A stretch of DNA of 64,000 nt from Armatimonadota bacterium. GTDB lineage: Bacteria > Armatimonadota > Fimbriimonadia > Fimbriimonadales > Fimbriimonadaceae. The stretch is taken from positions 1 to 64,000 of the forward strand of contig JAEURN010000004.1 in NCBI GenBank assembly GCA_016789105.1. The letters run 5' to 3'. Positions 1 through 64,000 of the stretch are shown piece by piece. Each line of letters opens with the position of its first letter. The stretch's first letter is position 1. Both the position numbers and the translations under genes were made by a program. The notes beneath the pieces are model-generated. The model did no database searches, was not told the DNA's origin, and was given only the letters and a program-made list of their open reading frames with translations.

Positions 1-1
1 C

Positions 2-931
2 TGCGCGGATGGCTGCTATTCGCCTTATGGGGGTTTGTATTCTGGCTGGGCCATTAATAGCGATGGCTACAAGTTCACTTGGCTGGGGGCATGGGGTTAC
101 CGGCAAACCGGCCGCACCTGGCCCAAGGTCTATGTCCGGGCGCGGCACTATGCCCCGCTTTCGGGGAGTTGGACAACCGTGGACCCCCTCTGGCCTTCTG
201 AGCCGGCATATGGGTATGTGGGTGGCAAGACGATGGGCGCGGTCGATCCGAGTGGGATGGCTCTTCCAATGCCGACGCCAATAGGACCTCCAGTTCCTGG
301 TGGAAGCCTGATTCCGCCAGGTTGGGAGGTTCTCCCTGGTGGCACTAGTTCGGGTGTCTCGGGCCTGTCTGCAGGTGGCTTTGCAGTTGGTGCATGCTCA
401 TTAGTCGTTATAGCTTGGTCCTGTTATGAAATCTGCAACTATAGAGTAGGAAAGCCTTGCGGGCCACTTACTCAATTGGGTGAGAATTTAGCAGGTGCTG
501 CCTCCAAAACGCCATGGTGGCAGGCGATTTTCCCACAAGAACTTCCCGCAGACCCTTGGGTTGTGCAGTACCAAACTGCTCGCAAAGTAGAGTGCATTCG
601 TAAACCAGTCTCGCCGAATTTGGCTCCCGGTGACCCAAACGATTTTTATCCTCATAATTTCCCATGGCCCACACCGTCTCCGGACAAAGCCCCGAGAGAG
701 TGCGCCTGGGTTGATTGTCCAAGCTTAGTCCAATTTAATAATCCTTCTGACAAGGGCCACTTTTCAATGTTTTGGCGGCAAGGACCGGGGACTTGTTTTG
801 GACTTCATACACATGTTATTCATAGAAAGGCGTTCCCACCCGACTGCAAATGTCAACCAGTACGTAGAGATCCGCTCGACTGTTTTGGGGATTTTGTGCC
901 CATATATGACCCAGCTACTTGGGAGGATTAA
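2..931 (+). CDS. RHS repeat protein, C-terminal end with Cys-rich tail (partial)
   Basis: The reading frame is already open at the left edge, so only the 3' end of an RHS gene is present. The core shows YVRARHY, a DPLWPSEPAYGYVGG block and the DPSGM motif that ends RHS cores and precedes a variable tip. After DPSGM (about base 259) comes a unique tail of roughly 220 residues, more AT-rich than the core and with about 11 cysteines. In the RHS family such tails are toxin domains delivered on an RHS shell; I do not recognise this one. A small gene follows after a good ribosome-binding site and is the likely immunity partner. Whether this copy has the mid-core stop seen in the other three cannot be judged, because that part lies outside the window. 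Confidence 0.8.
   Translation, partial: CADGCYSPYGGLYSGWAINSDGYKFTWLGAWGYRQTGRTWPKVYVRARHYAPLSGSWTTVDPLWPSEPAYGYVGGKTMGAVDPSGMALPMPTPIGPPVPGGSLIPPGWEVLPGGTSSGVSGLSAGGFAVGACSLVVIAWSCYEICNYRVGKPCGPLTQLGENLAGAASKTPWWQAIFPQELPADPWVVQYQTARKVECIRKPVSPNLAPGDPNDFYPHNFPWPTPSPDKAPRECAWVDCPSLVQFNNPSDKGHFSMFWRQGPGTCFGLHTHVIHRKAFPPDCKCQPVRRDPLDCFGDFVPIYDPATWED
50..259 (+). repeat. RHS core DNA repeat, copy 0 (partial)
   Basis: This stretch encodes the last part of the RHS core, from GYKFTWLGAWGYR to DPSGM, and is similar at DNA level to 1940-2135, 3915-4094 and 5580-5776. It is the most diverged of the four copies. Confidence 0.7.
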
Positions 932-935
932 TTGC

Positions 936-1475
936 GTGAAATTAATAGGCTATGATGTTAGGTTGAAGCGCCCCCTTGGTCAACCATTGCTAAGGCTTGG
1001 CGCAGAAACTGCTAGCTTTACGAGCGATGATAACATCATGCCGAAAGCCTATGTTAATTCACTTGTAGAAAATAACCTCGTTGGCTTGATAAATACTTGG
1101 GAAAACACAGCTCGTCTCAGCGCGAAAATTACCAGTCTTGAAATTCAAATAATAGCAGTTTTAGCTATAGAACGCGAAAAGTTCATCCTTGCGCTGAGAG
1201 AAGACCGAGAGATTAATCAGAGCCAGTGGGATGCACTTCCAGAAAATTACAAGTTACCAGATACCTCCGAAGTAGTAAGCTGGACTTCTTGGTCTATCGT
1301 TGGGTATGAATTAGTAAATACCTTTCTAAACAAATATCAGCAGTCAGAATTCGGTTTATCCTTGATAGATTCACTTGATGAAGCAATCAATGTCTCGTTG
1401 GAAATCGGAGTGGACGAATCTGGTTATCAATTGTTTCCTGTTGCTATTGCCACACCTTCAGACACTGCATTTTGA
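936..1475 (+). CDS. Candidate immunity protein for the first RHS tail
   Basis: This 179-residue protein starts at a GTG preceded by GGGAGG at 921-926, four bases after the RHS stop codon. The frame is open further upstream, but that part overlaps the RHS tail and has no ribosome-binding site. No signal peptide or membrane segment is visible, so it is probably cytosolic. The coding sequence is AT-rich compared with the RHS cores, like the tail before it. Position directly after a variable RHS tail is the standard place for an immunity gene. The family is not recognised. Its TGA stop overlaps an ATG (TGATG) that opens the next RHS fragment. Confidence 0.6.
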   Translation: MKLIGYDVRLKRPLGQPLLRLGAETASFTSDDNIMPKAYVNSLVENNLVGLINTWENTARLSAKITSLEIQIIAVLAIEREKFILALREDREINQSQWDALPENYKLPDTSEVVSWTSWSIVGYELVNTFLNKYQQSEFGLSLIDSLDEAINVSLEIGVDESGYQLFPVAIATPSDTAF

Positions 1476-1744
1476 TGCACTGGTATTCGACCCCGACGAC
1501 ATACCCCTACGACGACAACGGGAACCTCGTGAAGATAGACGGGCGCATCGACGGGGGCGCAGACTTCGGGGTGGTGACCATGGCTTACGACAAGGAGAAC
1601 AGATTGGCGGGCATAGTGGACCACAACGGGCAGAGGACAACGTACACTTACTCAGGCGATGGTCTGAAGCGGAGCGAGGTCACCGGTTCCGGGCAGACAA
1701 CAATCGTTTGGGATGGCAGCGAATACCTGCAAGGGCGAGACTAA
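1475..1744 (+). CDS. RHS core, upstream half of cassette A (displaced fragment)
   Basis: This 89-residue frame opens with an ATG overlapping the TGA of the preceding candidate immunity gene. It encodes YD-repeat sequence (YDDNGNLV, YDKENRLAG, YTYSGDGLKRSE, VWDGSEYL) and ends with a TAA exactly where an RHS core would normally continue into its NYLSIDGEVLMES block. That next block is present one base downstream in the +1 frame. The piece has no N-terminal RHS region, so it looks like a displaced 3' end of an RHS gene. It may be translated by coupling, or it may serve only as homology for recombination with a full-length RHS gene elsewhere. Confidence 0.65.
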   Translation: MHWYSTPTTYPYDDNGNLVKIDGRIDGGADFGVVTMAYDKENRLAGIVDHNGQRTTYTYSGDGLKRSEVTGSGQTTIVWDGSEYLQGRD

Positions 1745-2135
1745 CATGGCGGTCACAAACTATTTGAGCATTGACGGTGAGGTTTTGATGGAATCTGGCA
1801 CCACCGAAGAGGAGCGCATCATGTACATCCGGGATGGGCTGGGGAGCGTTGTGGCCACCGCCGACAGCCAAGGCAACGTGCTCAATACCTATATGTACAA
1901 ACCCTCCGGTGCAGTCTGGCAGAAAACGTGCTCCGCCCCGGATCCGCGGTTCCTCTGGTGCGGCACCTGGGGGTACCGGGCAGGCGGTTCAGCGTGGAAC
2001 TCGCACTACGTCCGCGCTCGGCACTATTCCCACAACTCCGGGGCTTGGACAACGGTGGATCCGCTCTGGCCCTCTGAGCCGGCTTACCGGTATGTCGGCG
2101 GCAGGGCGATGGGAGCCGCGGATCCGAGTGGGATG
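1634..2135 (+). repeat. RHS core DNA repeat, copy A
   Basis: About 500 bp, from the YTYSGDGLKRSE codons to the DPSGM codons, is nearly identical to copies B and C. Upstream similarity with copy C extends to about base 1510. Long near-identical direct repeats on both sides of each tail/immunity pair would allow homologous exchange of tips or deletion of cassettes. Confidence 0.85.
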
Positions 2136-2708
2136 AATGTTAGGCCCAGAGGAAAACCTTGGCTAGGGGGAAATTTCCGCATACCTGATGAGTGCGGCAC
2201 AAAATGTACAGATGAATGGAACAGGTATATATTTCTCTACTGCAATTGGTGCTACGATGGTGGAATGTATTTACAAATAAATTGTGCAAGCCGTTGTGAT
2301 GAACTAGCCAGAGACTATTATGTAAAATGCAAGGGAATTCCAGGCCCAGGAATTTTTGCACCTCCTCCAGGCGGTGGGGTTATTGCTCCAAGAAGGAAAC
2401 CTCAACTTCCAAAAGGATGGGTGGAGCGACCTGAAATATCCCCTTACATAGAAAAAAGAACAACGGACGATTGTCTGGAAGAGGGGTCGCAGAGCGGGCT
2501 TGATTATTTGGCGACTTTTCCAGACGGAGTTGTTCCGCCGTACGTAATCTCAATTGTCCTATCTAGTTGTATAAGTTGTTGTAAGAAGTCATCTTTGGGC
2601 GAAGGCTGTGTAAATGAATGCAGGTTTTTCGCATCGTATTTAGGTTCTCTCTGGGTCGGCTCCAACTTGGATGATCTTGGAAAACTTGGAGATCCTTTGA
2701 AGGAGTAA
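1746..2708 (+). CDS. RHS core, downstream half, with Cys-rich tail A
   Basis: The 320-residue frame starts at an ATG one base after the stop of the upstream half. Core blocks follow in order: NYLSIDGEVLMES, YIRDGLGSVVATAD, YMYKPSGAVWQK, RFLWCGTWGYR, YVRARHY, DPLWPSEPAY and DPSGM, ending near base 2135. A unique tail of about 190 residues then carries 13 cysteines and a proline/glycine-rich linker. The tail is AT-rich while the core is GC-rich. The fold of the tail is not recognised. Many cysteines suggest a disulfide-bonded domain acting outside the cytoplasm. A lipoprotein gene follows 5 bases after the stop and is the probable immunity partner. Confidence 0.7.
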   Translation: MAVTNYLSIDGEVLMESGTTEEERIMYIRDGLGSVVATADSQGNVLNTYMYKPSGAVWQKTCSAPDPRFLWCGTWGYRAGGSAWNSHYVRARHYSHNSGAWTTVDPLWPSEPAYRYVGGRAMGAADPSGMNVRPRGKPWLGGNFRIPDECGTKCTDEWNRYIFLYCNWCYDGGMYLQINCASRCDELARDYYVKCKGIPGPGIFAPPPGGGVIAPRRKPQLPKGWVERPEISPYIEKRTTDDCLEEGSQSGLDYLATFPDGVVPPYVISIVLSSCISCCKKSSLGEGCVNECRFFASYLGSLWVGSNLDDLGKLGDPLKE

Positions 2709-2713
2709 ATCAA

Positions 2714-3142
2714 ATGGATACTCAATATGAAAGGGACTTTGATTCAAACATCTTGCCCTCGCTGATCTTGCTCTTTCTCTTTGCCGCCTCTGGCTGTCAA
2801 CCAAATCCGAACAACTGGGACGGCGAATATGTCGTTACTGAAAGTGCATCAGGATTAGCACCCGTGCCCGGGCAAGCTAGCCGTTCAGACTATGCCATTT
2901 CATTTAACACCAAAACTAAAGAGTGCATTTTTTTTGGTGACCGACTGGAAATAACGGTTGCAACTGCAGATCAACTTGTTGTCCGTGGCACGGGCTTAAA
3001 ACTTAAGTTAATGGAGAAAATCGGCGGGGTTTCGAGAGGTAATAAGGAAGGCGAATACTTAGTGACATTTTATCGGATTCATGGACGTGTATTTCAAATT
3101 TCTAGAGACGGAAAACGATTGGTTGAATTTAAGAAAAAATAG
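2714..3142 (+). CDS. Small lipoprotein, candidate immunity protein for tail A
   Basis: This 142-residue protein has a hydrophobic stretch (LPSLILLFLFAASGC) ending in a lipobox-like AASGC, so it is probably a lipidated, extracytoplasmic protein. AGGAG at 2701-2705 sits eight bases before the ATG. The first dozen residues are acidic, which is unusual for a signal-peptide n-region; a downstream TTG start would remove them. The mature part looks beta-rich and matches no family I know. It lies directly after RHS tail A, the usual immunity position. A 10-bp hairpin overlaps its stop codon. Envelope placement would fit a tail that attacks outside the cytoplasm. Confidence 0.55.
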   Translation: MDTQYERDFDSNILPSLILLFLFAASGCQPNPNNWDGEYVVTESASGLAPVPGQASRSDYAISFNTKTKECIFFGDRLEITVATADQLVVRGTGLKLKLMEKIGGVSRGNKEGEYLVTFYRIHGRVFQISRDGKRLVEFKKK

Positions 3143-3160
3143 TTTTTTAGACTATTTTTT
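3134..3160 (+). terminator. AT-rich hairpin at the 3' end of cassette A
   Basis: AAAAAATAGT (3134-3143) and ACTATTTTTT (3151-3160) form a perfect 10-bp inverted repeat around a 7-base loop. It overlaps the lipoprotein stop codon. The T-rich right arm could serve as the U-tract of an intrinsic terminator, separating cassette A from cassette B. Confidence 0.55.
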
Positions 3161-3184
3161 GGTGAACAATAGCTAACCATTTCA

Positions 3185-3706
3185 ATGCATGGCATGGCAT
3201 GGGATTCTCTGCCAAAACGCAGGGGTTCGTTTACAAAGTGTTGGGCAACCAGGTTGTGGAGGACGGGATCAGGGGTTTTGCGGACGTTCACCTACGACGC
3301 TGTGGACCGGCTCACCGAGCAAAACACCAGCGGCCCGGCGACGTTCGACTACTTCTGGGAATACGATGCGGCGGGCAACCGGACCTTCTCCACCGAGCAG
3401 GGGAGCACGCATTATTCGTACAACCTGGCGGGCCAGGCCGTCACCATTTCTACCGATGCAGGGCTGGCCACCCAGACTTTTGATGACAACGGCAACCTCA
3501 TCCGGGTTTGGGGCGATTGGCCAGGCGGGGGCAAAAGCATCACGATGAGCTATGACAAAGAAAACCGCCTGGATTTGGATTTGGATTCTGGGGCAAGGAC
3601 AACGTACACTTACTCGGGCGATGGTTTGAAGCGGAGCGAGGCCACGGGTTCCGGGCGGACAACAATCGTTTGGGATGGCAGCGAATACCTGCAAGGGAGA
3701 GACTAA
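3185..3706 (+). CDS. RHS core, upstream half of cassette B (displaced fragment)
   Basis: The frame contains YD-repeat sequence from FTYDAVDRLTEQN through YDAAGNRTFST, FDDNGNLIRV, YDKENRLD, YTYSGDGLKRSEA and VWDGSEYLQGRD, then stops with TAA at 3704-3706. RHS homology begins near base 3285. The first 30 or so residues do not look like RHS in this frame, while another frame over the same bases reads more naturally (NQVVEDG), so the 5' junction may carry a frameshift. It extends further into the RHS core than the matching pieces of cassettes A and C, so the cassettes do not share one left breakpoint. Confidence 0.6.
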   Translation: MHGMAWDSLPKRRGSFTKCWATRLWRTGSGVLRTFTYDAVDRLTEQNTSGPATFDYFWEYDAAGNRTFSTEQGSTHYSYNLAGQAVTISTDAGLATQTFDDNGNLIRVWGDWPGGGKSITMSYDKENRLDLDLDSGARTTYTYSGDGLKRSEATGSGRTTIVWDGSEYLQGRD

Positions 3707-4094
3707 CATGGCGGTCACAAACTATTTGAGCATTGACGGTGAGGTTCTGATGGAGTCTGGCACCACCGAAGAGGAGCGCATCATGTACATCCGGGATGGG
3801 CTGGGGAGCGTTGTGGCCACCGCCGACAGCAAAGGCAACGTGCTCAATACCTATATGTACAAACCCTCGGGTGCAGTCTGGCAGAAAACGGGCTCCGCCC
3901 CGGATCCGCGCTTCCTCTGGTGTGGCACCTGGGGCTACCGGGCAAGCAGCAACTCTTGGAATTCGCACTATGTGAGGGCAAGGCACTACTCCCACAACTC
4001 CGGGGCTTGGACAACCGTGGATCCGCTGTTCCCTGGAGAGATGGCTTATGGCTACGCCGGGGGGAGGGTCACCAGCGCGGTGGATGCTACGGGT
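3596..4094 (+). repeat. RHS core DNA repeat, copy B
   Basis: Near-identical to copy A over most of its length, including the stop-restart junction at 3704-3710. It diverges over the last 70 bases, where DPLWPSEP becomes DPLFPGEM. Confidence 0.85.
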
Positions 4095-4583
4095 TTACAA
4101 AAACAGCAAAAGCAAAAATATGTAGCTCCACACAGCTTTCCGGAGGCGTGCCGTGGCTGCGCTTTTGGCATATTTAATGAATGGTTTCCTCTTTTGCCTC
4201 ACAAATGCAATGCCTGCTACGCACATTGCACAGCCTGCTGTGTATTGGATGTACTTGCCAAAGGAGGTTGCGCACAGGCCATGCAAGATCTACAAAATAC
4301 TCTAAAGAATCCCGGAAAGCAACAGTACATAGATGCAAGAAATAAGTATTGTAAATTCGGGCAAGCAATTGCCAAAACAATTAAAAATGCTGTTGATTCC
4401 CAAAAACAGTGCAGTAATGCATGCCTAGAGAAGTGCCCCTATAAGAAGCCAAACCCCAGATCGGAATGCGATAAGCTGCTTGCTCGAAATAAGAAAGGAG
4501 TGATTATTCCCAAATTTAAGCCTGAGTTTCCCTACCTCGATAATTGCGACCCTCTTGTATGGCTAGATTGCAGAGGTCGATAG
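3708..4583 (+). CDS. RHS core, downstream half, with Cys-rich tail B
   Basis: This 291-residue frame starts at an ATG one base after the TAA of the upstream half, the same arrangement as in cassette A. The core reads NYLSIDGEVLMES to YVRARHY like A. Its last part differs (DPLFPGEMAYGYAGG, and DATG in place of DPSG). The unique tail of about 160 residues has 15 cysteines, including a dense cluster (KCNACYAHCTACC). It is lysine-rich and AT-rich. No toxin family is recognised. A gene for a small membrane protein starts two bases after the stop and is the likely immunity partner. Confidence 0.7.
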   Translation: MAVTNYLSIDGEVLMESGTTEEERIMYIRDGLGSVVATADSKGNVLNTYMYKPSGAVWQKTGSAPDPRFLWCGTWGYRASSNSWNSHYVRARHYSHNSGAWTTVDPLFPGEMAYGYAGGRVTSAVDATGLQKQQKQKYVAPHSFPEACRGCAFGIFNEWFPLLPHKCNACYAHCTACCVLDVLAKGGCAQAMQDLQNTLKNPGKQQYIDARNKYCKFGQAIAKTIKNAVDSQKQCSNACLEKCPYKKPNPRSECDKLLARNKKGVIIPKFKPEFPYLDNCDPLVWLDCRGR

Positions 4584-4585
4584 TC

Positions 4586-4945
4586 GTGAATATTAAGAAT
4601 TGTATAGCGATAATTATTCTATCGTTGTTCTCATTTATTTTGGGAATTACTACAGCTAATCACTTCACGAGAGCAGCCAGGATCTCGGATATCGAAGAGC
4701 GGATGTCGGAATCGTATGAGTTAAGCACTATCCCTCGTTCGGACATATTGTTGATTATGCAATTGGCTGAGGAAAATATTGAATCTGGTCGGTATTCCTC
4801 CCACGACTTTGCATTGTTGATTCGATGGTATAGCATTTTAGGGGCTAGATCACAGGCTGTTAGAATATACGATATTGCCAAAGATAAAGGGGTCCTAGGT
4901 CATGAAATTAAGGAGGCAGCTGATGAATGGATAAACCATGAATAA
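4586..4945 (+). CDS. Small membrane-anchored candidate immunity protein for tail B
   Basis: The chosen start is a GTG two bases after the RHS stop, with GAGG at 4573-4576 upstream; an ATG at 4544 would run back into the RHS tail and is less likely. The product is about 119 residues. Residues 5-22 form one hydrophobic segment (CIAIIILSLFSFILGITT), so the protein is an N-terminally anchored inner-membrane protein or has an uncleaved signal. The rest is predicted helical and charged. No family is recognised. Position after a variable RHS tail supports an immunity role. Confidence 0.5.
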   Translation: MNIKNCIAIIILSLFSFILGITTANHFTRAARISDIEERMSESYELSTIPRSDILLIMQLAEENIESGRYSSHDFALLIRWYSILGARSQAVRIYDIAKDKGVLGHEIKEAADEWINHE

Positions 4946-4997
4946 TTCGGACTTAATCAATAGGAAATGAATTGAATGATTTAGTTCTATGACATAA

Positions 4998-5384
4998 TTG
5001 TTCGACTATCTTGTCAATAGATATCACCACGCAGATATTTATCCAAATATAGACAATCTCGCCGCAATGGCAACGATTTCATGCCATTTAGGAATATTGT
5101 CTTTGGACGGCCAGCGTACAACCATCTCGGTTCAGACGACCGACACCTGCGACGACAACGGCAATCTGGTGGAGATCGAGGGCCGGATCGACGGCGGTGC
5201 GGACTTCGGCATAGTGACGATGTCCTACGACAAAGAGAACAGGATGGCAAGTATTGTGGACCACAACAACCAGATAGCGACGTATACTTTTAGTGGCGAT
5301 GGTCTGAAGCGCAGCGAATCCACCGCCTCGGGAGTGGCGACCCTGGTTTGGGATGGTAGCGAATACTTAGGAGAAACCGACTAG
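4998..5384 (+). CDS. RHS core, upstream half of cassette C (displaced fragment)
   Basis: RHS homology starts near base 5149 (DDNGNLVEIEG) and runs through GADFGIVTMSYDKENRM, YTFSGDGLKRSE and WDGSEYLGETD to a TAG at 5382-5384. The first 50 residues are unrelated and AT-rich, so the true start is uncertain. The stop codon overlaps the GTG of the downstream half (TAGTG). The bases around the break differ from those in A and B (GETD stop GTG, not GRD stop ATG), so the break has been kept although the local sequence changed. Confidence 0.6.
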   Translation: MFDYLVNRYHHADIYPNIDNLAAMATISCHLGILSLDGQRTTISVQTTDTCDDNGNLVEIEGRIDGGADFGIVTMSYDKENRMASIVDHNNQIATYTFSGDGLKRSESTASGVATLVWDGSEYLGETD

Positions 5385-5776
5385 TGGCACTTGCAAAGCA
5401 ATATTTGAGCATTGGCGGTGAGGTATTGATGGAATCTGGCACCACCGAAAAGGAGCGCATCATGTACATCCGGGATGGGCTGGGGAGCGTGGTGGCCACC
5501 GCCGACAGCAAAGGCAATGTGCTCAATACCTATATGTACAAACCCTCGGGTGCGGTGTGGCAGAAAGCGGGCTCCGCCCCGGATCCGCGCTTCCTCTGGT
5601 GTGGCACCTGGGGGTACCGGCAAACCGGCAACTCGTGGAACTCGCACTACGTCCGCGCTCGGCACTACTCCCACAACTCCGGGGCTTGGACAACCGTGGA
5701 TCCCCTCTGGCCTTCTGAGCCGGCATACGGGTATGTTGACGGCAGGGCGATGGGAGCGGTCGATCCGAGCGGGATG
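5287..5776 (+). repeat. RHS core DNA repeat, copy C
   Basis: Near-identical to copies A and B from about base 5406 (the LSIGGEVLMES codons) to the DPSGM codons. It is more diverged just before and at the stop-restart junction. Confidence 0.85.
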
Positions 5777-6301
5777 ATGACCTCAGCATCAGTCGCTCTT
5801 ACAATGCCCCTGAAGGGTCCTACATTGAGTGATCCAGAGTGCTCTGTATACATATGCGAGACTGAACCTGGCAAATGGTTCGGCGTTCGTCCAGGTCATA
5901 GGTTTATATATGCCAGCATTGAAAATAGATATTGGACAACTCACAGTTGCAGCGGCGGCTTAATGCCCACTTTTGACAAACCTCGAGGAAATGTAATTGT
6001 AGGGCAAGGATACATTAGCGATAAGGGTTACATTTCGTTGCCATCGGATATACCGGGGGTACATTGCGCTCGAGCAGTCTGGGGGCGAAACAGTGCTGAT
6101 GCTTGTCGTTTTGCGTCAGCAGTTTGTAATTGTATCGATAAGGCAGACAGATCTTCTAATACTTACGCCGCGCTCGGGAATAATTGTGTGGATTTCACTT
6201 ACTGGGTGCTGGAGTCTGCATGCGTCGAGGGGGGGCCGTATGGAGGGCTTCTTGGAGAACGTTGCGCAAATGGCTGGACATCAGGCTTCTACAGAGGTTA
6301 G
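5384..6301 (+). CDS. RHS core, downstream half, with tail C (possible Cys/His hydrolase)
   Basis: The frame starts at a GTG that overlaps the TAG of the upstream half by one base and encodes 305 residues. The core runs from YLSIGGEVLMES to DPSGM at about residue 131. The tail of about 174 residues has 10 cysteines. It contains PGHRF (His near residue 172) and, about 95 residues later, NNCVDFTYWV (Cys near residue 268). This His-before-Cys order with an N-N-C-x-D/H-F box resembles circularly permuted NlpC/P60- or LRAT-type hydrolases. That reading is inference from two motifs only. A small membrane-protein gene follows immediately. Confidence 0.65.
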   Translation: MALAKQYLSIGGEVLMESGTTEKERIMYIRDGLGSVVATADSKGNVLNTYMYKPSGAVWQKAGSAPDPRFLWCGTWGYRQTGNSWNSHYVRARHYSHNSGAWTTVDPLWPSEPAYGYVDGRAMGAVDPSGMMTSASVALTMPLKGPTLSDPECSVYICETEPGKWFGVRPGHRFIYASIENRYWTTHSCSGGLMPTFDKPRGNVIVGQGYISDKGYISLPSDIPGVHCARAVWGRNSADACRFASAVCNCIDKADRSSNTYAALGNNCVDFTYWVLESACVEGGPYGGLLGERCANGWTSGFYRG

Positions 6302-6303
6302 AA

Positions 6304-6672
6304 GTGAAAAGTGAGTTTCGCATTTACGTTCTCTTCTGCATGGCGGGACTTCTCGTGATTGCCATGCTATTAATCTACACTAGTAATGTCAAGTCAATTC
6401 AAACTAAGCGCGACTTTATCTCACTTGTGTCATTTTATAATGATTCAAAAATCAACTCAGCCGACATTCCCGTCAGCCTGGGAAAGAAAATTGATCAAAT
6501 AGATACAATTTATGGAGCCATTCAATCATATAAAGTAGTTGATTGCAAAATATTATTTTTGAAAAAAATAACTATTTTTACTGTAAAAGAATATAGGCAA
6601 AGTGAAGTAATCGATGTTCAGATAAGCACGTTTGACGGTAATGTTTACCAATACTCTGCAATTGGCAAGTAG
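6304..6672 (+). CDS. Small membrane-anchored candidate immunity protein for tail C
   Basis: The GTG start lies two bases after the RHS stop, with AGAGG at 6293-6297 in front. The 122-residue product has one hydrophobic segment near the N terminus (residues 6-22, IYVLFCMAGLLVIAMLL) followed by a lysine- and isoleucine-rich domain of about 95 residues. This layout (single anchor, extracytoplasmic domain) matches the candidate immunity protein of cassette B, although the sequences are not obviously related. The coding region is strongly AT-rich. No family is recognised. Confidence 0.5.
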   Translation: MKSEFRIYVLFCMAGLLVIAMLLIYTSNVKSIQTKRDFISLVSFYNDSKINSADIPVSLGKKIDQIDTIYGAIQSYKVVDCKILFLKKITIFTVKEYRQSEVIDVQISTFDGNVYQYSAIGK

Positions 6673-6678
6673 CTGTCA

Positions 6679-6978
6679 TTGCCGGTATCTGAGATAATCT
6701 ATGATGCGGCTTCGCGGCCCATCGCCTACCAGGGCCAATTCTGCTACCGGACGACGCAGGGCTACAACGCTCGGGGACAGTGGGTCACGGCCATGGATGC
6801 GCGGGGCTATGTTTCGATGTCCGCCTACGATGCCGCCGGCCGGAAGGTCGCCAAGCAAAACGCCCTCGGCCACCGAGCAACCTACACTTGCGATGCCGCC
6901 GGGAAGACGCAAACAAGACAGTTCCCTAGTTGCGATGTGACCGATCTCCCAAACGTTGACGATTCTACCAGCCTTTAA
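6679..6978 (+). pseudogene. RHS YD-repeat remnant
   Basis: The frame carries YD-repeat sequence (IIYDAASRPIAYQG, YDAAGRKVAKQNALGH, YTCDAAGKTQT) that belongs to a more upstream part of an RHS protein than the other fragments here. It has no RHS N terminus, no core motif and no tail. After the last repeat it runs out in about 20 unrelated residues. It marks the right edge of the RHS array and is probably a recombination scar. GC content returns to chromosomal levels here. Confidence 0.6.
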
Positions 6979-7085
6979 TTTGCTCTTCCGACTTTGTACT
7001 TAAGCAGGGCGTGAAAAACTTTTTGGGTATGTGGTTGCAAATAAGTCCCTCCACTCTTCCATTTCTGGTAGAACCATCTTAGGCC

Positions 7086-9653
7086 ATGATACGATGGTCA
7101 AGTTTTGGAGCTCATCCTAATATGGGAGATTGGATAGGTATCGGGGAAGTACCGGCTGGGCTTCCAGGGAAGATCGACTTGCTCTGGGCCAAGAGCAAGC
7201 CATACCATCCGCTTTGGAAACACCTCCTAGATGCGGCGGCGGTGAGCCTGTGCCTTGCTAATCCATTGTCAAAATGGGGGTGGACTCCAGAGCAGGTGGC
7301 TTTGATCGTGGGCCTGCATGATATTGGCAAGGCGGACGCTGGTTTCCAACACCAGGTCGCCGAACTGTCGGGGGGATTAACACAAGCAGGTTTCCCAGCC
7401 ACGGCTGACGTTCGCTGCCGACACGAGAAGTTGTCGGCAAAGTTTGTCCGCTCCAATTTGAAGGAATCGGGGTGCTCTGAGCGAGATGCTGATACGATCG
7501 GGCGGGCCATCCTCGCCCACCACGGCTATTGGGAAGAGGTGGGAGTCGGAGCGCCGTATAAGGATGCTCAACACGAGCTGTATCAGCTGCTGAAGGGCAC
7601 CCTCGGTCTCAATGAGCTCCACTTGCCAGTGATCGAAGGAGATGGCCATAGCGCTTTCGGCACGCGTCTCGCCGGGCACATTGTCCTCTGCGACTGGATC
7701 GCGAGCAATGAGCAGTTCTACTTAGACGACCAACTCAAGGAGATTGACAACCCTGTTGAATATCTTATGAAAGCCAGAGAGGTAGCTGCAGCTTGGGTCC
7801 TGCAATTGGACTTGGTCCGCAAGCAGGAAGATGGAAAGCCTTCCGACGTTGTGGGTACACCACGCCCCCTCCAGAAAGCACTGGTTGATTCGGATATTCC
7901 ACCCAGCCTCGTCATCATTGAAGCGCCCATGGGGGAAGGCAAGACCGAAGCCGCTTGGATCTTAGCGGAGAAGTGGCGAAAGTACGGTTACCATGGTGTT
8001 TTCATGGCACTGCCGACGATGGCCACCAGCGACTCTCTCTTTAGGCGATACAAAGACGACTATCTCAAGAACCTTGGCCGTGACGAAGGCACGCACCTCA
8101 TCCACGGGATGGCGTGGTTACGTGACGATGTCGAGCCTGAGAACCCTCCCAACGTCGGGGAACCGGGCGATGATCGCTCTCTTGCGGCAGCTTGGTTCCG
8201 ACCTACACGAAGGGCCATACTTGCCGCGCACGGCGTAGGTACGGTAGATCAGGCGATGCTGGCGGGAATGCACGTCAAGTTCGGCTTCCTCAGGCTGTTC
8301 GGGTTGGCCGACCGGGTGTTGGTCATCGACGAAGTTCATGCCTACGACGCATACATGAGCGCGATCATCTGTCGCCTTTTGCAGTGGTGCGCCTGTCTCA
8401 AGATCCCGGTTGTGCTGCTTTCCGCAACGCTTTCGACAAAGCAACGTAATGCGATGATCAAAGCTTATGGCGCGATGGGCGGAGGTATCTGGCCGGAGGC
8501 TCCGTATCCGCTCATTACCATTGCGCAGCCCGGCGAAAGCGTGAAGACGATTGAGCCGCGGGCTTCGTCGTTGCGCACGCTCAATTTTGTGACGCACTCT
8601 GGCCAGCTGAATGATGCAAAGGCAACGGCCACTTTGGCGAAGTCGCTGGTTCAAAGCGGCGGCTGTTGTTGCGTGATTCTCAACACGGTCAAGCAAGCGC
8701 AGGCGGTGTACGCGGCCCTCGATACCGAGGTTCCCAAACTCCTGTTTCACGCTCGGTTCACTGCCGAGGATCGGGAGAGGATTGCCAGCAAAGTCATCCA
8801 GCTCTTTGGGAAGGAAAGGAGCAACCGCCCTGAAAAGTTCATCCTCGTGGCTACACAGGTGGTTGAGCAAAGCCTCGACGTGGACTTCGACCATATGATC
8901 TCCGAAATCGCACCGATGGATCTTTTGCTACAAAGGAGTGGGCGGTTACATCGACATCGAATGAGGAAGGATGAACCGCTTCTCCACGTTCTGACCCCTT
9001 CCCCCGACTTGCAAGACTTCGGGGGTACGGGTTATGTATACGCTGAGAAGCCGCTCTTGAGAACTGTCGCGATCCTCTCGGGAACTTGTCAAGCGGAACT
9101 TCCAAGGGACTTTCGGCAACTAGTGGAACGAACCTACGGCAGCGAAATATGGGACTGTCCATATACAGACTGGCCCGAGGTGCAACGTGCGGATCTTGCT
9201 TGGGACAAAGAAACGGCGATGGAAGAAGCTGATGGTGCAACGGCAACCCTGAAAGAACCAAGCCGCAGATTTTTTCGCCCCATTGACAACACGCCCGCCG
9301 GGGATGATAGCGACGATGGAAATGGCTGGCGAGCCAGGACACGCCTTGGCGCGAGCGACCGAACAACCATCCTCGCAAGCCTGGATGAGTTGCCCCGCTT
9401 GGAGGCTGGTAAGTTGCGTGTCTGCGAAGTTAAGGAGGCTTACCGAAGGGCAGTGAAAACTGCTCGATATCTGCCCCTCCATTCTCCGTGCGATGGACAT
9501 GGTGGAGCGGTGGAGGGAAATGAACGAATGAGAGGTGTTCTCTTGCTTCCCCTGGACGCTACCGGAGTCTGGAAGGGCAGCGACAAGAATGGCAACGTTT
9601 ATTGCGTCTCCTATGACGCGGAACTTGGCCTATTGGCCGGAAGGGAGAGATGA
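7086..9653 (+). CDS. cas3: CRISPR-associated nuclease-helicase Cas3 (type I-E)
   Basis: This 855-residue protein degrades DNA marked by Cascade. An N-terminal HD nuclease domain shows LHDIGK with H78-D79 and a later AHHGYWEE. The SF2 helicase follows with Walker A (APMGEGKTEAAW, about residue 280) and a DEVH box (VIDEVHAYDAY, about residue 415). The conserved STQVVEQSLDVDFD-type motif VI region reads ATQVVEQSLDVDFD, and a QRSGRLHRH motif follows. Length fits stand-alone type I-E Cas3. It opens the cas operon and overlaps cas8e by 4 bases (ATGA). All catalytic motifs I looked for are intact, so interference is probably functional. Confidence 0.95.
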   Translation: MIRWSSFGAHPNMGDWIGIGEVPAGLPGKIDLLWAKSKPYHPLWKHLLDAAAVSLCLANPLSKWGWTPEQVALIVGLHDIGKADAGFQHQVAELSGGLTQAGFPATADVRCRHEKLSAKFVRSNLKESGCSERDADTIGRAILAHHGYWEEVGVGAPYKDAQHELYQLLKGTLGLNELHLPVIEGDGHSAFGTRLAGHIVLCDWIASNEQFYLDDQLKEIDNPVEYLMKAREVAAAWVLQLDLVRKQEDGKPSDVVGTPRPLQKALVDSDIPPSLVIIEAPMGEGKTEAAWILAEKWRKYGYHGVFMALPTMATSDSLFRRYKDDYLKNLGRDEGTHLIHGMAWLRDDVEPENPPNVGEPGDDRSLAAAWFRPTRRAILAAHGVGTVDQAMLAGMHVKFGFLRLFGLADRVLVIDEVHAYDAYMSAIICRLLQWCACLKIPVVLLSATLSTKQRNAMIKAYGAMGGGIWPEAPYPLITIAQPGESVKTIEPRASSLRTLNFVTHSGQLNDAKATATLAKSLVQSGGCCCVILNTVKQAQAVYAALDTEVPKLLFHARFTAEDRERIASKVIQLFGKERSNRPEKFILVATQVVEQSLDVDFDHMISEIAPMDLLLQRSGRLHRHRMRKDEPLLHVLTPSPDLQDFGGTGYVYAEKPLLRTVAILSGTCQAELPRDFRQLVERTYGSEIWDCPYTDWPEVQRADLAWDKETAMEEADGATATLKEPSRRFFRPIDNTPAGDDSDDGNGWRARTRLGASDRTTILASLDELPRLEAGKLRVCEVKEAYRRAVKTARYLPLHSPCDGHGGAVEGNERMRGVLLLPLDATGVWKGSDKNGNVYCVSYDAELGLLAGRER

Positions 9654-11140
9654 ACCGACCCACGTTTAACGTTCTTGCGGAGCCGTGGATTCCCGTCATT
9701 CGACTAGACGGGAAGAGGGAAAATCTCGGGATTCTTCCATGCCTCGGGCAAGCCCATGAGATTCGAGAGATTCGCGACCCCTCCCCGATCATCGAATTCG
9801 GACTCTACCGGTTGCTTGTTGCGTTCGTATTGGACGCGCTGGTGATGGCGGACAAAAGACCTGAGGATCCAATTGATTTGAACGAGTTAATCGCGGCTGG
9901 CAAGTTCGACTGTGACTTGCTGGGTAGGTACGCGAACGACTGTGGCGAAGTGTTCGACCTGTTTCACCCGGATCGGCCGTTCATGCAATCCGGTGAAGCG
10001 TCGGGCGAGGAGAAGTCGGTCTTCGATCCGTACCCTCTTCTGCCGACGGGTGCTAATGTCACTCACTTTGCACACGGAGACCAAGACCAACATGGGCTTT
10101 CAAACGACGAGGCAGCACGACTTCTTGTGGCAATAAGCCCGTTTAATGTCAAGGTCAAGACCGGGAGCCCGCGAACAATCGTCGGTGACCCACCACTTTA
10201 CTCTCTGCCCATTGGCCACAGCCTCTTTGAGAGCGTTGTGCTGAACCTTCCAATGCCCAGCAATCAGTTTACAGATCAGGATGAGCGTAACATTGGCCCT
10301 ATCTGGCGAACGCCATTATGCGCCGAGCCCATAAGAACGACTCCAACTCAATCGTTTACTTGGCCATGTAGATTTGTTAGGTTGGTACCTAGCGACGAAC
10401 GTATACAGCAGATGCACAACGTAAAGGGCTTAAAGAGTCTTCGTACATGGGTTGACCCTTCGTGCGCAGTTTTTTTCGGAGACGACAAGGTTCGACACTA
10501 TCGCCTTGAGGAACGATTACCTCTGTGGGTTGATGCTGGCCCCCTTGGAGTCATGGGGAAGGGTACTTCTCGAGATTCCCGGAATTGGAAGTTCGTACGT
10601 CCTGAAGTTGTTTCAACCGCCCTAGAGACCCTTAAAGCACCAATTTGCGTCATCCGCTACTATGGCTGGCGCACTGACCAGGCTAAGGTCTACGAGTGGC
10701 AACGATCCGTACTGCATATTCCAGTCAAACTTGCGTTGCATGTTCGCCTCGCTGCGGTTTTGATGGAGGAATTGGGAAAGGCGAATTCTAGTTCGGGAGC
10801 ATTACGAGACGGGCTAAGAGCCCTTTACCCTCGGGGGGCCAAGGGCAAAAAAGACCCGCTAGGTTGCACGACAAGCCGCTGTGAACGCATGTTCTGGCTG
10901 CGTCTGGAAAGAGAATTTGGCCCATTAATGTCGCGGTTAGCCGAGTTGCCCGAAAACGCACCGGATACCCCGAGCATGATCGAAGGTGCCCGCAACCCCT
11001 GGCGAGAGGCCATCCGGAAGATTGCTGAGGAACAGTTCGAGTCGGCCGCAAAGGACATGGACGCCGACTCCGACGCCCTTGAACGCCACGTCCGCGCTCG
11101 AGCCATGCTGACCAAAGACCTTAGGAAGATCCTAGAATGA
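9650..11140 (+). CDS. cas8e: Cascade large subunit Cas8e (Cse1/CasA)
   Basis: The 496-residue protein begins FNVLAEPWIPVIRLDG, the characteristic opening of Cse1 proteins. In type I-E Cascade this subunit recognises the PAM and recruits Cas3. Length is close to that of Escherichia coli CasA. The start ATG overlaps the cas3 stop (ATGA) and the end overlaps cse2 in the same way. The C-terminal third is predicted helical and carries the sequence ARAMLTKDLRKILE at its end. Identification as the I-E form rests on this opening motif and on the gene order that follows. Confidence 0.93.
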   Translation: MNRPTFNVLAEPWIPVIRLDGKRENLGILPCLGQAHEIREIRDPSPIIEFGLYRLLVAFVLDALVMADKRPEDPIDLNELIAAGKFDCDLLGRYANDCGEVFDLFHPDRPFMQSGEASGEEKSVFDPYPLLPTGANVTHFAHGDQDQHGLSNDEAARLLVAISPFNVKVKTGSPRTIVGDPPLYSLPIGHSLFESVVLNLPMPSNQFTDQDERNIGPIWRTPLCAEPIRTTPTQSFTWPCRFVRLVPSDERIQQMHNVKGLKSLRTWVDPSCAVFFGDDKVRHYRLEERLPLWVDAGPLGVMGKGTSRDSRNWKFVRPEVVSTALETLKAPICVIRYYGWRTDQAKVYEWQRSVLHIPVKLALHVRLAAVLMEELGKANSSSGALRDGLRALYPRGAKGKKDPLGCTTSRCERMFWLRLEREFGPLMSRLAELPENAPDTPSMIEGARNPWREAIRKIAEEQFESAAKDMDADSDALERHVRARAMLTKDLRKILE

Positions 11141-11643
11141 AAACCGAAGAGAAGACACGCGAGCAAGCGTTTATCGAGCGGGTCGAGCAACTCGATCCCG
11201 GAGAATTGGCGGAATTGCGCCGAGGATGCGGGAAACGCGACCCCGTGGAAGGTCGGTGCCCATGGCTTCACGCCATTATCCACGGAGTTGCCCCGGAGCC
11301 GGTCGCCTTTCTGGTTGCGAGCTTGCTGGCCCAATACTCCACCGCGACTATCCGTGCCAAAGGGCATCGCCTTGAAGGCAACTTCGGAGTCACGTGGAGA
11401 AGGGCAATTGCCGGAACAGAGAGCGAATCGATCAAACGGCGGTTCCACATCCTCCTCGACGCCGACTACGACCCATGTACCGGCGACGGTGACCTACCCT
11501 ATCGCCTAAGGCAGATGGTCAAGTACGCCGCCTCCAAGGGGGTCGGCGTCGATTGGCCCCAACTCTTGGTTGATCTCAAATTCTGGAGCCACCCCGAGAA
11601 GCACTCACAAAAAAGGTGGGCACGAGACTTTTTCGCCGACTAG
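11137..11643 (+). CDS. cse2: Cascade small subunit Cse2 (CasB)
   Basis: This 168-residue, highly charged helical protein sits between cas8e and cas7e, the invariant position of cse2. Recognisable Cse2 features are the early FIERVEQLDPGELAELRRG helix and RRFHILLDAD in the middle. In Cascade two copies form the belly that stabilises the R-loop. The start overlaps cas8e by 4 bases (ATGA). The 46-base gap to cas7e is the largest in the cas operon and contains the cas7e ribosome-binding site. Confidence 0.9.
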   Translation: MKTEEKTREQAFIERVEQLDPGELAELRRGCGKRDPVEGRCPWLHAIIHGVAPEPVAFLVASLLAQYSTATIRAKGHRLEGNFGVTWRRAIAGTESESIKRRFHILLDADYDPCTGDGDLPYRLRQMVKYAASKGVGVDWPQLLVDLKFWSHPEKHSQKRWARDFFAD

Positions 11644-11689
11644 CGCCCCGACAGCGCCGCGACCAAAACCAAAGGAGAAACAACAAACC

Positions 11690-12871
11690 ATGCTGATTGA
11701 AATCCACATTCTGCAGAACCATGCCCCCAGCAATCTCAACCGCGACGACACAGGGAGTCCAAAGGAAGCCGTGTTCGGTGGCTTTAAGCGAGCACGCATC
11801 TCGAGCCAGTGCATCAAACGCTCGATCCGGAGATCCGAGGTTTTCGCGACGATCCTCGGGGAGAGCCTGGCTACAAGAACGCGGAGCCTCCCTGAACTGG
11901 TCCGCAGCAAGCTAAAGGCATTGGGGCTCTCGGACGATCTAGCCGCGATCGGAGCGAAGAAAGCGAGCGGCTTTGGCACCGAAAAAGGAACAGAAACCAA
12001 GCCCAACGACAGCGGGCATTTCCGCACGGCTCAAACGATGTTTCTGAGTGAGCAAGACGTCGATGCGGTCGCCCAAGTTATTGCCGATGAAGCTTTGAAG
12101 GCTAAGGATGTGCCGTCATTCGAAAAAGTTGCCTCGAAAGACTTGCAGAACGAGGCGGAAGACAAGGGATTTCGACCCGTCACAGTGGACCTCGCCCTGT
12201 TCGGCAGAATGGTCACCAGCGAAGCATTCGTTAATGTCGAGGCGTCGTCCCAATTTGCTCACGCCATCAGCACCCACAAGGTCGATCACGAGTTTGACTA
12301 CTTCACCGCCGTCGACGACCTTGAGCGCACGGCCGACGACCGAGCCGGTGCAGGTGCAGACATGATTGGTGATGTCGAGTTCAACTCCGCGTGTTACTAC
12401 AAGTACTTCAACGTCCACGTGGAAGGGCTGATTGAGAACCTCACCGGTGAGGCTTTCAAGCGACCTGCGACGGACGAGGACAGGAGGAATGCCAGGGAAA
12501 CGGCCGCGAAAGCAACGAAGGCCTTGATCGAAGCCGCCTGCCGGGTCACGCCAAGCGGGAAGCAAAACTCGTTTGCCGCCCACCAACCACCCTCCCTCGT
12601 CTGGATTGAAGTCCGCGACCAGAATCTTCCGGTGAGCTATGCCAACGCCTTCTCCGTCCCCGTTGATCCCAAAAAGGATATAGGGCTCGAAGGCAACTCC
12701 GCCACCAAGCTGAAGGAAGAGGCCGAGACCCTGGCCAAGATGTATGGTTTGGAAGCGCGCAATCGATGGTTGTTGGCCAAACGCGGAGAGCTGGATATTC
12801 TTGGAACTCGCTCGGCTGAATCTCTCAAGGTGATCCTCGACGAACTCGAGACGGTCGTGCGCAGTGGCTGA
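11690..12871 (+). CDS. cas7: Cascade backbone subunit Cas7e (Cse4/CasC)
   Basis: This 393-residue RAMP protein forms the crRNA-binding backbone of Cascade. It opens IEIHILQNHAPSNLNRDDTG and continues with FGGFKRARISSQCIKRSIR, both standard in Cas7e. I chose the ATG at 11690 because AAAGGAGAAA precedes it; the frame is open back to 11570, but that part overlaps cse2. The end overlaps cas5e by 8 bases. Confidence 0.94.
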   Translation: MLIEIHILQNHAPSNLNRDDTGSPKEAVFGGFKRARISSQCIKRSIRRSEVFATILGESLATRTRSLPELVRSKLKALGLSDDLAAIGAKKASGFGTEKGTETKPNDSGHFRTAQTMFLSEQDVDAVAQVIADEALKAKDVPSFEKVASKDLQNEAEDKGFRPVTVDLALFGRMVTSEAFVNVEASSQFAHAISTHKVDHEFDYFTAVDDLERTADDRAGAGADMIGDVEFNSACYYKYFNVHVEGLIENLTGEAFKRPATDEDRRNARETAAKATKALIEAACRVTPSGKQNSFAAHQPPSLVWIEVRDQNLPVSYANAFSVPVDPKKDIGLEGNSATKLKEEAETLAKMYGLEARNRWLLAKRGELDILGTRSAESLKVILDELETVVRSG

Positions 12872-13571
12872 GGAAATCTTGATTCTTTGGCTTGAGGGAC
12901 CGATGCAGTCATGGGGAACGCGCTCTCGATGGGACGTCCGCGATACGCGGCCGGAACCCACCAAGTCCGGAGTCGTTGGCCTTATTGGCTGCGCCCTCGG
13001 GCTTGAGCGGGGCAACCAAAGACTTGAGAGCCTTGACCGTAGCATTCGCTTCGGCGTCCGGATCGACCGGCCCGGGATCATCTCAACGGACTATCACACC
13101 GTGACGGGATACCATCGGACTGCGGCTGGAGGCTTCAAGCACAGTGGCGGCGTTGCGAAGACCCTTCAATCAGCGCGAACCCATGGGCCAGCTACGATCG
13201 TCTCGCCTCGAAGCTATCTTCATGACGCTGCCTTCTTGGTGGCCTTAGCTGTGGAAGGGGAACTTGCGGCACACTTGAAGCAAGCCCTTCGCGCCCCGCG
13301 GTGGCCGCTATTCCTTGGTCGCAAGAGCTGCCCTCCAATACGTCCCATCCTTGAAGATTGTGCTGAATGCGCCTACGCAAGCATCGCAGATGCGGTGAAG
13401 AGCCATCCTCGTCATCCGAAGTCCGCCGAGGGGCTACTCGAAGCCTATATCGAGGATGAAACAGGGAATCTTGAGCGCCAAGACGCACTGCGCATCAATC
13501 GGCTTCGATTCTACGACTTCCGAAACTGCCGACACCTGGAGGTGGATCCCCCATGTTTCTCTCCCGCCTGA
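12864..13571 (+). CDS. cas5e: Cascade subunit Cas5e (CasD)
   Basis: The 235-residue protein starts at a GTG and reads LWLEGPMQSWGTRSRWDVRD near the N terminus, the Cas5e signature. TKSGVVGLIGCALGLERG follows, as in other Cas5e proteins. In Cascade it caps the 5' handle of the crRNA. It overlaps cas7e by 8 bases and cas6e by 19 bases, indicating translational coupling across the effector genes. Confidence 0.94.
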   Translation: MAEEILILWLEGPMQSWGTRSRWDVRDTRPEPTKSGVVGLIGCALGLERGNQRLESLDRSIRFGVRIDRPGIISTDYHTVTGYHRTAAGGFKHSGGVAKTLQSARTHGPATIVSPRSYLHDAAFLVALAVEGELAAHLKQALRAPRWPLFLGRKSCPPIRPILEDCAECAYASIADAVKSHPRHPKSAEGLLEAYIEDETGNLERQDALRINRLRFYDFRNCRHLEVDPPCFSPA

Positions 13572-14173
13572 TTCTGAATGCCAAGCACCCGCGAGTCCGG
13601 AGCGAGGTCGATCACCCGTACGAGCTCCACCGCACCATCTGCAAGGCGTTCGACAACCCGGACGAGGCCCGTATCCTATTCCGGGCCGACACGGAGCGTC
13701 CCGGAGAGGTGCACGTGCTCGTCCAGAGCCTCGTCGCGCCCGACTGGGGCTGCTTGGACGGTGAAAAGCTCTACGTGAAAAGCGCGGACGACCCAAAGCC
13801 AGTTGAACTTGCCGGACTCCAACACGGTATGCCCCTGCGATTCCGCCTCCGGTGCCGACCGAGCATGCGGATAGCCGAAGCCGGGCATCCCGAGGAAGGA
13901 AAGCGCAAGTCGCTCAAGAATCGCGAGGAGATCTTTGCATGGCTTCAACGAAAGGCAGACGAGAGCGGCTTCGACGTCCCAAACGTCGCCTTCGACCGCG
14001 TCTATTGGTATGAGTCCAAAAGCGGCAAGGACCAGAAGCCGCTGGGGGCCGTCCAGTTCGATGGCGTCCTAATCGTCACCGATCCCGAGAGATTGCGCGA
14101 AGCAGTTCGAAAAGGCATCGGGCCGCAGAAGGCATATGGATTCGGTCTGCTTAGCCTGGCACCGGCGAAGTAG
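13553..14173 (+). CDS. cas6e: CRISPR RNA endonuclease Cas6e (CasE)
   Basis: This 206-residue RAMP protein cuts the precursor transcript at the base of each repeat hairpin and stays on the crRNA. The N terminus (MFLSRLILN) and YELHRTICKAF match Cas6e; the histidine of YELHR (residue 26) is the likely catalytic residue. The glycine-rich loop near the C terminus reads GIGPQKAYGFGLLSL. The repeats in the adjacent array carry a compatible 6-bp stem and an 8-base 3' end (ATGAACCG) that would become the crRNA 5' handle. Confidence 0.94.
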   Translation: MFLSRLILNAKHPRVRSEVDHPYELHRTICKAFDNPDEARILFRADTERPGEVHVLVQSLVAPDWGCLDGEKLYVKSADDPKPVELAGLQHGMPLRFRLRCRPSMRIAEAGHPEEGKRKSLKNREEIFAWLQRKADESGFDVPNVAFDRVYWYESKSGKDQKPLGAVQFDGVLIVTDPERLREAVRKGIGPQKAYGFGLLSLAPAK

Positions 14174-14182
14174 AAGTGACCG

Positions 14183-14716
14183 ATGTACCCGAAGACATGG
14201 CTGTCCGAACACTTGCTCTGCTTTGACCGCTATTTCACGCAACTCTTGCTTCCGGAACTAATGCTTAAGTTCCTAATGACGGATCACACTCCAGGACTGA
14301 CGGTTCTAAAGGCCGAAGTCGATTCCGAAGGGTGCGACCTGGTTCTCTCCTGCGGCCCGGCCCTGCAGTGTATCCAGGTCAAAACGTTGGGACGTCGCGC
14401 GTCGCCCGTCAACTACGCCATAAAGGCATCATCTGCCAATCTTCTCGAAGGTTGCGAACTCTGGCTCTGTTACGACAATGAGAGCTTTAAACGAACGAAC
14501 GACCACTTTTTGGCCGGTGCACCGGGGGAGCCTCTGGGAACTCATATCCCCTCATCTCGGGCCCAAATGCATAAGAATGTCGAATGGATGGCGCGCGACG
14601 GATGCGTCCATGTTAAAACAAGAAATGCTAACCACAAGAACATCGGCATTGCCCAACTTGCCAGTGTTCTTTTTGGCCCCCCATCCTCCAGGAGGATAGC
14701 ATGCCCCAAGACTTAA
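14183..14716 (+). CDS. Putative PD-(D/E)XK-like nuclease embedded in the type I-E cas operon
   Basis: This 177-residue protein has no counterpart in the standard type I-E operon. An N-terminal helix with E25 (LLLPELMLKFL) is followed by GCDLVLSCG and CIQVKTLGRR. The spacing D52-x12-Q65-V-K67 is the beta-beta motif of PD-(D/E)XK nucleases, in the variant with Gln for Glu. The C-terminal half has helices and aromatic residues, then an HKNIGIAQL segment. It starts 9 bases after cas6e and overlaps cas1 by 16 bases, so it is almost certainly co-translated with the adaptation genes. A Cas4-like role in trimming prespacers is an attractive inference, but no Cas4 cysteine cluster is seen. It could instead be a restriction-type or toxin-type nuclease. 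The fold call rests on motif reading alone. Confidence 0.6.
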   Translation: MYPKTWLSEHLLCFDRYFTQLLLPELMLKFLMTDHTPGLTVLKAEVDSEGCDLVLSCGPALQCIQVKTLGRRASPVNYAIKASSANLLEGCELWLCYDNESFKRTNDHFLAGAPGEPLGTHIPSSRAQMHKNVEWMARDGCVHVKTRNANHKNIGIAQLASVLFGPPSSRRIACPKT

Positions 14717-15639
14717 CCCTCATCCCCAAGTTTCGCGACCGCCTCAGCTACCTCTACGTGGAGCATGCCGCCATTGAGCGCGAGCAAAACAGCATCGCCC
14801 TGCATGCCGTAGACCCACAGTCCGAGGAACTCATCGAAACGCACGTGCCGGTCTGTGACATCGCCCTGCTAATGCTCGGTCCCGGCACCAAACTCAGCCA
14901 TAGGGCGATGGATATCCTTGCCAGAAACAACTGCTTGGTCGCTTGGGTCGGCGAAGAGGGCGTCCGCATGTACGCTTTCGCAACCGGTGGGACGCACTCC
15001 AGTGCACGGCTCCTGCGGCAAGCAGCGCTTGTCAGCAACCCACAATCGCGCCTAGATGTCGTGCGAAAGCTCTACGCAAAGCGATTCCCCGAAGCGCTCG
15101 ACTTGCAAGTCTCAATTGAGCAATTGCGCGGCAAGGAGGGACACCGCGTCAGGCAAGCCTATGCGGCTCAAGCCGAGCGTTATGGCATCGAGTGGCAGGG
15201 GCGAAGCTACGATCGCAACAAGTGGCAAGGGGGCGACCCCGTTAACACCGCGTTGAGCGCCGCAAACGCCTGCCTCTATGGGGTCTGCCACGCCGCCTGC
15301 CTCAGCATGGGCTTCAGTCCGGCACTCGGATTCATTCATACCGGCAAGCAACTGAGCTTCGTGTATGACCTGGCCGACCTTTACAAGCTTGAATTTAGCT
15401 TGCCAATCTCCTTTGCCGCGGCGGCAGAAGTGTCGGATGTACCGATCGAGCGCCGAGTCCGACTTGGACTTCGGGATCGGTTTCGAGAAACTCGGTTTTT
15501 GGAGCGTGTGTCGGCGGATCTGATGGAGCTCTTTGGACCCGATGAAGAAGAAGACCGCTTTGACGATGATCCCGCGCGGCCGGGTGAATTGGTGGGCGGA
15601 GTGGAAGGTGGTGTGGCCTACGACGAGGAAGGCAACTAG
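14701..15639 (+). CDS. cas1: CRISPR integrase Cas1 (type I-E)
   Basis: This 312-residue protein inserts new spacers together with Cas2. The metal-binding residues are present: E146 in GKEGHR, H213 in FIHTGKQ and D226 in YDLADLYK. Their spacing (67, then 13 residues) equals that of the Escherichia coli residues E141, H208 and D221. An acidic C-terminal tail (DEEEDRFDDDP) follows. The start is preceded by AGGAGG at 14690-14695. The 5' end overlaps the nuclease-like gene and the 3' end overlaps cas2 by one base (TAGTG). Confidence 0.95.
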   Translation: MPQDLTLIPKFRDRLSYLYVEHAAIEREQNSIALHAVDPQSEELIETHVPVCDIALLMLGPGTKLSHRAMDILARNNCLVAWVGEEGVRMYAFATGGTHSSARLLRQAALVSNPQSRLDVVRKLYAKRFPEALDLQVSIEQLRGKEGHRVRQAYAAQAERYGIEWQGRSYDRNKWQGGDPVNTALSAANACLYGVCHAACLSMGFSPALGFIHTGKQLSFVYDLADLYKLEFSLPISFAAAAEVSDVPIERRVRLGLRDRFRETRFLERVSADLMELFGPDEEEDRFDDDPARPGELVGGVEGGVAYDEEGN

Positions 15640-15926
15640 TGGTCGTCCTCATCGTCACCGCCGTAAAGCCGGGCCTCAGGGGGGAGCTGTCACGCTGGAT
15701 GCTTGAGCCTCAGGCGGGCGTTTTTGTGGGCCACCTCTCGGGAAGGGTCCGAGATAAGCTCTGGGAAAAAGTTGTGGCGGAGGTGAAATCGGGATCCGCC
15801 ATGATGATTCATTCGGCAAGGTCAGAGCAAGGATTCGCGGTGCGGTGCCACGGCGACCGTGCGCGTCTGCCTATGGATTACGATGGGCTGGTACTCATCG
15901 CTCGCCGGACGGCAAGAGCAACTTGA
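15639..15926 (+). CDS. cas2: CRISPR adaptation protein Cas2e
   Basis: The 95-residue protein is of the Cas2e (CasB-associated, ferredoxin-like) type. VVLIVTAVKPGLRGELSRWM is followed by GVFVGHLSGRVRDKLWEKV, both typical of type I-E Cas2. It starts at a GTG overlapping the cas1 stop codon and forms the structural core of the Cas1-Cas2 integrase. Its TGA stop lies inside the -35 element of the promoter that reads into the CRISPR array. Confidence 0.93.
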   Translation: MVVLIVTAVKPGLRGELSRWMLEPQAGVFVGHLSGRVRDKLWEKVVAEVKSGSAMMIHSARSEQGFAVRCHGDRARLPMDYDGLVLIARRTARAT

Positions 15927-15950
15927 CAGTCGCATAGCGTTTTGTATAAG
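15923..15950 (+). promoter_or_regulatory. Promoter of the CRISPR array in a 42-bp leader
   Basis: TTGACA at 15923-15928 and TATAAG at 15945-15950 are separated by 16 bases and match the sigma-70 consensus well. The first repeat starts at 15969, so transcription would start about 10 bases before it. The whole region between the cas2 stop and the first repeat is only 42 bp. Confidence 0.75.
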
Positions 15951-15968
15951 ATTCTGGAAGTTCGTAGT

Positions 15969-18900
15969 AACCGCCCCACACCCGTGGGGATGAACCGTAC
16001 CCGCTCTCGACTTTCCCGCCGTCGCGCTCAACCGCCCCACACCCGTGGGGATGAACCGTCGAGCTTGATCGGCGTTGCGAGTGCCGGAAAAACCGCCCCA
16101 CACCCGTGGGGATGAACCGAAGAAGCCGGCAAGCAGGTAATGGCCATCATGAACCGCCCCACACCCGTGGGGATGAACCGAACGTGTATGCCTCGCGCCT
16201 GCGCGTGGTTGTAACCGCCCCACACCCGTGGGGATGAACCGGGCATTGTGCAGGAAGCGGCGGAACAAACGGGAACCGCCCCACACCCGTGGGGATGAAC
16301 CGCGTTCACCATCTCGCGCGTATTGGCAAAATGCAACCGCCCCACACCCGTGGGGATGAACCGCTCAATGACACGAGTTGGAGATGCGGCATCAGAACCG
16401 CCCCACACCCGTGGGGATGAACCGTTCCGCATGATGGATGGGGAAGAGTCTCTCAAAACCGCCCCACACCCGTGGGGATGAACCGGCAAATGGTTTGACA
16501 ACCGATTGCCACATGGTAACCGCCCCACACCCGTGGGGATGAACCGCCGTTGATCTTGACATGGCAAAGGAGTTGCACAACCGCCCCACACCCGTGGGGA
16601 TGAACCGGTGGCGGCTCATCACCAAACACTTCGACCAGCAACCGCCCCACACCCGTGGGGATGAACCGGTTCAGCGAGGCCAAAAGTTTTGCAACATCAT
16701 AACCGCCCCACACCCGTGGGGATGAACCGACCCGGCGGAGTACGCGAACCAGTCCGATTTGAACCGCCCCACACCCGTGGGGATGAACCGCGTGGGAAGA
16801 CCAAGAATTTGGGTTTGTGAATAACCGCCCCACACCCGTGGGGATGAACCGGTCGGGGATCAGCCGGGCCGAGCCGCCCGAGCAACCGCCCCACACCCGT
16901 GGGGATGAACCGTGAGTGACGGACTCCGAACCGCCGGTACACGTAACCGCCCCACACCCGTGGGGATGAACCGTTCAGGGCCATTTAGCTTGAAAGAGCT
17001 GGCCAAACCGCCCCACACCCGTGGGGATGAACCGCGGCAACTACGAAAAAACAATCACCTACTACAAACCGCCCCACACCCGTGGGGATGAACCGCCCGG
17101 CAACGGCGTTGATCGGAGTGACCGCAAAACCGCCCCACACCCGTGGGGATGAACCGTAGGGCCGCATCACAAAGCCACCACACAACCGAACCGCCCCACA
17201 CCCGTGGGGATGAACCGATTCGGAGCCATCCCAGCCTCGTCAATCAAGAACCGCCCCACACCCGTGGGGATGAACCGGCCGAGTACCAAATCCTGAATGG
17301 GAACGGTACAACCGCCCCACACCCGTGGGGATGAACCGGGGAGGTGGACATGTTCAAAACGTTTTCCGACAACCGCCCCACACCCGTGGGGATGAACCGA
17401 TGTCAGTTATGATATTGAAGTTTGCTTTTGGAACCGCCCCACACCCGTGGGGATGAACCGACTGAGATCACAACCGGCTACCAACACGGCATAACCGCCC
17501 CACACCCGTGGGGATGAACCGCAGAGGAGATACAAAAGACAGGATTACAGCAAAACCGCCCCACACCCGTGGGGATGAACCGTACTAGGCCCGCCGATGT
17601 TGGATACAACCCCAAACCGCCCCACACCCGTGGGGATGAACCGCTGAATGAGTTTCACGAGCATATCGACAGGGTAACCGCCCCACACCCGTGGGGATGA
17701 ACCGGTGCCCCAATTGTTACGATTACAACCTCATCAAACCGCCCCACACCCGTGGGGATGAACCGCTCGTGTACGAACCAACCGAGGAAAGCGTGACAAC
17801 CGCCCCACACCCGTGGGGATGAACCGTAGCAGATACTCAAAACCACCCAAGTAGACGGAACCGCCCCACACCCGTGGGGATGAACCGACGATAAAGCCTA
17901 TAACAAATGTCAGACCGCCAACCGCCCCACACCCGTGGGGATGAACCGCTATGCCCGTGTTGCCGTTGCGAGAACGAGCGAACCGCCCCACACCCGTGGG
18001 GATGAACCGCCAGGCCAAGAACCCCAACGGCGGCCATGCTGAACCGCCCCACACCCGTGGGGATGAACCGTCCTCGGTCAGCGCAACACCGAAGCCATGT
18101 TTAACCGCCCCACACCCGTGGGGATGAACCGCATCCTTCACAATGTCGATGAACTCATACACCAACCGCCCCACACCCGTGGGGATGAACCGTCGGATTG
18201 TAATTATAACTGTGTTCGAGTAACAACCGCCCCACACCCGTGGGGATGAACCGGAGCCGGTGCCCTTCAAACAGGGCCGATCCTTAACCGCCCCACACCC
18301 GTGGGGATGAACCGTTGGTGTGCTCTGTATGTTTGCAAATCTTTCAAACCGCCCCACACCCGTGGGGATGAACCGTACATTGCATCTCGCCCCTGGTATG
18401 ACGGGATAACCGCCCCACACCCGTGGGGATGAACCGAGCCCAGGTTGTTGAAACCGAAACAAGGCAAGAACCGCCCCACACCCGTGGGGATGAACCGGCC
18501 GGTTAAAATCTCTGGGCTTGGCGACTCCAAACCGCCCCACACCCGTGGGGATGAACCGGTGATTGGGATGCCAAAATGGCGCAAGCACGTAACCGCCCCA
18601 CACCCGTGGGGATGAACCGAGCTTGCGGAAATGGCCAAGGAGGACATGATTAACCGCCCCACACCCGTGGGGATGAACCGTGTCTGCCGGTACCACGACC
18701 GGAAACTGGGCGAACCGCCCCACACCCGTGGGGATGAACCGCCTATGACGTGCCAGCGAACGACCAGACGACGAACCGCCCCACACCCGTGGGGATGAAC
18801 CGAAAATCCCACCGTCCGTTACTGAGGTTATTGAAACCGCCCCACACCCGTGGGGATGAACCGATTCCTGTACCGATCCAGCGAGCCATCCGCTTAACCG

Positions 18901-19107
18901 CCCCACACCCGTGGGGATGAACCGCCTGCCCCGCAACCGCCCGATGCTCTTGCATCAACCGCCCCACACCCGTGGGGATGAACCGCTTGAACGGTGCCGC
19001 GTCAAGCCGGGCCTCGCAACCGCCCCACACCCGTGTGGATGAACCGAATGAAGATCACATTCACTTGGGGGCGCATCTAACCGCCCCACACCCGTGGGGA
19101 TAAACCT
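15969..19107 (+). CRISPR. Type I-E CRISPR array, 52 repeats
   Basis: The 29-bp repeat begins AACCGCCCC and ends GGGGATGAACCG. Its CCCCAC/GTGGGG arms form a 6-bp stem with an ACCC loop. Repeats recur every 61 bp with 32-bp spacers; by position there are 52 repeats and 51 spacers. One spacer (17218-17248) is 31 bp. The second-last repeat (19018-19046) has a G-to-T change in the stem, and the last (19079-19107) ends ATAAACCT in place of ATGAACCG. Degeneration at the right end and the promoter at the left show that the leader is next to cas2 and that transcription runs on the plus strand. No spacer matched the rest of the window on visual inspection, which is not a proper search. Confidence 0.98.
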
Positions 19108-19142
19108 CAGAACTTGCCAGCAAGAAGGGCAACTCAGACTGT

Positions 19143-19424
19143 CTAATCACCCGATTTCCTGCAAGTGACGTTGCAATTCGCGTCCAGGAATCTCCACCAC
19201 TCTACAGATTTGACAAAAACGAGCCGTTTTTCCTCCTCCGGCTCTTCTTTCGGAAGCTCCGAAATCACGGTATTTAGCATCAAATCGAAGAACTCATTGA
19301 GCTCGACTTCGAGTTTTCCATCCTTCCAAACGGAGTTCGAACACGTGTAACCGAGAGTTCGTGCCTTTGGTTGGAATCGGCGTTTTTGAACATAAGATGA
19401 GCCGTTGAGGCCATTTTGAAAATT
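19143..19424 (-). pseudogene. Open frame without a start, possible gene remnant
   Basis: This minus-strand frame is open for 93 codons after an in-frame TGA and ends with TAG at 19145-19143. It lacks an ATG and reads like natural protein: SSYVQKRRFQ, then VWKDGKLEVELNEFFDLM and EEPEEEKRLVFVKSVEWW. The DGKLEV-x-L-x-E-FFDL pattern is reminiscent of the C-terminal end of serine recombinases, but this is weak. It may be the 3' remnant of a mobile-element gene cut off near the array. Otherwise 19108-19532 holds no gene I can support. Confidence 0.3.
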
Positions 19425-19532
19425 TCAAGACAAGGAGCGTAGCGGCCAACCGTACCCCTGCAACGGGCCACGAAAAGGGTTCACTTGGCGGAGACGGCAA
19501 ACCAGCCCGCTCGGCGGGGGTATTCCGCCCGG

Positions 19533-21893
19533 TCACTTGGCTGGGAACGGCTGCCCGGGACGCTCGCCGTCCCAAAGAAGCCGGCCCCATTCCTCGGGGT
19601 CAGCCCGGTCGATGTCGGTCCAATCCAATTTGCCAGATCTGAGGGAAAGCACCCCTCCAGGGTTTTTGTCGTTGATCTCCTGGCAAGGCGGCAGGCTTTT
19701 CCAGGCATTGACGCGAATGTTCCCAATGAATGGGCGCAACATCGGGGTGGCCATCGCATCGTAGCTCGACATCGGCGGAAGACCGAGGATGAGTTCCATT
19801 GTCCTCAACATGGAGGCCGTTGTGTAATGGGTGGAATCCACAACACCCCTCATGGTCCACGGCGAAACCACCAACCCATAGGTCCGGTGCGAATCAACGT
19901 GGTCCAATGATCCTTGGGTGTCGTCTTGAATGACAAAAATAGCTGTGTCATTCCAAAATCGCGACTTGCTGATCGCTTCGACTAATTGTCCAACGGCGAG
20001 GTCGTTGTCCCCAACCATGGCTTTGGGCGAATAGCTGCCAGCCGAGTAGCCATGGGTGTGGTCATCCGGCAATGCCATAACCATTAAGGAAGGCATTTTC
20101 CCGGTTCGTTCAAAACCTTTTAGTTCTTCTAGGAATGTGGCAAGTTTCTCAGTGTCCCGGCCTCCACGGGCAAAGACCCGTTCCCATGCCTCGGAATAGC
20201 CCCACTTTTCAGGGTTTTCGCGGATCGATTGATCCTCCAAAGAACCATGGCCTTCTTGGACGTCAACATACTCCCCATACACCCGGGCCGAAAGCTTCTT
20301 CTCCCGAGCGATGCTCCAGAGGTATTCGCCGGGGGATGCAGTGAGCCGTTTGTCACTCGTCAATTCTCCTTTGTCGCCGTAGTTGCTGCTCCATTGCGAT
20401 TCTGTGTACTCATTTGCATAGGCAGAAGTGGTCCATTGGTGGCCAACCTGCGAGGACTCGCCATCGCAGTAAAGATTGTCGAAAATGACAAAATCCCGCG
20501 CCAAGGCATGCTGGTTGGGTGTGATGCGTTCCCCAAAAATCGTGACGGAAGGGTCACCGTTGGCTCCGCTGATGTCACCGAAAACCTGGTCATACGATTT
20601 ATTCTCTTTGATGACGTAGATCACATGTTTGATCTTCTTCAGGTTCGCCAAAGCCATGCTTTTCTGACCGCTGGTCAGGCCGGTCGAACGGTCGCCTTCA
20701 GGCATGTTCTCGGCAACTTGGACGGACATCGCATTCAATTGCATCTGGTTAGGCATGTCGATGAATGCGACCCGGGCGGTCATTTGTCGTTTGGCACTTC
20801 CGGCATTGGGGATCTCCTTTCCACCTGCCTGCGAGGGCCCATAAAAACCTTTGGCAGTTGCCACCAACAAGCGTTTGCCGTCCGGGGTAACCGCAACCGA
20901 GCTCGGCCACCGCTCGGTCGGGATATGCCCCAGCACTTTCGGGCGCTCTCCGGTCACATCAAGCACGGCCACGGCGTTTTCGCCCGCCAAGGTCACAAAC
21001 AACCGTTTCCCATCTGGCGAGACGCACAGATCGGTGGGAGTTGGGCCAACACGGTGCAGCTTGTCGACAGAAACTGTGATGCGGGTAAGAACCCCTCCCC
21101 GATTTTGTAGGATCGTGTTCGCCCCCGATTCAGCGACGAAGTACCGGCCATCCGGGTGGTAGGCAAGCGCCGTTGGGTGGGGAAGGGTCTTGATTCTTTT
21201 GATGGGCCTCAGTGTCTGTGCTTCCAGCAGGACGACCCCGGATCCGCCCCAGTCGGAAACGGCGACAAACCGTTTATTTGGCGACATCGCCACCGCCCGC
21301 GGACGGTAGCCGACTTGTGTTTTGGCAACAACTTTTCCCAATGAGTCCAGCCGTAAAATTTCGTTGGATTGGGCGTTGACAACGTACAGATCCCCTTTGT
21401 AGTTCAAGAGTGACGTGACAAACCGCAAATCAGGCGCGATATCGGTGAGCGTGACAGCCCCGATAGGCATGAGTTTTCCCCCTGCCAGTTGCCATTTGCG
21501 GATGTCTTCTGTCTTGCCTCCGCTGCGTCCACCTGACGTGTAGATGGCGTCACCCTCCGCCGAGATTCCAAAAGAACTGCGCGCCACGACCTTGGAATCC
21601 GTGATTTCCCCAGTCCGCCAATCAAACACGGTTAGCGAGTGGTCGTTATAGCCGCTGGTCGCCACCAGGGCATGGTTCCCATCTGGCGAGAAAACGATTT
21701 TGCCGGGCATGTCCCCATTCAATGTGATTCGGTTCCCAGCAGGCGACAGAGACCAGCCGTTGTAAAGTTTGAATCGGGTCTTTCCTTCATTCCAGCCAAC
21801 GTCGGGCCGCTGGGCAACCTGACCGACGATAGCTGCGGCGATCGTTGCTGAGAGGATGGAGGCCACAAAGAGCGGTCTTGATACTGATTTCAT
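19533..21893 (-). CDS. Secreted YVTN beta-propeller / phosphoesterase (acid phosphatase-like)
   Basis: The 786-residue protein has an N-terminal signal segment (VSRPLFVASILSATIAAAIVG). A seven-bladed propeller of YVTN-type repeats follows (for example VYVVNAQSNEILRLDSLGKV and LFVTLAGENAVAVLDV). A phosphoesterase domain of the phospholipase C/acid phosphatase family completes it, with HVIYVIKENKSYDQVFGD, DGESSQVGHQW, ALPDDHTHGY and a metal-binding DDTQGSLDHVDSHR stretch. I chose the ATG at 21893 because the signal peptide starts there; the frame extends upstream to 22001. It probably releases phosphate from organic phosphoesters in the periplasm. A close paralogue lies at 28492-31029. Confidence 0.85.
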   Translation of the reverse strand: MKSVSRPLFVASILSATIAAAIVGQVAQRPDVGWNEGKTRFKLYNGWSLSPAGNRITLNGDMPGKIVFSPDGNHALVATSGYNDHSLTVFDWRTGEITDSKVVARSSFGISAEGDAIYTSGGRSGGKTEDIRKWQLAGGKLMPIGAVTLTDIAPDLRFVTSLLNYKGDLYVVNAQSNEILRLDSLGKVVAKTQVGYRPRAVAMSPNKRFVAVSDWGGSGVVLLEAQTLRPIKRIKTLPHPTALAYHPDGRYFVAESGANTILQNRGGVLTRITVSVDKLHRVGPTPTDLCVSPDGKRLFVTLAGENAVAVLDVTGERPKVLGHIPTERWPSSVAVTPDGKRLLVATAKGFYGPSQAGGKEIPNAGSAKRQMTARVAFIDMPNQMQLNAMSVQVAENMPEGDRSTGLTSGQKSMALANLKKIKHVIYVIKENKSYDQVFGDISGANGDPSVTIFGERITPNQHALARDFVIFDNLYCDGESSQVGHQWTTSAYANEYTESQWSSNYGDKGELTSDKRLTASPGEYLWSIAREKKLSARVYGEYVDVQEGHGSLEDQSIRENPEKWGYSEAWERVFARGGRDTEKLATFLEELKGFERTGKMPSLMVMALPDDHTHGYSAGSYSPKAMVGDNDLAVGQLVEAISKSRFWNDTAIFVIQDDTQGSLDHVDSHRTYGLVVSPWTMRGVVDSTHYTTASMLRTMELILGLPPMSSYDAMATPMLRPFIGNIRVNAWKSLPPCQEINDKNPGGVLSLRSGKLDWTDIDRADPEEWGRLLWDGERPGQPFPAK

Positions 21894-22006
21894 TTGGTGT
21901 GGGCTTGTTCGAATAATCACAGCGCACGCGGGGCGGCAAATTCGAGAGCACCCATTCCGCCGCGCCAGGTCGGTAAATCGATAGAATCCTTGTTTCGGCA
22001 AGGATT

Positions 22007-22047
22007 CAAAAACGGGGTTGCCTGAAGGGGATCCCTTTCAGACAACC
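22007..22047 (-). terminator. Intrinsic terminator after the prepilin/lipoprotein pair
   Basis: On the minus strand GGTTGTCTGAA pairs with TTCAGGCAACC (11 bp, one G-T pair) around a 10-base loop. CCGTTTTTG follows. It lies directly downstream of the lipoprotein gene that ends at 22054. Confidence 0.8.
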
Positions 22048-22053
22048 GTCCGG

Positions 22054-22290
22054 TCAGTTTTTGTCTCCTGGTTGGGGAGCTGTATCGGGAGTAGAGCCCG
22101 GCGCCTGTTTCGGGGCTTCGGCCGCTTTCCCATCCTGTTTTTGAGCCTGCCCTTCTTTCCAGCTCGGAACCATCACCACCTTTTGCTCAGCTGGCGGTTG
22201 GGCCGATTGCGGAGGGGGCGGCACTGATTGGTCGCACCCCGCAAGTGCGACCATAGCAGCGACGGCTAGCCAAGGCAACTGCTTTCTCAC
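22054..22290 (-). CDS. Small proline-rich lipoprotein
   Basis: This 78-residue product starts at a GTG whose first bases overlap the stop of the prepilin gene (GTGA). [19 protein letters not shown] is a clear lipoprotein signal peptide ending in the lipobox LAGC. The mature part is rich in Pro, Gln and Lys and has no recognisable domain. Coupled translation with the prepilin suggests a linked role at the cell envelope, possibly in pilus or pseudopilus assembly. The frame is open further upstream, but that part overlaps the prepilin. Confidence 0.65.
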
Positions 22291-23231
22291 GGCTGGTAGT
22301 CCGGCCGGAAAACAGGAACGTGGCACTGGCTGTCGACATAGGTAAGCGCCTGGCTGGGGTAACCGGTGGCCAAATAGGTCGGGTCGGCGACGAACGGGTC
22401 AGTTTTGGGATCGCCGGTACCAGTGTTGCGGGTTTTGGCGTGGGTGTCGGCGTAGGCCCAGTTTTGGGATTTCCCATAAGGCCACACCGTGCCGTAGGCC
22501 ACGTTACCGAGCTTGGACTGCGATCCATTGAGGAACCCAAGCGTGTTGTGGTTGTCTTGGTTGTTGCAGCTTGCGGCCGAAGCAAATGTCGGGCCATTGC
22601 CGTTGAACACGCACGATCCGGTGGGGTCAGCACAGATGATAAACGGGTTGGTATAGGTGTTGCCAACGCGGTTGGTCGTCCCGAAACCGGGCCACCACAG
22701 AGGAGTCGTGGCGATGGAGGTCACGGCCGTGCCCGAGAATTCCGAAAGAAGACCGTTCATGCTGAACCCGACGGCCCATGGTTCGACTTCCTTGTTAGCG
22801 GCACTGTAGTCGAAAGAACTCGATGTTTCTGGCGTGGCGACCGGGATCGCAAAAAGATCCGAATTCTTCATGTAGGGATAAACCGTATTGACCGGCAACG
22901 CCAAGGCCCCTTTCACCCGGCTGGTGCATGCTTGGACGTTGTGAGCTTTGCTCCAGTTGGCTGGGGTCAGAACCCGCGAGTTGAAGTTGTATTGGCCGAG
23001 CGGGCTTTGGCCAAAAGTGCAATCCCGGCCGGCTTGGAGCGGGAACAGGTCGTCATTGTCCGCCATGTAGATGGCGGTTGCCGTACCGATCTGCTTGATG
23101 TTGGACAAGTCTTGGGTCTTTTTGGCAGCCAGTTTCGCTTTGGCGAAAACGGGGAAGAGGATGGCTGCGAGGATCGCGATGATCGCGATAACCACAAGGA
23201 GCTCGATGAGTGTAAACGCTTTGGTTTTCAT
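22287..23231 (-). CDS. Type IV prepilin-like protein of the DUF1559/H-X9-DG type
   Basis: The 314-residue protein has a short positive leader and a classic class-III signal ([20 protein letters not shown]) with the conserved Glu at position 5 of the mature protein. [22 protein letters not shown] and [11 protein letters not shown] follow, typical of the abundant pseudopilin-like proteins of planctomycetes and Armatimonadota. The C-terminal part contains [10 protein letters not shown], close to the usual ADGHAK box. It is probably processed by a prepilin peptidase and displayed at the cell surface. I chose the ATG at 23231 so that the leader is short; the frame extends to 23339. Confidence 0.85.
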
Positions 23232-23432
23232 GATGGCTCCAGACATGACAAGACATGCCGGAGCACCAGCATCCGGGGCTGTTATTAACGAACTGTTAGG
23301 CGAAATCTTGCCAAGGACTTTATACCTATTGTGCAACAAAGGTCGCTAAATTAGCGTATGTGCGGAAATCTCAGTAATATTTGCAAGAGTAATTGCGATT
23401 GGAAGAATTGTTGGTTAAGCAAATCCGAGGAT

Positions 23433-24560
23433 TTATTGCGCCAGTGAACTGACAACCAACTCGGCGACTCCAAATGAGAGGGTCATTCCCGTTCCAAAGA
23501 GGTTGAGTGACCAAACACCGTGATCAACCTGCCTCCACGAATAGAACCGGCCCGGGGACGTGTTGTAATGCCCAAACCAACGCTCGGCAACGGAAAACTC
23601 CGACCAATCCAAGAACTGGTCTAGTGCTTCTAAGATTGCCGATTCAACTTTCGCCGAGAGGTAAGGGGATGCCGACTCTCCGTAGTCGTGGGAATCGCCG
23701 ACCGTCAAACTGCCATCGGCATGTTGGGAGACCAAAACATGGATGCCGTGCTCAACTTGAAGCGGCCAACGCTCTTGGTGGAAGGCACGGAGCGCGCCGA
23801 TCGACGGGCAATCGGCAAAGTTGGCGTAATGCCCCAAAGTCAACCCTGCGCAAAGGTGCGCCCCCATTGTCGGCCAATTCCGGCTTTTGGGGGCAAACCG
23901 CATCATTTGCAGTGTGCATCGACGCAAACCGTCCTGTGGCCCGACAGATGGGAGCAGATCCCGGAGATCCGGCCCGGCCGCCACGATTACATTCTCTGCT
24001 TCGACGCACCCGCCGCCGGCAAGCTTGACGGCCCCGGGTCCGACTGAGGAGACGGGAGTGCCGAAACGGATTTCGATCCCTTTTGCTGCAAGGTGCCGTG
24101 CCAATACATGCACGGCTTCTCTGGGGTCGACACAAACCTCCTGAGTGCTGTGGAGGGCCAACTTCAGTCCGTCGGATTTCACCGCCGGACTGATTTTTTG
24201 GGCTTGTTCGGCAGAGATCAGTCGGCCCACCGAAGGGTTATGTTCGGCAATGTCCATGAATTCGTGCAAAACTTGCTCTTCAACTTCTTCGTAGGCAAGA
24301 GTGAGCGAACCCCTCGGGTTTGCCCAAAAACCTGCTTCCCGGGCGACTTCGAGCCAAATCTCCCGGCTCCGCATTGCCAAGGTGCGCACGTGGCCGACAG
24401 GGTGGCCAAGGGGCCAGACCATTCCAAAGTTCCGGACGCTTGCGCCTTGCGCAATCGCCGATTTCTCGAGGACGACGATGCGTTTGCCTTGCCGGTGGAG
24501 GGTGTGGGCCAAGGAGAGTCCGGCGATCCCGGCCCCGATAATGGCGGCGTCATGCTTCAT
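23433..24560 (-). CDS. FAD-dependent aminophosphonate oxidase (TIGR03364 type)
   Basis: This 375-residue oxidoreductase of the DAO/glycine-oxidase fold has the dinucleotide motif IIGAGIAGLSLAHTL (GxGxxG at residues 9-14) and a C-terminal LFGTGMTLSFGVAE flavin-binding stretch. The RNFGMVWPLG segment is typical of the family found beside phosphonatase-like hydrolases. Related enzymes oxidatively deaminate 2-aminoethylphosphonate or its N-methyl form to phosphonoacetaldehyde. It is the last gene of the phn operon and overlaps the upstream permease gene by 4 bases (ATGA). Exact substrate is inferred from context. Confidence 0.75.
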   Translation of the reverse strand: MKHDAAIIGAGIAGLSLAHTLHRQGKRIVVLEKSAIAQGASVRNFGMVWPLGHPVGHVRTLAMRSREIWLEVAREAGFWANPRGSLTLAYEEVEEQVLHEFMDIAEHNPSVGRLISAEQAQKISPAVKSDGLKLALHSTQEVCVDPREAVHVLARHLAAKGIEIRFGTPVSSVGPGAVKLAGGGCVEAENVIVAAGPDLRDLLPSVGPQDGLRRCTLQMMRFAPKSRNWPTMGAHLCAGLTLGHYANFADCPSIGALRAFHQERWPLQVEHGIHVLVSQHADGSLTVGDSHDYGESASPYLSAKVESAILEALDQFLDWSEFSVAERWFGHYNTSPGRFYSWRQVDHGVWSLNLFGTGMTLSFGVAELVVSSLAQ

Positions 24561-25318
24561 GCAAGCCTCTTCCTGGCATGGGTTGAGGCCATGTCGATCA
24601 CGATGACCAGAACGACAACCAGGACGATGATTGTCGATGCCTGGTCTTCGTGGAATGTCCTGAGGGCAGAAAGGAGTTCGACGCCGATGCCGCCGGCACC
24701 GACCAAACCGAGGGTTGCCGCAGTTCGAATGTTCCGGTCAAGGATATATAAAGCGTCCGACAGAATTTCCCGCTCCACGGTCGGTAGGACACCGAAGCGG
24801 AATGATTGGAACCCGTCAGCGCCGCAGGATCTGAGGCCGTCCAGAACCCCACGCTCGATTCGCTCCACTTTTTCGGAGAGGTTTTTCCCAACATAGCCAA
24901 ATGAGTGCAACCCGAGCGCGATTGCCCCGGGAACCGGACCCAATCCCATTCCTTGGACGAGGATGAGGGCAATCAAGGCGTCTGGCATGGACCGGAAGAA
25001 ATTCAAGACTTGCCGACTGACGGCAAAGACACCCCGGTTTGGGGCGATGCTTGCAGCGGCAAAGTAAGGGCTCGGAATAGCAAGGGCCATGGCGATACTG
25101 GTGCCGACCACCCCCATCCCCACTGTTTCCCCAAGGAGCCGGAGCAACCGCGGCATCTCCTGCCAGGCCGGGTGACAATATTTGGCCAGGGCCGGAACCC
25201 CGTCGACGAGCAGACTGTTCAAGGTGGTTTGGTCAAATCCCAGCCATTTGGCACCAACCAATGCCGAAGTGGTCAACCCGGCAACGGCCCACCAGGCCGC
25301 CTTCGATGGCCGCCTCAC
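24557..25318 (-). CDS. phnE: Phosphonate ABC transporter permease (PhnE-like, second copy)
   Basis: The 253-residue protein has about six membrane segments. The permease loop reads FRSMPDALIALILVQGMG and the EAA-like region GVLDGLRSCGADGFQSFRFG. VGAGGIGVELLSAL near the C terminus is characteristic of PhnE proteins. It is encoded between the first permease and the FAD oxidase, with ATGA overlaps at both ends. Two permeases in one operon suggest a heterodimeric channel. Confidence 0.85.
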   Translation of the reverse strand: MRRPSKAAWWAVAGLTTSALVGAKWLGFDQTTLNSLLVDGVPALAKYCHPAWQEMPRLLRLLGETVGMGVVGTSIAMALAIPSPYFAAASIAPNRGVFAVSRQVLNFFRSMPDALIALILVQGMGLGPVPGAIALGLHSFGYVGKNLSEKVERIERGVLDGLRSCGADGFQSFRFGVLPTVEREILSDALYILDRNIRTAATLGLVGAGGIGVELLSALRTFHEDQASTIIVLVVVLVIVIDMASTHARKRLA

Positions 25319-26097
25319 CCGATCCTCCGCCGCAAATGGGATGAAAGGGCATCGACAAGGGAGACGGAGAGAAAGATTGACAAGATCATCGCGCCCAGCC
25401 GGTCGAACTGGAAATGCCTCACGGCGGCGGCCAGGTCAAACCCGATCCCCCCGGCGCCGACCGCCCCCAGGAAGGAAGCCGACCGGAGGTTCGAATCCAT
25501 GGCATAGAGCGAGAGCCCGAGCAAATCTGGTGCCGCCTGCGGCACGACCCCAACCGTGCGCTGGGCCAGCCAACCGCCCCCAGAGGCAGCAACACCTTCG
25601 ACGGGATTCTTTCCGGTGACTTCCAGCGCGTCTGCGTAGGCTTTGACCAAGTAGGCAACACTGGCGGTAACCAGGGCCAAAACACCGGGGACGTTCCCAA
25701 GCCCAAGTGCCGAGGCAAGCACAAGGGCAACCAACAAATCCGGAACCGCCCGAAAAATGCTGGCGACGGCTTTGAGCAACCATCCTACTACAGGATGGGG
25801 CGTGCAGTTGCGGGCGGCCAACAAGGAGATGGGGAACGAAAGGAGGCAAGATGCCACGGTCGCAACGAATGCGATCACCACTGTTTCCAAGGTCAAGGCC
25901 GCAAGCCGAGGCAGGTAGCTAAAATCGGGGGCGACCCACATCCGGCCGACAAATGTCGCCAACGGCCCTGGAGATCGCGCCAAGCCCGGCAGGTCGACCT
26001 GGATCATCATCCCCGATAGGGCAAAGACCAGACCAATGGATGCCGACATCCACCACGTCGGGGCGGAAGGCTTTCCGTTGGGTGTGACACACCTCAT
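25315..26097 (-). CDS. phnE: Phosphonate ABC transporter permease (PhnE-like, first copy)
   Basis: The 260-residue protein has about six membrane segments. FRAVPDLLVALVLASALGLG is followed by an EAA-like EGVAASGGGWLAQRTVG and VGAGGIGFDLAAAV, all matching PhnE. I chose the ATG at 26097 because it overlaps the phnC stop as ATGA, like every other junction in this operon; the frame continues to 26130. It is similar in layout to the next permease and probably pairs with it. Confidence 0.85.
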   Translation of the reverse strand: MRCVTPNGKPSAPTWWMSASIGLVFALSGMMIQVDLPGLARSPGPLATFVGRMWVAPDFSYLPRLAALTLETVVIAFVATVASCLLSFPISLLAARNCTPHPVVGWLLKAVASIFRAVPDLLVALVLASALGLGNVPGVLALVTASVAYLVKAYADALEVTGKNPVEGVAASGGGWLAQRTVGVVPQAAPDLLGLSLYAMDSNLRSASFLGAVGAGGIGFDLAAAVRHFQFDRLGAMILSIFLSVSLVDALSSHLRRRIG

Positions 26098-26828
26098 TGG
26101 TAAAGTGCCTTGTGGTCTTCTTCGGTCCACTCACCGGGGTTCCTTTCAAAGATGATGGCTCCGTTTTTCACCCCCACAATGCGGTCAGCGTGTTTGACTG
26201 CCAAGTCGACTTGGTGGAGATTAACGACCAGAGTCGCCTCTCGGGATCGGGCAGCTGAAACAAGGAGGTGCAAGATCTCCTCGCTCGTTGCCGGATCCAA
26301 GGAAGCAACGGGTTCATCGGCCAGAATCACGTCAGCCTGTTGGACGAGCGTGCGTGCAATGGCCACGCGCTGCTGTTGCCCGCCGCTGAGCTTGTCGACC
26401 CGATCCCATGCACGGTCTTGGAGACCGACTTGCTCCAGTGCCTTATGGGCAAGGTCGAAGTCGGAGTCGGGAAACGTGAAAAACAGGCTTGTGACCCATG
26501 AGCGGTAGGCCAGTCTGCCGCACAAGACGTTGGCCATCACGCTCAGCCGGGGAACAAGGTTGAACTGCTGGAACACCATTCCCACCTCTTTGCGGATTTC
26601 TCGCAAGTTGCCGGGTTGGACAGCGCGCCCGCCGACAGAAACGGTTCCCGATGTCGCCGATTCCAAGCCATTGATCAGGCGCAACAGTGTGCTTTTTCCC
26701 GCCCCGCTGGGCCCAAGCACGACGGTGACTTTGCCCGGCTCAAAGGCCAGGTCGATGCCGCGGACGGCTTCGACCCCATTGGGGAATCTTTTGGTCACGC
26801 CTTGCAATCGAACAGGCGAACCCATCAC
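26094..26828 (-). CDS. phnC: Phosphonate ABC transporter ATP-binding protein PhnC
   Basis: The 244-residue ATPase has Walker A (LGPSGAGKSTLLRLINGLE), a Q-loop (GMVFQQFNLVPRLSV), the signature LSGGQQQRVAIARTL, Walker B (VILADEPVASLDP) and the H-loop (LVVNLHQVDLA). The VFQQFNLVPRLSVMANVLCG stretch is typical of PhnC. It powers uptake of phosphonate bound by PhnD through the two PhnE permeases. ATGA overlaps join it to phnD upstream and phnE downstream. Confidence 0.92.
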   Translation of the reverse strand: MMGSPVRLQGVTKRFPNGVEAVRGIDLAFEPGKVTVVLGPSGAGKSTLLRLINGLESATSGTVSVGGRAVQPGNLREIRKEVGMVFQQFNLVPRLSVMANVLCGRLAYRSWVTSLFFTFPDSDFDLAHKALEQVGLQDRAWDRVDKLSGGQQQRVAIARTLVQQADVILADEPVASLDPATSEEILHLLVSAARSREATLVVNLHQVDLAVKHADRIVGVKNGAIIFERNPGEWTEEDHKALYQ

Positions 26829-27742
26829 TTGCCCATATCATTTTTGGATAACCCCAAGGCCGATGCCATTTCGGCAATCACCTGGTAGTCGTCCATTGTC
26901 ACCCGATGGAACTTTTGAAAATCCCCGACGCCGGGCACGTCCATCTTGACCCCTTTGGAATCCATGGCAAGGAAGCTTTGGACGATTTTTTCTTTCAATT
27001 GCGGATCAAGGTCTTTGCGGACAGCGATCGGCGACTGCGGGATTGGATCCGATTTCCAGAGGACGCGGAACTTGCTTTCATCGATTTCTTTGCTCGCGCA
27101 CTTGGCGTTGAACGTGATATCTTGGATTGCGCAGGCGTCGACGTTCCCGTTGACCAGTGAAAGGAGAGCGGCATCATGAGAACCGGCATAAGCGACGTTG
27201 CCAAAAAACTCTTCAGCCGTGGCATTCGTCGCCTTCAACACCGCCATCCGTGGCACCAGGTTGCCACTCGTGGAGCCTGGGTCGACCAGAGCGATTTTTT
27301 TCCCTTTCAAGTCCTTGAGTTCCTTAGCCGGGGAGTTGGCAGGAACGATGATCATGGAGAAGTAGGTTGTCGATTTCCCTTCTTCTTGGCCAATCAGGAT
27401 TGGCTCGGCGCCGGCTTCTTGGTTGGCGAGGATCATGGAAAGGGGGCCGTACCACGCCACGTCGACTTTCCCTGCTCTTTGCGCTTCAATAACGCTGGAG
27501 TAATCGGTGACACGGTCGACCTTGACATCCATCTCTAAATCTTTAGCGAGTTGGGCCCGGATAGGTTCAAACCCAACGGCCATTTTTTCAGAGTCTTCCG
27601 ATGGGGAGAGGGCGATGTGCAAAACACCGGGAGAGCCGCCGTTTTTGGCCGAGGTTCCGTTTGAAGCCGATCCCGAGGGGGCGCTGCAGCCAAAGAGAAA
27701 TGCCAACCCTAAGGCCGCCAAAAAAATGGAAAGTCGTCTCAT
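26825..27742 (-). CDS. phnD: Phosphonate-binding lipoprotein PhnD
   Basis: The 305-residue protein begins with a lipoprotein signal (LSIFLAALGLAFLFGC). LHIALSPSEDSEKMAVGFEP, VAWYGPLSMILANQEAGAE, LVDPGSTSGNLVPRMAVL and YAGSHDAALLSLVNGNVDA are the ligand-binding segments of the PhnD/phosphonate-binding family. It captures phosphonate outside the membrane for PhnCE. Its ATG overlaps the stop of the phosphonatase-like gene (ATGA). Confidence 0.92.
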   Translation of the reverse strand: MRRLSIFLAALGLAFLFGCSAPSGSASNGTSAKNGGSPGVLHIALSPSEDSEKMAVGFEPIRAQLAKDLEMDVKVDRVTDYSSVIEAQRAGKVDVAWYGPLSMILANQEAGAEPILIGQEEGKSTTYFSMIIVPANSPAKELKDLKGKKIALVDPGSTSGNLVPRMAVLKATNATAEEFFGNVAYAGSHDAALLSLVNGNVDACAIQDITFNAKCASKEIDESKFRVLWKSDPIPQSPIAVRKDLDPQLKEKIVQSFLAMDSKGVKMDVPGVGDFQKFHRVTMDDYQVIAEMASALGLSKNDMGK

Positions 27743-28437
27743 GGGGTGGTGTCTGCGAGCAAAAGGGCCGGCACGTCGAGGATCGATTCCACAATGTGCG
27801 TGTGGGGGCAGGCCGCCAGCTGCTCGCGGGAGTGGGTTCCGCCCAGCACTCCAATAACGAACCGGCAGCCGGCGTTGGTGCCTTCACCCATATCGGCCGG
27901 GGCATCGCCGATTTTGGCGACCCGGCCGGGGTCGGCGATGCCGAATCGGCACATATGGTTCAAAATCATGTCGGGGAATGGGCGACCATGCTCCACTTCG
28001 TCTGAAGAGATGGCGCCATCGATGTGGGATCCGTCCCAGCCCAGCCTTTCCAAGATGACAGCGGTGATGCCGCTACTGAACCCGGTGTCGAGGGCGACTT
28101 TGACCCCGGCCGACCGGAGTTGGGCAAAGGCGGATTCGGCGCCGTCTATCGGCCCAACTTCCAAGCTCGTCCGGTAATGGGCCTTCATCCGTTCGACAAA
28201 GTCATCGTGGATCGACTCAAGGCATCCAGTCGCTCGATGGGCAGACATGAGCTGGGCAATCGCTACCGGCTTGGGCAGTCCCATTGTGCCGTTGATTTCG
28301 GCAATGGGGACGTCAACGCCCGCCGCAAGCAAGGCATCCCTCACACACTGGTTGACATGGTCGCGGTCTTTAACCGTGGTGCCCGCAATATCGAAGACGG
28401 CGAGATCAACGAGGGGCACGTCAGTATTGTCGACCAA
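27739..28437 (-). CDS. Phosphonatase-like HAD hydrolase (PhnX-related)
   Basis: With the TTG start at 28437 the product is 232 residues. The nucleophile motif VFDIAGTTV has Asp16 followed by Ala, not Asp, at +2, as in phosphonoacetaldehyde hydrolase. GTMGLPKPVAI places Lys56 40 residues after Asp16, close to where PhnX has its Schiff-base lysine. LDTGFSSGI and KIGDAPADMGEGTNAG are HAD motifs II and IV. This fits the TIGR03351 phosphonatase-like group. It would split phosphonoacetaldehyde or a close analogue into phosphate and an aldehyde. The frame continues to 28695 but lacks HAD features there; a GTG at 28419 is an alternative start. It is the first gene of the phn operon. Confidence 0.78.
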   Translation of the reverse strand: MVDNTDVPLVDLAVFDIAGTTVKDRDHVNQCVRDALLAAGVDVPIAEINGTMGLPKPVAIAQLMSAHRATGCLESIHDDFVERMKAHYRTSLEVGPIDGAESAFAQLRSAGVKVALDTGFSSGITAVILERLGWDGSHIDGAISSDEVEHGRPFPDMILNHMCRFGIADPGRVAKIGDAPADMGEGTNAGCRFVIGVLGGTHSREQLAACPHTHIVESILDVPALLLADTTP

Positions 28438-28442
28438 GTACT

Positions 28443-28457
28443 TTAACCTGCTGTTAA
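28443..28457. promoter_or_regulatory. Inverted repeat between the divergent phosphonate operons
   Basis: TTAAC-CTGCT-GTTAA is a perfect 5-bp inverted repeat lying between the phosphonatase-like gene (minus) and the phosphoesterase gene (plus). It could bind a regulator of both operons. PhoP-type boxes are also built from TTAAC-like units, but the spacing here does not match a known box. Confidence 0.35.
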
Positions 28458-28491
28458 GGTTCCTCGGGTTGACTCTTCCGCACAGGTTCAA

Positions 28492-31029
28492 ATGATGATG
28501 CGCCGCGCGTTCTTTTTCATGGCCATGGCGATCGGGATTGGTGGGGTAGCGATCGCGACATTGGCCGCTCTGGCCAATGGCCGCATGCTGGGAGAGCAGC
28601 CTGATGGGCGGTTTCTGGTGGCTACCGGCCAGTTGGTCGCTGCCGGCGACTTGCGGTTTGTCGGACGCCCCGCGGATATGGCTCGACGCCCTCAAGGCAA
28701 CGTCTACGCGGTGAGCCTGAGGGATCAGCCCAGCAACGCCCGGCAGATCCTCTTGTTCAACCGCCAGGGGATCGTCGCCGGATCGGCCGTCCCGCTACGG
28801 CATGCTCCGGGCTACCATGGAATCGAGTGGAGCCCGGACGGCACCAGACTCTATCTTTCATGCGGCGAACAGACCGATGACGCCCAACAAGGTCGACACG
28901 ATGGCGTGATCGAAACCTTCGCCTATAGTAACGGAAAACTCACACCCATGGAGCCCATCATCGTTGGACTCCCCGGGGAACCTGGCAACCCCGTCCCGGG
29001 GGGTCTTTGCCTCAATGGGGACGGATCGAGGCTCTACGTCGCCGCAACCGACCTGAACGCCGTGGTAGAGATCGACACCGCAACCGGCAGGCGAAACAGG
29101 AAATTCCCCACCGGGATGCTGCCTTATGGAATCCGACTATCCGCGGACGAAAAAATGCTGGTCGTGACGAATTGGGGTGGGCGGATCCCCAAACCCACGG
29201 ATCGCAAGTCCAAAACCGGCGTTTCGGAGATCGCTGTGGACAACCGGGGCACGGCCTCGACTGGCTCCGCCACCCTAATCGACCTCCAAACCGGATCAAC
29301 AAGCGAGGTCGAAGTTGGCCTGCATCCAACCGATGTAGCCGTCAGCAGCACCCGGGCCTATGTCGCCAACTCCATGAGCGATTCGGTGAGCGAAATCGAC
29401 CTTCGAACAAAAGGCGTGAGACGAACAATCCCATTGCATTGGAATGGAACGAAGCTCGTCGGATCGATGCCCGTCGCTCTCGCTCAATCTGGAAGCACGC
29501 TGTATGTCTGCAACGGGGGTGACAACGCGGTTGCCGAAATCGACCTTGCATCGGGCCAAATCCTGGGGTACCGCCCGTCCGGGTTCTTTCCCATAGCCAT
29601 TTGCTTGGACGGCAAGAATGCAGTTGTGCTCAACAGCAAGGGCAATGGTTCGGTGGCAAAAACCGGCCATGGCCTTGGCTTTGGGAATGCCCATGATTTC
29701 GAAGGGACGGTTTCATGGATCAACCTAGGGGCTGACCGGGCAAAGGAGACGGCCTTGGATGCCCAGGGCAACCGATGGGAGCAGAAACCTTCCTGGCCGT
29801 CCTTGGCTGTTTACAACGGGGCGATAAAACATGTCATCTATATCATCAAGGAAAACCGGACGTATGACGAGGTCTTTGGGGATATGCCGGAAGGCAACGG
29901 CGACCCAAAACTCGCAATCCTCGGCCGGGACATTGCGCCGAACCACCAGGCCATCGCTAGGGAATTCACCCTGTTTGACAACGGCTATGTGAGCGGCACC
30001 AACAGTTGTGACGGACATGCCTGGAGCACTCAGGCGCTGGCAAACGAATATATAGAGCGCTTCTATGTCGGATATTCACGGACTTATAACGACGACGGCA
30101 ACTGCGCGATGTCCCTTAGTTCAACGGGGGCGATTTGGGATGCGGCCCTTGCTAAAGGCAAATCCGTCCGGAATTACGGCGAATTCTGCTATGCGGGCAT
30201 GGCCAAGTTTTCGCCGAGGCCGCCCAAAGACTGGTTCGAAGCATGGGAAGATCGAGAACAAGGGACGCGCAAATTTACGTTTGAGCCCGTTACCCTGGTG
30301 CCGAGCCTAAAGCCGGTCACAAACCCCCGCGTCCACTATTGGCCGCTCATCCAAAGCGACCAAGCCCGGGCCGACGAATTCATCCGCGAGTGGACCGAGT
30401 TTGGGAAGGCTGGCAAAACACCAGACCTGAGCATCCTCACACTGCCTAACGACCATACTGAAGGACTCGATCCGGCCTACCCTTCGCCCCGCGCCATGGT
30501 GGCCGATAACGACCTCGCTTTGGGACGTGTTGTAGAAGCGGTCAGCCGGAGCCCGCAATTGAAAAATACTTGCATTTTTGTCATTGAGGACGATGCGCAA
30601 AACGGCCCTGATCATGTCGATGGCCACCGGTCTGTATTCATGGTGGTTAGCCCATACAACCGCCGTCGCACCGTCGACAGCACGTTTTACACCACGGTCA
30701 GCATGGTCAAGTCCATAGAGGCGATCCTCGGGATCCCCCCGATGAACCGGTTCGACTATATGGCAGATCCCATCACAGGCTGCTTTACAGACAAACCCGA
30801 TTTCACCCCGTTCACGGCGCGGCCCAACCGTGTGCGGTTAGATGAGCCGAATCCGGGACGAGATCCGTCGCGGATGTCGCAATTGGACCGGTACTGGACA
30901 AACCAGACCCTCAACCTCGACTGGAGCGAACCTGACGCGCCCGACAACGACACGCTCAACCGGGCGATTTGGTACAGCGTCCGCGGAACCCAGCCGTACC
31001 CCGGCCAGCCAGGCGGCGAAGACGAATGA
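28492..31029 (+). CDS. YVTN beta-propeller / phosphoesterase, co-transcribed with the PbfA-like gene
   Basis: The 845-residue protein has an N-terminal membrane/signal segment (FFFMAMAIGIGGVAIATLAAL). Propeller repeats follow, such as LYVAATDLNAVVEIDTATGR and AYVANSMSDSVSEIDL. The phosphoesterase domain reads HVIYIIKENRTYDEVFGD, DGHAWSTQALANEYIERF, LPNDHTEG and EDDAQNGPDHVDGHR. Motifs match the paralogue at 19533-21893. The stop codon overlaps the ATG of the PbfA-like gene (ATGA), which ties it to phosphonate use. A periplasmic role releasing phosphate or aminophosphonate from esters before uptake is inference. Confidence 0.82.
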   Translation: MMMRRAFFFMAMAIGIGGVAIATLAALANGRMLGEQPDGRFLVATGQLVAAGDLRFVGRPADMARRPQGNVYAVSLRDQPSNARQILLFNRQGIVAGSAVPLRHAPGYHGIEWSPDGTRLYLSCGEQTDDAQQGRHDGVIETFAYSNGKLTPMEPIIVGLPGEPGNPVPGGLCLNGDGSRLYVAATDLNAVVEIDTATGRRNRKFPTGMLPYGIRLSADEKMLVVTNWGGRIPKPTDRKSKTGVSEIAVDNRGTASTGSATLIDLQTGSTSEVEVGLHPTDVAVSSTRAYVANSMSDSVSEIDLRTKGVRRTIPLHWNGTKLVGSMPVALAQSGSTLYVCNGGDNAVAEIDLASGQILGYRPSGFFPIAICLDGKNAVVLNSKGNGSVAKTGHGLGFGNAHDFEGTVSWINLGADRAKETALDAQGNRWEQKPSWPSLAVYNGAIKHVIYIIKENRTYDEVFGDMPEGNGDPKLAILGRDIAPNHQAIAREFTLFDNGYVSGTNSCDGHAWSTQALANEYIERFYVGYSRTYNDDGNCAMSLSSTGAIWDAALAKGKSVRNYGEFCYAGMAKFSPRPPKDWFEAWEDREQGTRKFTFEPVTLVPSLKPVTNPRVHYWPLIQSDQARADEFIREWTEFGKAGKTPDLSILTLPNDHTEGLDPAYPSPRAMVADNDLALGRVVEAVSRSPQLKNTCIFVIEDDAQNGPDHVDGHRSVFMVVSPYNRRRTVDSTFYTTVSMVKSIEAILGIPPMNRFDYMADPITGCFTDKPDFTPFTARPNRVRLDEPNPGRDPSRMSQLDRYWTNQTLNLDWSEPDAPDNDTLNRAIWYSVRGTQPYPGQPGGEDE

Positions 31030-32354
31030 GTCCAGATCGGCGGGCAAGTGAGGCGGAAGGGGACGTCAACGCCTCGCCGCTCCGCCTGGAATGGCAACGC
31101 GAAAACATCTCACCGGCGGCGGCCGAACTCCTCCAAAGGGATGCCGGGGCTTTTCTCCACCAAGATCTGTCCACGCCGTGCCTCAATGCCCTGGCCTGCG
31201 CCGATGGGTCGTGGATCGAAGACACGCAAGGGCGCCGGTATTTGGATTTCCACGGCAATATGGTTCACCAGGTGGGCTACGCCCACCCTCATGTGGTTGA
31301 GGCGGTCAAGTCACAAATCGACGAGCTGTGTTTTGCGCCACGTCGCTACACGAATTCTCGGGCGATCGAGCTAGCCGAAAGGCTTGCCGCCGCGTCGCCG
31401 GCAAGGCTGTCGAAAGTCTTGTTCGCTCCTGGCGGGAGTGCTGCTATCGGCATCGCGCTCAAGCTCGCACGGATCGTAACTGGCCGGCACAAAACGGTTT
31501 CGATGTGGGATTCGTTCCATGGGGCTTCGATGGATGCCTGTTCCGTCGGGGGGGAGTCCGGATTCCGGTGGGGGATTGGCCCGCTGCTGCCAGGTTCGGA
31601 ACACGTTCCGCCTCCAGACCCTTTGCGGTGCCCTCTGGGGTGCGGAGGCTCGTGTTCGATGGCCTGTGCGAACTATTTGGAATACGTATTGGATAGGGAA
31701 GGCGACGTGGGCGCCGTCATTGCCGAGCCGATCCGGTGCACAACCGTCGCCGTTCCGCCCCCCGGCTATTGGGAACGGGTTAAGGCCGCCTGCCAGCGCC
31801 ACGGCGCGTTGCTCATTTTCGATGAAATCCCAACCTGCCTGGGCCGCACCGGTGAGATGTTCGCCACTGCCCACACGGGTGTCGTCCCGGACATTTTGGT
31901 TCTGGGTAAAGGGTTGGGGGGAGGGGTTCTGCCATTAGCAGCGGTCGTTGCCGATGCAAGGTTAGACGTCGCCAAGCCCCGCTCGATCGGGCACTACACC
32001 CACGAAAAGAATCCCGTACTGTGTGCGGCTGGGCTAGCAACTCTGGACGTGATCGAGCAGGAAGGATTGGCTGAGCGGAGCAAATGGCTCGGAAAACAAA
32101 CGCTCTCAGAATTCGAACAACTGCTGAAAGACGTTCGGTGTGTGCGGGAGGTCCGGGGGGTTGGCCTTCTGTTTGGGATCGAACTTGATGACCGTGCCGC
32201 AGCCGAAAGGATCCTCTACCGGTGCCTTTCGGCGGGCCTAAACTTCAAGGTTTCGATGGGAACTGTTTTGACACTTGCTCCTCCGCTCAACATTGCCCAG
32301 GATGACCTTTCTCATGCCGTGCAAATCGTCTGCGACGCCATCCGGCAGGGTTAA
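31026..32354 (+). CDS. Class III PLP enzyme, PbfA-like aminophosphonate ammonia-lyase
   Basis: The 442-residue protein is of the class-III aminotransferase fold: DFHGNMVHQVGYAHPHV near the N terminus, LFAPGGSAAIGIALKLAR, IFDEIPTCLGRTGEMF and the PLP lysine K295 in LVLGKGLGGG. Enzymes of this group beside phosphonatase genes include PbfA, which converts (R)-1-hydroxy-2-aminoethylphosphonate to phosphonoacetaldehyde. The phn genes 2.6 kb away on the other strand support that role. It could also be a true transaminase. A cysteine-rich insert (CPLGCGGSCSMAC) follows the substrate-binding region. I chose the ATG at 31026 because it overlaps the phosphoesterase stop. Confidence 0.68.
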   Translation: MSPDRRASEAEGDVNASPLRLEWQRENISPAAAELLQRDAGAFLHQDLSTPCLNALACADGSWIEDTQGRRYLDFHGNMVHQVGYAHPHVVEAVKSQIDELCFAPRRYTNSRAIELAERLAAASPARLSKVLFAPGGSAAIGIALKLARIVTGRHKTVSMWDSFHGASMDACSVGGESGFRWGIGPLLPGSEHVPPPDPLRCPLGCGGSCSMACANYLEYVLDREGDVGAVIAEPIRCTTVAVPPPGYWERVKAACQRHGALLIFDEIPTCLGRTGEMFATAHTGVVPDILVLGKGLGGGVLPLAAVVADARLDVAKPRSIGHYTHEKNPVLCAAGLATLDVIEQEGLAERSKWLGKQTLSEFEQLLKDVRCVREVRGVGLLFGIELDDRAAAERILYRCLSAGLNFKVSMGTVLTLAPPLNIAQDDLSHAVQIVCDAIRQG

Positions 32355-32490
32355 GAAGGGATTGGCATGAATCGGTGCCAAACAGTTTGATTCGAATGTG
32401 CAAACAATTCAAGCCGTCGGGCCGTCACGGCAAACTTGCGGGCGCTCCATTGCGAAATGTGTCTAAGAGTGTCCCCGACCTGCCACATGA

Positions 32491-32976
32491 TCAAGGGGCA
32501 AAATCAACGACCATGTCCATTTGCGTTTCTGGGTCGGAAAAATACATCTTGATTTGGAGTCCCAGGATTTGGGCAAATGTCGCAGGGCCGTCATAAACCC
32601 TTGTTGGTGGGCGACCCGGAAGCCAGTAGAACACAATTGCATCCTGGGCATCCAACGCCTCTCCTCGGGCAACCGCATCGGCAAGCAAGCGGAGCAACGC
32701 CCGTGGCACTGGGTCTTCGTGTTGTCCTTGGATCCACGCGTTCATTTGGGGGGTGTCTGCGGCCAACAAGCGGTCAGCCAAAGTGGATCCATCTGAAAAG
32801 GTGACAATCTTTGTGATGCCCTCTGCTTCACCCGGGAGATAGTCGCCCGAGACGGCCGCTCCCACTGGATCGCTTTCTCCATTTAGACGATTTTGAAACC
32901 GGGCGACTATCTTGACTTCGTCTGGAAAAGACGGTGCAAAAAGCTTTTGTAACCATCTCATGCCGTCCCAAAGCAT
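32491..32976 (-). CDS. Conserved-looking hypothetical protein
   Basis: This 161-residue protein is acidic and has no signal peptide or membrane segment. Its composition and GC pattern look like a real gene. DEVKIVARFQNRL, DGSTLADRLLAAD and YDGPATFAQILGLQI are notable stretches, but none identifies a family. It stands alone between the PbfA-like gene and the PSD1 gene. An internal ATG at 32961 (MRWLQKLF) is an alternative start. About 130 bases on its left and 280 on its right contain no gene I can support. Confidence 0.5.
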   Translation of the reverse strand: MLWDGMRWLQKLFAPSFPDEVKIVARFQNRLNGESDPVGAAVSGDYLPGEAEGITKIVTFSDGSTLADRLLAADTPQMNAWIQGQHEDPVPRALLRLLADAVARGEALDAQDAIVFYWLPGRPPTRVYDGPATFAQILGLQIKMYFSDPETQMDMVVDFAP

Positions 32977-33254
32977 ATCCCAAGAGACCGGTGGACACGG
33001 GCGGAAGCGGCGCGTCCACCATGGCCGCCGACTCGACGCCAGAGTGCGGACTTACCGCCAAGTCGCAAGCGAGACACTTTTGTACTTGTCGAACAGGATG
33101 TTCCATAAACCTCATGGTGGAGGAACCGGATTCAAAGCGTCTCTTCACCGAGATGCCACCGGATACGCCCGTCGATGGATCCTGGCTATGAATTGCCCCT
33201 CACCGTGCAGATGTTTGACGGTGTCTATAGGTTCTCTTGGTAAAGTGATTCTAG

Positions 33255-36200
33255 ATGTCTGGACGGCAGGTTTTCCGGAAGACGATATCGGTGGGAATTG
33301 CCCTTTTGGCGGCTGTCCCTTATGTTGTGTTGGCGGTTTCTGGCCAGTCCCCCCAAACCCGCCAAGTTGATTTTTCTGAAGACCTTATGCCGGTCGTCCG
33401 GGCCAAGTGCATGAGCTGTCATACAGGTCCCGATGCGAAAGGCGGGCTCGACCTCAGCGCTCCGGCTGGGTGGGCAAAAGGGGGGGACTCGGGGCCGCTG
33501 TTCGAGCGGGGCAATCCCGCCTCTTCGCTCTTGATCGAGCGACTGAAAACGCAGGACAAGGACATGCGGATGCCCCAAAGCATGCCCGCATTACCCAAGG
33601 AGCAGATCAAGCTGTTCGAGGATTGGATTGCCCAAGGGGCAATATTCAATCTACGGACATTTGAGCGTGACGTCAAACCCATTTTCGTCCGCCGGTGCAG
33701 CACCTGCCACCAGGGCCAAACGCCTGCTGCTGGGCTCGACCTGAACAGTTGGAAAAGCGTTTTGGGGGTCGTGGATTCTGGCCGCCCGGAAAAATCCGTC
33801 CTCATCCGCCGCCTGAAGGGGCTGGATGGGTTGGAGCAGATGCCCAAAGGGTTCAAGGCCATCGAGTCGGCAGAGCTCAGGGTGGTTGAAGATTGGATCT
33901 CCCAAGGTGCCGTCCAGGGTGAGGCTCCCCGGTTGCACTGGTCTTACCGACCCGTCGTCAAACCGCCAGTTCCCAAGGTTGGTTCGAATTGGGTGGAAAA
34001 CCCGATTGACGCCTTCGTTTTGGAGAAACTCAACCAAGAAGGGTTGACCCCGTCGCCGCCTGCCTCAAAAGAGAAGCTCTTGCGGCGGCTCACCCAAGAT
34101 CTGACCGGCTTGCCCCCAACCTTGGCAGAACTAGATGCATTCGAAAGCAGTCAAGAAACGGCGTCACAGGCCATCGACCGGCTCCTTGCAAGCCCCCGGT
34201 TTGGCGAACGCATGGCAACACCGTGGCTCGACCTGGCGCGGTATGCCGATTCAAACGGCTACGAAAAGGACAATAAACGGTCGATTTGGAAGTACCGGGA
34301 TTGGGTGGTGCAAGCCTTCAACCAGAACATGCCTTATGATGAATTCACGATCAAGCAGCTGGCCGGCGACTTGCTGCCCCATGCGACCATCAACGACTTG
34401 GTTGCCACCGGGTTCAACCGGAACACGATGCACAACCTGGAGGGCGGGGTCGATCAGGACGAGGCGATGTACCAGATCCGGTCGGATCGGACTGACACGA
34501 CTTCCACCGTTTGGTTAGGACAAACTATGGCGTGTGCCAGGTGCCACGACCACAAATATGACCCGGTCTCGCAGGAAGACTATTACCGTTTCTACGCATT
34601 TTTTGCCAACAACAAGTTCGACAAGGTCGGCAATGCGGATATTAGCGAGCAAAAGTATTACGAACCGTCGATCAAAGTGCCGTCAGAAGACCAAATCAAG
34701 CGATTGGTAGCCTTGAGGTCTGATCTGGCTTCTGCTGAAGCTAGGTTAAAGGCCGCTTCCGGTGACCTGACGGTGGAACAAGTCGCCTGGGAGAGCGCTG
34801 TGAAGTCGGGGCAAGTTTGGCGGCCGGTCGTGCTGGGCACCGATGACCCTCGGATGGCCGTGCAGGGAAACCTCGTCTCAACTCCCGGTGAAAGCCCAAA
34901 CACGATGAGCTATGACCTTGTTGTAACCGTCCCGGACCGGACGCGGGCCCTCAGGCTACACGTGCTCCCGGACCCGACTCGCGCCAATGGCGGTCCGGGC
35001 CGGTCGGATGGGGGCAACTTCGTGCTGAGTCGGATTTCGCTCTCCGGGGCACAAATCATATCTGTGGCCGCCGACTTCGTCCAAAACGGCTATGCGCCTG
35101 ATGGTGTCTTGGATGATGACCCTGAAACGGGGTGGGCCATCTATGGAGCGGCAGGCCGGGCACACGAACTCGTGATCGAACTTTCCAATCCCATTTCGGG
35201 ACAAGTCCGGTTGGGGCTCCATTGCGAGTCTGCCCGGTGGGCAAAGCACACCCTTGGCAAGTTCGAGATCGAGGCCACTTCGGAATTGGGGGCGACCCGT
35301 TTCGCCATCCCGGAACCCATCCGGGCCATCATCGCCAAGCCCAACCGGACGACGGAGGAATCGGCGGCCCTCGCCAAGCACTATGAAAGGATCGCTCTGC
35401 ACGGCCGCACAGAACGGGAGGCTACGGAAAGAATCAAGTCAGAGATTCAAAAGTTGGAATCTGAGATCCCGACAACCCTGGTGATGGCCGAGGCCGACGG
35501 CAAACCCGAGGCCCCGATCCGGCACCGGGGCGAATTCCTTTCACCGACCGAAATCGTGGCATCCGGCACTCCCAAGGCGTTCGGCAACCCGGCATCCGGT
35601 TCAAGACTGGATCTGGCCCAATGGATTGTGAACCGCAAAAACCCATTAACCGCCCGCGTGCAAGTGAACCGGTTGTGGGAGATGGTGTTTGGCCGCGGGT
35701 TAGTTGAAACAAGCGAAAATTTCGGGACTCAGGGATCCGCTCCCAGCCACCCAGAACTGCTGGATTGGCTGGCCGCAACGTACATGGAGTCAGGTTGGGA
35801 TACCAAAGCCATGCTCAAGCTGATCTTGAGCTCTGCCACTTACCAACAGGGCTCGGCGGCGACCAAAGAGAAGCTGGAAAAAGACCCCACCAACATGTGG
35901 CTGTCGCGTGGTCCGCGTTTCCGACTGACGGCAGAATTCGTCCGGGATCAAGCATTGGCTGTTTCGGGACTCTTGGATTCCCGGGTGGGCGGCCCGCCGG
36001 TGTTCCCATTCCAGCCCGAGGGGGTGTGGGACAGCCCCTATAGCGGCGAGCAGTGGATTCCCAGCACCGGCGGGGATGCGACAAGGCGTTCGCTCTACAC
36101 GTTTTGGAAACGGACGGCACCCTTCCCGACGTTCATGGCGTTCGATGCCACGTCCCGGGAGCAGTGCACCGTCCGGCGGAGCCGCACAAACACCCCGCTA

Positions 36201-36464
36201 CAGGCTTTGGCGACCCTCAACGACCCTGGGTTGTTCCTTGCGGCCAAAGCGCTCGGATCCAGGGCTGACAAGTCGCCCGGTTCCTTGGATGACCGAATTG
36301 CTTGGATTTTCCGGACAGTGACTTCACGGCGGCCGTCCAAATTGGAATCAAGGTCGGTGCGTGATTACTTTGACCGGACAAAGGCGACCCAGGGCGATGA
36401 AATGGCCTGGACGCTCGTCGCCAATGTCCTCCTCAATCTCGACGAAGCACTCACAAAGGAATAG
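33255..36464 (+). CDS. PSD1 / planctomycete-type cytochrome c domain protein (DUF1549-DUF1553)
   Basis: The 1069-residue protein has a signal peptide ([21 protein letters not shown]). Two c-type haem motifs follow, in [12 protein letters not shown] and [11 protein letters not shown]. The DUF1549 region reads [20 protein letters not shown] and [15 protein letters not shown] jellyroll-like middle region precedes DUF1553 ([20 protein letters not shown] and [18 protein letters not shown]). These proteins are exported and are linked to polysaccharide breakdown. A DUF1501 gene follows two bases after the stop, the usual pair. Confidence 0.9.
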
Positions 36465-36466
36465 CC

Positions 36467-37882
36467 ATGGGATTTTTTGATCACAAGACATTGACCAGGC
36501 GCACGCTCCTCCGCGATGCGAGCTACGGGATCGGTTCGCTGGCCCTCAACCACATCTTGGCCAATTCGGTTTTGGGTTCGCCGATCGTAAAGCGGATCGC
36601 TCCCAAAGCCAAACAAGTCGTGTTCCTGTTCATGGCCGGGGCGCCATCCCAACTGGACATGTTCGACTACAAACCTGAGTTGAACAAACGCAACGGCGAG
36701 GAGTGTCCCGAAGAGTTGGTGGCTGGCGAACGCTTTGCTTTCATCAAGGGACGGCCCAAGCTGCTGGCGTCGCCGCACCAGTTTGAGCAGGTTGGGCAGT
36801 CGGGCCAATGGGTCAGCGGCCTGTTGCCCCATTTCAAAGAGATCGTCGACGACGTGGTGGTCATCCGGTCGATGCAGACCGACCAATTCAACCACGCTCC
36901 TGGCCAGATTTTCATGAACACGGGATTCCAGATTCCGGGTCGGCCGAGTTTTGGGGCCTGGATGAGCTACGGATTGGGAACGGAAAACGAGAACCTGCCC
37001 GCCTTTGTCGTCTTGGTCAGCGGCGACAACAATCCCGACGGGGGCAAAGCCTGCTGGGGCAGCGGATTTTTGCCCAGCCAGCACCAGGGAGTTGAATTCC
37101 GATCCAATGGCGAACCGATTTTGTTCATCACCAATCCGGATGGCGTGACCGAGGAATTGCGTCGAGACTCGCTGGATGTCATTGGCGACCTCAACCGATT
37201 GCGGCAGAATGATGTCCTTGACCCCGAAATAGAAGCCCGGATCGCCCAATATGAGCTGGCCTTCCGGATGCAAACCAGTGTCCCTGAACTTGTCGCCCTG
37301 GAAACGGAACCGCCCGAAGTCCACGCCCTTTATGGGACAGAGCCCGGTAAACGCAGTTTTGCCAACAATTGCCTGCTGGCCCGAAGGCTGGTTGAACGGG
37401 GGGTTCGCTTTGTCCAGCTCTACCACCGGGGTTGGGATAATCATGGCGAAAGCGAGGGAAACGACCTCAAAAATGGATTGGGCCGCATGTGCAAGCAAAC
37501 CGACCAGCCCGCGGCGGCCTTGGTCAAGGACCTCAAGCGCCGGGGACTGCTTGATGAGACTCTCGTCATTTGGGGCGGGGAATTCGGCCGGACGCCAATG
37601 AACGAAGGCCGGGGTGGCTCACCGTTCCAGGGACGCGACCACCACCCCCGGGCTTTTACGATGTGGCTGGCCGGGGGCGGGATCAAAGCGGGATCCGCCT
37701 ATGGCATGACCGACGAGTTTGGCTACAACGTCGTTGAAAATCCTGTTCACGTGCACGATTTGCACGCCACCATCCTCAATTTGATGGGAGTGGACCATAC
37801 CGAACTGACCTACCGGTCCCAAGGCCGGGATTTTCGATTGACCGACGTGTATGGCAAAGTCATCGAGGGGCTAAAAAGTTGA
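36467..37882 (+). CDS. DUF1501 family protein
   Basis: The 471-residue protein starts with [20 protein letters not shown], which resembles a twin-arginine type leader. [48 protein letters not shown] and [17 protein letters not shown] are the sulfatase-like motifs of DUF1501 proteins. In planctomycetes and Armatimonadota these genes almost always accompany PSD1 genes, as here. The biochemical role is not established; a hydrolase acting on complex sulfated or decorated carbohydrates is the common suggestion. Confidence 0.9.
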
Positions 37883-38661
37883 TGGATATTCGGGCATACA
37901 AAACAACGTGGGGCATGCCGGGGACTCCCGACGAAGTCTTAGCGAAAATCAAGTCCGCGGGTTACGAAGGGTGGGAAGATTGGATCAAACCGCACTTTGA
38001 AGTCCGAGCCCTGGCCGGGCGTCACGGCCTGGAATACATGGCGATGGTGCAGGGCGGCGAAGCCGAACAGTTCCGGCGAGATTTGGATGAAGCCCATGAT
38101 GCGGGTGCCATTGGCTGCACCGTCCATGTTGGCCGGGCGAACATGGAGTTTCAAGAAGGGCTAGACCACCTGGGGAAGCTCGTTGAAATTGCGAAGACTC
38201 TCCCGTTCCCCGTGAATTTTGAAACCCACCGCGGCCGGTTACTATTCGAACCGCTTTCCACCGCCCGTTACCTCAAGGAATTGCCCGACCTGTGGCTGGT
38301 CGCCGATCTCAGCCACTGGACCGTCGTAACCGAATCCATGCTCCAGGGGTTTGGCCCGGCTTTGGAATTGGCCATCAGCCGCACGCGACACACCCACTCT
38401 CGGGTGGGGCATGAGGAAGGGCCGCAGGTGCCCGATCCGCGCGCGCAGCAGTGGCAAGGGCATGTGAAAGTTTTCGAAGGGTGGTGGGAACGCATCAAAG
38501 CGGCCCATCTAGCCCGGGGTGAAAAAGTCCTGACGTTCGATCCGGAATACGGCCCTCCGAACTATATGTGGACCAATCCTGCGGACGGGGCGGCGCTCTC
38601 AGACCTGTGGGATGTTTGCCTCTGGACTCGGGACAGCGTCAAAGAACTCCTCAAAGATTAG
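37882..38661 (+). CDS. Sugar phosphate isomerase/epimerase-like TIM barrel protein
   Basis: The 259-residue protein has the xylose-isomerase-like TIM-barrel pattern: IKSAGYEGWEDW in the first unit, NFETHRGRLLFEP, LWLVADLSHWTVV with metal-binding Asp and His, then TRHTHSRVGHEEGPQVPDP. The ATG overlaps the DUF1501 stop by one base (TGATG), so it is the third gene of the PSD1 operon. It probably interconverts a sugar released by the operon. Substrate is unknown. Confidence 0.75.
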   Translation: MDIRAYKTTWGMPGTPDEVLAKIKSAGYEGWEDWIKPHFEVRALAGRHGLEYMAMVQGGEAEQFRRDLDEAHDAGAIGCTVHVGRANMEFQEGLDHLGKLVEIAKTLPFPVNFETHRGRLLFEPLSTARYLKELPDLWLVADLSHWTVVTESMLQGFGPALELAISRTRHTHSRVGHEEGPQVPDPRAQQWQGHVKVFEGWWERIKAAHLARGEKVLTFDPEYGPPNYMWTNPADGAALSDLWDVCLWTRDSVKELLKD

Positions 38662-38857
38662 TTCTCCTGTGGTGGGGAGACCGTGCTCGATCTGCACTTC
38701 TGGGCAGGGGCCGATAGTTCAAAGGGTCAAGCCTTCACGTGATCTGCGGCCGGTTTAGCTGTGAAAATTGCGGGCTTTCTTTTCCTCCGACCTTTTGGCA
38801 TCGGATTTGAAAAGTGGTTTGCGGCACCGCCACGAGAGGGCGGACGGGAATCACACC

Positions 38858-39451
38858 ATGAAATTCATTTCGGCTCTGGCACTCATGACGCTTGCGGGCG
38901 TGGCAAGCGCAGCAACCTATACCTTCACCCCTCCGGGAAACAGCAACCTCAGCAACCTGGATCACTACGACGCCTACAAGTGGGGGATCAACATCAATTT
39001 GGGCGCCAACGAACGCATCACGGGTGCTTCGCTGGAAATCAAGAATATTTGGGACTGGACGGTTGAGCAGGACATCCTTTATGTGGATCTGTTGGACCTT
39101 AAGCCCACCGATGCCAATCAAGTGGGCGTCAAGTCGTTCTACGACAACCAGGCATCGGGCGACTACTTCCAAGGTCAAGGCGTCCGCGTCGGTACCTGGA
39201 GCGATCCGGTTGGCGGCTATGCCCGCAACTTCAACCTGAAGTTCGACTTTGCGCAACAAGGCGTTCTGGACGACCTTCAGAACTTTGCCAAGGATGGGTT
39301 CTTTGCCCTCACTTTCGACCCGGACTGCCACTACTTCAACGATGGCGTCAAGCTGAAGGTCTACACCGAAACCGTTCCCGAACCGGCTTCGATGTTCGGC
39401 CTGGCGGTTGCCGGCGCGGCCCTGCTCCGCAAGAAATTCAAGAAAGCCTAG
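38858..39451 (+). CDS. PEP-CTERM sorted surface protein
   Basis: The 197-residue protein has a signal peptide (FISALALMTLAGVASA). The C terminus carries the sorting signal VPEPASMFGLAVAGAALLRKK: a PEP motif, a hydrophobic helix and basic residues. The middle part has no recognised enzyme motif and looks beta-rich. Proteins of this type are cleaved by exosortase and placed at the outer surface. The chosen ATG has GAGAGGG upstream; the frame extends to 38768. A strong terminator follows. Confidence 0.8.
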   Translation: MKFISALALMTLAGVASAATYTFTPPGNSNLSNLDHYDAYKWGININLGANERITGASLEIKNIWDWTVEQDILYVDLLDLKPTDANQVGVKSFYDNQASGDYFQGQGVRVGTWSDPVGGYARNFNLKFDFAQQGVLDDLQNFAKDGFFALTFDPDCHYFNDGVKLKVYTETVPEPASMFGLAVAGAALLRKKFKKA

Positions 39452-39474
39452 TCAGAATCGAGATCCTGTCTGGC

Positions 39475-39511
39475 GGGCGGGGGCCTTGTGCCCCCGCCCA
39501 GTTTTGTTTTT
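39475..39511. terminator. Strong hairpin between convergent genes
   Basis: GGGCGGGGGC and GCCCCCGCCC form a 10-bp GC stem with a 5-base loop at 39475-39499, followed on the plus strand by AGTTTTGTTTTT. It lies between the PEP-CTERM gene and the convergent GH43-like gene. Confidence 0.85.
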
Positions 39512-40428
39512 CAGCCAGTCCATGCGGGCACCCCCGTCACGGTGGGGGAAACGGGACGGATCGTCCCATCGGGTTCAAAGACCAGCTGGTCAAGGCAAGT
39601 GACCCGGTGATCGCGTTCGGTAGTCCCTGGGGGGCGACGGTGGTAACAGATCACATGCTCTTCGGAACCGGGCAACCGGAGAACCGAGTGGTGCCCGGTG
39701 CCGTTGCCGACAGCCGGATCTGAACTGAGGATTGATCCGATGCGCTCAAAGGGGCCTAATGGCGAATCGGCAACCGCATAGGCGACGCCATAGCTCGAAT
39801 CGGTCCAGCCCCCTTCGGACCACATGAAATAGTACAGCCCGTTGCGTTTGAGCATGAACGGGCCTTCGACGTAATGCTCCGGAGTGATTTCCAAGAATTT
39901 GCCTTCGGTAGAAGTCATATCCGGCGCAAGCTGGACGACGTTGCAATGTTTCCAGCCGCCGTAAAAGAGATAGGCTTGGCCATCATCATCCACAAAGGCG
40001 TGGGCATCGATGGGCTGCGCGCCGTTGATGTATTCCGAAACAAGGGGTCTGCCCAGGGCGTCTTGGAACGGCCCGGTTGGCGATTCGGCAACTGCGACCC
40101 CGATCCCCGCCCCGTCGCCGGCCGAAAAGTACATAAAGTAGCGGCCATCCCGTTCGGCGACTGAAGGAGCCCACGCCGCCCGGTTTGTCGACCAGGGAAT
40201 GTCTTTGAAATCGAGGATGCGGCCATGCCTTTGCCAATTGGTCAAATCGGGCGACGTGAAGCAGTCGAAGAATGTTTGGTCTTCGTATCGGGCCGAAAAG
40301 GTCGGGTAGACAACGAATTGTTCGTCGAACCAATGGATTTCGGGGTCGGCATACCAGCCGGGGAAGATCGGGTTTCCGGAAAAGCGGGCCAAACCACGCT
40401 CAGTATGCCCTTCTTTCCGGTCTGTCAC
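39511..40428 (-). CDS. Glycoside hydrolase family 43-like protein
   Basis: With the GTG start at 40428 the product is 305 residues and has no signal peptide. GNPIFPGWYADPEIHWFD carries the catalytic-base Asp of the five-bladed GH43 fold. IDAHAFVDDDGQAYLFYGG carries the pKa-modulating Asp, and HYVEGPFMLKRNGLYYFMWS the catalytic Glu. Such enzymes act on arabinose- or xylose-containing glycans. The frame runs to 40503, but that overlaps the divergent gene. The proposed start lies only 9 bases from the divergent ATG at 40438, which is tight for two genes. Confidence 0.8.
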   Translation of the reverse strand: MTDRKEGHTERGLARFSGNPIFPGWYADPEIHWFDEQFVVYPTFSARYEDQTFFDCFTSPDLTNWQRHGRILDFKDIPWSTNRAAWAPSVAERDGRYFMYFSAGDGAGIGVAVAESPTGPFQDALGRPLVSEYINGAQPIDAHAFVDDDGQAYLFYGGWKHCNVVQLAPDMTSTEGKFLEITPEHYVEGPFMLKRNGLYYFMWSEGGWTDSSYGVAYAVADSPLGPFERIGSILSSDPAVGNGTGHHSVLRLPGSEEHVICYHRRPPGTTERDHRVTCLDQLVFEPDGTIRPVSPTVTGVPAWTG

Positions 40429-40437
40429 AATATCGCT

Positions 40438-41208
40438 ATGACCTCGAGGCTGGAGAAGGCCATTGCCATTGCCCAAGAAGCCGGGCAGCTGACATTGGCG
40501 CACTTCCGCTCAGGGATCCACGTCGAACTCAAGGGCGATGAATCCCCAGTCACCCGGGCCGACTTGGAAGCCGAAGCCCTCATCAGGGCGCGATTGCAGA
40601 CGGCCTTTCCGGGCGAACCGGTTTTGGGGGAGGAAGAAGGCGGGGGCTCCGACAGCCCGGACAGGTGGGTTGTCGATCCGATCGATGGCACCAAGAGCTT
40701 CGTGTGTGGCGTCCCGCTTTTCGGCAACCTGATCGCCTATGAAATTGGAGGACAACCCGTCCTCGGCGTTGTCAACTTTCCGGCCCTTGGCGAAACCTAT
40801 TGGGCTGAGCGGGGGTCAGGTGCCTACCGGAATGGCCAAGTAATCCATGTTCGGGACGAGCCCGACTCCAAAAGACAAGCCATCTGCAGCGGAAGTTTCA
40901 CCTCATTGAAGAAGCACGGCCGCTTGGACGGGTTGATGAGGCTTGCCGAACCAATGATGGCCCATAGGACTTGGGGCGACGCCTACGGCCACATGTTGGT
41001 GGCAGCTGGGAACATTCAGGCGATGTTTGACCCGGTCGTTTCCCGGTGGGATGTATCGGCCGTGATCCCGATTGTCGAAGAAGCGGGCGGGATATGCATG
41101 GGGTTCGATGGGTCCCCCGTCCTGGATGGCCACAAACCAGATGGGGGTTTGGAACTGGTGAGCCTGGCCCCTGGTTTGAAATCGCGGGTGTTGGAGTGCT
41201 TCAGTTGA
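40438..41208 (+). CDS. Inositol monophosphatase family phosphatase (HisN-like)
   Basis: The 256-residue protein has the family motifs DESPVTRADLEAEALI, LGEEEGG, WVVDPIDGTKSFVCGVPLFG and WDVSAVIPIVEEAGG, with all metal-binding residues. The TKSF after DPIDG is the form seen in histidinol-phosphatases of this family, so HisN is the best guess. Inositol-1-phosphate or another phosphomonoester remains possible. The stop codon overlaps the start of ruvX. Confidence 0.82.
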   Translation: MTSRLEKAIAIAQEAGQLTLAHFRSGIHVELKGDESPVTRADLEAEALIRARLQTAFPGEPVLGEEEGGGSDSPDRWVVDPIDGTKSFVCGVPLFGNLIAYEIGGQPVLGVVNFPALGETYWAERGSGAYRNGQVIHVRDEPDSKRQAICSGSFTSLKKHGRLDGLMRLAEPMMAHRTWGDAYGHMLVAAGNIQAMFDPVVSRWDVSAVIPIVEEAGGICMGFDGSPVLDGHKPDGGLELVSLAPGLKSRVLECFS

Positions 41209-41615
41209 GGGTCTTCGGGGTCGATTTGGGTAAGAAGAGGATCGGTGCTGCTGTGATGGATTTGGAGATCGGGCTACCCCGCCCACTGCCCGCAATCAAT
41301 GCGTTGGGGTCTCTGGCCAAAGATGCGGCCCAAGTAGCCCATCTAGCCCGGATCGAGCAGGCTTCTGCCGTTGTCCTGGGTTTGCCGCTGATGGAAGGGG
41401 AAGAGACGCGCATGAGCAGCGTCGTCCGCCGGTTTGGAGCCGAAGTGGAAGCCCTGGGGTTCCCGGTCCGTTATGTGGATGAAAGCCTGACCAGTGCCGC
41501 GGCTGAATCGGCGATGTTCGCCGCCGGCCTCAAATCGAGCGAAAGGAAAAAGCGGCTGGACAGCGAATCGGCCTGTCAAATCTTGCTTCGGTTCAAGGAG
41601 TCCCATGGAGAATAG
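41205..41615 (+). CDS. ruvX: Putative pre-16S rRNA nuclease RuvX (YqgF)
   Basis: This 136-residue RNase H-fold protein has FGVDLGKKRIGAAVMD with the catalytic Asp, VVLGLPLMEGEETRMS and VRYVDESLTSAAAES with the second acidic site. The start is a TTG overlapping the TGA of the previous gene, with GGAG eight bases in front. A GTG at 41196 is an alternative. It is followed by mltG with an 11-base overlap, the common ruvX-mltG order. Confidence 0.9.
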   Translation: MRVFGVDLGKKRIGAAVMDLEIGLPRPLPAINALGSLAKDAAQVAHLARIEQASAVVLGLPLMEGEETRMSSVVRRFGAEVEALGFPVRYVDESLTSAAAESAMFAAGLKSSERKKRLDSESACQILLRFKESHGE

Positions 41616-42609
41616 CCGCAAACTCCTAATCGGACTTGTGCTTGGGTGCATCCTCGGCCTCGGCGGTTTGACATGGTTCAACGGCCAAATCAAAGAGATG
41701 CCACCCGGCGCCGAATTCTTGGTGCGGTGGGATGCGATGCCCTTTGACCGGGCCGTTGCGATTTTGGAAGAAAGGGGCGTAGTCCGCAACGCGTGGGTCT
41801 TCAGCCGGTATGCCCGGTTGGAAAGGAAAGCGGTCGCCGTGCAGGGAGGGACGTATGCGTTCCGGCCGGGAATGTCGATGGCGCAGATCGTGCAGAGTCT
41901 GAAAACCCCCCTTCGCCAAAACGTGCGCATTCCGGAAGGGTGGTGGATCAAACGGGTGGCCGAACGGCTGGAGAGCAAAAATGTCTGCACGGCCAAGGAA
42001 TATGAAGAGCTTGCCGCCCAGCCCCAGGCGTTTCAAGATTCGGTCGATTTTCCGCTTCCAAAAGGGTCGTTGGAGGGCTACCTCTACCCGGACACCTACG
42101 ACCTTCCGCCGATGATGGGGGCCCGGGCCGTCATCTTGCGCCAGCTCCAAACCTTCAAGAAGAAGGTCGTCGATAAGGTCGGGGAAGAGGGTTTGGCGCG
42201 GGCGGTCGTTTTGGGCTCGATGGTGGAATTGGAGGTGGCCAAAGATGACGAGCGACCCCGTGTTGCCGGCGTGATCGAAAACCGCATCAAGAAGGGGATG
42301 CGCTTGCAGATCGACGCAACGGTCCTTTACGCGCTTGGAGAGTGGAAAGAACTCGGCCCCGGGGTTGTGAACACAGTCCAATCGCCTTACAACACCTACC
42401 TCCATGCTGGGCTCCCGCCGGGGCCCATCGGCTCGCCGTCGATCAAAAGTATCGAAGCCGCGTTGAAACCGGAAGCGCACAACTATTTGTTCTATGTGGC
42501 CCGGCCCGACCGGTCGCACTACTTCACCTCCGATTACGGATCGCACCTCAAGGCCATCGCCAAAGCAAGGGGCGAGTGGCGGACGGCCAAGGAGCCGGAT
42601 AACTTGTGA
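41605..42609 (+). CDS. mltG: Endolytic transglycosylase MltG
   Basis: The 334-residue protein has one N-terminal membrane segment (LLIGLVLGCILGLGGLTWF). The YceG/MltG catalytic part reads LEGYLYPDTYDLPP, with the catalytic Glu in LGSMVELEVAKDDERPRVAGV. LQIDATVLYALG and PYNTYLHAGLPPGPIGSPS follow, all standard. It cuts nascent peptidoglycan strands at the inner membrane. The ATG lies inside the end of ruvX. Confidence 0.93.
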   Translation: MENSRKLLIGLVLGCILGLGGLTWFNGQIKEMPPGAEFLVRWDAMPFDRAVAILEERGVVRNAWVFSRYARLERKAVAVQGGTYAFRPGMSMAQIVQSLKTPLRQNVRIPEGWWIKRVAERLESKNVCTAKEYEELAAQPQAFQDSVDFPLPKGSLEGYLYPDTYDLPPMMGARAVILRQLQTFKKKVVDKVGEEGLARAVVLGSMVELEVAKDDERPRVAGVIENRIKKGMRLQIDATVLYALGEWKELGPGVVNTVQSPYNTYLHAGLPPGPIGSPSIKSIEAALKPEAHNYLFYVARPDRSHYFTSDYGSHLKAIAKARGEWRTAKEPDNL

Positions 42610-43682
42610 GGCACTTCCGGGCCGGGACAATCGAGCGCCACCGCGTGCCGAAGCATTTCCAACGATTTTCGCCTGTCGAGGCCCTGCATTCGCTGGAAGA
42701 GGTCAACTTAGAAGCACTCAGGGCGGCGGGAAAGTCGTTGATCCTGCTGGATGTGGACAACACGCTGTTGCCCTGGCGATCCGAAGACATCCCAGAATCC
42801 ACAACGGCCTGGCTGGAAAAAGCCCGGGGGTTGGGGTTTCGGCTTTGCATCCTCAGCAACACCCGCAACCCGGAACGGCTCAGCCGTCTGAGCGGGAAGA
42901 TGGGGGTGGAATTCATCCGCGACAAGTTCAAACCAAGCCCGCGGATGTACGAATTGGCCCTGGAGAAGTATCAAGTCGGCCCCGAGTCCGCCATCATGGT
43001 GGGCGACCAGTTGCTAACCGACATCTGGGGTGCAAACCGGGCCGATATCGACGCAATTTGGGTTAAGCCGATTGGCCGCAAAGAGTTTGTGGGCACCCGG
43101 TACATTTCCCGCAATGTCGAGCGGGTCATCGGCCGCGTGTTGCACAACCACTTCCAAACGCCGTCGGGCGATATGGCGGTTGGGCCCGGGGTTTTCAAGC
43201 ACGAGATCGTTCGGCAATTCCTGAAGTTTGCGATGGTCGGGGCCGTTGCAACCGTGGTGGATCTGGGCTTGCACTTTTTGCTGATGTTTGGCGTCCCTGG
43301 TTTGCGGGATTCCGTTGGCCGGTGGGTTTTGTCGCAGCCTGCATTGGCAAACACGTTCGATAGCGTGACCCATGCCGCCTATCCGGTTTTAAAGGTGGTG
43401 ACGGTGCTTTTGGCAACGGTGGTTTCTTACCTTCTCAACCGTTGGTTCACCTTCCAGGCCACCCATGAAAAGGCAAATCTGAGGCAAGTCGGAAAGTTTT
43501 TCACTGTCGCCCTGGCAGCTATGGTCATCAACACGTCGGTGGGGACCTTGGCCATCGGTTTGATCCATGGCAGCGACCGGTTCCAGTGGACGGTTGCCAG
43601 CGTGACCGGGATGGCCGCGGGCGTATTCTTCAACTTCGCAGGCCAGCGTCTCTGGACGTTTAGGAGAAATGGAGCCGTTTGA
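42606..43682 (+). CDS. YqeG-type HAD phosphatase fused to a GtrA-like membrane domain
   Basis: The 358-residue protein joins two families normally encoded separately. Residues 1-175 form a YqeG-like HAD phosphatase: HFQRFSPVEALHSL, LLDVDNTLLPW, LCILSNTRNPERL and IMVGDQLLTDIWGANRADI. Residues 195-355 form a GtrA-like membrane domain with four hydrophobic segments: RQFLKFAMVGAVATVVDLGL and YLLNRWFTFQ, ending GVFFNFAGQRLWTFRR. YqeG acts on phosphatidylglycerophosphate or related phosphates in some bacteria, and GtrA proteins flip or transfer lipid-linked sugars. A joint role in phospholipid or undecaprenyl-phosphate metabolism is inference. It starts at a GTG overlapping the mltG stop. Confidence 0.85.
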   Translation: MRHFRAGTIERHRVPKHFQRFSPVEALHSLEEVNLEALRAAGKSLILLDVDNTLLPWRSEDIPESTTAWLEKARGLGFRLCILSNTRNPERLSRLSGKMGVEFIRDKFKPSPRMYELALEKYQVGPESAIMVGDQLLTDIWGANRADIDAIWVKPIGRKEFVGTRYISRNVERVIGRVLHNHFQTPSGDMAVGPGVFKHEIVRQFLKFAMVGAVATVVDLGLHFLLMFGVPGLRDSVGRWVLSQPALANTFDSVTHAAYPVLKVVTVLLATVVSYLLNRWFTFQATHEKANLRQVGKFFTVALAAMVINTSVGTLAIGLIHGSDRFQWTVASVTGMAAGVFFNFAGQRLWTFRRNGAV

Positions 43683-44481
43683 ATGGCGCGATGCCCCCGC
43701 CGCCGATTTTGCCGTGGTGGGGGATCCGGTTGGGCACAGCCTTTCCCCCAGAATGCACCAGGCGGCCTATTCAGCTGTCGGTCTGAGCCTCCGATATGTG
43801 GCGATCCGGGTTCCGGAAGGTGAGTTTCCTCAAGCGGCCGAGAACTTGCGGGAGCTTGGCTACGTCGGGCTCAATGCAACGCTGCCCCACAAGCTGGCGG
43901 CATTCGAGTGGTGCGAATCGGTGGAATCAGGCGCGTGGCGTTTTTCGGCCGTCAATACGATTCGGTTGGCCGACCGGACGGGGATCAACACGGATGTGCC
44001 CGGGTTCATGGCCATGCTGGAATCCCGCGGGGTCGCCCATGGAAGCCGCTTGCTTTTTTTGGGTGCCGGGGGCTCAGCACGGTCATTGATGGCGGCTTGT
44101 TGGGACTCTGGTTACCGGCTGGCGGCTTGGAATCGGACTCCGGGCCGGTTGGGAGAACTCGTCCACGACCTGGCGATCGATGCCGAAATCCTGGATTCCC
44201 CGGATGTCACAGGGGCCGATGTGGTTGTGAACGCGACATCGGCCAGTTGGTCGGGTGAGGGTCTTGGATTGGATTGGTCTTCGGCACCGGCCGGCTGTCA
44301 GGCGTTCGATTTGGCGTACCGGGAAGGTGGCCCGACTCCATTTTTGGCTGAGGCGCAAAAATTTGGCATCGCGACATGCGACGGCCTGCCGATGTTGGTG
44401 GAGCAGGGGGCATTGGCGTTTGAGTGGTGGTTGGGCCGGGAAGCCCCGCGAAGGGCTATGCTAGCCAGCATAGGACTATGA
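43669..44481 (+). CDS. aroE: Shikimate dehydrogenase AroE
   Basis: The 270-residue enzyme reduces 3-dehydroshikimate in aromatic amino acid synthesis. VVGDPVGHSLSPRMHQAAY binds shikimate; YVGLNATLPHKLAAF carries the catalytic Lys; NTDVPGFM supplies the second shikimate-binding site. LFLGAGGSARSL is the NADP loop, and WNRTPGRL binds the phosphate. DGLPMLVEQGALAFEWWLG near the end is also conserved. It overlaps the fusion gene by 14 bases and tsaC by 4. Confidence 0.93.
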   Translation: MEPFEWRDAPAADFAVVGDPVGHSLSPRMHQAAYSAVGLSLRYVAIRVPEGEFPQAAENLRELGYVGLNATLPHKLAAFEWCESVESGAWRFSAVNTIRLADRTGINTDVPGFMAMLESRGVAHGSRLLFLGAGGSARSLMAACWDSGYRLAAWNRTPGRLGELVHDLAIDAEILDSPDVTGADVVVNATSASWSGEGLGLDWSSAPAGCQAFDLAYREGGPTPFLAEAQKFGIATCDGLPMLVEQGALAFEWWLGREAPRRAMLASIGL

Positions 44482-45413
44482 CGATTTCTCAACCCACCCC
44501 GGAAATCATCGCACTAGCAGGCGACATCCTTTTGGATGGCGGCGTGGTGGTCATCCCAACCGAAACGGTATATGGCCTGGCGTGCAACGCCATGGATGCC
44601 TCGGCGGTGCGCCGGGTATTTGAAATCAAGGGCCGCCCGGCCGAAAACCCGCTCATCATCCACCTCTCCGATGCCGAACAATTGGATGACGTGGCAGCGG
44701 ACGTCCCCGAACTGGCCCGCAAACTCGCCGCCCGGTATTGGCCGGGCCCCCTGACAATGGTTTTGAACCGGGCAGACGATGTCCCCAGCGTCACAACCGG
44801 GGGGCTCGACACGGTGGCCGTCCGTGTCCCCGCCCACCCCGTAGCCCGGGAAATCATCGAGGCAGCCGGTTGCCCGGTGGCAGCACCGAGCGCAAACGTG
44901 TTCATGGCTCTCAGCCCAACCCAAGTTGAGGATGTGGATCCCGAAGTGATCATCGACGTCGACTTAGTCATCGACGGCGGCCGGTGCGAATATGGCCTGG
45001 AGAGCACCGTGATCGACATGACCCAGGATCCGCCCCGGATCCTGCGCCCGGGGGCAGTGAGCCGGGCCGATATCCAGACTCTGGTCGGCCGACCGCTGGG
45101 CCACATGCCACCCAGCGAAGTCCGCAAAGCACCGGGGATGTACCGGCGGCACTATGCGCCAAATTCGCCGGTGCGCCTTGTGGATCGCCCGCTGCAATCG
45201 GACGAATGCGGCTTGACTTTTGCCCCAAGCACCAATGCCCTCCAGGTCAAGATGCCCAAAGAACCCCGGGCCTATGGCGCAGTGCTTTATGGGGCACTCA
45301 AGCAGCTCGACCTAAAAAAGCCAAAGGCGATTTTGGTGGAAGAGCCGCCAGAAACCCCAGAGTGGGAAGCAGTCTGGGATCGGCTCCGCAAGGCAAGCGC
45401 TAGCCTGCTGTAG
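44478..45413 (+). CDS. L-threonylcarbamoyladenylate synthase (Sua5 type)
   Basis: The 311-residue protein has the YrdC core: GGVVVIPTETVYGLACNAMD, IKGRPAENPLIIHL, YWPGPLTMVLNR, VAVRVPAHP and AAPSANVFMALSPTQ. A C-terminal Sua5 domain follows a linker (APGMYRRHYAPNSPVRLV). The full-length Sua5 form explains the size compared with TsaC of about 190 residues. It makes the precursor of the t6A modification in tRNA. The ATG overlaps the aroE stop (ATGA). Confidence 0.92.
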   Translation: MTISQPTPEIIALAGDILLDGGVVVIPTETVYGLACNAMDASAVRRVFEIKGRPAENPLIIHLSDAEQLDDVAADVPELARKLAARYWPGPLTMVLNRADDVPSVTTGGLDTVAVRVPAHPVAREIIEAAGCPVAAPSANVFMALSPTQVEDVDPEVIIDVDLVIDGGRCEYGLESTVIDMTQDPPRILRPGAVSRADIQTLVGRPLGHMPPSEVRKAPGMYRRHYAPNSPVRLVDRPLQSDECGLTFAPSTNALQVKMPKEPRAYGAVLYGALKQLDLKKPKAILVEEPPETPEWEAVWDRLRKASASLL

Positions 45414-46206
45414 CGGCCGCGCCCCGGATGAACATGAGCGGTCTTTCCACCTTAGTCATGAGGGCGGCCACGGTTTTGCCGGCGTCGTCGGCCAAGGCCG
45501 GATCGGCGTCGACGGCGACGAGGACTTGTTCTGCCCCGATTTCGTCGGCGACTTCGGCAACGAGGGTTGGGATGTCCCGCGTCCTCTCCAGTCGAATTTC
45601 CGTTAAGTTATCCCCTTTTGCAAAGGCATCGCGCAGCCGGTCGCCGTATTGGCACATCTTGGTTTCCGCCTCCGGAACCGGGGCTTGCAGGGGGAGTTCC
45701 CTGGGGACGACGATCGGCAAGAGGAAGACGAGGTGGGATGGGGACGTACTGACCAAATGCTCCACCTGGTGGATGAAGTGTTCTTGGCACTCGTGCGGGC
45801 TGACAACGGCAAGGATGTGCCGTGATTTCACGGATTCGCTGACGCGTTTCGCTTTCTTTTCGTCGATGGATTGATCGAGTCGGTCAAGGGATTCCCGGGC
45901 TTCGTGGACGGTTGGCGCCGTGGCAAGTTGCGATTTGACGTGGGGGGTCGCCCTCAGGACTTCCATGACGGCGTCTGGGATTGCGGCAAAGATGATCCGG
46001 GCGTCTCGGCCAACGACGTAATCGATGGCATATTGGAAGGTATTGGCCCCTTCCTCGGTGATCTGGGTGATTTTGGAGCAATCGACGATGACCCCGCTCG
46101 GGTGCCGTTTGAGGGCCAGGGCGATGGCGGTTTCGACAGACTCCCAAAAGGGCTGGGTGAGGGCCCCCGAAAGGGTGATGACTTCTTCGCTTGCTTCGAC
46201 GATCAT
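45400..46206 (-). CDS. STAS domain protein with USP-like C-terminal half
   Basis: The 268-residue protein has an N-terminal STAS-like domain (VITLSGALTQPFWESVETAI, GVIVDCSKITQITEEGANT). After a charged linker (IDEKKAKRVSE) its second half resembles a universal-stress fold (HILAVVSPHECQEHFIHQV, LVFLLPIVVP, VLVAVDADPAL). It lies three bases downstream of the APC permease gene and is probably its cytosolic partner, like the STAS domains of SLC26-type transporters. The 3' end overlaps the convergent Sua5 gene by 14 bases. Confidence 0.7.
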   Translation of the reverse strand: MIVEASEEVITLSGALTQPFWESVETAIALALKRHPSGVIVDCSKITQITEEGANTFQYAIDYVVGRDARIIFAAIPDAVMEVLRATPHVKSQLATAPTVHEARESLDRLDQSIDEKKAKRVSESVKSRHILAVVSPHECQEHFIHQVEHLVSTSPSHLVFLLPIVVPRELPLQAPVPEAETKMCQYGDRLRDAFAKGDNLTEIRLERTRDIPTLVAEVADEIGAEQVLVAVDADPALADDAGKTVAALMTKVERPLMFIRGAAATAG

Positions 46207-46209
46207 GTC

Positions 46210-48132
46210 TTACGGCTCTAAGTAGTAGCGGATGTTTGTTATGACGACATTTCGCCGCCTGCCGAGTAACAATTTGAGCGGAATGGCGGCGTTGTTATGC
46301 AAAAGTCCCTGCCACCAGTGGCTGGCGACGGCCTCGGGGACGATGACGGTGACCATGCGCTTGCTATCCATGGCAAGCAGTTGGTCAACATAGTCGATGA
46401 TGGGTTCCGAAATGGACCGATACGGGGAATCGAGAATGATCAGGGGCATTTCGATGTTGAAATCAACCCAATCCTGTTTGATTTTCGCCGCTGATTTTTC
46501 GTTGATGGAAACGTGCAGGGCCCGGCAGTCTGGGCTTGACGCCCGGGCATATTCGATGGCCTGGATCACGCCTTTGTGGAGCCGCGGGACGAGGAGCAGG
46601 GTTGTGGAGGTGACATCTTCGATTTTGTCGGTGTCGTCCACCGTGAGCTGGCTGGCCAACCGCTTGTAATAGCGGTTGATAAGTTGAAAAATCGTCACCA
46701 GGATCGCCATGGCAATGACGACGATCCAGATTTTCTCTTCCAACTTGGTGTAGAAAAGGATGCACCCGACGAAGAACGTGACGAGGGTGCCAAAACCCGA
46801 GATCGAACCCTGGATGTAGGTTTTGCGGATGGCCCGGTTCCGGTCTTTTGGGGCATGCGAACCGTCAGGGTCGCCAGCCGCCAGCTTGCCTCGGGTGCGG
46901 ATGAGCCACCTTCGCTTGCGGAAAAATTGGAACATGCCCGCCTGCGAAAGCGTGAAGGCGATAAAGACGCCGAGCGCATACAAGGGGATCAAGGAATGGG
47001 TGTCGGCCTTGAAGATCACGATGAGGAACATCGCGGCGGCGGTGAGCACCAAGATTCCGTTTTGGTAGACCATCCTGTCGCCAACCGACATGAGTTGCCG
47101 GGGCAGGTAGCCGTCGCGGGCGACAAAACTGCAAAGCCGGGGGAAATCGGCAAAGGCCGTGTTGGCTGCCAAAAAGAGGATCCCCGCCGTCATGCCCATG
47201 ATGGCAAAAGTCATCGGCGAGTTGCCGAACTTCATGAAAGCGATTTGAGCGACCACTGTTCGGTAATCGGTTGAAGAGCTTTCCGCCGGGACGATCCCGT
47301 TGTGCCAAGCCGCGACAGATATTCCCAAGAACATCAAAACAAGGAGCCCAACCATAAGCATCAGGGCCCGGGAGGCGTTCCGTTGTTCTGGGGCTTTGAA
47401 CGCTTTGACCCCGTCGGCCAGGGCCTCGGTTCCCGTCAAGGCGGTACACGATGCGGCAAAGGCGCGGGCGATCAAAAAGAGCCCGAACTCGTGGTGTGGG
47501 TTGCCGTCCCAGGGCGGCAGCTTGGGGGGCGTCGGGGGAACGCCGGCAATCACATCTTTGATAGAAACCGCAACCAAACAAAGGATGAGGAAAACAAAAC
47601 CATAGGTCGGGATGGCAAAGATGACCCCGGATTCTTTGGCCCCTCGCAAGTTCATGATGCAGAGCACGCCAACAGCCGCCACAGCGATTCCGGTTGCATA
47701 GGGCTGGATGTGAGGGGCCAGCGAGACTACGGCCTGGACGCCGGACGACACTGAGACGGCTACCGTGAGGACGTAGTCGATCAAGATTGCGGCGGCGGCC
47801 ACCTGTCCGGCTCCGGGCCCCAGGTTGTCAGAACTGACGATGTAGGTCCCGCCGGATTCGGGGTACGAATTGATAGTTTGGTAGTAGCTGAAGGCGATGA
47901 TGACCAGGAGCACCGCTAGGGCCACGGCAATCCAAGGCAAGATGTTGTAGGCCAGGATCGAACCGGCTAGGATAAGGACCAGAAGCACTTCTTCTGTCGC
48001 ATAGGCAACGCTGGAAAGCGCATCGGATGCGAAAACCGCAAGCCCAAACGGCACAGATAGCCGCTCATGGTGGGCGTGTTCCCGGTGGATCGGTTTTCCG
48101 AAGAGGATGTGTTTGAGCGGCTTCTTACTCAT
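46210..48132 (-). CDS. APC superfamily permease with cytosolic C-terminal domain
   Basis: The 640-residue protein has about 12 membrane segments. The first carries FGLAVFASDALSSVAYATEE, typical of the APC permease group that includes KimA-like potassium transporters. NSYPESGGTYIVSSDNLGP, GTEALADGVKAFKAPE and FADFPRLCSFVARDGYLPRQ are conserved in that group. The last 150 residues form a soluble, USP-like domain (LLLVPRLHKGVIQAIEYARA, MVTVIVPEAVASHWWQGLLH). Substrate is not certain: amino acid or potassium. The STAS-USP gene follows. Confidence 0.82.
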   Translation of the reverse strand: MSKKPLKHILFGKPIHREHAHHERLSVPFGLAVFASDALSSVAYATEEVLLVLILAGSILAYNILPWIAVALAVLLVIIAFSYYQTINSYPESGGTYIVSSDNLGPGAGQVAAAAILIDYVLTVAVSVSSGVQAVVSLAPHIQPYATGIAVAAVGVLCIMNLRGAKESGVIFAIPTYGFVFLILCLVAVSIKDVIAGVPPTPPKLPPWDGNPHHEFGLFLIARAFAASCTALTGTEALADGVKAFKAPEQRNASRALMLMVGLLVLMFLGISVAAWHNGIVPAESSSTDYRTVVAQIAFMKFGNSPMTFAIMGMTAGILFLAANTAFADFPRLCSFVARDGYLPRQLMSVGDRMVYQNGILVLTAAAMFLIVIFKADTHSLIPLYALGVFIAFTLSQAGMFQFFRKRRWLIRTRGKLAAGDPDGSHAPKDRNRAIRKTYIQGSISGFGTLVTFFVGCILFYTKLEEKIWIVVIAMAILVTIFQLINRYYKRLASQLTVDDTDKIEDVTSTTLLLVPRLHKGVIQAIEYARASSPDCRALHVSINEKSAAKIKQDWVDFNIEMPLIILDSPYRSISEPIIDYVDQLLAMDSKRMVTVIVPEAVASHWWQGLLHNNAAIPLKLLLGRRRNVVITNIRYYLEP

Positions 48133-48178
48133 CAGGGGCCAGAGGTTCGGGATCTCAGGCCACCGTCATTATATGGCT

Positions 48179-49216
48179 TTATGCAAGATGCTGGAGGTCC
48201 AAGTCGTTGTCTAACACGATCCATTTTGTCGGAAGACTCATTTTCAGTTCTGATAGCGGGTTGAGGCAACAAATCCGGGTGGCGGTTTCGACCCCAAAAT
48301 CGGCGGCGATGTTGCGGAAGCAGTCGGCCAACGTGGCACAACTCCCTGCCAACGCCCCGTTGTCTTTCAATCGGACATCGGATTCGCCTTTAATGGCACT
48401 ATGGCCCCACATGTCGAACTCCGCGCCTACCGGCAACCCCTTGGCCTTTGTGCAGTCGCTGACGGCGACCACCCGGTTGCCCGGTTTGCACCGGAGCAGC
48501 ACGTCGGCGGCGGCCCGCGAGACATGGTGTCCGTCGTAGATCAACTCGGCCGTAATGGAGTCTTGGGTGAGGACGGCCCCAACCGTGCCCGCTTCGCGGT
48601 GGTGCAGACCCCGCATCGCGTTGAACGTGTGGGTGGCATGGCTGAGCCCTGCCGAAACGGCCTGTGAGATCTGGTTGGCCGTGGCATCGGTATGCCCGGC
48701 ACTCACAATGACCCCGCGCACCGCGAGTCGGGCGGTGAGGTCCAAAGCCCCTGGGATTTCGGGAGCCAAGGTGAGGAGGCGGAGCCTTGGGTCGTCCAAA
48801 ATGGCATCCCACTCCGAGGGGCCGGTTGGCGGGGGGACGATGGACGCCGGCGGTTGGGCACCGGGGAACTGCGGCGACAGGAATGGGCCTTCCAGGTGGA
48901 AACCCCAGATCAGGGGGTGCTGCGGGAGGTTATCCAAGGCCGACCGAATATCGCTGGCGCTGGCCGTGATTGTTGTGGGTAGGAATCCGGCGTAGCCTTC
49001 TTCGCCAAGGCGATCCGCCATTTTGACCATATCCCCAGGGTCCGCCGACATGAAATCGATGCCATAGGCCCCGTGGATGTGGAGATCGACAAAGCCGGGG
49101 ATGCAATATCCCTCCGGCTCTCGGTTTGCCGGACGGAACTCGGGTTGGCCGTCCCTAAATGCCACTTCGTAAACCCCCCAGCCCTGCGGCCCGGGAGCGG
49201 TGTAGACCCCGGTCAC
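48179..49216 (-). CDS. nagA: N-acetylglucosamine-6-phosphate deacetylase NagA
   Basis: The 345-residue amidohydrolase has CIPGFVDLHIHGAYGIDFMS with the metal-binding HxH, GFHLEGPFLSPQFPGA, VIVSAGHTDATANQI, LSHATHTFNAMRGLHHRE and ELIYDGHHVS, all standard NagA motifs. It turns N-acetylglucosamine-6-phosphate into glucosamine-6-phosphate during cell-wall or chitin sugar recycling. It starts at a GTG overlapping the dprA stop (GTGA), an unusual partner. Confidence 0.92.
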   Translation of the reverse strand: MTGVYTAPGPQGWGVYEVAFRDGQPEFRPANREPEGYCIPGFVDLHIHGAYGIDFMSADPGDMVKMADRLGEEGYAGFLPTTITASASDIRSALDNLPQHPLIWGFHLEGPFLSPQFPGAQPPASIVPPPTGPSEWDAILDDPRLRLLTLAPEIPGALDLTARLAVRGVIVSAGHTDATANQISQAVSAGLSHATHTFNAMRGLHHREAGTVGAVLTQDSITAELIYDGHHVSRAAADVLLRCKPGNRVVAVSDCTKAKGLPVGAEFDMWGHSAIKGESDVRLKDNGALAGSCATLADCFRNIAADFGVETATRICCLNPLSELKMSLPTKWIVLDNDLDLQHLA

Positions 49217-50238
49217 CGGATCCTCCGGGCATACCCTCCGGCATGCTTGACGACCAAGCCGTCCATTTCCATCATTGTGAGTTCCGAAAGCAAGTCATGC
49301 ACGGCGAGCCCGGTCTCCTCGGAGATCAGTTCAAGGGGGATCGCTTCTGAATCGAGCATCTCCAAAATCTGGGCCTGGACGGGCGCGGCCTGTGTTTCGA
49401 CTGGCGATTCCATGGTCGGCAGGTTGAAGTCTTCGATGATCTGCCCCGGGTGGTCGACCAGCGTCGCGCCTTCGCGGATAAGTTGGTGGGATCCACGGTA
49501 ATTTTCAACTGAAATGCTGCCCGGCACAACGTAGAGCGGCCGGTTGAGGTGGGCGGCATGGGTGGCGGTGTTGAGCGAACCTGATGGCAAAGGGGCTTCG
49601 ACCACGAGCACGGCGTCGCTGAGGCCGGCGATCACGGCGTTCCGCAGAAGCGGGGTGTCGTTGCGGCTGGGCATGCCGCAGGCAAACTGGCTGACCAGGC
49701 ATCCGGTTTCCGCAATTTTTTTAAAAAGATCGGCATGGCGCGGCGGTTGGGCGACATCGACCCCGCATGGCAGAATGCAGGCGGTCGGCCGGCCAACGGC
49801 AAGGGCTCCGGCATGGGCGGCGGCGTCGATGCCGAAGGCTCCCCCGCTCACGATGGTAAATCCGGCGAGGGCCAGGTGCTCGGCAAATTTTTGGGCGATC
49901 GCTTTGCCTTGGGTAGTGGCCCTGCGCGTCCCAACAATGCCGATTGTCGGCCGGTGCAGGCAGTCGGGGTCGCCATGCGTGAAGAGCGCCTGCGGCACCT
50001 TGGGCACCCTTTTGAGGGTTTCAGGGTAATCGTCCGGGGTGAGGACGCGAAACTGCGAAATCTTGTTTGAAGAGGCCAGCCGGACGCGGGCCTTTTCTTC
50101 TTCAGTGAGTTTTGGCCAAGAAACAAAGATTTCCGTCGGGTCAGAATCAGAAGGCCGGAGGGTTTGAAAAAACTCTCCGGCTCTCTTTTCGTTGAGCGAG
50201 GCAGCAAGGAACACTTGCCAGAACCGCTCTGGGTACAC
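49213..50238 (-). CDS. dprA: DNA processing protein DprA
   Basis: The 341-residue protein loads RecA on incoming single-stranded DNA in natural transformation. The Rossmann part reads IGIVGTRRATTQGKAIAQKF, VSGGAFGIDAAAHAGAL, CILPCGVDVAQPPRHADLF and LLRNAVIAGLSDAVLVVEAP, and later YVVPGSISVENYRGSHQLIREGA in parts. A C-terminal winged-helix region follows (LELISEETGLAVHDLLSEL). It starts at GTG 50238, two bases after the PQQ-propeller gene. Confidence 0.92.
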   Translation of the reverse strand: MYPERFWQVFLAASLNEKRAGEFFQTLRPSDSDPTEIFVSWPKLTEEEKARVRLASSNKISQFRVLTPDDYPETLKRVPKVPQALFTHGDPDCLHRPTIGIVGTRRATTQGKAIAQKFAEHLALAGFTIVSGGAFGIDAAAHAGALAVGRPTACILPCGVDVAQPPRHADLFKKIAETGCLVSQFACGMPSRNDTPLLRNAVIAGLSDAVLVVEAPLPSGSLNTATHAAHLNRPLYVVPGSISVENYRGSHQLIREGATLVDHPGQIIEDFNLPTMESPVETQAAPVQAQILEMLDSEAIPLELISEETGLAVHDLLSELTMMEMDGLVVKHAGGYARRIR

Positions 50239-50240
50239 GG

Positions 50241-51875
50241 CTAGCCGCCGCCAGCGCGACCGCCGCCGGTTGGCCCGTTCGAACGCCCGCTCCCACCTTG
50301 GGTGTTGGAGTTGGTCGGTGGGCTGCCGACAGGTTCGAGGGCGTTGTCGATCTTGACCGAGAAGGTTCGGGTCATGGCGTTGCCCAGCCAGTCGGAAGCG
50401 GCAACGGTGATGGTTGCCCGGCCATTGGGGATTTGCGGATTGACGCCGCGCGTGACGATTAGCACGCTCAGGTAATTGTCATTGCTGAGTTTGCTGACAT
50501 ATTCCTTGCCGTTGACTGTGACCTTGACGCTGTCGGGGTTGATGCCGATCCCGAGGTCTTCGAGTTTGAAGATCATTTCCATCGGGGCTTTGCCAGCGAT
50601 GATGTTGCCTGGGGTGGGCCAGAGGAGTTCGACGGTCGGCGGGGTCAGGTCGACCCCCAGATCCTTGTCGAACATGAGGAGGCTGGCGTCCCGGGTCAGG
50701 ACGAAAAGGGAGTTGCCACTCATCGCGGGCATTCCGGCGACCAAGGTGTAATCGACCTTTTGTGGGGTGGTGGTGGCCGCGTTTTGGGCCCCGCCGAGCC
50801 CGGCAGCCCCGCCACCGAAACCAGCGTCTCCGCCTCCGCCGCCGTCCTTGTCATTTCCGCCACTCGGCGCCGCGGCATTGTTTACGGTCTGCCCAGAGAC
50901 GATGGGAGCGATGACATAGCTCCATGCCAGCGTGCCAGATTTGGGGTCGACGAGGTTGATGGCCCCGTTGGCGGTCGAGATGTTAACCATCCCGCCGATG
51001 AAAGAGGGCGAACCGACGGGAACCCCGATCGGCGTGGGCTTGCCAAAGGCCTGGCGGCCGTTCGTGTTGAAGATGTAGAGCTCGCCGTTTGCCGAAACGG
51101 ATGCAATTGCCGAATCGTTTGCCGCCGGCATCCCCGTCAGCTCGCGGCCGACGTTTTGCTGCCAGATGGAACTACCAGAGCTGGCGCGCAGGGCGATCAG
51201 GTAGGAACTCGAGTTCACATAGATCCGGTCATTAAAGACCGTGAAGTTGCCGCTGGGCTTGAGCGAAGCCAACTGTTGGTCCCACTTGGGCCGGTTGCTC
51301 GACGTGTCGAACGAAACGATGCGGCCCCGTTGGGTGGAAAAGATGACTTGGTCGCCATAGGCGGCAATGAAATCGTGGATGAGCGATTGATCTTTGTAAG
51401 GATTGCCGATCGCCGTACCATCGGCAGAATTGACAAGGGTGAGTTCTTGCTTGTTGCCAACAAAAGCAACCGTTTTGCCCGCCACGACCACGTTGCTGGT
51501 GATGGGTTGGGTCGCCAGGAATTGCCATTTGAGCCCACCGGTTTTGGCATCCACGGCATAAACGGATTTTTCGTCGCCGGCGGCATAAACGGTGTCCCCC
51601 GCGAGGGTGCATCCGCCGATGAACGTCCCGGCAATGGCCTCGCCGGAAGGATAGCGCCAATTCAGGTTGCCGGTTTCCTTATTCAAACTGTAGATGCGCC
51701 CTCCGACCGCGACGATGACGTTGTCGCCATAGAATTGGGGGGTCCCGCTTGGGGAGAGTTTGGCGGACTCGGCCCAGCGCCAGGCAAGCGGGGTAGGGCC
51801 GGTGATATCGGCAGCGGCAAATCCGCCGCAGGCGAGCAAGCCTAGGGCGGGGAGTGCTCTCAGAATCAAACGCAT
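50241..51875 (-). CDS. PQQ-type beta-propeller protein with Gly-rich C terminus
   Basis: The 544-residue protein starts with a signal peptide (RLILRALPALGLLACGGFAAA). Repeats of the outer-membrane-assembly/quinoprotein kind follow: IYSLNKETGNLNWRYPSGEA, VYAVDAKTGGLKWQF and LIALRASSGSSIWQQ. The C-terminal part has an Ig-like segment (VTVNGKEYVSKL) and a Gly/Asn/Ser-rich end. It probably folds as a propeller at the cell surface or periplasm. I chose the ATG at 51875 for the signal peptide; the frame extends to 52031. Confidence 0.78.
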   Translation of the reverse strand: MRLILRALPALGLLACGGFAAADITGPTPLAWRWAESAKLSPSGTPQFYGDNVIVAVGGRIYSLNKETGNLNWRYPSGEAIAGTFIGGCTLAGDTVYAAGDEKSVYAVDAKTGGLKWQFLATQPITSNVVVAGKTVAFVGNKQELTLVNSADGTAIGNPYKDQSLIHDFIAAYGDQVIFSTQRGRIVSFDTSSNRPKWDQQLASLKPSGNFTVFNDRIYVNSSSYLIALRASSGSSIWQQNVGRELTGMPAANDSAIASVSANGELYIFNTNGRQAFGKPTPIGVPVGSPSFIGGMVNISTANGAINLVDPKSGTLAWSYVIAPIVSGQTVNNAAAPSGGNDKDGGGGGDAGFGGGAAGLGGAQNAATTTPQKVDYTLVAGMPAMSGNSLFVLTRDASLLMFDKDLGVDLTPPTVELLWPTPGNIIAGKAPMEMIFKLEDLGIGINPDSVKVTVNGKEYVSKLSNDNYLSVLIVTRGVNPQIPNGRATITVAASDWLGNAMTRTFSVKIDNALEPVGSPPTNSNTQGGSGRSNGPTGGGRAGGG

Positions 51876-52029
51876 CTTCAACTGTCCTTCCTGGTGCGGC
51901 CGCATGGCGGGCCTCCGCCAGTATAGCGGCCCGGGCACCCCAATGTCACGGCAGGATGCCACACATTTTGAGACGAGTTGAAAGCGGGCAAGGTCACGGG
52001 CATGGGCGCATGGGGGATAAGATGGCGGC

Positions 52030-52719
52030 ATGCGTGCAGTGCTTTGCTACCACAAAGTGGGAACCGAAGCGGCGGAGGGCCGGTGGATCAACGTTTCACC
52101 GGAGACCTTGGCGGCGCATATCCGGTTTTTCCAGCGGCGAGGCTACGCCGTTGTGATGCCAGCGGAAGTCGCCCGAAAGGGGTTGGATCGGGCTGTGGCC
52201 TTGACGTTCGACGACGCATTCCTTTCGATGTTGGATAACGGGGTGCCAGTCCTGCAATCGTGCGGGGTGAAGGCGACGATCTATGCGGTTTCCGAAAAAG
52301 TCGGTGCTTCTGCAGATTGGGAAGGGTGCCACGGGGAACCACTCGCCAGTTGGGAGCGGCTCCGCGAAGCACAATCGGCGGGCATGGAGATTGGCAACCA
52401 CACCGCGACCCATGCGAGTTTCAAATCCTTGGACTATGCGGCGCAGGTCGAAGAAATCAAACGGTGCGATTCCCGGCTCCGCGAAGAGGGATTGAACCCG
52501 CTGACATTTTGTTTGCCGTACGGGCATTATTCAGCTGAGACTTCGGAGGCAATTCGAGAGTCGGGCTACGACATCGGGTTCACCGTTGAAAAGCGGTGGG
52601 TACGGGATTCCGACGACCCGCGGTTGCTGCCGAGGTTCGCCATGAGCTTTGGAGACAAGGTGCCCGGCTTGCTTTACAAATTGTTTATCCGGCCTATGAT
52701 TTCCAGTTCAAAGCGCTGA
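52030..52719 (+). CDS. Polysaccharide deacetylase family protein
   Basis: The 229-residue protein has the NodB homology domain: LCYHKVG at the start, VALTFDDAFLSMLDNGVPVL with the catalytic and metal Asp pair, MEIGNHTATHASFKSL with the H-x3-H motif, and LTFCLPYGHYSAETSEAI. It has no signal peptide, so it may act in the cytoplasm. Substrate is a sugar polymer or a lipid-linked sugar and is not defined by the sequence. Confidence 0.88.
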   Translation: MRAVLCYHKVGTEAAEGRWINVSPETLAAHIRFFQRRGYAVVMPAEVARKGLDRAVALTFDDAFLSMLDNGVPVLQSCGVKATIYAVSEKVGASADWEGCHGEPLASWERLREAQSAGMEIGNHTATHASFKSLDYAAQVEEIKRCDSRLREEGLNPLTFCLPYGHYSAETSEAIRESGYDIGFTVEKRWVRDSDDPRLLPRFAMSFGDKVPGLLYKLFIRPMISSSKR

Positions 52720-52775
52720 TGCGGGTCCTTGGGGAACCCGATGATTTGGGCGGGGTATATTCTTCCTCTCTGAAC

Positions 52776-52852
<77 letters not shown>

Positions 52853-52988
52853 TAGATACATATCTCCACCCCTGCGCGAGGATCTCAAAGGTCAGGTTTG
52901 AGGATGGGCTTGCGCCCGACATGTTCCGGACATTGCCCCGGTCAACGTGTTGCGGACTTGAACCGGCAATCGAACAACAAGAGAATCC

Positions 52989-54392
52989 ATGAAGCAGAAG
53001 ACCGTTTCGGGCTTTGCCGCCCTGGGCGTGCACAAAAACATGTGCTGGCGCCTGGAGCAGCACGGCATTACAGAGCCCACCCCCATCCAAACCGGCGCGA
53101 TTCCGGTTGCCCTTGAATGCCGAGACGTGATTGGCCTTGCCCAAACCGGAACCGGCAAAACCTTGGCCTTTGGCATCCCAATGGCCCTGCAACTCCAAAA
53201 GGGACAGGTTGGATTGGTGCTGGCCCCCACCCGCGAACTGGCCCAGCAGATTGCCGAATCGTTGCAGAAGGTTGATGTCCAGGCGGTATTGGTGGTCGGT
53301 GGCGCCGCAATGAACCGGCAAGTCAAAGAACTCCGCATGCCGCACGAAGTCGTTGTCGCGACGCCGGGGCGGTTGATGGATCACTTGCGCCAGCGCACCT
53401 ACCGGCTCAACCGGGTCGCCATCGCCGTGCTCGACGAGGCCGACCGGATGCTGGATATGGGGTTCGCCCCCGATATCAAGGCGATCTTGGCCCAATGTCC
53501 GGCCGAGCGGCAGACGATGCTGTTTTCGGCGACGATGCCGTCCGGTATCGAAGAGTTGGCGATGGACTTTTTGAGGTCTCCGGAACGGATTGAAGTCGCT
53601 CCCCAAGGCACCGCCAGCGAGTTGGTCGACCAGGAACTGGTCTATTTGAAGCACGAGGAGAAATTCGCAAAACTCAACGACCTGCTGGACGAGGAGCCAG
53701 GCACCGCACTCGTGTTTGCCCGCACCCGCCACGGAGCGCGCAAACTGGCCAAAGCTTTGCGGGATGAGGGCCACGCCGCCGCTGAAATCCACGCCGACCG
53801 GACGCTAGCCCAACGCCGCGAAGCCTTAGGCGGGTTCAAGGAAGGGCGTTACCGAATTTTGGTTGCCACCGACATCGCCGCCCGAGGGATTGATGTCAAA
53901 GAAATCTCGACGGTTGTGAACTACGATGTCCCTGAAAACGCGGAGGACTACATCCACCGCATCGGGCGAACTGGTCGGGCCGGCGCCCGCGGCCGAGCCG
54001 TCACCCTGGCCCTGCCGGCACAAAAGAGGCTCATCCGCAACATCGAAAAGCTTATGGGCCAAGAAATGGCGCAGGGGGGGGAAATCCGCCGGCGACCGAG
54101 CCCCAAGCCAAAAGCCGAGAAAGCCTTGCCGGTCAAAGAGCCGCTCGTCGTTGAGAAAGTCGTCTCCCAAAAGCGACTATTCAAAAAAGTGGATGTCAAG
54201 CCGATCCAGATTTCGGAAAGGATCGTCGAGGCTCCCGCCGAACCGCAACCAAGTCGAACATCCAGCCGGAAGCCGCACCGCAAAGGCGGGGTGATGGCTG
54301 ATCCGTTCAAGAAAAAGACCCGAGGCAGCCGCCCGGCATGGCTAGGCGAAAAAGTCAAGGTTAAGGGCCGCAAAAAGGCTAAGAAGCGTTAA
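52989..54392 (+). CDS. DEAD-box RNA helicase (RhlE-like)
   Basis: The 467-residue protein has the Q motif (GITEPTPIQTGAIPVAL), motif I (AQTGTGKT), Ia (PTRELAQQI), DEAD as VLDEADRMLDMGF, SAT (FSATMP), motif IV-V (LVFARTRHGARKLAKAL, VATDIAARGIDV) and motif VI (HRIGRTGRAG). A basic C-terminal tail rich in Lys and Pro follows the core. It probably remodels RNA or ribosome precursors. A terminator hairpin follows the stop. Confidence 0.93.
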   Translation: MKQKTVSGFAALGVHKNMCWRLEQHGITEPTPIQTGAIPVALECRDVIGLAQTGTGKTLAFGIPMALQLQKGQVGLVLAPTRELAQQIAESLQKVDVQAVLVVGGAAMNRQVKELRMPHEVVVATPGRLMDHLRQRTYRLNRVAIAVLDEADRMLDMGFAPDIKAILAQCPAERQTMLFSATMPSGIEELAMDFLRSPERIEVAPQGTASELVDQELVYLKHEEKFAKLNDLLDEEPGTALVFARTRHGARKLAKALRDEGHAAAEIHADRTLAQRREALGGFKEGRYRILVATDIAARGIDVKEISTVVNYDVPENAEDYIHRIGRTGRAGARGRAVTLALPAQKRLIRNIEKLMGQEMAQGGEIRRRPSPKPKAEKALPVKEPLVVEKVVSQKRLFKKVDVKPIQISERIVEAPAEPQPSRTSSRKPHRKGGVMADPFKKKTRGSRPAWLGEKVKVKGRKKAKKR

Positions 54393-54395
54393 GAC

Positions 54396-54416
54396 GGGGC
54401 GGCCAATAGCCGCCCC
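54396..54416. terminator. Hairpin between convergent helicase and doxX genes
   Basis: GGGGCGGC and GCCGCCCC form an 8-bp stem with loop CAATA. The T-run after it on the plus strand is weak (AGATATTTCTATT). It lies between the two convergent stop codons. Confidence 0.6.
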
Positions 54417-54427
54417 AGATATTTCTA

Positions 54428-54895
54428 TTACTTTGACGGGTCTGTCTTTTCGGCGATGACCCGGTCCGCCGACCACGCCCCGGAACCACCTGCGACGACT
54501 GCGGCGGCCAAAGCGATGGCAAGGACAAAGTATTCCAGCCCTTCGCCCTTTTGAGTGCCAAACCAGTTCATAAAGAACCCGTTCTGCGCGTGGACGGTCA
54601 ATGCGGCAACAAGCATCGTGAATCCAATGGCTAGCGCGCTCAACCGCCCAAAGAGCCCGAGAACGAGGAAGAGCGCGCCAAAGCTTTCGGCCAAGATCGC
54701 CAGGATAGCGAGCAAAGGCGGGATGCCCATTTTGTCGTTAAAGGTCTGCACCGTGGCCTGGAAACCGTAACCGCCAAACGCGCCGGTAAGTTTTTGCAGG
54801 CCGTGGGGCAAGATGACGATGCCGAGTCCGAGGCGGGCAATGGCGAGGTCGGCACGGGCAGAGGTTTGAGTGAGTTTGTGGACGAGTTCGCGCAT
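54428..54895 (-). CDS. DoxX family membrane protein
   Basis: The 155-residue protein has four membrane segments. ARLGLGIVILPHGLQKL and AFGGYGFQATVQTF are the DoxX signature near the N terminus, and SFGALFLVLGLFGRLSALAI follows. DoxX proteins are often linked to redox or sulfur stress responses. It is divergent from a marR-type gene and has a clear promoter with overlapping operators. I chose ATG 54895; the frame extends to 54997 but would cover the promoter. Confidence 0.87.
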   Translation of the reverse strand: MRELVHKLTQTSARADLAIARLGLGIVILPHGLQKLTGAFGGYGFQATVQTFNDKMGIPPLLAILAILAESFGALFLVLGLFGRLSALAIGFTMLVAALTVHAQNGFFMNWFGTQKGEGLEYFVLAIALAAAVVAGGSGAWSADRVIAEKTDPSK

Positions 54896-54910
54896 GGTTC
54901 TGTTCCTAAT

Positions 54911-54958
54911 TTGCGTACGCAAGTGATAATATCGCCCTGTCACTTGCGTTGTCAAGTG
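54911..54958. promoter_or_regulatory. doxX promoter with two candidate MarR operators
   Basis: On the minus strand TTGACA (54955-54950) and TATTAT (54931-54926) are spaced by 18 bases. Two palindromes overlap them: TTGCGTACGCAA at 54911-54922 and CACTTG-N6-CAAGTG at 54941-54958. Both contain the half-site CACTTGCG or its complement. On the plus strand a TATAAA at 54962-54967 lies only 8 bases before the marR ATG, suggesting a nearly leaderless message. Confidence 0.7.
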
Positions 54959-54974
54959 AGGTATAAAAAGTCCC

Positions 54975-55475
54975 ATGCCCCCAATCGACTGGCGCAAAAA
55001 CGCTTGGATCTCGATCCTCTGCGCCTATGAGGTGCTCTACAAGGAGATCAACAAATCCATGGTTGCCGCTGGGTGCGTCGACCTCGCCACTTACGACGCC
55101 TTGCTCCATTTAGAAGAGGCCGGTTCATCAGGCGTGGATATGGGCACGTTGTCCGACCGGGTTCTCCTGTCGATTAGCGGAGTTTCGCGCCTGGTGGCGA
55201 GGTTGGAACGAGATGGCTTGGTATCAGTCTGCCGCTCGGCAGAGAACCACCGCGTCAAGCTAGTGAGGGCCACCGAGAAGGGATTGCAAGCTCGCGTTGC
55301 GGCTTGGGAGGTGTACCGGGGGTTGATCGACCAGCATGTGGGTTTGGTGATTGACGACAGAGAAGCCGAGCAAGTCGCGCAAATTTTGGGACGAGTGGTG
55401 CCGTCCTGCGCTTTGGTTGGGTGGAGCGGCCCCAAACCACAGATCAAGTGCCAGGAAGGACAAGGCGGCGGCTGA
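54975..55475 (+). CDS. MarR family transcriptional regulator
   Basis: The 166-residue protein has the MarR winged helix: ATYDALLHLEEAG, MGTLSDRVLLSISGVSRLV as recognition helix, RLERDGLVSVCRSAENHRVK as the wing and LVRATEKGLQ. It is divergent from doxX, and two palindromes lie between them, so it probably represses doxX and itself. A cysteine in the dimer region (CAYEVLYKEI) might be a sensor; this is inference. The end overlaps the convergent glyoxalase-fold gene by 32 bases. Confidence 0.88.
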   Translation: MPPIDWRKNAWISILCAYEVLYKEINKSMVAAGCVDLATYDALLHLEEAGSSGVDMGTLSDRVLLSISGVSRLVARLERDGLVSVCRSAENHRVKLVRATEKGLQARVAAWEVYRGLIDQHVGLVIDDREAEQVAQILGRVVPSCALVGWSGPKPQIKCQEGQGGG

Positions 55476-55872
55476 CGCCTGCCCATGTTTCCGAACCGCC
55501 CGGAGCGGCTCTCCGATCCAAAAACAGTTCCAAGCCGTTGCCTTCCGGGTCAGCAAAGTAGAGGGCCCAGCTGATGCCGTGGTCAACTGGGTGGCATTCA
55601 ATCCCCAGTGAATCCAAGCGTTTGGCGAAGGCAAAAAACTCGGATTCGCCCTCGACTTCAAAAGCCACGTGGTAGAGCTTCTGAGCCGAAGGGTTGAAGC
55701 CGGTGGCGCTTTCTTGCAGGGCAAGCCGGTGGTGGGCTGTGTCGTTGCTCAAAAACAGGAAGGCGCCCAAGTCCTCGGTGACATTCATATCAAACACCTC
55801 CTGATAGAACGCAGCCATTCCTTCGAGTTTGTTGACTTTGAGGTGGACGTGGGAAAGTTTGGGAGCGGGCAT
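55444..55872 (-). CDS. Glyoxalase/bleomycin resistance (VOC) family protein
   Basis: The 142-residue protein shows the two-module VOC fold: LSHVHLKVNKLEGMAAFYQE at the start, and LYHVAFEVEG and ISWALYFADPEGNGLELFLD in the second half. His and Glu metal ligands are present (H8 or H10, H69-type, E-x-F). Substrate is not defined. It starts where the anti-sigma gene stops (TGATG) and is the last gene of the sigma-factor operon. Confidence 0.85.
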   Translation of the reverse strand: MPAPKLSHVHLKVNKLEGMAAFYQEVFDMNVTEDLGAFLFLSNDTAHHRLALQESATGFNPSAQKLYHVAFEVEGESEFFAFAKRLDSLGIECHPVDHGISWALYFADPEGNGLELFLDRRAAPGGSETWAGVSRRLVLPGT

Positions 55873-56135
55873 CAGGAGTTGCTTTCGAGCTGGCTGATTT
55901 TGTTGCGGAGCCGGGCCATGGCGTCTTCAGGAGCGGCGTCTTGCCGCCGCTTCGATTCCCGCAACACTTCCAGGGTCACTTTCAGGCGGTTCAAAAAGTT
56001 GCCGCACCGGTGGCATTGACTAGCATGGGCGATGGCATAGAACTTCTTGATCCCGGTGGCGGATCCGTCGGCCACTTGTTGCAAGATGGCTTCCATGTTT
56101 TTGCAAGGGGCTGAATCAGAGTCGTGACGTTTCAT
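55872..56135 (-). CDS. Zinc-binding anti-sigma factor-like protein
   Basis: The 87-residue protein has the ZAS pattern HASQCHRCGNFL (H-x3-C-x2-C), typical of anti-sigma factors that hold an ECF sigma factor. There is no membrane segment, so it is a soluble type. It lies 14 bases downstream of the ECF sigma gene on the same strand. A role in sensing redox or metal stress is inference. Confidence 0.72.
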   Translation of the reverse strand: MKRHDSDSAPCKNMEAILQQVADGSATGIKKFYAIAHASQCHRCGNFLNRLKVTLEVLRESKRRQDAAPEDAMARLRNKISQLESNS

Positions 56136-56149
56136 GGTGGTGTGTCTCC

Positions 56150-56662
56150 TTAAAGTAGGCTGAGTGAATAGAGCTTGGCGCGGACCTGTTTGCGAGCGCG
56201 GAACAAGCGGCTTTTGATGGTGCCAATCGGGACTCCGAGGATGTCTGCGGCTTCATCATAGTTGACTTCTTCGATATCGCAAAGGGTGATGACTTCGCGG
56301 TAATCGTCGGCAAGGGAGTCGACGGCTTCAAAGATCCTTTCGACTTCGAATTTGTGGTCCACGGCTTGCCAGAAATTTTCGGTGGCGGGTTCGGCGGCAT
56401 CATCGAGCTGGGATTCACCGCGCCGTTTTTGTTTGCGGACGGATTGGAAGAATTCGTTGCGGAGGATTGTGATGAGCCAACTTTTGGGGTGGCGTCCATC
56501 GAATTTGTCCCAATTGGCAAAGGCGATCCCAATGGTTTGGCTGACCAGGTCTTCGGCGTCGGCATCGTTCCCGGCCAACCGTCGGGCGATTCGGTAAAGG
56601 ATCTCCAGGTTCTGCTGCAGGGCGTCGCCAACTTTGGGCTTTTCGGGGCGGTTATTCGGCAT
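56150..56662 (-). CDS. ECF RNA polymerase sigma factor
   Basis: The 170-residue protein has sigma region 2 (LYRIARRLAGNDADAEDLVS, WDKFDGRHPKSWLITILRN) and region 4 (YREVITLCDIEEVNYDEAA, ILGVPIGTIKSRLFRARK). The linker is short, as usual in ECF factors. It precedes a zinc anti-sigma gene. It may control the two secreted proteins encoded upstream on the same strand, but no -35/-10 for it was identified. Confidence 0.92.
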   Translation of the reverse strand: MPNNRPEKPKVGDALQQNLEILYRIARRLAGNDADAEDLVSQTIGIAFANWDKFDGRHPKSWLITILRNEFFQSVRKQKRRGESQLDDAAEPATENFWQAVDHKFEVERIFEAVDSLADDYREVITLCDIEEVNYDEAADILGVPIGTIKSRLFRARKQVRAKLYSLSLL

Positions 56663-56720
56663 GTTGCGGATCCTCTCAAAAAGGGTGGTTTGGGGGCAGC
56701 AGGGCCACCCCCATTCTGAC

Positions 56721-57170
56721 TTACCGGGCGAGTGTCATCGCTTTGGCGAAGCTTGCTTCGCCGAGGTTGACTTCGGCGAACGAGCACCAGATTTGCACTT
56801 TCGCGACGGATTTGATGTAGCTGGGGAGGACGATGTCCCGGTTTTGCTTGTCGCCGGCGATTTTGAGTTGTTGCAGCAAATAGGTGTTTCCTTGCGCATC
56901 CACAACTTGCCATGAGGGGGCGGGGGTGCCGGGGATTTTGAAGTCGTCGCTCCATTTGAGGTGGAACTTGTTGTCCATCTTGTAAAGGGTTGCGAACCCT
57001 CCGTTGACTTCGACACCTTTGAACTTGCCGGTCTTGCCGAGTTCCATCATTTGCATTTGGCCCATATGGTCGTTTATGGGTTTGTTTTGGGCGTAGGCGG
57101 CGTGGGGTGCGGTGGTTGTAGCGATGCCCATCAGAATAAGGGCGGCGGCGAATGAGCTGAGGTTTTTCAT
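56721..57170 (-). CDS. Secreted protein, DM13-like
   Basis: The 149-residue protein starts with a signal peptide (SSFAAALILMGIATTTAPHAAYA). The mature part contains KGVEVNGGFATLYK, DDFKIPGTPAPSWQVVDAQG and VAKVQIWCSFAEVNLGEASF. The last stretch resembles the end of DM13 domains, where a conserved cysteine lies in a VxIWC motif. It follows a full DM13 protein on the same strand, so a shared redox or electron-transfer role is plausible. Confidence 0.6.
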   Translation of the reverse strand: MKNLSSFAAALILMGIATTTAPHAAYAQNKPINDHMGQMQMMELGKTGKFKGVEVNGGFATLYKMDNKFHLKWSDDFKIPGTPAPSWQVVDAQGNTYLLQQLKIAGDKQNRDIVLPSYIKSVAKVQIWCSFAEVNLGEASFAKAMTLAR

Positions 57171-57239
57171 AGTTTTGGTTTTCGTGTTTTGATTTGGTTG
57201 CGGTGCGGTCGTGGTGCTGGATGTTGGCCCGGCACGGGT

Positions 57240-58157
57240 TTAGGCGAGGTTGAGGAACGAATCGATGGATGTGTGCTTCTGCTCTTGTTCCGATCGGAGC
57301 AGGACAAAGCCGACGACCTTGTTGGCTTTGGTGTCCACAATCGCGACCGAGCGGTAGAGCCAGGCGTCGAGCGACTTGGAAATCCCGACTTTGGATTTGC
57401 CCTTTTTCGGGGCCCCAAGGGCTTCAAATGGCGTGTCTTTGGGGAAGGGGCCGACGCTAAGCGTTTCCTTTTTGACCAGCCGGAGTTCAAAGTTCCCGGC
57501 GGCGGCTTTGGAAAAGTCGGTTTGCAGGTAGCGCTTGTTGTCGACTTCGATGATCGCGGCCTTGCCGGCAAACGAGCTGGTGCCCTGGACTTTGCCGGAC
57601 GTGACGGTGATCGTGGCAGGGAGGCCGATCAACTGGCTGGAAACCTGGAGGCTGGTGCGGCGTTTGCCAGAGTCGGCAGGGGCCAATTCCTTTAAGCCGG
57701 CACCGCCAAATCCGACGAAGAATCGCTTGCACCAGATCGAGACTCCCCGGTATTGGCTGAGGTCGGTGCCGCTGGGGATTTCGTAATGCTGGTCCCCGAT
57801 GTTCCCTTTGATGCTGCCCAGGTCGATGAACCCGTTCTTGTTTACCGCGTCCGGGGTGCCGTTGTCGGCTTTAACCAAGTAGACGTGGACGTCGGGGCCG
57901 TTGGAAGTGTGGAAGTCTTTGAGGTTGACAAATGTTTTGCCTTCGGCAGAGACCAGTTCGGCAATGCCTTTGGTTTCGTGGGCATAACTTTCAAAAGTGC
58001 CGCTGGCGATGATGTTTGCGGCCCCGGAGGTGGAGACCGGGAGTTTTTCGCTCACTGTTTGATTGACAAACAGCAGTTCGGGCCGGAAGGCGGCCCACCC
58101 GGCGATGGCCAGGGGGACGGCAGCGATGAGGGCGATTGTTTGTTTGCGCGTGGGCAT
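57240..58157 (-). CDS. DM13 domain protein, membrane-anchored
   Basis: The 305-residue protein has an N-terminal membrane/signal segment (QTIALIAAVPLAIAGWAAF). A DM13 domain follows: ASGTFESYAHETKGIAELV, NGPDVHVYLVKAD, GNIGDQHYEIPSG and RGVSIWCKRFFVGFGGAGL, with the conserved cysteine. The rest (IIEVDNKRYLQTDFSKAAAG onward) is unassigned. DM13 domains are thought to act in electron transfer. I chose the ATG at 58157; the frame extends to 58238. Confidence 0.82.
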   Translation of the reverse strand: MPTRKQTIALIAAVPLAIAGWAAFRPELLFVNQTVSEKLPVSTSGAANIIASGTFESYAHETKGIAELVSAEGKTFVNLKDFHTSNGPDVHVYLVKADNGTPDAVNKNGFIDLGSIKGNIGDQHYEIPSGTDLSQYRGVSIWCKRFFVGFGGAGLKELAPADSGKRRTSLQVSSQLIGLPATITVTSGKVQGTSSFAGKAAIIEVDNKRYLQTDFSKAAAGNFELRLVKKETLSVGPFPKDTPFEALGAPKKGKSKVGISKSLDAWLYRSVAIVDTKANKVVGFVLLRSEQEQKHTSIDSFLNLA

Positions 58158-58293
58158 GGTAGGGGAAGGAATCCCGGCGGGCTTTGTTTCAAAAAAGTTT
58201 TTTGGTCCCAACCGGGGGCCCTCCCCCCTTCTCTCCAAAGGGTGCCAACCCAGTTCTTTCCGGTTTGGCGGGCAATGCCGATATACTCAGGCG

Positions 58294-59796
58294 ATGTTGC
58301 GCTCTGCCCGGAAGGCTTCGGGGGTCTTGATGGCAATCCTATTGTCGGCGGTTGGCTGGTGCCAAACGGTTCAAACATTCGACATCGCCTTCGATGTGTC
58401 CCGCCATGGACTTGCCCACACATTGATTTTCAAAGTGGAGGCGATGGGAGGCCCCAGGCTAGACCAAGTTCTGGCATTTGGCGAATTCAACCCACCAGAG
58501 CCGGACGGCCTGGCTCATGACGGGAGGCGTCAAGCCCGAATTGTCCTCAACCGCCCAGTCAAGCTCCGCGACATCCAGCGGTTGCGTTTCAGCGTTCGGG
58601 GCGACCGACCGGGCCAAGACATCACGACATCATTTGACTTTCCAAGTTTTGATGTCATCAACCGGACAGATAGCAATGCTGTTATCTTCTCTTTCCGGAT
58701 GCCGGCCGGCCAAGTGGTGACCATTGACCGGGATCACCCGACCTGGGAGACGCCGATGTGGGAACGGACGTATGACCCGGACGGCACCAAACAGGTTTTG
58801 CGGTCTTTGAAGATCAAGATCAACACCGGGGGCGATGACCTGCGGCACGACAGTTCTTGCGGGGCATTGGTCGTCATGCAGGATGGCCGGACGTTCAGGA
58901 TCAACTTTGGCCGCAGCCTCGGGTTGGGGAGCAATTCCACAGCGGAGTTCACGATCCCGGTGGGATCCGCAGCCATCGACAGCGTGGCCCGGATCCAGGT
59001 CTTCAAGTCGATCTACTATTCGTTCACTCGTTTCGAATACCGGCACTTGGCGCCGTTGCAGAAATTCACCAACGCCGACGATTGGGATCTGGCGGGGTTC
59101 ACGTTGACCGGGGCAACTTCGGACGGCGAAGTCATCTCAAAACGGATCCCCGAACTCGAAGGCCGGTACACCGAAGCGATGCGGTCTTGGTCGAGCGGGC
59201 GGCGGATCACGCCCTTCGCTCTCCCGGGCCGACAATCATTCTTCGAAGCGCGGACGGTGGTCGAACTCCTGTTGGATGACAACACCTTTGAGGTTGCAAA
59301 CAGCGCGGATTTGCCCGAATTGAACGTTTCGGGGTACGTAATCGGCCAGCGGACCGAATTCCCGCTCATCCGCCGGGTCGAGGCGTCCACCCCATTCTTT
59401 GCCGCCCATCCTCCGGCGATGTGGTTTGGGGACACCATTTACATGCACAACAACGAATATGGCGGTGCCCACAAGAACTCGGCCATGAGGGCCGAGGGCC
59501 GGTTTTGGCGAGTCCTTCCCCACGAACCGCTGCAGGCCTTGAAAGTCAATATCGCAAAATCACCTCAGGCTGATGGCACGTTTGGAGGGCCGTATCAAGG
59601 TCGCAGGACGGTGACGATCAAAGCCGTTTACGTGGGCTTTTATGATGGAACGCCGCTAGTAGGGGATTTCTGGCCCTGGCAAGGGGTGAAGACATTGGCG
59701 GTAACGGTGCTGGATCCGCCGGTCACTCTCTCTGCGCGGAGGCCCGAAGTCTTGGTTGACGCCATCCACAATTTGCCGCCGAACCCTGGGCGCTAG
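58294..59796 (+). CDS. Secreted protein, lineage-specific family (paralogue 1)
   Basis: The 500-residue protein has a signal peptide (ASGVLMAILLSAVGWCQT). It has no recognised domain. It shares several blocks with the protein at 61254-62741: GDRPGQDIT, NTGGDDLRHDSS against ATGGDDLRDDSS, and a following GxSLGLGSNST against KGLKANSTS. The two are therefore paralogues of about 500 residues each. The blocks suggest a beta-rich, possibly calcium- or sugar-binding fold, but no function can be given. I chose the ATG at 58294 for the signal peptide. Confidence 0.65.
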   Translation: MLRSARKASGVLMAILLSAVGWCQTVQTFDIAFDVSRHGLAHTLIFKVEAMGGPRLDQVLAFGEFNPPEPDGLAHDGRRQARIVLNRPVKLRDIQRLRFSVRGDRPGQDITTSFDFPSFDVINRTDSNAVIFSFRMPAGQVVTIDRDHPTWETPMWERTYDPDGTKQVLRSLKIKINTGGDDLRHDSSCGALVVMQDGRTFRINFGRSLGLGSNSTAEFTIPVGSAAIDSVARIQVFKSIYYSFTRFEYRHLAPLQKFTNADDWDLAGFTLTGATSDGEVISKRIPELEGRYTEAMRSWSSGRRITPFALPGRQSFFEARTVVELLLDDNTFEVANSADLPELNVSGYVIGQRTEFPLIRRVEASTPFFAAHPPAMWFGDTIYMHNNEYGGAHKNSAMRAEGRFWRVLPHEPLQALKVNIAKSPQADGTFGGPYQGRRTVTIKAVYVGFYDGTPLVGDFWPWQGVKTLAVTVLDPPVTLSARRPEVLVDAIHNLPPNPGR

Positions 59797-60428
59797 CGGG
59801 CCAGACAAACCATCGTCGCGAAGTGGCACCCGGCCCCGCCGAGCACAAACAGGTGCCACAGCTCGTGAGACGAAAATCTGCCGGGCCAAAGCTTGGGGCG
59901 CTTGGTGCCATAGACCACGGCCCCAGCCGTGTAGCAAAGCCCTCCGGCGACGACCCATGCGACGGCGGCCGGCGTAACGGATTGGACGAGGGGGCCAAAA
60001 ACCGCAACCAGCATCCATCCCATCACGAGATAGAGCGTGAGCCGGAGCCACGTCGGAGTTCTGTCGCGGACGGCGGAAACAACCACTCCGAAGAGTGCAA
60101 GGCTCCATTGCAAAGCAATCACGATGTAACCTTGGGGTTTGGGCAATGCCAAAAGGCAGATCGGCGTGTAGGATCCGGCGATCATCACATAAATCGCGCT
60201 GTGATCCATGCGCTGGAGCCATTGATGGTCTAGGCGCAGCCAGTGGTAGAGCGCACTGGAGGTGAACATGAAAATGCCCGCCAACCCAAAAACGGCGAAC
60301 GCGGCGATCGCGACCGGGTTCGGCACAGCCCCAAAGACGAGCACCACGGTTCCAATTCCCATCAGCACCGCCCCGACAAGATGGGAAATGGCGTTGAACG
60401 GTTCACGGATGCGGGCCATGGCTTTCAA
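59793..60428 (-). CDS. trhA: TrhA/hemolysin III family membrane protein
   Basis: The 211-residue protein has seven membrane segments of the PAQR type. EPFNAISHLVGAVL, SALYHWLRLDHQWLQRMDHS and GSYTPICLLAL match the family, as do FSSHELWHLFVLGGAGCHF and the conserved histidines. In bacteria the family is linked to membrane fluidity control; haemolytic activity is not implied. The 3' end overlaps the convergent secreted-protein gene by 4 bases. An ATG at 60419 is an alternative start. Confidence 0.88.
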   Translation of the reverse strand: MKAMARIREPFNAISHLVGAVLMGIGTVVLVFGAVPNPVAIAAFAVFGLAGIFMFTSSALYHWLRLDHQWLQRMDHSAIYVMIAGSYTPICLLALPKPQGYIVIALQWSLALFGVVVSAVRDRTPTWLRLTLYLVMGWMLVAVFGPLVQSVTPAAVAWVVAGGLCYTAGAVVYGTKRPKLWPGRFSSHELWHLFVLGGAGCHFATMVCLAR

Positions 60429-60507
60429 GCAGATTTTACATTGGCGGTGGTCCGAGCCCCATCGGAGTCGAGCGGTCGCCGGTTGCCGGGGGGCATACTG
60501 GGTTGGG

Positions 60508-61155
60508 ATGGGGTCGGGCGCACGGATCGGGGTCGATGAAAGTGGGAAGGGAGACTACTTTGGCCCTCTCGTCATTGCCGCTTGCTTTGTGGCGCCATGG
60601 CACGAAGCCGTTTTGGATGGGGTCATGGACTCCAAAAAGTTAACGGACAAAAAGGCCCTTTCCCTGGCGGAAACCATCAAAGCCAACTGCCCGCATTCGG
60701 TAATCGCGGTCGGGCCAGAACGATACAACGAGATGCACGCCAAAATGCGCAACCTCAACCGGATTCTGGAGTGGGGCCATGCCAAAGCGATAGAAAACGT
60801 GCTGGGGTTGGAGGGGGTCGAAGCCGACTTGGCGATCAGCGACCAATTTGCCAACCCTGCCGGGCTCAAGCGAGTTTTGGCTCTCAAAGGGCTTGCCATT
60901 AAGCTGGAAAGCCGGGTGCGGGCCGAATCGGACCTTGCGGTGGCGGCGGCAAGTGTGTTGGCCCGGGCCGAATTCTTGAAGCGGCTTGAAACCCTGGGGG
61001 AAGGGATCGGCGTCCCGCTATTGAAGGGCGCCGGTCCAGGGGTGGATCAGCTCGCCAAGAACATCGTGCAGCAACAAGGGGCAACGGTTTTGGCAAAGAT
61101 TGCCAAGCTCCACTTCAAAACCACGGAAAAAGTGCTGGGTCGGACGGGTGATTGA
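60508..61155 (+). CDS. rnhC: Ribonuclease HIII, short form
   Basis: The 215-residue protein starts with RIGVDESGKGDYFGPLVIAA, the RNase HIII form of the first catalytic motif. MDSKKLTDKKALSLAE supplies another acidic site, and VRAESDLAVAAASVLARAEF the C-terminal one. It removes RNA from RNA-DNA hybrids. The N-terminal substrate-binding domain of about 80 residues found in Bacillus RNase HIII is absent. Whether the frame continues upstream is possible (to 60262), but that part does not look like the missing domain. Confidence 0.87.
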   Translation: MGSGARIGVDESGKGDYFGPLVIAACFVAPWHEAVLDGVMDSKKLTDKKALSLAETIKANCPHSVIAVGPERYNEMHAKMRNLNRILEWGHAKAIENVLGLEGVEADLAISDQFANPAGLKRVLALKGLAIKLESRVRAESDLAVAAASVLARAEFLKRLETLGEGIGVPLLKGAGPGVDQLAKNIVQQQGATVLAKIAKLHFKTTEKVLGRTGD

Positions 61156-61253
61156 TGGATCACTTTGCCAGGTGTGGAAACAATCAAAGCCTGTCTTCGT
61201 CGAATGCATAACGACCGCTGAAAGCGGCATCAAAAGGGACGGGCATAAAGAGA

Positions 61254-62741
61254 ATGAAAATCAGATGGGTGGCGCTGGCTGCGCTGTCGGTGGTTTCGTC
61301 CGCAGTTTTTGCGGACCTCGACAAAGTATCAGTCGATTTCGCCCAGGGTAACCGGGGGTGCCCCCACACTTACCGCATCACAATGGAGTTTGTCGGCGGG
61401 CGTGATGGCAACTCGGTGGTCAGCAGAGGCACCATCGACCCTCCTGAAACCGCCGGTTTCCCGGCCAACAAGACCAGCCATGTGGTCGTTAACCTTTCGC
61501 CGCGCTTGAACCCCCGAATGGTGAAAAGCGTGAGATTGCGCATCCAAGGAGATCGCCCGGGGCAAGACATCACGAGCCCTTGGGATCTCAACGGGTTGCG
61601 GATTGAGAACCTGGAAAACCGACGGGTCATGTGGAACGCTACTTCTCTTGGCTGGACATTCGATGCGCGGAACACAACCAAGACTTCCGCCAATTGGGCA
61701 ACCTATGATGTCGATGGCCGGGCAACGAAGACAAAAAAATGGTCGATCCGAGTCGCAACGGGGGGAGACGACCTGCGCGACGACTCTTCGGCAGGTTTGT
61801 TGCTCGTGTTCCGCGATGGCACCAGTGCGCGGGTAGATATCGGCTACGCCAAGGGCTTGAAAGCAAATTCGACTTCGTTGATCAATGTCAACCTCGGCAA
61901 TACCGAGCAAAGTGTCAACGATCTGATCCAGGCGTACTTGGTTAAGTCGACGGATGCGCTCTTCTTTGGCTTCCAGAACAAATTCCGCGCGTTGGGGTCG
62001 CGTGATTTAAATGCCGACACATGGGACGTCCGGGAGTTGACCGCTTTTGCCGAATTGGGAGACCGCGATTCTGTGCAAACCAACCTTCGCAGTTTGCAAG
62101 GCACGATCACCGAAGGCATCAAGCAGGCTGTGATGGCAAGCGATTTCCATCCATTGCCGAGCCGCCAATCCCCAGCCGGGATCGGCGTACGGTTGGGTGT
62201 GCTTTTGACCGGCAGTTATCCGCAGGATGGTCAAGAGGTGCCGGAAATCCACGCCTTCATCCGGCGGCGGGGGGAACGCGATTTTGTGCGGGTTGCTGGC
62301 CGGAGCGCAGCAAACCAGGCCTACATCGGCGGTCGGGGCGCGGTCTGGACAGGCCAAGCCAGTTACATCTCACAAGGACGCCCGAGCCCAGTCTATGAGG
62401 CTCAGCAGAACATGCTGTGCGATTTCGCGCCTTGGCGCGATTCGGCCAACCCGATTGAAGAAGTCAAACTCGCCGTCTACGATGGCCCGCGGCCGGGTGG
62501 GGTCGTTTCGCAACCGTACTCAGGCAGCCGGTCGGTGTCGATCCGGGGAATATGGCTCGGTGCCCAAGGGAACATCGGCACTCCCTACGGCATGCAGGGC
62601 AACAGCGGCGGCGCCTTTTCCCAGGCCCTCATCCACAATTACTTGACGATAGGAATGGATCTGGCGCGGACGGTGACCCTTGACCGCAACCGCCGCGAGG
62701 TCACCTATCGGATTAACCACACAATGCCGGGCCAAAGCTAG
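61254..62741 (+). CDS. Secreted protein, lineage-specific family (paralogue 2)
   Basis: The 495-residue protein has a signal peptide (IRWVALAALSVVSSAVFA). It shares GDRPGQDITSPWDLNGL and ATGGDDLRDDSSAG with the protein at 58294-59796, so the two belong to one family. LTGSYPQDGQEVPEIHAFIR and YSGSRSVSIRGIWLGAQG are other notable stretches. No known domain is recognised. It stands alone on the plus strand between rnhC and a small minus-strand frame. Confidence 0.65.
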   Translation: MKIRWVALAALSVVSSAVFADLDKVSVDFAQGNRGCPHTYRITMEFVGGRDGNSVVSRGTIDPPETAGFPANKTSHVVVNLSPRLNPRMVKSVRLRIQGDRPGQDITSPWDLNGLRIENLENRRVMWNATSLGWTFDARNTTKTSANWATYDVDGRATKTKKWSIRVATGGDDLRDDSSAGLLLVFRDGTSARVDIGYAKGLKANSTSLINVNLGNTEQSVNDLIQAYLVKSTDALFFGFQNKFRALGSRDLNADTWDVRELTAFAELGDRDSVQTNLRSLQGTITEGIKQAVMASDFHPLPSRQSPAGIGVRLGVLLTGSYPQDGQEVPEIHAFIRRRGERDFVRVAGRSAANQAYIGGRGAVWTGQASYISQGRPSPVYEAQQNMLCDFAPWRDSANPIEEVKLAVYDGPRPGGVVSQPYSGSRSVSIRGIWLGAQGNIGTPYGMQGNSGGAFSQALIHNYLTIGMDLARTVTLDRNRREVTYRINHTMPGQS

Positions 62742-62746
62742 ACTGG

Positions 62747-62971
62747 TTAAAGCCAAATGTCACGGGACGATTTGAAGAGGTAAACCGTCCCGTGGCTGGT
62801 TTCAAAGCATTGGATTTCCGGGTCTCCGCTCTGGCAGACCGGTTGCGAGAGGATCGGGTCGGGGATTTTGGCGATGGCTGGCCCCTGCGCCGGTTGGTTG
62901 TTCAACGAAACAATAACGGCTTGGGCGGCCAGGCTGAGGATTTTAATTGTGTAATGAAGGAGGTTGCCCAT
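62747..62971 (-). CDS. Small hypothetical protein with one hydrophobic segment
   Basis: This 74-residue frame starts with MGNLLHYTIKILSLAAQAVI, which could be a membrane segment. A Cys-containing region (PVCQSGDPEIQCFETSHG) follows. GC content and codon use are compatible with a gene, but there is no homology evidence. It is convergent with the secreted-protein gene at 61254. Confidence 0.35.
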   Translation of the reverse strand: MGNLLHYTIKILSLAAQAVIVSLNNQPAQGPAIAKIPDPILSQPVCQSGDPEIQCFETSHGTVYLFKSSRDIWL

Positions 62972-63083
62972 AGTCTTCTCTTTTATGCGGGTACCGGTGC
63001 TAAGCAGCCCTTGGTTCCCGCCTCTTGAAAGGTTAAACGCGCAATAGGCCAGAAGGTTTACAGGTTGCGGTCATAATGGGTCG

Positions 63084-63626
63084 ATGCCGGAGGAATTGCT
63101 GGATGCCGCGGGGATGCGCCGCACCCTGTCCCGGTTGGCGCACGAGATCTTGGATGGGAACGGCGGCGCCGAAGAGTTGGCCGTGGTTGGGATCCTCCGC
63201 CGGGGTTACCCGGTTGCCAAGCAGTTGGCTTTTTTGATGACCCAAGCCGAAGGGGTGACCATCCCCTGCGGCAAGCTCGACGCCCGCCCTTACCGCGACG
63301 ACCTCACCGAATCCATCGAGGGTGACCAGACCGAAATCCCGTTCCAAGTGAACGGCCGGAGGGTTGTCTTGGTTGATGAGGTGTTGTTCACGGGCCGGAC
63401 GGTTCGGGCGGCTTTGGAAGGCGTGATGCATTACGGGCGGCCCAAGACCGTCCAATTCGCAACCTTGATCGACCGGGGCCACCGGGAACTCCCCATCCAG
63501 GCCGATTACATCGGACGGCGGGTCGAGACGGAGCGGGGGGACTTCATTGCGGTCAAACTGAATGAGTTCGATGGAGAGGACAGCGTGATTTTGATGCGGG
63601 AATCCGAGATGGGGGCAATGCGATGA
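63084..63626 (+). CDS. pyrR: Bifunctional pyr operon regulator / uracil phosphoribosyltransferase PyrR
   Basis: The 180-residue protein has the PRPP loop VVLVDEVLFTGRTVRAAL. It also has LAVVGILRRGYPVAKQLAFL, LDARPYRDDL and LIDRGHRELPIQADYIGRRV, all typical of PyrR. It regulates pyrimidine synthesis, usually by binding the pyr mRNA. The stop codon overlaps the pyrB start (ATGA). I could not identify a PyrR-binding hairpin in the 110 bases upstream. Confidence 0.92.
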   Translation: MPEELLDAAGMRRTLSRLAHEILDGNGGAEELAVVGILRRGYPVAKQLAFLMTQAEGVTIPCGKLDARPYRDDLTESIEGDQTEIPFQVNGRRVVLVDEVLFTGRTVRAALEGVMHYGRPKTVQFATLIDRGHRELPIQADYIGRRVETERGDFIAVKLNEFDGEDSVILMRESEMGAMR

Positions 63627-64000
63627 GCCGGAGTTTGATCGCGATCCGGCATATGGATCCCTCCGAGATCTTGGGATTAGTGGAGCTGGGCCGCAGCTTC
63701 AAAGAGGCAGTGGAATCGGGTCGGCCGGTCGATGCAGGTCGACGCCGGACAGTGGGACTGCTGTTCTTCGAAAATTCCACGCGAACCCGTGTGAGCTTTG
63801 AGCAAGCGTGCAACTATCTGGATTTCCGCTATGTGAACTTTGGGGGCAGCGGATCCTCGATGAACAAGGGCGAGAGTCTGAAGGACACGATCCTAACGCT
63901 TAAGCACGAGCGGTTGGAGGCCGTGGTGATGCGCCACCGGTCCAGCGGGAGCGCGCAGTTGGGCCAAGGGTACTTTGGCGGGCCGCTGATCAATGCGGGC
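63623..64000 (+). CDS. pyrB: Aspartate carbamoyltransferase catalytic subunit PyrB (partial)
   Basis: The first 126 residues are present; the gene runs off the right edge. LFFENSTRTRVSFEQACNYL is the carbamoyl-phosphate-binding STRTR motif. SSMNKGESLKDTILTLKH carries the conserved K-G-E-S-x-x-D. It catalyses the first committed step of pyrimidine synthesis. The ATG overlaps the pyrR stop, so the two genes form one operon. Confidence 0.94.
   Translation, partial: MSRSLIAIRHMDPSEILGLVELGRSFKEAVESGRPVDAGRRRTVGLLFFENSTRTRVSFEQACNYLDFRYVNFGGSGSSMNKGESLKDTILTLKHERLEAVVMRHRSSGSAQLGQGYFGGPLINAG

Follow-up and report, generated by a model that had tools for sequence, protein, structure and literature searches.

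A gene cluster in an Armatimonadota genome (2.75 Mb, 11 contigs, 99.96% complete) appears to encode PhnW-independent aminophosphonate scavenging, in which a FAD oxidase and PbfA would both make phosphonoacetaldehyde and a single hydrolase would split it. We put the probability of this core pathway at about 0.8, a figure that covers it without the extracellular phosphoesterase step described below. The cluster lies in the 64 kb stretch of DNA analysed here (contig bases 1-64000, called the window). In the scheme that we propose from family membership and gene context, PhnCDE would import free aminophosphonates, the TIGR03364 (PbfD-type) oxidase would use O2 as acceptor to deaminate 2-aminoethylphosphonate (AEP) and/or N-methyl-AEP, giving phosphonoacetaldehyde, and PbfA would form the same aldehyde from (R)-1-hydroxy-AEP (R-HAEP) by ammonia elimination. 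The TIGR03351-type hydrolase would then cleave the C-P bond via a lysine Schiff base, yielding acetaldehyde and phosphate.

Organization of the cluster

The cluster is formed by two divergent units. The minus-strand operon runs from about 28419 to 23433 and encodes a PhnX-like HAD hydrolase, the proposed phosphonoacetaldehyde hydrolase (27739-28419, with a proposed GTG start at 28419), the phosphonate-binding protein PhnD (26825-27742; TIGR03431 score 267.1, cut-off 261.1), the ATPase PhnC (26094-26828; TIGR02315 285.2, cut-off 266.1), two PhnE permeases (25315-26097 and 24557-25318; TIGR01097 235.6 and 235.9, cut-off 216.7) and a TIGR03364 FAD-dependent amine oxidase of the PbfD type (23433-24560; TIGR03364 350.9, cut-off 285.1; PF01266 158.9). 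The plus-strand unit comprises a PF04185 phosphoesterase joined to a beta-propeller (named PPE2; 28492-31029; PF04185 42.3, cut-off 23), followed by PbfA (31026-32354; NF049939 638.5, cut-off 525, the match covering positions 2-440 of 442). All five junctions of the operon are four-base ATGA or GTGA overlaps, among them that of the first PhnE start (ATG at 26097) with the PhnC stop; the PPE2 stop and the PbfA ATG likewise overlap as ATGA, and the two units are separated by 72 bases. Profile searches of the window proteins found all the named pathway genes intact. The preliminary description had listed the hydrolase, PhnDC, two PhnE, a TIGR03364-type oxidase and a PbfA-like enzyme, each of them correctly, but had left out the PF04185 phosphoesterase between the hydrolase and PbfA. 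The cluster is kept gene for gene in one related genome (G093), and the same two units are found in another (G096). A second PF04185 gene of the window (19533-22001) was dropped as a member of the locus, since no copy of it lies beside the FAD gene in either of these genomes.

The divergent intergenic region contains a TTAA-N7-TTAA box (28443-28457, no strand assigned), the only match in the 64 kb window, where 0.20 are expected. Boxes with this spacing also stand ahead of the hydrolase gene in G093 and G096 and ahead of the FAD gene in G157 and G001, which makes 4 of 69 upstream regions plus the window; the background (32 in 968,412 bases) predicts about 0.8. PhoB/PhoP-type boxes have an 11-base period, which this spacing resembles, and the element may be a Pho-box-like site that places the divergent promoters under phosphate-starvation control. 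A sigma-70-like match (28469-28496) overlaps the start of PPE2 and was set aside.

Absence of PhnW, PhnJ, PepM and PhnA

The preliminary description had noted no PhnW in the window and had named beforehand a phnW gene elsewhere, with clear co-regulation, as a finding that would refute its reading. A search with the PhnW profile (TIGR02326) bears out the first point and found no phnW in the whole genome, where the best match scores 32.5 bits and the cut-off is 400.8. The window genome also gave no match to the C-P lyase protein PhnJ (PF06007), and no PepM or PhnA over cut-off. Among 291 genomes of the phylum, PhnW exceeds its cut-off in four, PbfA in six and TIGR03364 in 37; no genome has both PhnW and PbfA over cut-off.

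PhnW was also surveyed across the named PbfA loci: of the 80 genomes that these represent, 50 were covered, mostly those with longer loci and including two Armatimonadota. PhnW was over cut-off in 33 of these, at 275-287 bits in 5, and below 200 bits or unlisted in 12. The last group includes the complete chromosome of Lacipirellula limnantheis (L172) and an isolate (Paracidobacterium acidisoli, L182), so the lack of PhnW in PbfA genomes is not limited to incomplete assemblies.

The FAD oxidase as a proposed source of phosphonoacetaldehyde

In the parts of PMC10590968 covered here, PbfC and PbfD enzymes are described as oxidising N-methyl-AEP to phosphonoacetaldehyde, and PbfD1 is annotated as TIGR03364. 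The oxidase of the window could work only on N-methylated AEP, the locus then feeding on N-methyl-AEP and R-HAEP; if it takes mainly the methylated compound, AEP itself would not be used at this locus. The same source reports for PbfC of Azospirillum a discrimination of about 400-fold against AEP, as this alternative would have it, but PbfD2 of Mariniblastus fucicola, whose genome apparently lacks PhnW, oxidises AEP too, only 4-fold slower, and it is for pbfD genes lacking phnW that oxidation of AEP has been demonstrated. The window genome also lacks PhnW, and we regard an oxidase restricted to methylated substrates as unlikely. The core of the earlier inference is in this respect known biochemistry, because AEP oxidation by PbfD2 is published (PMC10590968, in the parts covered).

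The hydrolase

The trimmed hydrolase scores 197.8 bits against TIGR03351 (cut-off 218.9) and 97.6 bits against TIGR01422, the PhnX profile (cut-off 220), so that, falling below both curated cut-offs, it is not a formal member of either family; its relatives L038 (220.6) and L039 (236.5) exceed the TIGR03351 cut-off. The motif of the Asp nucleophile is retained (DIAGTT, for DxAGTT), and the lysine of the sequence MGLPKP aligns with a PhnX position occupied by K in 2iof and by R in 2ioh. We take this position to be Lys53 of PhnX, the Schiff-base lysine. At the position of His56 of PhnX, which presumably matters for function, the alignment places an Ala. The AF2 model (pLDDT 92.7) resembles the HAD phosphatase AlnB (Z 28.7) and PhnX (Z 26.6) alike, a point against the proposed role.

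The column equivalent to Lys53 is K in 38 of 44 aligned family members, and the six proteins without it represent one copy confined to the genus of the window (G000 C1, G151, G152, G153, G154, G157). All aligned hydrolases found beside TIGR03364, PbfA or PhnW carry the lysine, with the exception of a second, no-lysine copy in G151 and G152, where it flanks the FAD gene and a lysine-bearing copy stands on the other side. Gene context points the same way. PbfA and the PhnX-like hydrolase lie on one contig within about 8 kb in five of the six Armatimonadota PbfA genomes (not in G095), and the two adjoin each other in G091 and in G025, a genome with no TIGR03364 gene over cut-off. The same type of hydrolase adjoins PhnW and PbfA in a Verrucomicrobia locus (L149) and is fused to PhnW in G030 (PhnW 486.4 bits, TIGR03351 210.9). 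Three ways of making phosphonoacetaldehyde, by the TIGR03364 oxidase, by PbfA and by PhnW, therefore meet on the TIGR03351-type hydrolase, which speaks for this aldehyde as its substrate.

The hydrolase might instead have a phosphate ester or a different aldehyde phosphonate as its substrate, with the true phosphonoacetaldehyde hydrolase encoded elsewhere. Its scores below the PhnX cut-offs and the missing His56 fit that possibility, as does the sister copy of the genus, which without the lysine must do something else. Against it stand the association or fusion with three phosphonoacetaldehyde-producing enzymes and the next TIGR03351-type candidate in the window genome (C1, 152 bits), which lacks the lysine, and we consider a different substrate very improbable. 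TIGR03351 is not named in the literature searched, where TIGR03364 appears in two papers; we know of no assay of a TIGR03351 hydrolase, and NCBI lists the family as a hypothetical equivalog; the locus provides genomic evidence for a role of these hydrolases. The earlier proposal that two or more aminophosphonates feed one hydrolase without PhnW is supported by the genome-wide absence of phnW, the shared divergent cluster and the retained Lys53 equivalent. What the sequence itself shows is the set of genes and their coupling, the lack of PhnW, PhnJ and PhnA, and a hydrolase that keeps the Asp and the Lys; the substrates and activities of the enzymes we infer.

A phosphoesterase coupled to PbfA

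PPE2 is predicted to begin with a helix (2-29), which is followed by a beta-propeller (about 50-412) and, after residue 445, by the phosphoesterase domain. The protein is probably secreted, judging from the helix and from its family. The fold comparison against the PDB was filled by beta-propellers, with hydrazine synthase beta and YncE as the best matches, and the phosphoesterase domain was compared by sequence profile alone: the family profile matches the acid phosphatase 2d1g (E 2.7e-13), and 22 relatives all share E454, N455, D700, D701, H708 and H712. PPE2 is not a phosphocholine-specific phospholipase C of the TIGR03396 type (cut-off 580.25), with no match at E<=0.001.

A PF04185 phosphoesterase is present in the PbfA cluster of five of the six Armatimonadota PbfA genomes. 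The PPE2-type gene overlaps or adjoins PbfA in G093, G095 and G096 and in G025 stands one gene away from it, on the same strand. No copy lies in the 15 kb upstream in G091, whose contig ends about 1.3 kb past the hydrolase. When the four genomes of the same family are counted as one event, the linkage is found in two of three lineages, with a chance probability of about 2e-4. Beyond the phylum, four of the 78 PbfA loci examined (L189, L182, L188 and L158; up to 10 kb covered on each side, many loci being shorter) encode a PF04185 protein, where 0.24-1.2 are expected at one to five genes per 5 Mb (P 1e-4 to 0.04); an acidobacterial MAG (L189) has the gene run PbfA-PhnW-PPE. Among the named PbfA genomes surveyed for PhnW, a PF04185 gene is in the locus in 5 of the 12 with PhnW below 200 bits or unlisted versus 1 of the 38 others (P 0.002; P 0.025 without the two Armatimonadota).

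These data can be read in two ways. Secreted PPE2 may hydrolyse phosphonate monoesters, in phosphonolipid or phosphonoglycan, and so free esterified aminophosphonate outside the membrane to supply the transporter; linkage points to this role, which we find plausible though short of an even bet. PPE2 could instead be a general phosphate-scavenging phosphatase or phospholipase that sits beside PbfA only through a shared phosphate-starvation response, and the odds of this are not far from even. PF04185 beta-propeller genes are common, with six in the window genome and PPE2 relatives in 142 of the 291 genomes of the phylum (E<=1e-30); near most close relatives, to a distance of about 8 kb, no phosphonate gene was detected, and the cluster-linked copies do not form one clade. 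Co-occurrence of a PPE2-like gene with TIGR03364 (21 of 32 versus 16 of 259 genomes) is confounded by kinship, and inside genus g6 it does not reach significance (P 0.61). A purely general role is, on the other hand, harder to reconcile with a PPE2 stop that overlaps the PbfA start in the window, with the recurrence of the linkage even when reduced to three lineages, and with the independent occurrence of PF04185 enzymes close to PbfA in Acidobacteria and in an alphaproteobacterium. We also asked whether PPE2 relatives are cluster-bound in general, and rejected this: among 32 loci away from PbfA (L225, L237-L267), only those of G052 and G027 adjoin TIGR03364 and the hydrolase, near chance.

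More tentatively still, PF04185 enzymes, of the beta-propeller type in Armatimonadota and of the phospholipase-C type in Acidobacteria and the alphaproteobacterium, might be recurrent extracellular partners of PbfA loci, above all of those without PhnW. As a first 'phosphonolipase' step that supplies the hydrolytic phosphonate pathway, they would cleave the phosphonate monoesters that AEP or 1-hydroxy-AEP forms in lipids or glycans. The phosphonoacetaldehyde hydrolases would then be of two types, with TIGR03351 as the second and divergent one. In the literature searched on phosphonate-releasing phospholipases, with most subscription journals outside its scope, no PF04185 or PLC gene is tied to aminophosphonate clusters, and the portion of PMC12366243 covered mentions no phosphoesterase. 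In the published passages covered, the characterised enzymes of the hydrolytic route all take the free compound as their starting point; the phosphoesterase co-translated with PbfA is a concrete candidate for the release step.

Comparison with known systems

Oxidative deamination of AEP in place of PhnW, and the route from oxidase to PhnX, are already known (PMC10590968, in the parts covered). The combination of PbfA and a FAD oxidase without PhnW is new, as a variant of the published route, and is also found in an Acidobacteria isolate. The PbfD2-PhnX route of M. fucicola (Zangelmi et al. 2023, PMC10590968) shares with the window, as far as its account was covered, an oxidase replacing PhnW, one phosphonoacetaldehyde hydrolase and no genomic PhnW. 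The window adds PbfA as a second entry and the PbfA-coupled phosphoesterase, and its hydrolase is nearest to TIGR03351 rather than to TIGR01422, the hydrolase type of M. fucicola standing outside this comparison. With the phnWX-pbfA clusters (PMC8154272, covered in part) the window has in common that PbfA would feed phosphonoacetaldehyde to a hydrolase, but those clusters are defined by having phnW, which the window genome lacks; the parts covered describe a survey of PbfA in phnWX and phnWAY clusters and report no PbfA in phnY*Z and palAB clusters.

The closest parallel outside the phylum is the locus of P. acidisoli 4G-K13 (L182), where, as in the window, a PF04185 enzyme adjoins a PhnW-free cluster of PbfA and TIGR03364. 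There the enzyme is a phosphocholine-specific phospholipase C (TIGR03396) that carries PF05506 as its C-terminal domain and lacks the beta-propeller, the hydrolase is a classical TIGR01422 PhnX, and an MFS-type transporter takes the place of the PhnCDE of the window. This comparison points to a cultured isolate for the PhnW-free, double-entry pathway.

Genomic context of the oxidase, hydrolase and PbfA genes

The window contains a second beta-propeller phosphoesterase gene of the PF04185 family (19533-22001, minus strand; 61.7 bits to PF04185), which lies downstream of the FAD oxidase gene and is separated from it by a pilin-like gene. On contig C1 the same genome (G000) encodes a second TIGR03351-type, PhnX-like hydrolase (107305-107961, corresponding to 8297-8980 of locus L103; 152 bits), from which the residue equivalent to Lys53 of PhnX is missing. 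Relatives of this protein, likewise devoid of the lysine, are found in the same-genus genomes G151, G152, G153, G154 and G157, and in G151 and G152 the lysine-less copy flanks the FAD oxidase.

In Paracidobacterium acidisoli 4G-K13 (L182), about 10 kb hold PC-PLC (TIGR03396), PhnX, a TIGR03364 oxidase, an MFS transporter and PbfA; a genome-wide search for PhnW in this organism found none. A TIGR03351-type hydrolase is fused to PhnW in a single 624-aa protein of G030 (contig C106; L118:7138-9009). Separately, genomes G039, G040, G041 and G042 carry a TIGR03364 oxidase above the cut-off and no strong TIGR03351-type hydrolase match.

A second PbfA-like protein lies near PbfA at 16 loci, chiefly from Desulfobacterales and Syntrophales-type genomes (L135, L137, L140, L141, L143, L153, L157, L159, L160, L161, L162, L171, L178, L190, L192 and L198), and the window PbfA compares with these proteins at 44-48%. 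Two loci from Terriglobia (L188 and L191) carry, next to PbfA, an outer-membrane barrel of the TonB type together with a glycosidase resembling melibiase; these neighbours hint at glycans as the source of release there.
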